Positions 1 to 64,000 of a DNA stretch of 64,000 nucleotides are shown piece after piece (within the stretch, counting starts at the first letter, position 1; each line of letters starts with the position of its first letter). The position numbers were made by a program, and so were the translations under genes. The DNA is from Branchiostoma floridae (Eukaryota > Chordata > Leptocardii > Amphioxiformes > Branchiostomatidae): the NCBI RefSeq assembly GCF_000003815.2, contig NC_049984.1, positions 8,554,420 to 8,618,419 on the forward strand. Direction: 5' to 3'. The notes beneath the pieces were generated by a model. The model ran no database searches. It was not told the DNA's origin and saw only the letters and a list, made by a program, of their open reading frames with translations.

Positions 1-3000
1 ATCTCCTCTCTCTCTCACTGTCAAGTTCCCTCATCAGCTCCTGCAAAAATAGTCAAAGAGAATTAACAAGCCAGACCATACTTTCAACTCTACCCAGTAT
101 CCTATTTCACTGCTTTCACGTTAGATGGACATTTAAGTAGTATGTACTTTGGTATGACTTGATCTCATGACCTACATAATGCAATGTGAACATTTTACTC
201 ATTAGACCATTGAACCAGTAACCCCATTTGTTTCTGGGCATAAATGTAAGTGTTCAAGACATTTTCTCTTGACTCACCAGAAACTGTTTGTCTGACTCCA
301 CGTCCCGGGGATGAGGTGCTCTCATTGACACAGCCACAGCTGTTGGTCGGCTGGTGTCAGAGGGAGGGCTGGATGTGCTGGTTCCTCCTTTTCTTTGTTC
401 CTCACTGTAAGAAAATCAGACAACACCAGGCCTAAACATGCTGTCATCTATCCAAAAGCAATCTACAGAAATTGTGAAGGTTCTAACTAAAGACAAATGC
501 TTCTTATCTAATGTTCCTTATCTACATGTTTTCATAGAGTTATGTGCTTATAGGGATTGTATACTCGACATGTTCTGGATGAGAGTTTAAACAAATTGAC
601 ATTTTGACTCTTGTGCCAGTCTAAGAGAGTTTTTATCAGCACCTGGTCTGCCCCTTTTGCTGCCTTGCAAGCTCCTCCCTCCTCCTGGATGTTGCTGTGC
701 TTCGTCCTGCTGTCTTCATCTTCCTCTCCTTCCTCCTCCTGCCTGGACCAGCTTCTGTGTCACTCTCATCAGTATGGTCCACATCTAAGAAAATGTTCAA
801 CATTAAAAACAATATAAATGAATAGAACTACCAATACATATCAATGATAATTTCAGAAATTATGTCTGTAAACAATGAAAACTTATGGTGTAATGTAAGA
901 GTAATCAAAACAAAAAGTAACTAAAAAGCTTACAGAAGAGGATAAACCAATTGCAAGCTATATTTTCAGAAGGTCTTTAGCATGCATTTACATACATACC
1001 TCTTTTAGCAGGCTGTCTGGTAGGTCTTCTTTCTTGAGTGGAATCCTGCCTTTCTTGTGGTGAAGAGGAACTTGTTTTTCTGGGCTAAAACAGAATATAT
1101 ATAAATAAATAAAAATTCTGTGCTTTGGAATCAAAGATATAATCCTACTCAGTTCTTACTTTTTATAAAATAAACTATGCATTATAAGATGTCTGTAAAT
1201 TGCAGAATGAAATAACTGAGTGGCATTAAAAGAGACACGAGATGGAGAGGTCACAGGTTCAATTCCTGGCATTCATGGCCATATATTCTGTCATTAGGAA
1301 AAGCATTTTACACCACTTTCCTTACTCCACACAGATGTAAAAATTGGTATTTAGTTGGGAGGTAAAAGGCGATGGAAGGAAAGGAATGGGTGTCGTCTTC
1401 CTATACCATGCCCTAGACACAGTTGACAACAACCCAGATTGCAGGGACCTTTGCCTTGACCTATCCTAAATAATGGTGGTAATTACATTCACAATACTAG
1501 TACTCAATAGTAAAGAATCTAACCATATGAATAGTCATTCTGCTTAACACTTCTGACACACAGTTGCAGATTTACCTGTGTTTTCCCTGCATACATGAGA
1601 TGTGCCAGCTGATGCTCCAGTGTCTCTAGCCTGACCTCATGGTCCACGGACAGACGACCTCTCCCTGTCACTTTTGCCTGTAAGTTTGAGGACAATTTTT
1701 GATTTCATGAACTTTTGCCACATAAAGGTTACCACAGTAGTGCTACCCAATGTTGTTTGGCCTCTTCAAAATGCCATTTTCCTTAAAAAGGTATGAATAG
1801 AGCCAAAAGTTTAACCCATGAGAAAAAATATATGCTCTTTCACATAGTACAAAGAACAAATCAGAGCAGGTCTTTCTACTTCTAGTGTGATCCACTTCAA
1901 GGACATTGACTCTGCGAATTTCCTCAATAAGTGGCCCAAGTAGTTTGCAAATCATATGCATTTCTTCAATTTAGACAAAGGTAATGAAAACATTGCATAC
2001 AGATTATGTCATGAGTGATATCCACTGGACACCTGCTGTTAAGAGTTTGAAATGTTAATTCTTTTCCATCCCTGCACAAAAACTTGTTTTTGATGCAGAC
2101 ATGATGGGGGGGGGGCAAACTTTCATGATTCTTTATTCCTCATGAGAACGTATTTCTACGTAATACACAAAGTGGACAAAATTGAACGTTGAATAGTGCA
2201 CAAGATATAGCAGCACTATGTTACAGTTATGTGGAATAGATGCCTGCTGACCCTTGGCTCAGATGCCTGTCCACCTGCCCTTTGGACAGGTGACACGTCC
2301 ACATCAGTGCTTGTTGTGGTGACCTCCGGAGTGGTGACCGGTCGGCGGCGGAACTGCTGCAGAGCTGCTTCTATCCTGGGGAAGGCTGCTTCAAGGGGAC
2401 CCAGGTCCTGAGGTGGAGGAATCATTCATATCATTAGTGTCATCATTCTAATCCTTACAACAAAGCTTCCTATCAACTTTTAGATGTTGAATTGTATTCA
2501 TCATAATCAGTTCATTGCAAAAAAACACAATCTTTTGTACAAGCATGTGTTCAAAAAATAAACATTGGGGACCAACTGTTGAGAGAACCTACCTTTTCTT
2601 CATCAAATGTTGTATCTGATGATAACAAGTATTCCAGGTACTCTTCAAGACCTGCAGAATTTACAGAAGATTGTCACATGAGGGAGCCTTGCTCAGTATA
2701 CTAAAATCAAGGCTAGGTTTTAACCTCCTTAAATAAAATAGATGCAGTTATAGATCAGATGCATCAAGTTAGTGAATACACACTGCACCTTACAAATACA
2801 ATATCAATAGTTACCTGGAATGTCAGTAAGAGCTTCCCTCGCTGCTGGCCTGCCTCCTCTGTCCCTGCCATCTAACACTTGTACCTGCGGGACTAGACTC
2901 AGCACTGTCTCACGGTAGTCTGCAAATAATGGTGAAAAAGTGTATAATATAATGAATGAAGTATGCACACAGATATGATCAACCAAATAAAGTTTCCAAA

Positions 3001-3873
3001 GTTTTCATGTTGTCTATTTGAGTTATTTTGACAACTTGACTGTTTACATTCATGAGACTATCCCAAGTTCATACCTGGAGCAGAACAAACAGGATTGCCT
3101 TTCCCATCATGCATCAACGTGAGGTCTGTGAGATGAGTACATCCCATAAGGCATTGCACCACATGATTGATGGATGTTAGTTGGTTGCCATGGAGTTCCA
3201 CATGACTCAGTCTGTAGCCACTCCCACTGAGCTGCCTGAACCCTGAGATGTCTTCCACCTGGTTGTACGATATGTTGATCCTAGACAAAGACCTGAGAAA
3301 AAAAGATGATGTTAAGAAGGGAAGAGTTGTACTGTGAAAATCATTTAGGTACAGGTCCACAATACCAAAACACCAATGTGATGTAGTTGGTAATGTATTT
3401 GAACAGACTAACACACAAATGGATACATTCTTTTACTTCTTTTCTAACTGAAAAGTTACTTCCACCACAAAAATAAAGATTTACTTTAGAAATGATTATA
3501 ACATTATCTCTCTTGCACCTCATGTGATATATCTCTAGAAATCCCCCTGATAATATTGACATGGTTGTACTTACCTAAGCCCTTGCAGTCCGTCAACCAC
3601 CCTAATAAGATTACAAGCCAAATTTAAAGTCCTCAAGTTGACCAATGAACCGAGCCCTTCAATTCTCACGATCTGATTGGACGACAGATCCAGGTGCCTT
3701 AGGTTAACCAGGTGCTGTATGTTCTCTATTTGCGATATCTGGTTACAGTGGAGGTTGAGAACTTGTATGGACTGGGACAGTGGAACATTGCGGAGACTGC
3801 TGATGTTGGCATCTATCAGACAGAGTTCAGTTGTAGCGCCTGGTCCTGGGACATCGCGGGTAGGATGTGCCAT
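1..3873 (-). CDS. LRRCC1: LRRCC1-like leucine-rich repeat and coiled-coil centrosomal protein, 5' part
   Basis: Visible coding exons on the minus strand, in order: 3873-3575, 3292-3075, 2919-2815, 2651-2593, 2407-about 2252 (donor uncertain), 1677-1576, 1079-1000, 784-643, 404-278 and 40-1, where it leaves the window. Seen: SDS22-like LRRs (VLNLHCNQISQIENIQHLV, then LRHLDLSSNQIVRIEGL, then a third repeat), an LRR cap ending in NPVCSAPG, then LSLVPQVQVLDG. This order and wording match vertebrate LRRCC1 (leucine-rich repeat and coiled-coil domain-containing centrosomal protein 1). Further exons are charged and helical (LSVDHEVRLETLEHQLAHLM; ELMRELDSERERR), fitting the start of the long coiled coil. 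The family acts at centrioles, in spindle-pole organisation and ciliogenesis (known). The start was set at the Met of MAHPTRDVPGPG because it lies directly before the first LRR in a good Kozak context (GTGGCATGG). An alternative upstream exon near 4640-4450 is open but probably 5' UTR. The 3' half is outside the window. Confidence 0.87.
1225..1465 (+). repeat. tRNA-derived SINE-like repeat (LRRCC1 intron)
   Basis: The segment begins with a B-box-like run (GGTTCAATTCCTGG at about 1256) and continues into a body with landmarks CTTACTCCACACAGATGTAAAAATTGG, GGGAGGTAAAAGGCGATGGAAGG and CATGCCCTAGACACAGTTGAC. The same ordered landmarks recur at 49840-50085 with many substitutions. A Pol III B box followed by a shared body is typical of tRNA-derived SINEs. 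It is antisense to the host gene and not a functional tRNA gene, since no cloverleaf was found. Confidence 0.55.
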
Positions 3874-3895
3874 GCCACTCTGGCCTAATGCGAGG

Positions 3896-5579
3896 CTGTT
3901 TGATAGGAAACATATAAAAACAGTGATAAATTTCTGACTAGTATTGAGTACCATTTGGCCAAAGCTAGTGACAGGATGTTCATGTCGATAGGAATTTTTT
4001 GCCACTATTGACAACTTGGTCATTGACCTTGGATGTATCGACAGACCTGCCTGTCCCAGCTGGCTACGGACTACATGTAATGTTGAATAAAATACTAGTC
4101 TATCTACCACTCTGCTATCAGCAAGGGGCTGTGGCCTGAAATACTGAAGTACCAGAAAAAGCTGATACAATAGTGATAAGGGGCCAACATCCAGTCACCA
4201 CTCCATCAAATTATAGGATTCTGAGTTACTGGTACGAACACACAAAGACAATCCAAAACAATATCTCCTGTAGAAGTTAAAACTGCTTCCCGGAGGTAAC
4301 AAGTACAAGGTGAGAAAGAACAACCAACATTTTGTTATCATGCATGATGGCTTGAAGTTGAACGGTTATCCCATCCCGCCATGGCGGTCTTCGATATGAT
4401 TTTCAAGAAAAAGCCACATACAGAGGTTAGCCTGTGTGGGCGCTTATGCAGTCAAACAACAAAAGTACCTGGAAAAAGAAGTAAAAGGAACTGGTTGACC
4501 TGTCTTATCTCCTAGACGTCTTGGCACAAAATTGTGATCACGGACATCCCAACCGATGGAACTCAAATCTAGCGCTTCCGCATTAGGACTATCACACGTA
4601 AGAAAAGGGGGAGTTGAAAAGTTGTTTTGCACAGTTTATACGCAAAATTGGAACGCAAACTATCAATTTTATATTAAATCTATATGACAATATATCATGC
4701 TAAGGTATATTTTTGTTATTTTTGTGGATAAAAGTCAATCAGATAACATATAATTCAAAGATGACGCCCCTTCGCTCACAATGGAATAATTGTAGCTATT
4801 ACCCAGAATGCAACACAAATCGTCACCGGAACGCAAATCTTTCGCAATATTTTTGTGATTTTCTGAATATTTAGCGCAAGTTTGCAGTATATCTGTATCT
4901 CATCAACAACTGACGAACTAGGTTAGTGTCGTGAATACATTTTCGTTCACATCTTTGTGCGTTTTCAACGTTATGGTATAATTTTTGAGTGGCCATTATA
5001 TCGGGTGCCGTGGGGAGGGGGGCGATATGTCGCATGCAGTGCAACACACCACAACAAGAAATCGAAGGTGTCATACTCCGTGGAATACGTAAAACGTAAT
5101 TTTCCCATGCTAAAGCACTATCCATTACAGACGTTAGTGATGATCCCATTGACCCCTTCTCTTCTGGGCCCCTCTGCCCTCAGTCATCAGCTAATCTTCC
5201 TCTCTTCCCAAATGCTCCCATAACAAAGGGGACATAAATTCCTTGCCTTGGCTGACAAGCTCTCCAGGAGTATGTCACACTACTGACTACATGAAGGGAT
5301 GTTGATCATATTGTAGTACTTGGAAAGCAGCAATAGTGGCCAAAAATTCCCGTGTTTCTTTAGAATCTCAATAACTACTCACACACCAAAATTCAGAAAA
5401 ACAAATCAAAAGGATCTTCATCTGAGTATAGGTGCCAACCGACATGAATGAACAAACCAAAACAGTACTCCCGTTGGAGGTGAACCTTTTTCCAGATGTA
5501 TGTAACAACAAAGGTGCTGATTATCATATTCATTTCCTTTTATATAATCCTCAGCATTTGTAACAAAGCATCATCAACG
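3896..5579. promoter_or_regulatory. Head-to-head intergenic/5'UTR region between LRRCC1 and DHX38 (probable bidirectional promoter)
   Basis: LRRCC1 starts leftward at 3873 and DHX38 starts rightward at 5580. About 1.7 kb between the two start codons must contain both 5' UTRs and promoters. On the minus strand an open segment (about 4632-4470) ends in CCAG followed by GTAC and could be an untranslated first exon of LRRCC1. A GCCATGGC core lies near 4379. No TATA box was convincing. Positions about 5265-5490 are a dispersed repeat (separate entry), so the DHX38 transcription start is probably either within or downstream of it. Promoter function is inferred from geometry only. Confidence 0.45.
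5265..5490 (-). repeat. Dispersed repeat, inverted copy of the segment at 10985-11200
   Basis: The reverse complement reads GGAAAAAGGTTCACCTCCAAC, then GTTATTGAGATTCTAAAGAAAC, then CAACATCCCTTCATG. The plus-strand segment at 10985-11200 (DHX38 intron 7) carries the same landmarks in the same order (GGAAAAAGGTTCACCTCTGTT, GTTATTGAAGTCTCAAAGAAAC, GACACCCCCTTCCTG). The two copies are diverged, have no clear terminal repeats and are of unknown class. This copy sits immediately 5' of the DHX38 start codon and may contribute 5' UTR. Confidence 0.5.
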
Positions 5580-22635
<17,056 letters not shown>

Positions 22636-24203
22636 TTTTACATTGTAGAAAGATCCAGACATTGAACCCAATTTTAGCAATTGTGTTTTCTTTAGAAATG
22701 TCAATATCTATAGATTTGGTTAATCTACTGAGGACAATTATTATGATAAATGCCCTTCTTAATTTTTCACATGTAACAAGATACATCCATGGTGCAAATG
22801 TACTAGTTATGGTGAAATAGGGACCACTTGGAAACTGACTGCATGATTGTAATTTCCATAAAAATGGATTTGCCTCGAGACATTTTTTTCCAGAAAGTGT
22901 GACCAAGAGGGTAAGTTAGATATTTGCAAGAGTAAGATCTGCATAAATCAAACTAGCGTATCAAGAATTCTACTGATTAGTACAGTCAAGATATTGCTTC
23001 ACATTTATCCAGTGATGTGCTTTATCTCACACTTCTTGTGAAGTGCTATGTTTCATAGTATGTGCTGCACTGTAATGTAATGTGTGTTGTACAGATTATA
23101 TGAAATTAAAGGACTTTCATTTACTATGTTCTTTCAAGTATTTCTGAGTATTCAGCACCAAGGACAGGGATAGTGAGCCTTATTCAGTACAAGGATACTG
23201 GGACAGGAATATGGGGTAGTGAGGCACATACAGTACTAAGGACAGGGGTATCGAGGCACATACAGTACTAAGGACAGGGGTATCGAGGCACATTCAGTAC
23301 TGAGGAAAGGGGTAGTGAGGCACATTCAGTGCTAAAGACGGGTAGTGAGGCCAAGGACAGGTAGTGTGGCCCATTCAGTACCAAGGACAGGGATACAAGG
23401 CCCATTCAGTACTAAGGACAGGTATACCGGTTTTAAGGGCCATTTAGTAAAGGTAAAGATAGCAAAGCCCATTCAGGCCAAATCTGTGATACCTTGTATT
23501 TGGATATTTCACATTGCATTCTACACATTTTCTAATCTTTCAACTGCATTCTAGTTTGTTAATTTATCATATCCAGTTACTTTTGATTCACACAGCTAGC
23601 ACCAATCTTTGCCCTGTTGACAAACACCAATAAGGATAATCAAGAATAATCATTCATGAGTACTTAACAAGTAGCCTGTGTAATTCACCATTATCGTTCC
23701 TTTCATCTGCTCATAGTGGTGTGAAGACTAGCTGGCTACTGCCTACCCTTGTCCTAGCAGCAGTATAATCAAATACTGGATATGCTACTATAGAGCTTTC
23801 CTCACAATTAGCACATAACGCATCCTCACATCAACAACAGAGTCATTGTACCAGCTCACATGGTCAAGCATTTCTCCGTCCTCAGCTCATGTTGACATGA
23901 CCTGTTCTACCATTTCAGACACTAGTTAGTGGCTATTCAACTTTCGGCATAAAGCTTTTTTATCCGAATGTGTTTTTAAAATACATTTTGAAAGGAAACT
24001 GTTCTCCAACTCAAATAATTAGACTCGTGAGATGCAGAACCTTTGACTTAATTGCTCAGTCCTTTCCAATTACAAAATGTACTAGTATTCTGTCAACCGA
24101 ATGGGGATCCAACGGCCTTTGACCCATCAAAAATTCCAGCGAGTCTATTAGTTCTTCATAATGCTATTCGACTTCGTTATATTGAATTCTCATTCTTCAG
24201 TGT
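22636..24203. other. DHX38 3'UTR and intergenic spacer before the convergent SMYD gene
   Basis: After the DHX38 stop there is AT-rich sequence with an ATTAAA near 23105 that could end the DHX38 transcript. A minisatellite follows (separate entry), then unremarkable spacer to the SMYD stop codon at 24204. I see no other coding exon here. Confidence 0.5.
23150..23475 (+). repeat. Minisatellite of degenerate ~33-37 bp units
   Basis: At least eight units of the form GGCACATACAGTACTAAGGACAGGGGTATCGA, with variants CCCATTCAGTACCAAGGACAGG and GCACATTCAGTACTGAGGAAAGG. The best conserved adjacent pair is at about 23222-23290. It lies just downstream of the likely DHX38 polyadenylation site. Confidence 0.8.
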
Positions 24204-27200
24204 TTAATGGTCCATGTTGGGACATCCACATTCCACTAACAGGCTGTCGATCTCCTTGGCCACACATTCTGCCAGCATGTCGCTGACGTCCTGTACCAGA
24301 CCGCTTTCCTCTCCACTGGTAATAGTTAATGTTGTTTTGGCCTGGAAAAAATGTGCAATTTTCTGTCTTTAGCTTTGGCTTTTCACAAAATGAAATTACA
24401 CAAACTAAAGAAATTTATAGACATACCCTTCCCACGAATTACACCATTAAATTAAATGTACTCAACAGCTGATCGAAAGTAGACTTTTCCAGACAGTTAA
24501 ACATATGCCCCTGCAGCCCCATAGCAAGTTGGTAGGAGGGGGGGGGGGGGGCAAACATACATCACTTCTTCCTTACATCACAGGCTATCTGCCATCAAAA
24601 AATCCAGATCATAGCATGTCCAGGTTAAAAGATACAAAAAGTTCTTCTGCAGTACCAAAGTCACATACCAGGGGTCCCAAAATCGACCTGACCTTCGTCT
24701 TTCCAACACCTACCCACAAACCAATTATCATTACAATCTATCAAGAGGTTCTACAGTTGTGCTGGCCACAAATATCCGAAAATACAGGCAGAAAGACACA
24801 CACAGACACCAAACACACCAAAAACCATACCTCCATTTTTCATGGACGTAATGAGTCACTGATCTACATCGCCCACTTACCTGTCGGAGATAAGGCAGGG
24901 CTGCTGATTGGTCACCCAGTCTGTAGTACGNNNNNNNNNNNNNNNNNNNNNNNNNNNNNNNNNNNNNNNNNNNNNNNNNNNNNNNNNNNNNNNNNNNNNN
25001 NNNNNNNNNNNNNNNNNNNNNNNNNNNNNNCCCAAGCTTGGTTCCACTTTCGCGTTACAAAACCACAGCATGTTGAGTACCATATATGACAGGAACTTTA
25101 GACGGTACTGAATTGCCCACTAATAATCCATGATGGCAATGCAGTCTAGAACGGACGGAAGATGTACACGAAAGGTTTCGCTTCTTGCGAAACTAACGTT
25201 AACGACGATAGTCATAGTACAAATGGAATACGTCTATTTTCCATCACCAAAATTGAATAGCCGTTTTAGATGGTTAGGTCCCAACATCCGGTTCACGAGC
25301 GAAAGAAAGATGTTTGTTTCAGTGGCCGTTTTACTTGACGACTATTTGGACAAACTAATTGTGAAAAGGATATCCTCTGCCTGTTCCTTGTCTAGGATGT
25401 TGTCGGCATACTCGATGAGAATATCCATCTCTTCGTAGAAGTCAGCGTCAAAGTTGGCAAACCCGCAAGACTCGCACGTTTTAAACACCCCATCTGTGGA
25501 GCGAAATGTGGACTTTATTATAGTCTGTGGACTGTACATCACAACAGGCAGTGAGAGAATTCCAATCAGCGGTTCAACAAGTGACAGCGTGGTTGTAAGG
25601 TCGTCAAATCAATGGATTTTAATGGTGTGGGCACGGCGGGGCTATGGAATCGCAAGCTGATAAGAGCGCAAGTGAGGACGGCATGACCATGGGTGTGTAC
25701 AGGGCGGTTTGGTTATAGCGAATTTTTGTGGCTTTACCGCCACTTTTCCGTCATTGCGGACACGCGGACATAACGTGTTATACCTCAGATGAAAGACAAA
25801 CTACAGTACATAGACTACCTGCATTCGGAGCTACCCCTTCGGAGCAGTCGGGACACTTAACGCACCGCATCAGCCGATCCTGCAAAGGAAACGAAGATTC
25901 TAGACTATCTGAAATACCTATATCATAAAAGGGGTGAATATGAAGTCAATAAAGATGTCATTCAGACAAATCTTCGCGAAATCGCGTCCTATGTTTACAA
26001 GGCTGTACGTGTATAGATATTATAACAGAACGTAATATTAATCCGCGGAGGCAGGACTCATGTATCTATCAATTATCAGTGGGAAAGTCATCTATCAACA
26101 TTGAACAGCTGCAGACACGTCATGATATTGATCCTTGGCTTGCATGGTACCTCAGTTGCACTGTGTTATCAGGTATGTACAGAGAGTTACCGTAGTTAAG
26201 TTACAATAGAATTAATCGTGCTTTCTGTTGGATGTATGGTAAATGTTGTATCATAATTTTATCCATTGCATACAACTTCCGATTTCACAACATGAACATC
26301 GTCCTTATATCTGCAAGCATAAACTTATACGATACGTTTTGCCGAAGTGCTTGTACATACACGTTCTGTGTTCCGACAGTCTGCACACTGGCAGAGGAAG
26401 TGGTAGGTTTTGAGAAGCTTCTCTTGTCTCTTCGCGGTGGGCAGCAGGGGCGGAATGTAGCCATGGAATATCTAAGAAACATGAAACATTGTTCCAGGAC
26501 CGTCATTGTTTCGATAATAGTGTTGCTTTCATTACTTTGTTGTAACTATTCGAAATTCACATTCTCTTACGCAGAGCCTCTTCCACGACCAGTACAACAT
26601 ACTTTGTGGAGGTTCTGCTAGACCGGGCTGAGGTTTCCACCATATTGTTATATGTGGGCGCAGCCTCTAACAAGCAAGCTGACAGCCAATCAGTGAACTG
26701 GCTTCAAACAAAGAAAGTATTTAGGCGACACTTTAATCAGCTGGTAGTTGGTTACAAAAGTGAAAAAACTTAGTCCAATCTATTATTTAAACACCACAAT
26801 ATACATTGTATCTAAGATTCATTCTATTGTCGACTCCCAGTGGTGAGATAGTGGAGATAAAACTTCAGGTGCCTGCGTGCATTCTCACCTGTTCTCCAGG
26901 CCGGATGAATTCATTAGCCCGGATCTGTATCTGCGGTCCGTAGAACATGCCGATACAGTTGGATTTGCAGCTGTGGTTGATCATGGAGGCCCTGGACACA
27001 CAACGAAAACAGACTGAACGACCTGGTCCAAGGTAACAAAACAATTATTTTTCATTGTAACTCATGAAAGTTGACACTTTTTACCTTCGTGAAAAATGAA
27101 GGGACAATTTGTTTGTGTCTGTTTCCGTTTCCAGATAATTGTGATCAGCATAACTTAAGAAGGGTTAGATGGATTGTTATTACCATATTTCTTATGTGGC

Positions 27201-30200
27201 TAGGTCTTTGTAAGACAAAGGTCATGGTCAATTATGGACCTGCAGACGGTTTACGTTCTGCCTTGGTACTGCAATAGAACTTCCCGTATTGTGTATGTGC
27301 GTTTTGTCCTGGACATGCTAAGATATTGTTGTGTACTTGGAAATATGAACATCTACAGAAGAACTAGTACTTACTGTGGATATACTCCAATCCCTATTGA
27401 GCACATGTTCTCGTCCAGGATCGCAAAGCTGTTTGACGCGATCTGGTAGAAGGAATACACAGAGCGCAATCGTATTGTGTAATATTATATTCGTAGACAA
27501 AATGTTTACAGAGAGACGAAAAACAGAGAAAAGTCTGTATGTCTGTATAACGTCTCACTGATATATATAGGTAATCAATTGAATGGAGAAGTCGAAGTCA
27601 GGGGTTTGGCTTTGGTCCAATGTTGTAGACAGGTAGGTTGACTCATGACTACAGCCATGTACAGCCACACAGGTCGTTAGGGATACCCATTTAGAGCGTG
27701 TTTCATACAGCGTTATTCTTCTTATAAGCGCTTCGCCAAGACATCATTCTTTCATACTGTAGCTGGTTGGTTATGCTTCTTTGAGTTTGAGATGACAACA
27801 TTATCTACAAAACCAAGGGAATATTGACAGTTCATGCATACAAAACGCTTTAAGACTTTCTGTAGAGTTGACTCACTTTGCCGTAGATCTCCTCCATAAA
27901 GGCCCGATCTGGTAATGCTTCTTTCTCCATGTGCTGAGACAGGCACTCCATTTTAGAGTCGAGGCTCGTGATTCCTTCCTCACAATTCTTTAATGTCTCG
28001 ACATCTATGAACGTTGTAAGGACATTGGAAATATAATTATGTACTATGAGACATATACTATCAAACATGGATATGGCAACGAACTATATGTTATATGTTT
28101 ACTAAAATGTTTTGCCATTCGGTTAGTGGTAAAGATCCTAACCCCCATTGTACATAGTGTCGGTGGTGTGGGAGGGTTTGCCAAGACCTTCATTTGTGCA
28201 CTTATACACTGCTAAACCGGACCGAGGTTTCCACGTTTGTGGGCGTGGCATTAAGTCAATCGGAGAATCGACTCAAACCTGAAGAAAGTATTGGGGCAAT
28301 TCTCTGATTGGCAAACAGATAAACAACGTTTGTGGAACTTCCCAGGTATATTGTATAAGTTGGGGCGGGTTCTTGGTATACGTAGGTGAATAGGATCCAC
28401 TTACTCGAGACCAGACTGCTCAGTGGCCCCAGTGCCCCCATGTCCGTCTTTCTAGCATGCTGAAAGTGAAAATGAATTTAGAATAAGTATGAACATGAAA
28501 TGGCTAAGTCTCAGCACAACTATTCAAATATTCTAGAGAGTAATGTGTTACATGATCATACGACTGGGGAGGGACTGGGGCTTCAATGACAAGCTCTTCT
28601 CGTTTCTTTTGTGACATGAAGTCACATTCCTACTTGTTTAGTAGAGTTAAGTACCATATAATTTTGCATTCGCATATACATGTATAAGGCATGATGATAG
28701 ACTCTATGCTGTTTGTAGTTCGAAAGGTTGTGTCGCGTAGAAGATATCGTATTCAACGGATGAAATTCTGATGAGCGTTGACCAAACAGCCAACAGACAC
28801 CATGATGGATTCTACTGTAACCACTAGGAAAACAACTCCAGTACATGTCCTCAACTAGGACATTATGCTGATTATAGGTAACGAGGACCTAGTTATCGTT
28901 GACAATTGACTTGATTATTGACAAATGCCAACAATTCACCAGCCAGATTGATGGTCAGGAGTACCGCACATTGCACAGTTGACAGTGCACAGTATATTGC
29001 AGTTATCAAAGCAAATGATTTCTGTTACCATTTTATACAGGATCCGGCCCATGACTCGCAGGTGTTCAGGCAGGTTCATCAGACGGCTGTACCCGCGACA
29101 CTCGGGAGTGTGGTGGAACTTGGCTGTTTTCTGAAAGGACAGACGGTTATAAGGATGGAACCAATCCTAACTGTCCATCACAATTAGCAGTTCAACCAAC
29201 ATAACTGCAATTATAGCATGGCAATTAGCAATATGACCAATGAAAGAGTGGCTATACATGTACATACGTGGAATACTTGTTACCTTTATCATATACTTGA
29301 GAATCAACTAAATGATTTTAATCATTTACGACTGAAAGCATGGACTCAATTAAAATTGAGTCCATGCTTTCAGTCGTTTTTTTTTGCAAAGACTTTTTTC
29401 AAGAAAATGTAAAGAAGTAGACTGACAGCGATAAACACAAAATAACGCGAAATACAATAAACTACATAAAAACCGAGACAAGTTCGAAATACAACTAGAG
29501 ATCATAAGTTGATGTTTAGTATAGAGTTTTTAAATCAAAGTTCCTTAATTTCCCCGATGCTTCTCCAGCTTCTGTCTTTTGGTAGAGGAACATAAACTCA
29601 AAGTGTAAATGTTTAAAACTTCTAGATCTAAAATGAATACTCGTTTGTATGTTTGTTTGATCATTTCTTGGCCTTGGTTGCGGCCATATCTTCGGCAAGG
29701 ACATTATATACCGAGGAAGACCCACTAAACTGCCCATTGTAATTTATATACCTCCCAAGCACACGACAGATACCTTGCACTCCTCGTTGCAATATTTAGC
29801 TGTCCGGCAGGCGTCACAACTGACAGAAGTTTCTAGTCTGTTGGCAAAAAAGCAAAAGGCAACATACATGTGACTCCATAGAGCATGACATGACAAAGCA
29901 TTGTAGAAAAAGGAGACTTTTTCCTCATTTATAACATTAAAGAATGACACAAATTGCATGCAAGAAATACTGCAATACACTACAAAGGAGAGCTTTTATG
30001 TAGACATAACGTGCGGACAACATGTTCATTCGATTTATAAGCTGCATGTATTATTTCTCAGTTCAAACAGTATACCAAAAGATTTTTATACTGCCTATCG
30101 GTTTTGGCTTCTCGAATGTTGACATGCATAAATCGCATCGAGATGTTCCACTCTTGTTATATTCCGGCGCGGTCACATTTGTCGAAGGCCGTCATTCCGT

Positions 30201-30575
30201 TCGATTTGATGTCATAAAATTATTGACCAGGCTGTAACAGAACTAGTCCCTGACAATATTGATATAACATTTTCCGTTGCATGTAGAGAGCTGCATTTTG
30301 CAGGACGCACGCATGTACGGTTATCCGTAAAGTTTGCAACCGCACTAAGATCGTACGACGTCATGACTGAGCTCTAATACAGAACAAATGACTAACCTTT
30401 TCAAACAGTAGTGACATCGAGTGCGCAGCAACTCCCCGTCAGTCAATGTATAAGAGTACGGCTCCTCCTTCACAATCAGTGTCCCCGGTTCGATCCCCGA
30501 GGAACCCTTCTTATTGCACCGAATCCCCCGGCCCTGGCCGATTTCACAGAAGAGCTCGCCCTGTATCCTCGCCAT
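24204..30575 (-). CDS. SMYD-family protein (split SET domain + MYND zinc finger), gapped model
   Basis: Exons on the minus strand: 30575-30397, 29837-29774, 29130-29039, 28451-28405, 28004-27877, 27442-27375, 26991-26889, 26471-26363, 25493-25374, one exon cut by the gap (from the N run to 24881) and 24341-24204 with stop. Seen in order: N-terminal SET part (GRGIRCNKKGSSGIEPGTLI); a full MYND finger CHYC, x9, CDAC, x4, C, x3, C, then HHTPEC; SET core with SMINHSCKSNC and FIRPGEQ; post-SET LCQCADC, with a further CESC; helical C-terminal TPR-like region (YYRLGDQSAALPYLRQ, then AKTTLTITSGEESGLVQDV). SMYD proteins are lysine methyltransferases (known); the NHSC motif is intact. I cannot assign it to SMYD1, 2 or 3. 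Phases agree across the exons that can be tested; the exon lost in the gap prevents a closed frame. The 25374 donor looks U12-type. Confidence 0.85.
24602..24870 (-). repeat. Dispersed repeat cluster, copy 1 (antisense)
   Basis: The reverse complement reads TTTTTCATGGACG or similar, GTGTCTGTGTGTGTC, then AAGGTCAGGTCGATTTTGGG, TTTGGTACTGCAGAAGAACTTT and CCTGGACATGCTATGATCTGG. The same ordered landmarks recur at 27060-27330, 32060-32345 and 32700-32925. Class unknown. Confidence 0.5.
24931..25030. other. Assembly gap (100 N) inside a SMYD exon
   Basis: Exactly 100 N, a conventional placeholder for unknown length. The minus-strand sequence leaving it (TAC TAC AGA CTG GGT) is already coding, so the gap removes the 5' part of an exon and perhaps others. 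Confidence 0.95.
25364..25373 (-). other. U12-type AT-AC 5' splice site candidate
   Basis: Immediately after the coding segment ending in LDKEQAE, the minus strand reads ATATCCTTTT, the exact consensus for a minor-spliceosome AT-AC donor. No GT donor occurs in frame before a stop codon at about 25338. Splicing here would leave phase 1. The partner acceptor is not identified and may lie in the N run at 24931-25030. Confidence 0.6.
27060..27330 (+). repeat. Dispersed repeat cluster, copy 2
   Basis: CGTGAAAAATGAAGGGACAATTTGTTTGTGTCTG, then TTGTGATCAG, AAGGTCATGGTCAATTATGG, CTTGGTACTGCAATAGAACTT and TTTTGTCCTGGACATGCTAAGAT. It lies in the SMYD intron between exons 6 and 7. Confidence 0.5.
29160..29265 (+). 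repeat. Dispersed SINE-like repeat, 5' part
   Basis: CCTAACTGTCCATCACAATTAGCAGTTC, GCATGGCAATTAGCAA, GACCAATGAAAGAGTGGCTATACATG. Same family as 11770-11930; it ends shortly before the 50-bp palindrome. Confidence 0.5.
29328..29377. repeat. Perfect 50-bp palindrome followed by a T run
   Basis: Two exact 24-nt arms (29328-29351 and 29354-29377) are separated by only AA. The left arm begins ACGACTGAAAGCATGGACTC and the right arm is its full reverse complement. A T-run follows from about 29377. It lies in the SMYD intron between exons 2 and 3. It could be a foldback relic or an assembly or cloning artefact. Confidence 0.9.
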
Positions 30576-31758
30576 GTTTGAAGCACAACTGTGCTACAAG
30601 AGAGCTCGGACCAGAAATAGTAAGAGGGACAGCGTGTGGGCTACTGACAGTTGTTTCCAGAAATATCCTGCCCTCTGTTCGCAGCGCCGGGCCATCTTCC
30701 ACTCTTCGCATGTCAAACGTGCCATCGGAGAAACTAAAGAGCGCCCTTCCATCATGGCCTGGTAACCATACCCCATGGGCACCATTAGGCCTACGTCACA
30801 TTTCCAAACCGGCCGGGGCCCGTCGGGCAGCTTTCGGGAACGAAAAGAATGCTATAAAAGACACCAAACTACACAATAAGTAAAGATAATAGTCATGGGC
30901 ATTTTTTGTGTATATTTTTACGTATAACGTTACATTTATATCTTTCGTTTTCACAAACAGTCCAGCCGCGGGCCCATGTTTGGAAATGTGGCGTTAGCCT
31001 AACCATACTCCAAGGGCAACTTTAGGGGTGTTTCACCGATCCAAGCATATTGCAGGTATGATTAGATAAAGGGGCAGATTCCAGGTATACCATGATCAGT
31101 TTGGCCAGGCAACCAGAGAGTGCTTGTCTCATCAATGCTCCCCTACACTACAAAGCACTTGCCCTTTTCTATATAGCCTATCTTTCTAAACGGCCTTTCT
31201 AATAACATGTCGTGAGCGAAGAAACTGAACTCACATTAACATTCCCCGGCTTACACCAACGAACAAGGCGGGCGGGCAACACTGTCAGCACCGTACTACC
31301 GTAGTGATATCAGGAGCTCACGCTGGTATGGTTACCTGGGGCTATGGCGAGTTCTATCCGTACGAGGCCATGCTATTATAGTCAATCATTGTCTGTACTA
31401 CTGACAGAAATTACAGTAAGAAAAAACGGTTAAATATGTCACTAATTCAAAAAGATCGTCTGCAAATGTCGTTCATATGCGTAAAGGATGAGATTGTTAC
31501 TATGGTAAGACCATATATAGGAACTCTTGTCCTCCTCTGTGCACGTGACCCAAAGCGGGCTCCCATATATACTGTACTTGTCCAAGTGAAGTGTCCAAAT
31601 GAAATTTCCAGTTTTAAAAGAATACTAATCATTTTCTGACCATCTGCACCATTTTGCCAATTGCGATTTATTAACAAATCATTCGATAAATTGATCCGAT
31701 CGGTGCCTAGTTGTTGTGAATGGCGCAGTCAAGTGAGATACCCGCTTTGCGTTTGCAG
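30576..31758. other. Spacer between SMYD start and the acyl-CoA synthetase fragment
   Basis: This contains the SMYD 5' UTR/promoter on the minus side. I looked specifically for upstream acyl-CoA synthetase exons (AMP-binding motifs such as TSGTTGxPK or a GWYxTG end) on the plus strand and saw none. Palindromic GGCCGGGGCCCGTCGGGC-type GC-rich sequence lies near 30815. No other feature was recognised. Confidence 0.4.
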
Positions 31759-34241
31759 GGACATTGGAGTCCTTGACGGAGATGGTATGCTGACAATCAC
31801 AGGCAGAATCAAGGTAAGTCACACTGATTATCATGTGAAAAGCTCAAATATGTAATGAAAACTTAATATTTTGGAGACGATGTCTCATAAAATCGTTTTT
31901 CTACATCGTTATTTTTTATTACCGTTTGTATGTTATGGTTCCTTTGCAGGATATGATAATAAAAGACGTGAGCAACGTTCCTCCTTCCTTTGTGGAGCAA
32001 GTTCTACTGCAGCACCCAAAAGTCTTGGATGTAAAGGTAAGAGTCAGTTTAAAAGAGAGGCCAAATTCAACTTTTTTACGTCCATGAAAAATGAATGCAC
32101 AGTTGTGTGTTTGTTTATGTGTGTGTGTCTGTGTTTCTGCATATTTGTGATCAGAAAAAAATCAACAATCTCCTGGATGGATTCTGATAATATTTGGTAT
32201 TTGGGGAGGTATTGGCAAGACAAAGATCAGGTTGACTTTCAGCCACCTCGTGGCTATCCATGATACTGCAGCAGAGCTTCCAACTTCTGCATCTTTTGTC
32301 CTGGTCCTGGACATGCTATGCTACTACTTTGGCGACGCCTCGGCGGCTAGACTAACAAAATATTATTGCTGTTCTTGCTATTCTGATCAAACTCAACTTC
32401 TAATCAAACGCAACTTCGGAACGTTGATATTGAGAAGTTATCTATTGAAATTTGTTTCTTTTAACTTGGCCTGATATGATGTACCTTCTTTCGCCAGGTT
32501 GTTGGTGTACCGGATCCCGCTTTTGTGGAGGAGATCTGTGCTTGCATCATGTCAGTATATACTTCAAATATTTTAGTATTTGCTATATCCCAAACTAATC
32601 TTGTATCTTTGATATTTCTTTTATACCATCGAGATGTGTCAAAGTTTGCCATGATAAATTCTAGGTCATTGTTATAAAACGGTTTTCAACCAACGATATG
32701 AATCTGTATGGTTAACTCCACGGAAATGGAGGTATAGTTTTCGGTGAATGTACCAATTCGCGTATCCCCAGCAATCGCCTAAGAACCTCTCGGTGTATTG
32801 TGATGATATTTACGTGGGTAAACACAAAGCTCAAGGTCAAATTTGGGCCCTCTGGCGACTGACATTGGTACTGAATAGAACTTTCTGTTTCTACATCTTT
32901 TTTCCTGACATGCCATGGTCTGATTTGATTTGATTTGCAGATTGAAGCATGACCAAAAGCTGGACGTGGAGGAGATGAAGAAGTTTTCAACAAATAACGG
33001 GGTAATGTCAATGATCTTACTTTTAAATGTCTAGCCTGAAAGCAGTTAATCTATAAAATACTATAAAGTTACGGTTCTGCTAACATCTTTTCCTAGAAAT
33101 CTACGTTTTATACAGATATGTTGACATGCCATAAATACAGTTGACTATATCTCAGTACTTGTACTAGTGTTAATGTTACTTCTTGTACTAATGTTAATGT
33201 TACTGTTGACACACTTTGGGCTACTTTGGATACTTCATACAGAACCAGGTAGTAGCTAGTCTTCCTTGAGTACAAAAGAACAACATACAATTATTTCATG
33301 ATACACAACAGTTGTCAAGGCTATTTGCAAACTATATCAAAATTGACTGACTTATATGGAGATGATTTAAAATCTCCTGCCTAAACCAGTCCAAAATCTT
33401 ATGATAGCAACATATCATACCGGTATCACATTATTTAGCTCTATCCCCATAAATCCTAATGATATTCTGCACACAGTCACAGTGACTACTACTTGTGATT
33501 TATTCTCTACAAACTCTGTTACAGTTGGTTGGAAACCTAACCCCTGGTTACTTCGTCATCATGGACAGTTTCCCGAAGACCCCAACTGGACGAAAGGTAT
33601 CAGATCTTCAAACGTATTACACCATCGCTTTAGTTTAGTCTCTGTGGTAGCTATGCTGAAATCGATCCACTCCACTCATTCGCTCACTCGGTGGTTTTAT
33701 TCGATGGTTATAGCAAAGAACCAGGCGTTATGGCACCATATACACCTCCGGGCGCGGGCCATTCAGCACTCAGATTACGAATTCCCAAAACGAATGGACA
33801 TGTTGTGGGTTATGATATCAATGAACTTGCTTTATATGGGACCTGGTGATAACTTTTAGGAACCTTTAGGCAATCCCAAAAAAGTGGAAAAGTCGGCCCA
33901 TTTTCAGTAAATCTCTGAGCTGTCTTGAGTACACTGTGAATAAGACACAGTATAAGACGCCAATTGACTCGAGCAATTTCCTGTAACCTTTCTGGGACAC
34001 CTTTATTCGACCCTCACCTCACCTCACCTAGTCCCATCCAAATTCGACCAACTAATGTACAAGACATGTATTGGATTCAAATGCGGACACACAAGACTAC
34101 AAACAAACACACTAGCTGGTTGCAATACAGTTTTCACACTAGATTTACAAACAAACTACAATTCTCTTTAAACAGATCGACAGGAAGCAGATAAGAGCTA
34201 TTGCCATGGAGAGGCTGGGACTGAAGGAGAACGCAGAGTGA
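31759..34241 (+). CDS. C-terminal (AMP-binding_C) part of an acyl-CoA synthetase, ACSF2-like; N-terminal part not visible
   Basis: Six exons with compatible phases and GT-AG borders: 31759-31813, 31950-32036, 32498-32550, 32941-33001, 33525-33596, 34176-34241 (TGA). The peptide carries DIGVLDGDGMLTITGRIKD, EQVLLQHPKVLDVKVVGVPD, EEICACIMLKHDQKLDVEE, TPGYFVIMDSFPKTPTGRK and IDRKQIRAIAMERLGL. This is the lid domain of the ANL superfamily (hinge motif A8 and Lys motif A10), closest in feel to medium-chain ACSF2. The adenylation core, about 450 residues upstream in the family, is absent from the preceding sequence. Two departures from family consensus: the glycine-rich GGENI of motif A8 is replaced by KDVSNV, and motif A10 reads TPTGRKIDRK where TxSGKIxR is usual. 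Likely a 5'-truncated duplicate or a misassembled gene end; reading frames are open. Confidence 0.75.
32060..32345 (+). repeat. Dispersed repeat cluster, copy 3
   Basis: CGTCCATGAAAAATGAATGCACAG, a GTGTGTGTCTGTG run, TTTGTGATCAG, AAGATCAGGTTGACTTTCAG, GATACTGCAGCAGAGCTTC and TTTTGTCCTGGTCCTGGACATGCTA. It lies in the intron between acyl-CoA synthetase fragment exons 2 and 3. Confidence 0.5.
32700..32925 (+). repeat. Dispersed repeat cluster, copy 4
   Basis: AAGAACCTCTCGGTGTATTGTGATGATATT, CTCAAGGTCAAATTTGGGCC, CATTGGTACTGAATAGAACTTTCTG and TTTTTTCCTGACATGCCATGGTCTG. The copy ends about 15 bp before the acceptor of synthetase-fragment exon 4 (32941). Confidence 0.5.
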
Positions 34242-35091
34242 GAGATGACGTCATCACACCTCTGGTCTCCCTCACGAGACAAAAATCGCGAGGCATGCGG
34301 AGATCAATCTTACTGTTGCTATTCAAGATGATAAGATACCTATAGCTATCAAATACTGCTTACTTCGTTTAAGGTTACAAGAACTAATATTGGATGGTTT
34401 TATGGACCGTGAGTATTGTTAACGCGACAAGTTTTTTTTCACAATCATATTTTTTTTTAATCTGACAACATGTCAACAATTTGTGAATTGTCGTCTGCTA
34501 ATAATAGCCAGGAATTATATATAACGTTATACGACTGGATACCAGGCTATGAAATTTAGACACTTCATAATCTTATGCAGGCTCTCCTGTTACAATTCTA
34601 CTTGATTGATGTCAAATACTAGTATTGATGTGTCCAGACGTCGACTATAAAGTATTCACACTTCCAATCGTTTGTCGGAAGTTTGTTGTAATGGTTACAA
34701 TATACCACGGAAGAGATTGGGTCAGAATCGGATACTTACATCGTGGATATCAATTTTTGCGACAGTGTCATCCTGTGATACCGTACATATACGCCAGGTG
34801 ACGCTGCTGGAAGTTAAAAATTATCATATACAAATATACAATTATCATAATGATATAATGTTAACTTTGATTGGATTGGATCTACTTGACAAAACTTGAC
34901 AAAACTTCTCTGATTGGACAGACACTGTCATGTGATCAAATAAACAGACCATTAGCGAGCGTCATATGACGAATCATCCCGCCATTTTTGACTTCTTCTT
35001 CCGTTCAGAAGGTTTTCGTCAAACCTTGGTCAAAGCAACTAGCGCACTGCAAGGAAGTTTAATACTTGCTCTCTGGAGATACCGTTAAAGC
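34242..35091. promoter_or_regulatory. Spacer with probable promoter of the FAM111-like gene
   Basis: 34242 to about 34900 is AT-rich with nothing recognised. Nearer the gene are TCATGTGATC (34928), an E-box/M-box-like site, and CCCGCCATTTTTG (34978), which matches the YY1 core GCCAT in the orientation common at TATA-less promoters. Roles are inferred from motif resemblance only. Confidence 0.35.
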
Positions 35092-38000
35092 ATGTCTCTG
35101 CGATCCTCGCAACCTACAATCGACAAGTATTGCGAGCGGGCGTCAAATCTTGTCCCGACAAGAAGCACTTCTCCTGAGAATGAACTGTCCTGGGTTTCTG
35201 CAAGGCCGCAGGCTGGCAGCGATTTAACTCCTGAGTCAGCTGTAAAGAGGGTAAGGTCACTTTCACAGCGTCGCGGATTGGGCCGTTCTGTCACTGATGG
35301 TGCCAGTAACACACCCGCAAACGTGACAGCGCTAGCCTCATCCACGTCCGATGGCGCCACGACGACCTCTTCACCGTTTGTCCCCTCGGTCACCCCATCG
35401 AACCGCAGGGCAGCAGGGTCATCACGATCGCCGTCCAAACCCCACAAAGCAGGTGGACCGAGAGGCCTCGGCACATCTGAGCCATGTCGTAAACGGAAAA
35501 GCGAGAGTTTGGTGGAAAGTGGCGGCAATATTCTGCAGGTAAAGTGTGTGTGTGTTTAATCTCGCCACGCCAAGAACTAGAAGGGAATTCCCGCTTAGAA
35601 AAGGGACTTCCCCTCTGGATTTTCTGGAATGTATATTTCTATCAAGGAGTGTTTCCATGGATGCCATCCTCATCCTTTGGGCATCAATGCGATCATGCTA
35701 AAAATTGCCGTCATCATTCACGAAGGTTGTTCAACAAATGACAGAAATAAAAAGAACGTGGTAATATGTGACAGTGTTTATCAAACAATAGTAAGCTAAG
35801 GAATTCTTTATCTTTGTTTTTGTGTTTTCACATGTTTGTCTTTGACTTTGGAAGTCTTCCATCAGGACTTGAAAATTCAGCTTTGTTTAATACTGAATGA
35901 AAGTGATACACATAAAAAATGCAAAAGAAAACAACATGACTATCCACTTTTTCGAGTTGTTTTTCAGCTCATGTTGTAACTTCTTAAAATTGTAAAGTTT
36001 ATGTCAGAAACAGACAAAAAGTGATGCATGCATGGTCATCATTATGATCAATTCAGTGTGGTCTTAGAAAAGTGACAAATGACGTTATCAAATGCAGTGT
36101 CCTGAAGTAATTCTGTTTTAAAAGAGATTGAATTGTATTTGACTTGACCTATTTGCCATCTTTTCTAGTGTTTAAAACAATGCACCATTTGTTCCTTCCT
36201 AGGAAGTGGCAAACAAAAAACACAAAACAAAAAAACCATTAACCTCAACCCAGGTCCAAGAGGAAAATGAACAACAAAGCAAGGGTATGTTTGCTTATTT
36301 ATGCTTTATAGTTTGTTTGTGTAACCACTGTAACACACAAGTTTTGTACATTACCATGTAAGATTAGAAGAAATTCTCATGTATGAGTGTAGCAAGGTGG
36401 TTTGCCACCTGCTTTGCCTGGAAAAACAGGAAACTGTCAATCTCTTGCTAATCCCCTACCTGTCAACAAAGCTCGTTGACAGGTATACGACGATTCTGTG
36501 TTCTTTTCATGTTGAAACAACAAAGTATTTCACACCTATATTTTATGAGTTTACATCATGTATCCCACAGAGGATGGCACAAATCCATCTAGCACAATAG
36601 TGGGATTTTTTTGCCGGAATTTTTCAGTTGGTCCAGATAGTTGATGCAAGGAACTGTTCTCAGGGTATGCTTTCATACCGAGGTCAACTGAGATAGCACA
36701 GAAAGGAAACCACTCCAGACCCCTGCGATATACATGTGTCTAGTAATAAGTCCTGGCAACTGTAACCACCTTTCAGTTCAGCCCCTGGCTGTGAATAGTG
36801 AGTAGTCAGCCCACCCAGTAACAATATCAATGTTTTCTTTTCAATGTCCACAGAGGTCATGTTTCGGCTGAAGGTTGCAGAGATGGGGCTAAAAGAAGTC
36901 TTTGAAATTAGAGCACCGCAAAACCAGCCCATCCTAGATGCTCTTCAGGCTGATGCAAGACTGGAGAAAATCAAGAAGAAGATCCCTAAAATTTACCTCC
37001 ATCCCGATGGCAAGACTACCGTCAAGGGGATACCAAACATTGGCAGCCCCTGCAGTGTGATAGAAGGTGGAAGGTTCGAGGCAAGATTTGGAAAAGATCA
37101 GAACTGTAACATGTATAGTGATGACGAGCTGAAATGCAGTGAAAGGTATAAGATATACTTAGATGTTAGAAATCGAAAGAACAAAACCAAGTGGCTGACC
37201 AGGAGAAACCCAAACTCGTTCGATTTTCCGATCTTGGTCGACTGCCTTCCCAATGACACACTTTTAACAGCTTTGCTCAGAGATGTGAGGATTGACAACG
37301 AAAGGGTAAGGTATACTAAACTCATCTGCAAAGATAGTGCTGGGGAGATAAACATTAAACTCACAGATAAGTCTTCCTTTCATCATGACAGTGTTTTCAC
37401 TTGTCATGTGCTTAAAACCTCACAAGTCAGTGACCAAGAATGGGGGAAAGGTTGTGCAGGACAATATGACAGAATTTATCAGACTACTGGTATGTCAGAC
37501 AGTAAAAAGATAAGTACTGAGATTGAGAACATAGATCCACAGGTAGAAATAGCCATGTCAGGTACTGACAGTAGTGGGAGTCTGCAGAAAGACAAGGTAA
37601 CCCTAGAGGTAAAGAAGATCATACATGGGAGCCAGACTCAAGTAGCCGAGCTCCTGAAGGTAGACTTTGAGCAGAAAGAGTCAAGCAATGCAGAAAGGAA
37701 ACGTAAGAGGAAATTGGATCAGTTTGCAGAGCCTTATAGACAGGATTTTTACAATGCCAACAAGGGGATCAGTGTCTTATTGGTTGAGAAGCTTGGCAAG
37801 TTAGCTCGCTCTGTTGGTGTTCTTGTTAAAAATGGCAATCCTTATGGTACATGCTTCAGACTTGGCTCCAAGTACGTAATGACTAACAGCCATGTCACAG
37901 AAATGGCTGAAATGGCAGGCATCTGCAGTAATGCCTTTGTATTCTTAAACTACAAGAAGTCGAGGGATTTCGACAAACAGCCATCAGAGGATTTGTTGGA

Positions 38001-38529
38001 ATTCAAAGTTCTACGTGTCGTTTGTAGCAGTCAGGTTGGTGATCTAGATTACAGTCTGTTAGAACTGGACATTCCTGATGACCAGGCAGAAAGGCTTCCA
38101 ATAGGTGTAGGGCATAAGATAGTCAAGCAAGCTCAACAGAATACAACTGTGACAATCATCGGACATCCTGGTGGTAGGCCCAAAAAGGTAGACCCTAGCT
38201 GTCCCGTGGTGGGTCCAAATCACAGAATCACAGTTTATCTGAAGTTCCACCCAGAACTTTGGGATGATTATGCCATGGTGTACGACGCAAAAAGAAATAA
38301 CTACATGTCTGGGTTTGGTTCGGGTGCCTCTGGGTCACCAGGGTTTGATGAAGATGGGAACCTAGTAGTTATGCACGCATGTGGGTACCATTTGTACGAT
38401 CGGTCTAAGACTGAGGTTGAACAAGGAGTCAGAATGACGGCCATAAGGGATGATCTCAAACAGCATCTGCCAGCTGACTTGTGGGACGACTTATTCCTTC
38501 CCCCAACAGAGAGCATGGAAGTTGATTAA
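35092..38529 (+). CDS. FAM111-like trypsin-fold serine protease with PIP-like N-terminus (734 aa)
   Basis: Exons 35092-35538, 36203-36284 and 36854-38529; 2205 nt, in frame. N-terminus: MSLRSSQPTIDKYC resembles a PCNA-interacting (PIP) box (Q7, I10, Y13), followed by a Ser/Pro-rich disordered stretch and basic clusters (CRKRKSE, NKKHKTKKP) suited to nuclear import. Residues about 178-260 and 274-363 look like two ubiquitin-like folds, as in FAM111A. A linker with ERKRKRKLDQF precedes the protease domain (about 498-713). Catalytic triad: His523 in TNSHVTEM, Asp575 in DLDYSLLELD, Ser669 in GASGSP, followed by HACGYHLY. Family knowledge: FAM111A/B are nuclear, chymotrypsin-like proteases; FAM111A binds PCNA and clears protein obstacles at replication forks. 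The match in the protease domain (IIGHPGG; FGSGASGSPGFDEDG) supports the family. Orthology to FAM111A or B cannot be assigned. The almost single-exon body could reflect retroposition followed by gain of 5' exons. Confidence 0.87.
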
Positions 38530-39179
38530 GGATATTATTGGTAATTTACCAATGAATACAAAAATGGGAAACTTGTATTGCATTGTGGTTACACCCATGG
38601 GGTGCATCATAGTGATAGGGTCGAAGTTTTGTTTTTTTGCTGATCTTAGGGCAAATTTTTTTGTTTGTTCTGGGGACAGGATTATACTTATACTACTATT
38701 ACTAGTTATAGTGTCTCCTCTTCAAATTTACAAATTCAATGGTTCTTGTTCATTTGCCAAATAGTAGAAGATAGCAGTCAGTTATCAAGGTCATCACCAA
38801 ACCTTCACAAAACAATTTGATACCACAAAAGTCAAAACAGAAAAAGTTGAAGCCTTCTTGACACCAAGTGCCTTTTAACTTACTAGTACATGTATGTTTT
38901 GAACGATGTATCTTTTGGAATAGGAGTTTTCATTTTCTTCCGTCTTTTAATGCAACTTCACAATTGTATCTTTTACTGACTTTTATCATGTTTCTGTTCA
39001 TTACCCACATCTGCCTCTCTCTATCACATGGGCAGATAAATAGTACAGGGGGGTGTTATTACATCAACTAGTTTAGAGCTTAATATGCAAGCAAACATGC
39101 TTCAAATATGAAGCATAAAAGTCCATATTTGTTTTAGAAATAGTGTAGAAGCTGTATTGCATAGTTGTTTATATATACT

Positions 39180-39182
<3 letters not shown>
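38530..39182 (+). other. 3'UTR/downstream region of the FAM111-like gene
   Basis: AT-rich sequence after the TAA-terminated reading frame. No AATAAA was seen close by; candidates are AATAAA at about 39509 and 39655. Nothing else was recognised. Confidence 0.35.

Positions 39183-39249
<67 letters not shown>
39183..39249. repeat. (TA)n microsatellite
   Basis: An uninterrupted TA run of about 66 bp, followed by TGTGTGTGTATGTGTATG. Open frames across it on both strands (repeating Tyr-Ile) are artefacts. Confidence 0.98.
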
Positions 39250-39259
<10 letters not shown>

Positions 39260-40049
39260 ATGTGTATGTTAGGTCACACTTATTCATTGTGTTGGTTCTC
39301 ATATGCAAAAGAATAAGGCTGAGCTGGAAGACTGAAAGTTCAATAGTGTTTGAGGGGCAAGTCTGTACCTAATGGTGCAGTCAGTCAGTCTCTGGGATTG
39401 AATATACTCAAGATATGAACTTCCTCCCAATCCTATCTTTTCATATGTCCTCTAAGTCTTACTAAAAATTTGCTTACAAGTAAAAAAGTCTGAGAACAAT
39501 TATGATAGCAAATAAATTGGTCTGGCCTTAGTCCATATCTACTGCCACTGATTTGTTTTGATGTGTAATTTATTCACTTAGTTTACAACAATGTGCATCT
39601 GCATAATAAGTACAACAGTTAAAAGTACAGATCTGTCATGCATTATAAGAGGGTAAATAAATGGTGCATTAGAACCCAGGGTGAGGCTGTATGTATGGTT
39701 TTTTTCTGATGATGCACTTTTATACTTTAAGTGTCAGAGTCAATTGGTGTACATCCGTCAATGGACAAGGATTGTCAGGTTTACTCGAAGGAAGCCTGTG
39801 TGATACAACTTTGGAGCCTGTGTGATACGGAAAGTTATCACACGGTCTGGAACACCTGTATCGAACGTTTTCGCGGCCCATGTATGACATAAACCAAGGT
39901 ACGCAGGCAGATTATTTCAAGTTCAACTCATGATGTAGCAAGAGTGTGATCAAGAAAAGGGAGACCTTTTTCTTGTTTGCTACTGTTAGAAAATATAATT
40001 AATAAATAGTTTGCTGAGGAAAAGGACACAATAGACAAAACGGGAAAAA

Positions 40050-42394
40050 TGTTCAGTGACAAAATCTAACTTTATTAAGGTGCGGGCCTTTGTGCAGAAA
40101 CACAGTTACTAACAAATCATAGCGTCTATTTCTATTTTCCATAAATTCAGATATTCCAAAATTATACAATTACCTCACCATATCTATGTACAAATTTTAC
40201 ACCATCAGACTGAGCAATTATAGTACAGAAATGATCAACCATAGCCTCAATATCATGTTAACTGAAGCACTATCAATATACCACATACAAAACCTAATAA
40301 CAGATTGTGCGAGCAAAAGTTTTCTGGACATTAAATTATATACAGAGTACGTTTGATTCTTTTCCATCTTAGACAAGCAGACAGCTTTTGTTGAATGATG
40401 TGCTCAGTATAATGTAATGTTCCTCTTACTTTGAGTTGTAAGTACATTGTACATGTACTTGCTTGTTTAATTTTCATCACAGTATGGCACTCATAAGCCT
40501 CAAAAGCAATTCATATTTGCGACGTTATTGGAATAGTATTAAGAATAGATGAGAAAGGATGGTGGGGAAAAGGAATTCTTTGCATAAAAATAACAAATAT
40601 ACAGTAAAGCCATTAAAAAACTGCTTGAGACGTAGTCAACATCTATCAACATGACCTTAAAATCCTGGTCTATTCTGGTTCACAATTTCTGAATATAAAA
40701 GGGTGCAAGAACAACGCAATACAATACACAGCACAAGTGCAGTATTTAGATACACTGTTAAGAATATAACATATTCCACAATCCTGACATCACATATCTT
40801 ACATTGAATTATCATCACAGTATCTAGACAAGCTGTTTCTAAATTTATCTACCTCCCCTGACAGACAGTAATAAAGTGTAATTAAGAAGGCTTTATGTAA
40901 AATGTTTAGAGACAATGACTTCCATATACTCTCAACTGTAATTCTCAACTTTGGCACCTGAGACATACTCAGAAATGTTTGTGGATTTAACTAACTTTTG
41001 TTAAAAAGAATTCTTGTTTTTTACATTTCAATCTCATACACATTATCAGGAATCAGCAAAATACAAATTGTGTAAAATTACAGCAGCATGAAGTGTAATG
41101 GTTATTGAAATTAATATTGGCTATAGAGGTGTTTTATTAGTAATGTTACATGTTCTACCAGCAATGTTACAAATATTGTGGTTCTCAGAAACATACATAG
41201 ATGAAGCAGTTGATTCCTTACATAAACGATGTATAGAAAGATGTTTAATGTATTGCACAGAGAAGAAAGGTACTTCATAACCATCCCATTTTTTTACTAT
41301 TACATTTTGATTTTTTGTTGTATCAGAAGTGTACACTCTCCATGGACTGAGACATTACACTGGATAGACATTTCATATTCTCCAGTGGAAAACTCCAATA
41401 AAGTTTTGTGAACTTAAGTTTTATACATTCTCCTATGCAGAGCCTAGGCTACACTTTTGTGGGTACAGCCAATCAAAGAATCGTCTTTAGGTAAAACCTA
41501 TTCTCTGATTGGCTGATATCCTGGTTAAGCACAGCCTTTCCAGGCTATATTACAGCTGTGGGCAAGGCTTTGCATAGGAGAATAGTTTCCTACTGATTCC
41601 AAGATCTACCAGGACTGCTACATTGCTGTAGCTGTACTTACAGAATTGCACATCAAGGCCCTTAATTATCTTTGTTTTTTTGGTCCTCTCCTGTAATTTC
41701 TTACTCACTTTATACAATAATTTTCCTCGTCCATAACTTGCCATCTACTTTAAAGATCTCCCCCAAATTGACAAAAATATCTAATAAAACACTCTTCATT
41801 TTCTTCATGAACCGATTCCTTATCCTTTGTATAAAAATGTTATTAATAATGAATTCTTCAGTAGTGCAAGATATATATTTATATATAGTACATAAATTGA
41901 CAGATATTACAAGAGGGTAAGACAGTAGTGTACATTGAAACCCAACACAGCAGGAATGATCTCATGATCTGATGATCATTCCAAAACCTGTGTCTCTATA
42001 AAGCTCACAGGTAAACTATAGGATCCCTTCACAGTAAAAGACTAGATCATCTTCTAGCAGAACTTCTACTGGTCAGGCCTGTAGAAGATTGATGACAAAC
42101 ACCTCTTCATCAGCAGAATTGAGAACATCTTTATCCTTTTGATTCATGTTTCTATACTAACATGGACCAACTATTGCTACACTGAGAACTGTCTGTTACC
42201 ATAGCGTTGGACATTGTGATGATGGGTTTCCATAGTGACAAAGCATCAACAGTTCCTATTGGTCTGATATTCATAGTGACAAGGAATCATGAGCTCCTCT
42301 TGGTAGTTCTGGAAATGGGAAAGATCTCCAGTGAGGGTTGTATGGCCCATTCAGCCCCTGACAGTTAGAGATTGTGTAACACTCCGCAGCAGCT
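40050..42394 (-). other. Probable 3'UTR of the KIF28-like kinesin gene
   Basis: The kinesin stop codon is at 42395-42397. On the minus strand an AATAAA at 40076-40071, about 2.3 kb downstream, is a plausible polyadenylation signal. No conserved coding exon was seen here. The stretch contains a MITE at 41427-41586. Confidence 0.5.
41427..41586. mobile_element. Foldback MITE in the kinesin 3'UTR region
   Basis: Left end CATTCTCCTATGCAGAGCCT and right end AGGCTTTGCATAGGAGAATA are inverted. Internal CAGCCAATCAAAGAATCG and TATTCTCTGATTGGCTGATA form a second inverted pair. Relative of 18537-18770. Confidence 0.65.
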
Positions 42395-45300
42395 CTACTG
42401 GATGACGCAAGCCTTACTGCCTGCACCGCTGTTGATGGACCCATTGCTGCCATTCTGGGCCCCACCTGCTTCTTGTGACTTATTTTGAGCCTGAATTACC
42501 TGGAAAAAGATACATAACAGTAAACTTACTTTGTAAAGAATAAAGCCTTCTGTTAGACCACAGCAAAATCCTATCAGTTGCTGTATTTCAAATGCTGTAA
42601 GCTTTTACTTGAATAGCTACTATTTCTGGGTAAAATTATTTTGAAAGAAAGTGAAATTGTAACATTAATGTTTTTACAAAATGTCTATGCTTTGTGGTAA
42701 AAATTCATTGGAATTTGATGCACAAAATGTAGTTCACTCTTGTGTTCCATGAGTGACATTTAGGAGGGGGTAAAGTGGTGGATATATTTCATTTGGCAGC
42801 ATTTTTGTAAACAACTGCAATGTTGGTACCTGTCAGCTGTTTAACTTTTGAATATAGGAACTACATTTACAAATAATATTTGAATTCTCCTTCAATCATA
42901 GGTTTGCAGACTTTGTATGGTTGCCATGTTTGCTTAAAGATATTTTCTGATGAAAGGATATCAGCCTCACAAGGTTGACAAAAGAGGATAGACATACTTA
43001 ACATGTAGCACAACTTGACTACAACTAATTGTTATAGAACAAGATCACACAAAACTAAACAAAACGTTTGTTTCTAATTAGGTAAATGGACTATAAATGG
43101 ATTATAGCTATCTACAAAACTTCAAGACAAAAGGGATTTTGCTGTCAACAAATTAGAGACAGTCAACAATCTGTGGTAGTTATGAAAAACATTAGTTTCA
43201 TAATCAGTTTTTATGTCTAAATCATACTGTGAAGTGATGTACAGAATGATATGAATTCCTGAGTGCGGGCATGTGCTTTTCATCAACATGATGTTTGCAG
43301 GAGAAACACCTTCAATTTTGAAACAACACTGGTACAAGAGAAATGGTATCATGAGTGCAAATCACTGTTGTTGACATTCGTGTTTTGCCATATGCTGTCC
43401 ATGGTGCTGAAATGTAATTGTTCTGTCACTCTTGATAGTAAATCATTATTGCATTAAACTCTGATAATTATTGAATGGCGAATTTGCGGACAAACATGCA
43501 AGTTAAGGCTGTTACAGTTTGATGAGTATGTCATTGACTGATTGCAATTGATTAGGCATAACATTAGTTATGTAATATTATTGTATTCGATTACGCATAG
43601 TTTCTCTCACATGCAGTTCTATTGTGGTAGGATTAAGATTGCTGATCTGGTATGACAAAAATAGATTTCGTTTTTGAAAATTAGAACAAAAATGTTTGTA
43701 GTTGATTTCTTTAATCCAAAGCAGTGATATTGGGGATGCATGATTTTGTATAGTAAGTTGTGTTCTTGCATGGCCTTGATATTTGTGCACACCTTGATAC
43801 CTGTGAGAATTAAAAGCAATGGTGACATTTCGTGTTGCTGATCCAAAGCAATAAAGTGTGAAGGTTAATGTGAGGATTCAGCAGCAATTCTTGACTTGCA
43901 GGTGAAGGCGAGAAGCTGACTGTTTATCCAGTGGTGCTAATACCCCCCTCACATTAGGCGAAAATCGATCGGAAGACGAGTCTAAATTAAGAGGAGGCAT
44001 GACCCTACTGCCAACGAAGAAATGGCAGAGTTCCCCCCTTCCCGTCAGGGTCATGCCTCCTCGTAATTTAGAGCTCGCAGACTCGTCGTCCGATCGATTT
44101 TCGCCTAATGTGAGGAGGGTATTAAGCATTCACACAAGTGTCATGAAATTCAAGCAATCTTATGAAAAGTGCACAAATCGCTAAGTGAAATTGTACAATT
44201 TCATTGAAACTGCAGTCAACCTCTGCATTGGGAGAAGATTTGTTTCATAGTATTTCTACCAAAAATGTCTCAATGAAACGTTTGCATGAAAATACTATAT
44301 TTTCCATTAGATTCATACATTTTGCATGATGCTTCCTACATTTTTCATAAAATTCATATGAATTTCATAAAATTTCTGCAAATGCTTAAGCACTTGTTAT
44401 GACCACATTTTTCCTTACTCTCGTGCCGTTATCAAGTGTTAATTTTACTGAAATGAGATTTTTGAATAGCAAAAAGCTGGTAAAGCTGTGAAGCAGACAT
44501 GTGAAGTTGAAAGCTTACTAGTAGTACCTTAACTTGCAAATAATGCAATGAACTACATCTACTGTGAACACTGCCTTCAGAAACTCCTGCTCCTACATAC
44601 TACAGTACATGATTCTTACTATCACTGGTCCAAGAGAAACAATGACTAAGACAAAGACACTAGCTTTATATTTTAGATGTCATGCACAACAACCCATGAT
44701 TTTGACTCTCTCCAAATGTAAGAAGTGATGGTAGGGACAGGATAAGATTGACAAGCAAACCAATTTTATCAAACTGTGTTAAAGTTGAAGAAGACTAATA
44801 GTATGTATTACTACATAAAGAAGTGACAGTGAAAAAAGTAATCTTGAACTTAATGAACAGTTGAGCTCTTCTTCCACTGGTCATGACATAGAAGACAGAC
44901 ACTATGCACAGTACACCCCAGTATTTACAGGTTCGTTGTACCTGTAAAATTCCCCTAGCTCTTTTTCACATGCACAATGACCAGTGTACAATTATAATGT
45001 CCTGTCCTAAGGACTGCAACCCTGTCCAGTAGCTTGCATGTTGGGTGGGTGAACCCGCTGGGATTCGAACTAACGACTTCTTGATCCAGAGGCATGGTCA
45101 GTATCCACTGTGCTACACACACTACTGTGGCTAGTTAGTAAAAAAATAATTGGTTTGCTTGTCCTTGATGTTTTGAAAGGATGTATGTATGGTGACAGAC
45201 AACTAAATGAAGTCAGGGAAGATGGGGGTGGGATTACAATTGAAATGGAAGATGGGGTATTCGAACAGATAAGTGATGGAGATTCGGTGTATTTTAACTT

Positions 45301-48300
45301 CCAGCAAAAGTCAAATTGTCCAGACAGATGTTGGTTTTTTTAAATAGGACCTGGTCACAATTGGAACAAAAATGAAAACTGCAGAACTTGTATGGGGTGT
45401 GTTTTCAATTAAAATAAAATGGGGCATGTCAATTAAGGTGAAGAATATAAATCAAATTATTATTTTTTTTTTAGTGAAGCAGGCCTCAGTGTAGTGACAT
45501 ATTTCTAAGTATGTGTTGAATGTAAGTTCTGTATGAACAGTTGTTGTACAATATACAGGGCAGCGAACTACTGAACAATTCCAAGAAGTTTTTAAGACTA
45601 AGATAAAAGTATGGGACTTTTAGGCCTAATTTTACCATCATTGTTATTACAATTACTTGGGGGGGGGGGGGGGGGCAGCACTATGTTTGGACATCTCTAT
45701 GTTCCAACAGCCCTAGGGTTAGGGTTAGGTTTGTGGGGATTGGAAAATAGGTTGCGTCAAAACATAGTAACAACATAGGGCTTGAGCTGATAGCAAATAG
45801 TAAAGAGTGTTACACATTCTCAGTCCATTGTAAGTAATGGAAAATGTCCACAAAAAAACTAAAAGGCTTTTCAGGGACATTGTTATTACAAAGATACAAA
45901 CATTGCTTTTAGTAACAATCCATCTGCCATAAATGTTACACACATATTACATACAGTTATTCAGAACAATTCGGTTACATTTAATAGGCACCATTATTCA
46001 CCGCACACCTTGTTGATTAATACCTTTAAAAGTCACCAAGCTATGCCCCACTGAACATTTCTAAAATTGAAATGCTCTACAATATTATATGCCATTAAGA
46101 TGATTGCAATATTGCTTTGGACCTATACCTTTAGTTAGCAATCTTTGTTTTCAAATGGGTGATTTACAATTTGTTTTGACATAGATATAAAATGTTACAG
46201 AAAAATGATGATTTTCTTCAAAACTCACCATTGTAAAAGACATAGGTCCAATTTAAGGTTTTATACCTAGCTAAATTGGCATTTTGACCTTGCATTGTTT
46301 TCTCAGTAATGAATTAAGACAGATTGAAGCCATGACCAATATTGTCAGATGGGCATGAAAGAACTCTAAATCTGATCTTTTTGGGGCCATAGGGATGCAT
46401 CCGTATGCCCCCCCCCCCAAAAAAAATCAAAATTAGGATTCTTTCATGCCCATCTATCAATATTTGTTACGACTTCAATCTTTCTTAATTCATTAAAGAT
46501 TAAACAATAGAAGGTCAAATGCCAATTTAGCCAGGTAGGAACCTTAAGGAAACATGGCAGAATTTGCACCTTGCAATAACTTTTCAGCCCATTGGTATAT
46601 AAGAGAGATTGGGTTGATGTATGCATGCAAAAAAAAAAGAATAGTCACCAGTAGAAAATACCAAAAGTGCAGGGAAATGCAAATAGAGGTGTGTTGAAAT
46701 AAACAAAATATAGAGATACAAAGAGGCTGGCAAATGAGAGGATTTGATAGCGAAAGAAATCAGATAAAGCAGAGACTAACATGGCTACTGAAACATATAG
46801 CCTTACATTTGGAGAGTCAGAACTGCCAGTGCCCAAACCACCATTCCTTTTTGCCCTGGGGCTGTTGTTGGCAATGTGGATTTGCTCCTTAGCATTTGGG
46901 TCCAACTCAAAGCTGTACACACTAACAAGATCATCCTGAGGGGGGTGAAAATGTTACACAGGTGAGCATGGCGTGGCTATGCTAAATCACATTGACTACG
47001 AACAACGAAACACGACATCGAAAGCTGCTCCTTCCACGAACACAGACACCTGCTTGACAAGGATTACGGCACAGCAAGCTGCAAAACAAGGTGAGTGCAG
47101 GTGCACTGGTTGACAAGAGGCCATTCAAAACAATCACAGCTACCACCGCACGACACATTAAGCACGTGCCATAGGTCGGACACACAGGAACATTTCTTTG
47201 CTGATGATGCACTTGACTTGTTTTGCAAATGCAACCATGCTCATGCACATGCCCACACTCAAGTATTATGGACCAGTCTTTTTCCAGCACAGGACGAGAT
47301 CGTGGCAAGCTTTATCAGAATTCTTTGACAGGGTCTTCAATCATATGAAACTTATAGGTACTGAGATTGTATATTAGAATTTTTGCAAAGCTTCCAATCA
47401 GTCCTGTGCTGAACAAAGACCAAGCCTTGTGAAATGTGTGAACATGAACGTCAACATGTATGCACACGTCGGTAAAGAAATGCAGACAGGTTAATGTTAT
47501 ATGGCAGAACCAAAAACACAGGTGAAGCAAACATGAAGATGAACATGTATATGTTGATTAGTGAGACTTGTTACACGGGTTGTCCTTACATTTGCACCAC
47601 TACCATCGGAAGACTGTTTTGCTCTCAGCATTTTCTGTCCTTTCAACATCTGAAAAAGATAGGAGCCGAGCACACATTACAGAGAAAGATTATGTGCACT
47701 GGAAATTCTCTACAGCAAAAAAACAAACAGTTACTACATGTACAAACATGCTACTTTTGTTTTCTAAGGATTGCAAAAGGGTGCTTATAGTGGGAAAAAG
47801 TGGTCAACAGCCCACACCAGATGTTAGCAACTGCTGATGCACATGCTGGTTAGTGCAAGCTTTCATAGAAGCTACCTGAAATGACTCCAACCACCATAAA
47901 ACCCATGACACCAATCTTTGGGCAGAAATTATTAGGCACTGGTTTGTTTTGTTGATGTCGAGATAAACAGAGGAAACGTACGCAACTTAAAGATGTAACA
48001 AGAAAGCTCGTCTAGAAGAAAAAAAATTAAAGCAGTACACCTGCTTTAAGATCATTATGGCATTCCAAGAGGGATGAATTTAAGTGTAAGTCTCTGTCCC
48101 TTTTAAGATAGAGTGTTGCCTGATATTTGGGTGCACACCCATCAACAGCAGATGATCATTGAAACATCATTTAACTTAATGTCCTTCAGCACATATAAAC
48201 ATATCATATTCAAAATATATTCTAAACAACTAGTTTACATCTTAACATGTGTCCAGTGCCAACCATTAGACCAGTAGACCAAACCAGACTATCCATCACA

Positions 48301-51300
48301 ATTTGAATGAATGAATGATAGTGATGAGGTAGTGCCTGTATGTCCATAAAATACTCATTTTTTAATGTTTTTGTTTTGCATTCCTACATTTTGACAGAAG
48401 TGGGCTGCTATGATCAGTCTATTTGATTTGTTTTTAATGAAACTATAGTATCAACAACAAAATGTCATCATTCCAAGCACTTCCCATTGTTCCGTAGAAT
48501 GAAACCTCTAGCCTGGAATCCAGCCTTGTTAACTTTTATCCACTCTTGAAGATCGATTTCCCGCCAACGAAGAAGCGACCCTTGGGAGAGGACTAATGCT
48601 AATAAGGCTGGAGTGGATCCGAGGCTGTGATAATCGTACATGTACATTACCAGTTCATGTAACACTAGACTATGACCCTCCACTGCAGACCTACCGTGTT
48701 GAGAATCTCCACTCTGGTTTTCAGCTTGTTGCCCGAGCTGTTGGCCACGGCAGACACGTGTCGCCAGAAGGGCTCAAACTGCTGTTCTTCCGCCGGCTTA
48801 CTCTTCCACTCTGAACACAGGTCCTGCAGTAATTCATGAAAAATGCTGTAATTCTCAGATAGATGTGTTTTCTTGGTGTCTTTTTTTAAAGTTAGCTAAA
48901 CACCAGTTTTGTACAGTAAGTAGAAGCTGAATAAGGCTGGATTATAAGTTTTGATTCACTCACATCAGGATCAATTCCAACACTTAACACTTATTAAGTG
49001 ATATATATAGTAGGATCTTAAATGTGTTTGAGGAGAGCATGTACTTGAGACTTGAGGTGCTAAAGCAACTCTGAGGTACAGTATAGTAGTTTATATCTAT
49101 AACGGTGCATGACAACATTACTGTAACAGTGATGCCATTGATTTCCCATAATCCACACAGTACCTGTATTCTCTTCTCCTTCTTCTCCAGTCTCTCAAAC
49201 TTCTTCCTCAGCACGTCCAGCTCGTTTCGCAGCTTGCTCTCCTCCGAGGCCTCGCTGATGGTCTGGCGGCGCTGCATGCCCGGGGTCTGCAGCTGTTCCA
49301 TCTGACGTAACTCCTGGATTGATGTGAGAGAAAAATACATTCAGTAAAATTCAATAAGGACTTTCTTATAATAGTTTAAGAGTGTGCATCTTTTCACTTG
49401 TCATCATTCCACTACAGTACAACTGTACAAGTTTTCTATCACATCAACTCTCAAAATTCTACCGGACGCCATGCACAATACTGCTATTTGAGAAAAAAAA
49501 ACATGAATCTTAAGTTATTTAAAGGGATGTACTACCAATGCAGCTATAGTTATATTAGCATGTCATAACAAAAAAACCTGGTTTCTAACCTTTGTTGTCA
49601 TCTTCATGAGTCTGTTGTCATTAACAGAGTCCTCCTGTACTCCATACAGCTGGAATGTGATGCAGCCGTGCTCAAAGTACCCAAGCTGATCCTGTAAGAT
49701 AACACTTGGGTGAATAAAAGTAGCCAGTGCCCTAACTCTGCCTTTTTCTTGATTTCACCCTGACAGCTATGCATATTTGACAACACACGAAGAGGCAAAA
49801 CTTATCTTTGCCATGGGACTTGACATGCTTGTAATCAACAGTTCGAAAGGGGCATTGTCCAATTTTTGGGTTTGATTCCTAGTATTCCTGCATGGCTAGA
49901 TGTTAATGAGAACTTTTGGGAAATGCATGTAACACAACATTCCTCACTCCATCCAGGTGTAAAATGGATGTGACTTCAGTTTAGGAGGTAAAGGTTGGTG
50001 GAAGGAGAGGGATGGGCTACCTCTTCCAATAACATGCATTTGCCCTGACGTGAGTTTACAACCCACTGCCCCTACTGCATCAAAGGCTTTATAGTTCAAG
50101 GTCTGTAAGTCAAAGTCTACCCTGACTGACCTCATTGACAGCAGGATAGGTGATGATCCTGTGGTGTTTGAACTCAGGAGACAGGGTAGCCTTGATGACA
50201 GGTGTGCTGGTGAAATCATCATCCTGGTACACCTTGTACTTGACATGCAGACCCTTGGAGTACTTGGCTTTGTTCACTTCTGCACTTTTGATGGTCACCT
50301 GTGTGGGGGGGTATAAATATCACAATTTTATTGAGCAGCAAGCTGTTTTTATTGCCTTAAGCATGCTGGTGATTTAATTTCTGTCAGTCCTATAGGAAAC
50401 TTGATTTGCGAGTCCAAATAATCTCACTATGTCCAAATAATCTCATAATGCCACTATACACCTCAGCACCAGCAAATCATGAAAGGTATCAACAAAGATT
50501 TCTATTGTTGAAAACTGCCTTTTTTTAAGAGTTTGGAAGATGATAGCTTAAGATATAGGATGAAAGTAACTGCATACCTTGTAGTGGAATGGTTTTCCTA
50601 GCAGCTCTTGGGGATCTTCAACAAAGAAGTCTTCATCAAGGGGTTTTCCTTTGTCACTGCATGGTGTGATGTTGACGTACAAGTTGCCCTCCTCTACTCC
50701 CTGCAGAGATCAGAAAAGAACAGGAAATAATCATGATGTGAAGTGCACATACATGTACCAGAGTTATCAACCCAGGGCTGAGGGTTTAGAAATTTGTTTT
50801 TACCTAGACCTATTGTAGAATGGAGCTCATTGCCACCGAAACTGTAGGGTCATCATGATTAGGCAAACTTTAAACAACGCTTGCAGTCATTTATGCATAG
50901 GTTAGATGTGACAGGTCATTCAGTGTGATATACAGATGCTGCACTGCCTTGTACATGGTAAACTGGTGTATAATGCCAAAGGGCACATTCTTAGAAGCCT
51001 AGTACCTTGTATTATTTTGTAATGACATTAAAGTGTCAACTACATGTTACAAAGCAAAAGTGACATTATATGATGACTTCTTAGCAGTCCATACCTTGTA
51101 GTCTGTTACAGAGAGTTTGTCATCGAAGTCCAGGGCATAAGACAGAGATTGCAAGAAGACGTTTGCAGTTCCGATGAGCACATCCTCCGGAGGCTCCCAG
51201 AAGGGGTCCTCCTCCTTCGGAATCTTCATCACATCCTCATCACCATCTAAATGCCTCTGGTAAAGTTCCTACATACATGTACAGGTGTAGAAAAACGATT

Positions 51301-54300
51301 AGAACATTGTTTGCACAGCATGTAGAATTTCTCTAGTCTCCAAATTAAGTAACAAATAAATTTATTTCAAAAAACGGTTACTCAAGCAACTGGATATGAT
51401 TTTGGAAACGGTCAGACAATTCAAGCAGAATCCACTAGTCTCAACAAGATTTTTATTCAAATAGATGAACAACTTGTCTCACCTGAATCATGTACCTCCT
51501 GTTCATGAACTTTCCCCTCTCCCACAACCAGGTGTTGCCATTCAGCAAGTTCTTCATCTTCACCACCACTCTGAAATAGCACCGTACACAACATAAGCTT
51601 CACAGACCTTGGATGACATTCAGTTTTCTATAACCATTGACTTTCTGCATCAACTAAAAGTTCATCTGTGTGTACTATGCACTTTCTGCAATGTATGATC
51701 CACTGCTTTCAGAGTAATGTGTTCTATCTGCATAACATGACATTGCAGATGTGGTGGGTTGCTCATTCCTTGACAAAGACTGGAGTTGGCCAGTTGAAAA
51801 TTTTGTTACATCCAATTTTTGTGCTGTAAATTAGAGATTAACCTTTCTTCCAAGTCTACCATACTAGTATTTCACTCTACCTGATTTTTGAGTGGCATTT
51901 TAGCAAATTTTCATGCCTCGGTTTTTATCAGGTTCTGTACTTGTCACACTTACTTTGCACCCTTCTTGCTGCCATAGCCCTCCATGGCTGCCCCACTGAT
52001 CAGGATGACTTCAAAGGTGCGATGTTTGTTCAGCTCCTCACTGATGGCGTTGACCTCTGACACCATGGGCAGCAGTTCCAGGATTTGCTCCTGGGCAATG
52101 ATTTGTTCTGAAATATGAAAGATTTTGACGAAACTTGTTAAATGTTACTTCTCAATCTCTTTATAGGACTGCTTAATTCGCATCTAAGCATTTTTGTGAA
52201 TTTTACAGAAATGGTCTGCATGACTTTCATGAAAAACACAAAGAAGCACAATGTCAAAATGTACAAATCATGAAAAATTTACAAAGTACTATGTGAAATC
52301 TTCAAATCACATTGTACTTGTCAAATAATATGAAAAATGCATCAAAGAAAGTTGGTATGACTACTTAGGCACCACCAAGGAAAGATTTTTAAAAATGGAA
52401 CTGGTAGTTGCCCATTCATTAGTTTTTTGTCACATTTTTAGAAAACATTTCAAATCTAATCAAGACCTTATTTTGATTCAACAACCTACCTTTTGACATG
52501 CCAGCACTGGCTGTGTCAAAACCCTTGTGTTTGGCAATCTCTTTCTGTGCAAAGTCCCAGTCAATCTTACTGGGGGTGTTTTCTGGAGCCTTGGGGTTCA
52601 GGGGGTTGTGGAACACATACATGTGGTTGGAACCTGGGAAAATTGAAATAAAAACCATCATAAAGAGGCAACACAATTTCAGATACTACCTGCTACATTT
52701 TCTGTTCATACATAGAAAACACTGTCACAACCAATAAGGTTCTGCCTCCTATCTTAACTCACCATAGGTCCATACCATGGGTCACAGCCATGTCTTAAAT
52801 GGAGTGCTGGAAGCTTGACTCAGACATATTAGCACTAGTAGCAGATAATCAATGCAGGGATAATAGCCTGCCCTGAGGTATATTTAATATATGATGTCAA
52901 ACGGCATGGTCTGTTCATAAAATCACCAAATGTAAGTGTTGAAAGTAACCGTTTCACTTTGCTTCAGAAAATTCTTTTTAAATATGGCATACCAAAGAGA
53001 ACTCTGTCCAGGTGCTGCAGGGTGGTAGGTCCTGTGAGAGGAACACCGTTGATCTTCGTCTTGGCTCCTTGTTCCCCTGGCTTGATTGTGGCCTCGCTGT
53101 TCTCAAACGTGATGACTGCATGCTGCTTTGAAATACTGAGAAAAAAATGTTCAACAGTTAACTTCATGATATTGTCCTGTTTTTGTCATATTGTTAACTG
53201 ATAAATAGCAGGGATAAAGTTTAACTGATTGCTAGACTTACCTCAGGCCAGTAAGTTGGATCATGGGTGGTGGGTTGGCATCCTTTCTGCCAATGGTCAT
53301 CTCTCCTGGCTCGATGAAGTGGAAGATCACCCCAGACAACATGGGGTCCTCGTTCAGGTTGACAAGATGGGGGTCCTTGCTCTTCCTGTCCTGTGTGTTG
53401 GCCTGGGCTGCTCCCATGGCCTCCTGCTCTTCTCTGTTTCTCTTTAGCTGTGGAGACAAAGTCATAATGTCACAGTTGTCACATGTTCATTGGATGGCCT
53501 CTGGATTCTAGTCTATCTGGTGGATTCCTCTTTAGAGATTATTCAGGCACTGTAAGCTTCTAGTGGTGGTTTATTCTCTTGGTCATCCACTACAGACTCT
53601 CTGCCAGTGGAGGTCTCTCCCTTCAGTCCCTCTAAGTCAACATGCATGCATGTTAGTCTCTAGATCTGCTAGTCTCATTGATACTAATCACTTGTCACAA
53701 CAGTGATTAAAGTATGTTCTTAGTATGTCAACTTGCTGGCACTATTTCATGTAATGTTAGAGTGCATTTAAAAATCATGAAATACATCAAGCCTGATACC
53801 TAGAAGACATTTGCTGTTGTGGTCTGTTTGTGATAGGGGTGAATCACTTGAAACATGAATGGACTACTTGCCAAGTGGTTAAATATGACCCATGAAGCAA
53901 CATAATGATATTTTTTTCATAAAACAAAGGATAAAGGCATATTCCAAGTATTCTTAACAATTTCAAGATATGGCGACAAACTACAATCTATACTGTTGTC
54001 AAAGGATTCAATCGTCACAAAACTGTCACATGAGCGTACCTTGTCCTCAAAGCTCTCATCCATGTCCTTCATCTGCTCCTGATTGGCCAACAGCTGGGCT
54101 CGGATTTCCTCCTCCATCTCTTTACGCATTCTCTCAATCTCTGAAAGGTGCAGATGGAATATTCGAAAACTTGTTCTTTTGCAATATTTTCTAAATTGAA
54201 ACCAATGCATGAACATTCGCAAGGTTTTCCTTGTTAGACCAATCTAACGGCAAATCAGAACATATTTATTCAGAGTCCAGAAAACAGCAGCTTACAAAAC

Positions 54301-57300
54301 AATCAACTGTGTTTTACATATATTTGTATAAACTAGAAAAAATCTATGCAGTCTCCTTGCAAATAATAAGTCTGATTGTATCTTTACAAAATTACACATA
54401 GGATTTCAAAGTGAAGCAACAGAGGATTTCAAAGAGAAGCAAAATTTGATATTTCTGAAACTTAAGTCATACAAAGTATGTTCTACGGATGAGGTCTTGA
54501 TAATACATGTTACATTATGGCAAAAGTATAAATTCTCTCAATCTACAAATCATGGAAACAATATTCAGGAGTACAGGGACAGACGATGTGGATCTTACAG
54601 GTGGTTTCATCACACAGCAGCAAAGAGAAGGTAAAACCATTGAAATAAAAGCACGCTTATGAACAAAACAAACCTTCTTTGCTGTATGCCCCGTCTGTTG
54701 TTCAAAGTGCACATGCACATGCAAAGTGGTAACATGCAATGGACAAAGTACAGTGATGCATGAACATACAACATGGATCTTAGAACAGTGCTGCCGTAAG
54801 TGTTAAAGGGATGGTAGGAGTGCACATGTCACATATAGAGAGGGAAAGATTTGATGTAATACTTATATAATGACTGAATGAATGACATGACAGAAATTCA
54901 ATTTTACATCTGAGATAGCCATGTGGTAAGCATGAGCAAGGTGATACGATGATGTGATGAAATACAGAATTTCAGCTCAATGTTTGTTGCTCAGGCTTAT
55001 CACAGCCATTGGTAAATTTCTGATAACCTGTATCTATCCACCTGGCTACATCTATCTGACACCTTGATGAATACTGTGTTTGAGAGATCTGCAGTGCAGC
55101 ATCCCCAGGTGTGCACAGTTTTGATGTACAGGAGTGCTGGGGATGCTGCATAGGAGATTTCCATAAATACAGTTTTCCAGGATGGTAGATGTATGCAACC
55201 TGGTAGGATTATGTTAGTAGATCAATAGAGTAAGGTTCTTGAAACACAACAAAAGTAGTACTCAATTCCAACGTTTTGAACAGAGATGAGGGGGGATACA
55301 AACTGAGTCATATTTGGGATGACATTCTCACTGCTGCAGCACCAACTACATTGGCTATAAGTAGCAGTGAGAAGTAGATCCAGCCATTCTACCCTGATGA
55401 TGGTGTCTGATACTGATAGACACCGAAACATTGAGTGTGAGTGAGTACTACTTTGTGTTGTGTTTTAAGAATCTTACGATATTGAGTAGTTACCAACCTG
55501 ATGTAATTATTTAAGTATGTTAGTAGATGTTACATCATTACTATATCATATAAAGTAACTCTGAAACTAAACCCTCACCTGCGGCGTCCATTCCAGCCCC
55601 GCCCGCCACAGGCATCGCCCCTCCCATCTGCTTCTTCAGCTTCTCGTTCTCCTCCCGAAGCTCTCGAATCAGCTTGTCCAGCGGGTTCTCGTTCACCACG
55701 GCCTTGTTCTTGATCTTCTTGGCGCGGTCCGCGTACCGCAGCGTGCTGAGGGTCTCGTCGTAGTTGATGTCAGCCGGTGACAGCGCAGCAATCATGACAG
55801 TTTTACTGTAGGCATGAGGATATGATAAAAACATGTAATCATGACTCACTATGAGATTTACTCATATAGAAATATTTAAAGGATATACATCAAACAACAA
55901 CATTATTCCTACCCTTACTGAACAAATTACGTTTCTAAGGCCAGTAAGGGGCATGAATAATTTTCTTATTAGAACCACCTTTTCATCACAAATCAGCAAC
56001 ATATTCCATATAGAAACTCAATAACTTGTATGCAGAAAATAGGAAAGCTTACTATTCTGTTTTCTTACATTTGACTTCTTAATTTCTTGATTTAGATTTT
56101 AAGGTACACACCTGTTTCCTCCCAGGGCATTTTGCAGGAGTTTTGTGAGGACAGAGTCTCTGTAAGGAACCATGACCTTCTTCTTACCACCACTCGACAG
56201 ATCAGCAAGTGCCTGGAACACACAAGGTCATGTGGAATATCTTAACCTGACATCATCCAAGTACTGTAAATATATTTACTCTAACTTGACATTCTTGCTT
56301 CAGAAGAAGCCCAAAACATTTGAAGAGCACTCAATCAATTGCAGCATAAAATAGTTACAAATGAAGACCATGACTTATGAACAAAAGAGAAACCTATACT
56401 GTCCTTGGTGCTGAAATGCCAGTTACATGTATCTGTAAATGCATCTAATTTTGCGGGGATTTAATTTTGCGGTAGCGGGAAAAAAGGACCTTTTACGGTG
56501 GTTTTAATTTCGCGGAAGCACAATTCACTATAGTCTCTTATTGCCATGGGAAAATGTTCACAGTGGTTTTAAGTTTGCAGTGAAGCAGCCACTGCGAAAA
56601 CCGCGAACATTAAGCCACCATGAAGGTTTCTGCATTTACAGTACTTGTTATGCACATCAGAATTTCCCGTTGGAAAAGAAGCCAAAATTTGTTAAGCTGA
56701 TAAGTGTGTCAGGTTACAAACACTACTAACAAGGTATTCATGAAAATCAGGCATTAGTCAGTCTGGAAAAGTTATTTTGTAACTGTCCTTTCCAATTTGC
56801 TTGCCGCTTTAAAATCACCTCAATTTTCTTCCACCAATGTAAGGGATTATCATAATACTCTCAGGTTGTTATATGCAATTCTACTAATTGCCAGATAACA
56901 ATCCTGGCAACCTGCAATAGACTCATCCTGACTGTTTATCACAATTAGCAGTTTACAAAATGATGGCATGGCAATTTGCGGGTTGGCCAATGAAAGAGCG
57001 GCTGCATGTTTGCTAAATTTACATTTCTATATTTTTATTTCGCATTTCCACACTTTGATGTGCCAGAAGATTATGGGATCAATTTATTCTGCAGAAAGCT
57101 GAAAAGAAAAGAATTTTGTGAGGTGTGTTTACCGAGATGACATTGCCCAGGGCTGACAGGGACTTGTTGATGTTGGCTCCTTCCTTCAAACGATCCCCAG
57201 TGGCGCCTGTGCTGTCGGCACGCTCACTACCTAAAAGTCAAAACATCAAAGAAGATTAAATGATGGGGAAGGAAGTCTTTGATATGGCATATGGCAGAGA

Positions 57301-60039
57301 TAAAAGTTATGCAAAGTAAAATGTGGTAATAATAGTCTCTTCCATCTGCGTCATGCTTTACCCGTGTCTTTGGTGGGGCGGTTTATATTCTTTATCACAA
57401 AAATTGTAGATGCCACAAAACCCTTGGCACACAATTGACAAGCTTTGTTGTTTCCCAGAAGGTTGCTTGATATCCATGTAGGTAGGACAAACGATTTTCC
57501 TGCTGTGTGACAGGGGCATCAACCTCTGCTTTGGACTCAGGCGTCCTTCTTTAGTTTCTTGGGAGATTTTGATTCAAAACTTGCTTCAACCTTTGGGATT
57601 TCAAACCTGTGTTCATCACAATGCAGGTCAAACCTTGTACAAAGGACCATCTGTACCCAAGGACCACCTGAAAAATGTGACTACTTTTTGATGGTCCCTT
57701 ACATGATTTTTCCCATTGACACAAGCATTAAGAATTCAGTCTATAGTGAACACCTGTGTAATTACATAGAACGGATTTTATCTGTCTTTTAAGTGATCTC
57801 TTGGCCAGTTTTGAAGGTCCTAAGGGGACCGTAGGATGGAAATAAAGAGTACTTCATACCTGCTAAATCTACCAAGTTGATGACACTGCTCTTCTTAGTT
57901 TCCTCTCCAGCTTCGTTCTTGGAGATCTGGTCGAAGGTGATGGTGACGACGGTATGGGCTCTACTGCTGGTGGCATTCATGTTGGTGGAGGCCACTGTTC
58001 TGTTAGCAGTACCTGGGAGAAACCAACAATATACATGTAAGTGCCAAATGAAATAAACATACCATAGTAAATTCTGTAGGAATGGAAGAATGTACAACTT
58101 AACATCACTGTGCGAGTGTAACCATGAGTTATCCTGGCTTTCAACTACAACAACAATGGACCCTAGCCAAACCATACGTCCAATACCATACGTCCAAGTA
58201 TCATAATACACCACTTTGCCTCACATGCTGCCAATCTGCAATATTCCTATAACTGCTAAAACACATCAATACAAACAGACACATCAATTGATTACATTGC
58301 AAGCTTATGGCAATACATTTTCATCAATTTTATGCACCGAACTTCAGATTTTTGGGACGGATGGTGTGAAATTTTCGTCCGTCCCGACTCCCAACAAGCA
58401 AATTTCTGTCCCACAACAGAGGGAAGATTCCTTGAGACAGCCCTGATTTTGCAGAGGACACAATTTTTTAAGCACAAAGTAATCATATTCACCTTCTTGG
58501 GTTCTCTTGTCGATCTCAGCATAGCTCCCCACAGCAACCTTCTTGAGCCCAACAACATAGAAGAGTCCCAGTTTGGGGTTCTGTCGCACCTGGAGCCCAC
58601 CCTTTGGATTGTCCTTACTGAGGAGGTCACGAACCTGCTCATTGTAGATCTCCAACATGGAGAAGGTAACTTCATATTTCTGGAACAAAAATAAACAGAA
58701 AAATATATTTCACATCTGCAATTCTGTTTTTCTGTGCATGGAATCTTTAACCATGGTCACAAGTAATACCATATTTTCTTGAATAAAGTAAACACTTTTT
58801 AAACTTTCCAAAATTTTGTCAAAAGTTGTTGGCAAAGTTTAGATGCAAAGTTTTGTTGCATACTTTATTTAAAGTTATTGCATTGACAAATGGTAAAAGA
58901 GCCTAAAACAAAGCAAGTTGTAGCTACACTTCTAGGCCACACCAAATTCATTTGTTTCTTCTTGGATTTTTTCAGAAAAAATTGTACTGGCAGGTAAAAA
59001 AAAAATACAAATATTTTTTTTTTCCAAAAGGTCTGGCTTAAAAGTTAAATGAATAAAAAAAAGCCTGAGGAGTTTAATGGCACATCTTATACAATGAATC
59101 CCTTCATCTACTTTATTTGTAACTCATGTTCTTGATTGTTGAGGTACAGTAAGAGCTGTACCTAAACTTCTGTACCTGATGCCACTTAAGGTACACATCC
59201 CCAATGGGCTCCAATAGGAGCAGAAATAGGTCATCCCCGCATCCATGACTCATGCTTTCCTTTCATACTGCTGCCAGGTTCTTGGAAACCACCATAATTT
59301 ATAACTGTCAACTTAGCTCAATGGTACCATGGGGAGCAAGGGAGACTAAAAATAACTGACAAAAGTTATTATTAGAATGCAAATATGTAATGGTCAATCA
59401 GAAGACAACCAACTGCACTTTGATACTTGATGCCATCTAAAACTAGCATCATTATTGCAGATTCAGTTATTTCCATGGGGATTCAATTTTGCAGTAATTG
59501 GAAAAGAGAATTTAGATGCGTTTTCACTCTGTGGTTAAAAGAAAACTGCAGCACAACAACACAATCATGTTTCTGGAATAATTTTCCCGGGTGAATCTTA
59601 CCGTGGCTTTGTCACCAGCCTCAATAGCCTTGAACAGTTCATCACAAGTGATAGGCACAATTCCTCTGAAAAAATCAAAAGAAAAGACATTATAGTTTAT
59701 AAAGACAATTGAATACACAAGTGCTGGATGAGCAATATACTGTCTAGTAGTACATTTATAACAAAATGCACAATATGGAAATATTCATTAGTTTATAGTT
59801 CAAAAGGACTATGTATTGCCAAAAACTTATAAGAAGTATTTTTTTTTTTCTAGCACCCAGGCTTCAATTCTACGGTTCAAATTTTAAGCAAAATCCTAAC
59901 CCTTTCAGCTGATAGTTTGGGACTTGTTTTCGAGTCATGCCTGCTGAAAGCAGTACTTACTTGTTGTTGCCATACCCCACCATAGAGTATGACTTTCCTG
60001 ATCCAGTCTGTCCATAGGCAAACAGAGAACAGTTGAAAC
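42395..60039 (-). CDS. KIF28: Kinesin-3 family motor, KIF28/KLP-6-like, 5'-incomplete, with C-terminal CaaX box
   Basis: Exons (minus): 60039-59961, 59665-59602, 58679-58493, 58012-57860, 57230-57133, 56212-56112, 55805-55579, 54140-54040, 53447-53242, 53135-52993, 52633-52490, 52107-51954, 51570-51483, 51268-51095, 50700-50578, 50298-50131, 49691-49590, 49313-49164, 48823-48695, 46935-46807, 42499-42395. All phases agree; 940 residues. Motor: P-loop GQTGSGKS, switch I NATSSRAH, switch [15 protein letters not shown], then the neck region [25 protein letters not shown] and a coiled coil. FHA domain: [12 protein letters not shown] through [11 protein letters not shown] to INGVPLTG. Then kinesin-associated region ([19 protein letters not shown]), a C2-like stretch, a second coiled coil and a Gly/Asn/Ser-rich tail ending SKACVIQ. 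Kinesin-3 motors are plus-end transporters; KLP-6 acts in cilia and KIF28 relatives are linked to mitochondria (known). KIF1 is less likely because no PH domain is seen. About 100 N-terminal residues are missing, in a gap or beyond. Confidence 0.9.
43938..44124. mobile_element. Foldback MITE, 187 bp with ~75-bp arms
   Basis: Left arm TAATACCCCCCTCACATTAG then GCGAAAATCGATCGG, AAGACGAGTC, AGGAGGCATGACCCT. The right arm is its reverse complement (AGGGTCATGCCTCCTCG, GACTCGTCG, CCGATCGATTTTCGCCTAAT, GTGAGGAGGGTATTA) with one short extra block. The loop is about 40 bp. No coding capacity. Confidence 0.8.
44985..45117 (-). repeat. tRNA-derived SINE head
   Basis: The minus strand reads TGTAGCACAGTGGATACTGA, CCATGCCTCTGGATCAAGAAG, then GTTCGAATCCCAGCGGGTTC. 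The A-box-like start and canonical B box (GTTCGAATCC) show tRNA ancestry. It lacks a matching acceptor stem and continues into a non-tRNA body, so it is not called a tRNA gene. Confidence 0.6.
46252..46548. mobile_element. Long foldback element, ~297 bp with ~130-bp arms
   Basis: The left arm (TTAAGGTTTTATACC, GCTAAATTGGCATTTTGACC, AATGAATTAAGACAGATTGA, AGATGGGCATGAAAGAA) is matched in reverse by 46425-46548 (TTCTTTCATGCCCATCT, TCAATCTTTCTTAATTCATT, GGTCAAATGCCAATTTAGCC, GGTAGGAACCTTAA). The centre has CATAGGGATGCATCCGTATG and a C run. Arm divergence suggests an old insertion. Confidence 0.75.
48283..48425 (+). repeat. Dispersed SINE-like repeat, family of 11770-11930
   Basis: CCAGACTATCCATCACAATT, GTAGTGCCTGTATGTCC, CATTCCTACATTTTGACAGAAGTGGG and GATCAGTCTATTTG follow the same order as the 11770 and 56925 copies. 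Confidence 0.45.
49840..50085 (+). repeat. tRNA-derived SINE-like repeat, second copy
   Basis: GGGTTTGATTCCTAGTATTCC (B-box-like), CCTCACTCCATCCAGGTGTAAAATGG, TTAGGAGGTAAAGGTTGGTGGAAGG, ATGCATTTGCCCTGACGTGAG. The landmark order matches 1225-1465. It lies in a kinesin intron. Confidence 0.55.
55095..55150. repeat. Short inverted repeat (14-bp arms, 28-bp loop)
   Basis: TGCAGCATCCCCAG (55095-55108) and CTGGGGATGCTGCA (55137-55150) are exact reverse complements in the kinesin intron between exons 7 and 8. Outer similarity (GAGAGATCT / GGAGATTTCC) is weak. Possibly the core of a degraded MITE. Confidence 0.75.
56433..56641. mobile_element. MITE with CTGTAAATGCA termini, 209 bp
   Basis: Starts CTGTAAATGCATCTAATTTTGCGG and ends TGCATTTACAG. 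Internally it has repeated TTTAATTTTGCGGTAGCGGG-type phrases (GGTTTTAATTTCGCGGAAG, CACTGCGAAAACCGCGAAC). A truncated relative (GGGATTCAATTTTGCAGTAATTGGAAAAG) is at about 59475-59535. Confidence 0.65.
56925..57100 (+). repeat. Dispersed SINE-like repeat, family of 11770-11930
   Basis: CATCCTGACTGTTTATCACAATTAGCAGTTT, GCATGGCAATTTGCGGGTTGGCCAATGAAAGAGCGGCTGCATGTTTG, CACTTTGATGTGCCAGAAG, GATCAATTTATTCTGC. This is the longest and clearest copy of the family. Confidence 0.5.
57622..57815 (+). mobile_element. Short mariner-type MITE relative
   Basis: AGGTCAAACCTTGTACAAAGGACCA, CTTTTTGATGGTCCCTTACATG, CCCATTGACACAAGCATTAAG and CTTTTAAGTGATCTCTTGGCC. Landmarks match the 19386-19562 copy in order and spacing. 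It lies in a kinesin intron. Confidence 0.5.
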
Positions 60040-60408
60040 CTAGAAGGGCACACAAAAATTACTGTTAGACCAGATTGCTTACACATTAGGATAATTAAAC
60101 CACGATTGAAATATAATGTTGACAAACAAAACGCAATCAACATTCCTTGAGCAATATTTCTGTCAACTAGAGAATTTCTAGTCATAATGAGGCATTCCTG
60201 TCGGAGAAATTACCATCAGACAGTTTACATTTGACAACTGTGATAAGTGTGTAGTAGTATCAATAACCTCACCAATCTGAATTTTATGCTTGTCAGAGAA
60301 TCTGCTTTGCTTGTCAAGGGGGCATATGACATTGTATATTTCATGCAGGGGGCAGTTCTGAAAAGTTTCCATTGAGAGCACAGCTTAGATTGGGATCAAT
60401 TTATGTTA

Positions 60409-60508
60409 NNNNNNNNNNNNNNNNNNNNNNNNNNNNNNNNNNNNNNNNNNNNNNNNNNNNNNNNNNNNNNNNNNNNNNNNNNNNNNNNNNNNNNNNNNNN
60501 NNNNNNNN
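60409..60508. other. Assembly gap (100 N)
   Basis: Exactly 100 N, upstream of the first visible kinesin exon. Confidence 0.95.
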
Positions 60509-62067
60509 TTTTTCCGAGAGTGAAAAAAAACGCATCTTCCATTCAGAAGATTTTCATCATGAAATTACATGACGCCATTCAACAATTTCCACTTCGATAA
60601 CTATGTCTAAGTACCGTCATAATCTCCTTGTGATGTGGGTACATTTATTATTGCATTGAACTTTTTTTTAATCAAGTAGGGCATACGTTTTAATAATTGT
60701 CAAGCAGGTGAAGGTGTTGTGTAGTAGGAGTGTGTTGTTGTTGTGTTTTTTTTCAAGCTAAAAACTTCAATCTTCTTCTTGTTTTGTATGAGCCATTACA
60801 TAAACGGAGACGTCTCGAATTTTTACAAGAATTTTACCACCCTGTCGCTTCATTTCTTTTCTGAAAAATCCCAGGACCAACAAGTTAACTTGATTTGGCT
60901 TTATCTATATATTTCATTTTCCTTCGAATTCTTTGTTAAGTATATGCCCTGCATACCACTGTTAAATTGTTTTACTTTGTATGCAATCAGCCATCGGACG
61001 TAATCTTGTCTGAGTGTTGTAATTTCCTGCTCGTAGCGTGCGAGACCTGGAGGATAGGAGTTTCTATACCTTGTTCGGGGGTTTCTTTTCGGAGGTCAGT
61101 GGTGATACTCTGGTACTAAGAGTGTTTTATTGGGCTCAAACTCTGCAGTTTAAAGTTACTAACAATTTGAATGTACAAAGTTTACGTCAAAATAGAACAA
61201 CAACAACACTAACGTTAGAAGTACCTACATTTGTTTGGAAAAAAATACATGCATTCTCGCCACTGTCAAACTTACGTATCAAAACTAAACGCAAACTGTC
61301 CAATTTTCCCGCGTTTTCTGCCAAGTAACATTTTCTCGATTGTCTCAACTAACCCCCAAGGTCAAAATTACCAAAAATGATTGATAGTGCCATGCGGAAT
61401 GTTGGTAAATTCATCGACACAGACTTGTATTCTGATGTTCAATGCACGCGTACCGTCCGCTACCGCTCAAATGACCCTGTCTGAACTCCAAATCCTCGCA
61501 AACTACAATTTCAAACCGGGCACAGGGTAACATATGGCCACTGTAAGGCTGTAATATGCATCTGTTTGTGTATAAACGGGATTGCAAGGCCCCGCTTATG
61601 AATATTAACTACCATTCGCCTTTCTCGTCGCTGATTGGCTGGCGTCCATAAAGTAATTAACTCTCGCTCTCCCCAGACCGCTGGCACCTGGCACCTGTGG
61701 GCTCTGGGGTCACGGGAGTTCACGGGAGAAGGCCGAAAGAAAACCAATTTCCCCTCAGAAAAGTGCAGAAATTAATAATTTGAAATTGGTCCATGACAAA
61801 AATTTTACTTGGATCATTTTACCAACTATCTAATGCCTATCTACACCAAATTTAAGGTCATTCCATTGTAATTCAATGGTACAGGGGGTCAAAATATACC
61901 GTTGTGGTCAAAACGTGACCTTTAAACTTCAATAAAATCATTTTAGAGGCAGATATGTAAAAAATGAGAAAAAAGCACCCCGGTATTGACCCACTCTACT
62001 CTTGTGCCAAATTTCAGGTCATTCGGTCCCGGAACGACGGAGATGATTCGATTTGAAGATTTGACAG

Positions 62068-62169
62068 NNNNNNNNNNNNNNNNNNNNNNNNNNNNNNNNN
62101 NNNNNNNNNNNNNNNNNNNNNNNNNNNNNNNNNNNNNNNNNNNNNNNNNNNNNNNNNNNNNNNNNNNNN
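62068..62169. other. Assembly gap (N run)
   Basis: An N run of about 102 bases next to repetitive sequence. Confidence 0.95.
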
Positions 62170-62650
62170 GTCACAGGGACGCCTTTATGCCCCACCAGTT
62201 GTGGAAATGGTAACCGAAGTCATGCAGCGTTAAGTGATAGAATATTGCAATTGTAATGAGGGTCTGTATGAGGGGTTCCAAAACCGCTTTACTCTGAATT
62301 CAGAAAAACACCCTACGTGTTGGGCTTGGTGCCTCCTTGGCTTGGTGATGGACTGATGTCGATAAACACCTTCAGTGGCGCTGCTGCCTGGCACCTCCCT
62401 TACCCAGCTCCTCTCTTAGTGCGTCCAGACATGAATTTTGCTGTGATTTCGGTAAAAGAAACAGACATTCATCAGCTGATTCAACACGGCTGCAACAACC
62501 AGGAAAGGCTCAATGACTGTCCATTGGTTGAATGCGATGCACAATTAGATCCTCTAATAATACTACTAATGTCAATATCTACCTTGTGGGGGATACCTTG
62601 CAGGATTCCTAGGTAACTTAGGCTTTGCTGCCTGTCGTGTCACCCTCCTG

Positions 62651-63168
62651 TCACACGCAGTACTCCTTCCCCCAGCACAGGTCCAACCGTGTTTCAGAAC
62701 TGTTCACTGATTCTGCAGTCACGACTTCTGCTGTCAGAGTTCCTAAATTGAAACAGTAAAATTAATGAATGTGTTCTTTTGACAAAGACCGCTGTCCTAC
62801 AAATATCTGATGATGACGACATATAACTAGTATTTTTCCTCATGAATACATGCTTTTCAATGCCGTCATACTGATTATAATTTGAATCCTCCGACGACCA
62901 TGTTGACGGGTAATTGAATTAATCACTAGCATCTTCATGTGGTTAACAGACGTACGCTGTAATCCAACATGGCGCAGATTACGTTAAATGAAAAGCCTGT
63001 ATACCACCGACACACATGCATAGCTTCTATACCTTGTCTAATGCCTGGGAAAGGCCTAGTCGTCTGTCTGCTGTTTTGAGCACCGCAGATCTCCTCAAAG
63101 ATGAACCCGGAGATTCTCCCGATGTCTCCCGGAACGTGTCGTGAAGTACCGGTAGATATTTTATCCAT
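62651..63168 (-). CDS. Hypothetical small two-exon gene (75 aa), doubtful
   Basis: Minus-strand ATG at 63168 opens MDKISTGTSRHVPGDIGRIS and continues to a donor CAAG/GTATAG (exon 63168-63033). An acceptor TTTCAATTTAG at 62743 gives exon 62742-62651, phase-compatible, reading GTLTAEVVTAESVNSSETRL and stopping after KEYCV. I do not recognise the product and it shows no domain, signal peptide or membrane segment. It could equally be 5' UTR exons of another transcript, such as the truncated kinesin. Confidence 0.22.
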
Positions 63169-64000
63169 ACGGTGCGATTAGAAGAGACGGGCTCGCGTCA
63201 GCTGTCTCGTACCGCTGCAACAAACGAAAAAATATTCAACGGCTGCCCAACGGTAAGTGGAAATGTGACACACAATTAGAACTGGGCACCTCTGATAAAC
63301 AGCAATAATTGATAAAGTCCACCTACATAGATAAGCAGAACTTGTCGTCTGCCTCAACGTATAAAACGATATCTCCTTGTGTCCCATGCCGTTTGTAGAT
63401 AGTTCTGCGTACGGTGGTGCGAGACGAAGCGGTTACGGTCTCGCATGACTCAAGAATCGAATGACAATGCCGTGGTCTAGACAAGCTAACAGACGCGTGC
63501 CCAACACAGGTGAAAAAGATTACTGGTCTGTGATTGGTCAAGAAATTAATCAATTTTGTAGACTAGGCGAATCGTGCACCTGCCCCTGTCTTAATCTGCC
63601 GGAAACCCCGTCATTCGTCTGAGGTGAAGGACTCACCTCGCAGCGTCCCAGCACAGAACAACATCGCGACCGCTTGAGACAACAGGTAAGTAAGTGCCTT
63701 ATTGTGTTTATACGTCTTCTACGGTTATCATTAGTCCGATAATTAAATAATCCGTAACGTTAACATTCAATTCTTTTGTGACCGTCAGAGAATGCAAATT
63801 GCATCCTTGTGCCTTATTCCTTAGATGTTATTACGCCTCTAAATTATTCACTTTCTTGCTCAGTCCAGGACCTTACTGGTGTCATCAACCCCGGATCAAC
63901 TGCAGCCACAATGTTTAAGTGAAGTGCTTATGTGTCTTATGGGGTTAAAATGGTAACATCTTGCAGATATGGACTGGGACTAACTTGTCATAGCCACGAT
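63169..64000. other. Right-hand edge, no gene recognised
   Basis: A plus-strand segment ending CTTGAGACAACAG/GTAAGTAAG at about 63687 could be the donor of an untranslated first exon of a rightward gene lying outside the window. No protein match was seen in the remaining sequence. Confidence 0.25.

Follow-up and report, generated by a model that had tools for sequence, protein, structure and literature searches.

A KIF28/KLP-6-type kinesin-3 gene in the amphioxus genome

The window, namely the whole 64,000-nucleotide stretch of Branchiostoma floridae DNA that we analysed, carries on its minus strand a kinesin-3 gene of the KIF28/KLP-6 type, with 22 exons running from 60039 down to 42395 and no internal stop. 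Exon boundaries were marked by eye, and a script tested every AG and GT (or GC) within 4 bases of them, with the end fixed at 42395. Four stop-free chains were obtained, which differ by small acceptor shifts only and read exon v, the terminal coding exon, in an identical frame. Earlier motor exons lie outside the window, further upstream on this strand, with matching frames in stretches L003 and L005. The parts of the gene, each with the basis of its assignment, are as follows:

55579..60039, minus strand: exons a to g, kinesin motor starting at the P-loop (splice chain, Pfam)
51954..54140, minus strand: exons h to l, coiled-coil stretches and FHA domain (domain-to-exon assignment approximate)
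49590..51570, minus strand: exons m to q, covering the KIF1B/MBS part and the part that aligns with the MATH domain of KLP-6 (domain-to-exon assignment approximate)
49164..49313, minus strand: exon r, coiled-coil-like by eye (splice chain)
48695..48823, minus strand: exon s, a segment with VEILNT at its end (splice chain)
47590..47649, minus strand: exon t, phase 0-0, a short basic stretch (splice chain)
46807..46935, minus strand: exon u, phase 0-0, tail (splice chain)
42395..42499, minus strand: exon v, phase 0, terminal coding exon, with 15 Gly, Ser or Asn among its 34 residues and a single Cys (translation, splice chain)
42398..42409, minus strand: CaaX box Cys-Val-Ile-Gln, TGC GTC ATC CAG (direct reading)
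42395-42397, minus strand: stop codon TAG after the CaaX box (direct reading)

The kinesin motor, FHA and KIF1B/MBS domains of the window protein each score above the curated Pfam cut-off, and its best solved relative is KLP-6 from Caenorhabditis elegans (E 2e-119), with the stalk and the MATH-domain region also matched. This alignment spans the MATH region up to residue 862 of the KLP-6 chain; Pfam itself gives no MATH domain. When the upstream exons were added and the motor was compared with solved chains, KLP-6 again came first (E 9.6e-142), followed by KIF1A (1.3e-115), and the 16 chains found at E<=1e-100 are those of KLP-6, KIF1A, KIF13B and one labelled only as a kinesin-3 motor domain. 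With its FHA domain present, the gene does not match the kinesin-7 type represented by CENP-E. The first-pass annotation of this locus, which had assigned the gene to the KIF28/KLP-6 branch of kinesin-3 and had read it as lacking the PH or PX domains of other kinesin-3s, agrees with these results, as a Pfam scan of 960 residues gave no PH or PX domain with E<=1. Other searches were negative within their scope: nothing in the PDB convincingly matches tail exons r to v (best E 0.21), Rfam returned nothing at gathering thresholds, and no relatives came up in the genome_contigs and viral_contigs collections.

Elsewhere in the window, a single 575-codon open frame on the plus strand (36802-38529), convergent with the kinesin gene, includes a Trypsin_2 peptidase domain and is presumably similar to FAM111-type proteases. 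The plus-strand open frames at 13733-14083 and 18773-19204 resemble a DEAH-box splicing helicase, by eye only.

The terminal exon and its CaaX box

The codons for Cys, Val, Ile and Gln, and the stop that follows them, were verified individually within 42395-42499 of the minus strand. We then asked how well exon v stands as an exon. First, on a splice-site matrix built from the other exons of the gene, its acceptor ranks second among the 453 AG sites from 46806 to 38600; the only AG scoring higher, at 43800, opens a frame of 29 codons. Second, among the 381 AG sites that follow exon u within 7 kb, an acceptor score of at least 6 is combined with a frame-0 open reading frame of at least 30 codons only in exon v and in its variant shifted by 9 bases. 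Taken by open reading frame length alone, exon v ranks 53rd of the 381. Third, synonymous codon use shows no clear bias and lends this exon no support, since 8.3% of 1225 non-coding frames of 34 codons score equally high. The intron that precedes exon v measures 4.3 kb, and the nearest AATAAA lies 1256 bases past the stop.

The 9-base shift corresponds to a tandem acceptor at position 42490, where the use of the second AG would drop Val-Ile-Gln from the start of exon v while keeping the CaaX end. Likewise, since exons t, u and v are all of phase 0-0, skipping of either t or u would keep CVIQ at the end of the protein. A misreading of exon v was ruled out by the in-frame chain, the rank of the acceptor, the joint test of acceptor and open frame, and the codon-by-codon check. 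Thus, the CVIQ end of the predicted window kinesin is confirmed as observed, including the first-pass claims that the last exon is in frame with all preceding ones and that a stretch rich in Gly, Asn and Ser leads up to the box.

A second KIF28-type gene with the same type of end

Paralogues were searched for across the source genome (513.4 Mb in 431 contigs). Homology to the upstream exons revealed a second KIF28-type gene on contig C10, present there as two copies about 0.86 Mb apart:

C10, ~6324000 (start of the stretch read) to 6346400: copy A (stretches L013, L007 and L008)
C10, ~7183800-7210845: copy B (stretches L016, L014, L010 and L011)
C10, 7210573-7210845 (L011, 3574-3846): last exon of copy B

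Where copies A and B align over more than 150 bases, some parts of introns included, they are 75-99% identical, and they represent either a recent duplication or an uncollapsed haplotype. Further matches in the same genome search were weak (contig C1, E 0.14; contig C16, E 0.35).

Over 520 alignable columns, copy B is 59.0% identical to the window protein, an upper estimate because only the tblastn-alignable pieces of the C10 gene were counted, and 56.0% identical to KLP-6, while the window protein and KLP-6 share 51.5%. The duplication which gave rise to the window and C10 genes is old, but apparently more recent than the divergence from the nematode gene. A tree built on 206 motor columns groups the window gene with the C10 gene, against KLP-6 with KIF1A, in 92% of 200 bootstrap replicates, although it holds four sequences only and long-branch attraction of KLP-6 to KIF1A is possible.

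The last exon of copy B reads VEDVDAILSGNFSRKFKGTSGVVKEIKKYEKKKSLPNINPAPAPTPSTNGPASSNGPAGGSAPPGNQAAKSAPPSNKAGDMNKSTACTVQ-stop, with a helix-like start, a basic stretch, a linker rich in Pro, Gly, Ser and Asn, and a CaaX box; that is, the C10 paralogue ends in S-T-A-C-T-V-Q-stop, with Cys-Thr-Val-Gln as the box. This end had been picked up by its motif, when the DNA past the known exons was scanned for CaaX-like ends (four matches in both copies together), and the exon was therefore tested afterwards without the motif. It proved to be the longest phase-0 frame behind any of the 420 AG sites that lie within the following 7 kb, with an acceptor score ranking only 39th of the 420. The preceding exon joined to the start of the last exon, a chosen segment, aligns with the helix that follows the MATH region in KLP-6 at a score reached by 0 of 1000 shuffles, and when the whole post-MATH regions of copy B and KLP-6 are compared the score is reached by 8 of 1000. 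On this evidence, the last exon of copy B is taken as the probable true C-terminal exon of a KIF28/KLP-6 gene.

Searched against the entire genome, the C10 last exon gives a single strong match location. In the 40 kb read for copy A, a 160-base probe from its end gives matches of only 12 to 13 bases, and copy A, which seems to be without the last exon, is for this reason no test of CaaX conservation. Directly downstream of the truncated copy A, at about 2785-3510 of L008, there is a short, coding-like tandem repeat made of CCYDPKGF units.

Conservation of the tail and chance occurrence of CaaX-like ends

Both KIF28-type genes in this genome end in S-x-A-C-[VT]-[IV]-Q-stop, and the alignment between them was followed towards this end. 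From exon q across exon r and into exon s, the window gene aligns to the C10 paralogue at a score that 0 of 1000 shuffles reach. The joined s/t segment of the window gene (around VEILNT/MLKG) is not significantly similar to the C10 helix (254 of 1000 shuffles), and neither are the two last exons to each other (718 of 1000); for the last 20 residues, the score is reached by 42 of 1000 shuffles. Since the last exons are not significantly similar, homology of the window and C10 tails rests on position and motif, and either the CaaX box was kept while the linker diverged or it was gained twice.

The comparison with the nematode gave a different outcome. To locate the native end of KLP-6 in PDB chain 7wrg_A, which lies before a cleavage site and a His tag, we relied on the published D458 being position 458 of the chain, with a full length of 928. 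Its tail (residues ~863-928) is lysine-rich, with no cysteine after the MATH region and no CaaX box, and similarity of the window tail to it is not supported (380 of 500 shuffles reach the score). A global alignment of these two tails was set aside, as it forces their ends together. Thus, the conservation that the first-pass annotation had named as support for its reading does not extend to C. elegans KLP-6, and not every member of the family carries the box, which may have been lost in nematodes or gained elsewhere. As predicted from these sequences, the CaaX box is common to two old paralogues and absent from KLP-6, the one other family member read. The lysine-rich tail of KLP-6, for which microtubule binding is reported, may function as its equivalent of the lipid box.

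To place a motif of four residues in context, CaaX-like ends were counted at open stops. In the window, 10 of 3418 are of the aliphatic kind, this gene included, and 13 are permissive; in the window plus 13 further stretches the figures are 18 and 46 of 9816, under a permissive rule that differs slightly between the two counts. CaaX-like ends therefore arise by chance at ~0.2-0.5% of open stops, which makes the CVIQ motif weak evidence by itself, and a genome with tens of thousands of genes would be expected to contain many accidental ones. It follows that the CVIQ end could be a chance look-alike that the cell does not use, as would also suit the low complexity of the window tail and the lack of a CaaX box in KLP-6. 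However, the C10 paralogue, despite being only 59% identical, has a box of the same type, in which Gln is again the final residue and Ser and Ala again occupy -3 and -1, and the narrower pattern C-x-[VIL]-Q is found at only 8 of the 9816 open stops, the window gene and the C10 paralogue both being among the 8. We consequently regard an accidental, unused box as quite unlikely.

Farnesylation, membrane attachment and a possible destination

CVIQ fits the CaaX rule, namely Cys at -4, an aliphatic a2 residue and an X among Met, Gln, Ser, Ala and Cys. It is moreover a proven farnesyltransferase substrate in vitro: in the measurements reported for the Arabidopsis enzyme, its kcat/Km of 8.9 is the best of four measured, against 5.3 for CVIM, whereas with Arabidopsis geranylgeranyltransferase-I the value is ~0.002 (PMC3017772). 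These kinetics accord with the first-pass expectation that a terminal Gln favours farnesyltransferase, an activity described as ubiquitous in eukaryotes (PMC10630089). Judged from its sequence, the window kinesin is likely to be farnesylated.

We consider it probable that the window gene codes for a kinesin-3 of the KIF28/KLP-6 type, with a flexible tail that terminates in a working farnesylation signal, and that the second KIF28-type gene has this signal in common with it. Farnesyltransferase would modify the cysteine of CVIQ, and the usual cleavage and methylation would follow. The farnesyl lipid would then tether the motor to a membrane, where crowding would raise its local concentration and, by favouring dimerisation, help to free it from an autoinhibited monomeric state; in this way the lipid anchor would take the role of the PH domain of KIF1A/UNC-104. 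As reported for KLP-6, the protein is monomeric in solution and dimerisation prompts its processive movement (PMC10945585), and the published list of its domains names no PH domain. However, according to a review, full-length KLP-6 is also able to move as a true monomer (PMC12646758), so that dimerisation on a membrane is perhaps unneeded. Overall, the first-pass interpretation is partly supported, and we infer the attachment of the window kinesin to membrane.

A farnesyl group may also act elsewhere than in a lipid bilayer. The box could be farnesylated and its lipid dock into a protein partner. At the kinetochore corona such docking has been shown for Spindly and proposed for CENP-E, whose farnesyl is reported to be required for the fibrous corona and for bringing in RZZ-Spindly (PMC10630089). 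Yet the KIF28/KLP-6 motors, in the published accounts that we draw on, act on ciliary receptors or mitochondria and not at kinetochores, and we assign docking into a protein partner a distinctly low probability. A further reading is that most transcripts stop elsewhere than in exon v, and possibly also elsewhere than at the C10 end, so that the CaaX box occurs in a minor transcript form or in none. This would suit the long intron before exon v, the stronger acceptor-like site at 43800 and the distant AATAAA. We hold it to be very unlikely, since a good acceptor and an open frame come together in exon v and its shifted variant alone, and since the same kind of end would hardly be met in two genes if exon v were not real.

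Returning to a membrane-tethered, farnesylated motor, we more tentatively suggest that the membrane concerned may be the ciliary one, because KLP-6 works in cilia and because the two tails share a Ser at -3 and an Ala at -1, the positions read by PDE6-delta; the residue at -2 differs between them. PF05351 (the GMP_PDE_delta family), which we take to cover both PDE6-delta and UNC119, has above-cut-off matches at two places in this genome, on contigs C11 and C14, each of which may belong to either protein. KLP-6 is described as a ciliary motor, with polycystins carried in cilia (PMC12646758), and the affinity of farnesylated proteins for the ciliary carrier PDE6-delta is reported to be set by the -1 and -3 positions (PMC5512577). 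For mammalian KIF28P, one publication reports a connection with mitochondria (PMC8077471), which would suit another membrane. It is tempting to speculate further on an ancient, lipid-anchored branch of kinesin-3, in which farnesylated KIF28-type motors would enter cilia as cargo of PDE6-delta, be released by ARL3, and then be held and activated by their lipid on the ciliary membrane or on vesicles, the nematodes having swapped the lipid for a microtubule-binding, lysine-rich tail; we hold this wider scenario to be rather unlikely.

If true, a farnesylated tail would answer directly how motors of the KIF28/KLP-6 type hold cargo and become activated, and it would add to CENP-E a further use of farnesyl on an animal kinesin. 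It would also be the first prenylated kinesin-3, as far as our limited search of the literature shows: none appears among the matches listed in the open-access literature, and the one paper there in which kinesin-3, farnesyl and CaaX occur together has FGFR1 transport as its subject (PMC10741464).

Comparison with known systems

The window kinesin combines features that have been recorded in different motors. First, with KIF1A/UNC-104, an autoinhibited motor that works on membranes, it has in common an architecture of motor and FHA domain. KIF1A/UNC-104 binds lipid through its C-terminal PH domain, which has no Pfam counterpart in the window kinesin. UNC-104 and PIP2 are treated in PMC10945585. 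Second, the closest relatives are C. elegans KLP-6 and mammalian KIF28P; motor, FHA, KIF1B/MBS and homology in the MATH region are common to KLP-6 and the window protein, whereas the lysine-rich, cysteine-free tail of KLP-6 is reported to bind microtubules (PMC10945585) and the window tail ends in a CaaX box.

Third, two kinesins from outside this family are known to carry a CaaX box. CENP-E, named in the first-pass annotation as the CaaX-bearing kinesin, is indeed farnesylated and also has a C-terminal box ending in Gln (CKTQ), but it belongs to another family, kinesin-7, and its farnesyl acts at kinetochores, in the assembly of the corona (PMC10630089). Nor is it the only such kinesin: KinesinCaaX of Trypanosoma brucei ends in CVIM, has been shown to be farnesylated and depends on this for its localisation, although it is described as kinetoplastid-specific and not groupable with known kinesin families (PMC3206815). 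Fourth, INPP5E and GRK1, farnesylated cargoes of PDE6-delta with high affinity, are not motors; like both amphioxus tails they have Ser at -3, whereas at -1 they have Ile or Met in place of the Ala of the window and C10 proteins (PMC5512577).
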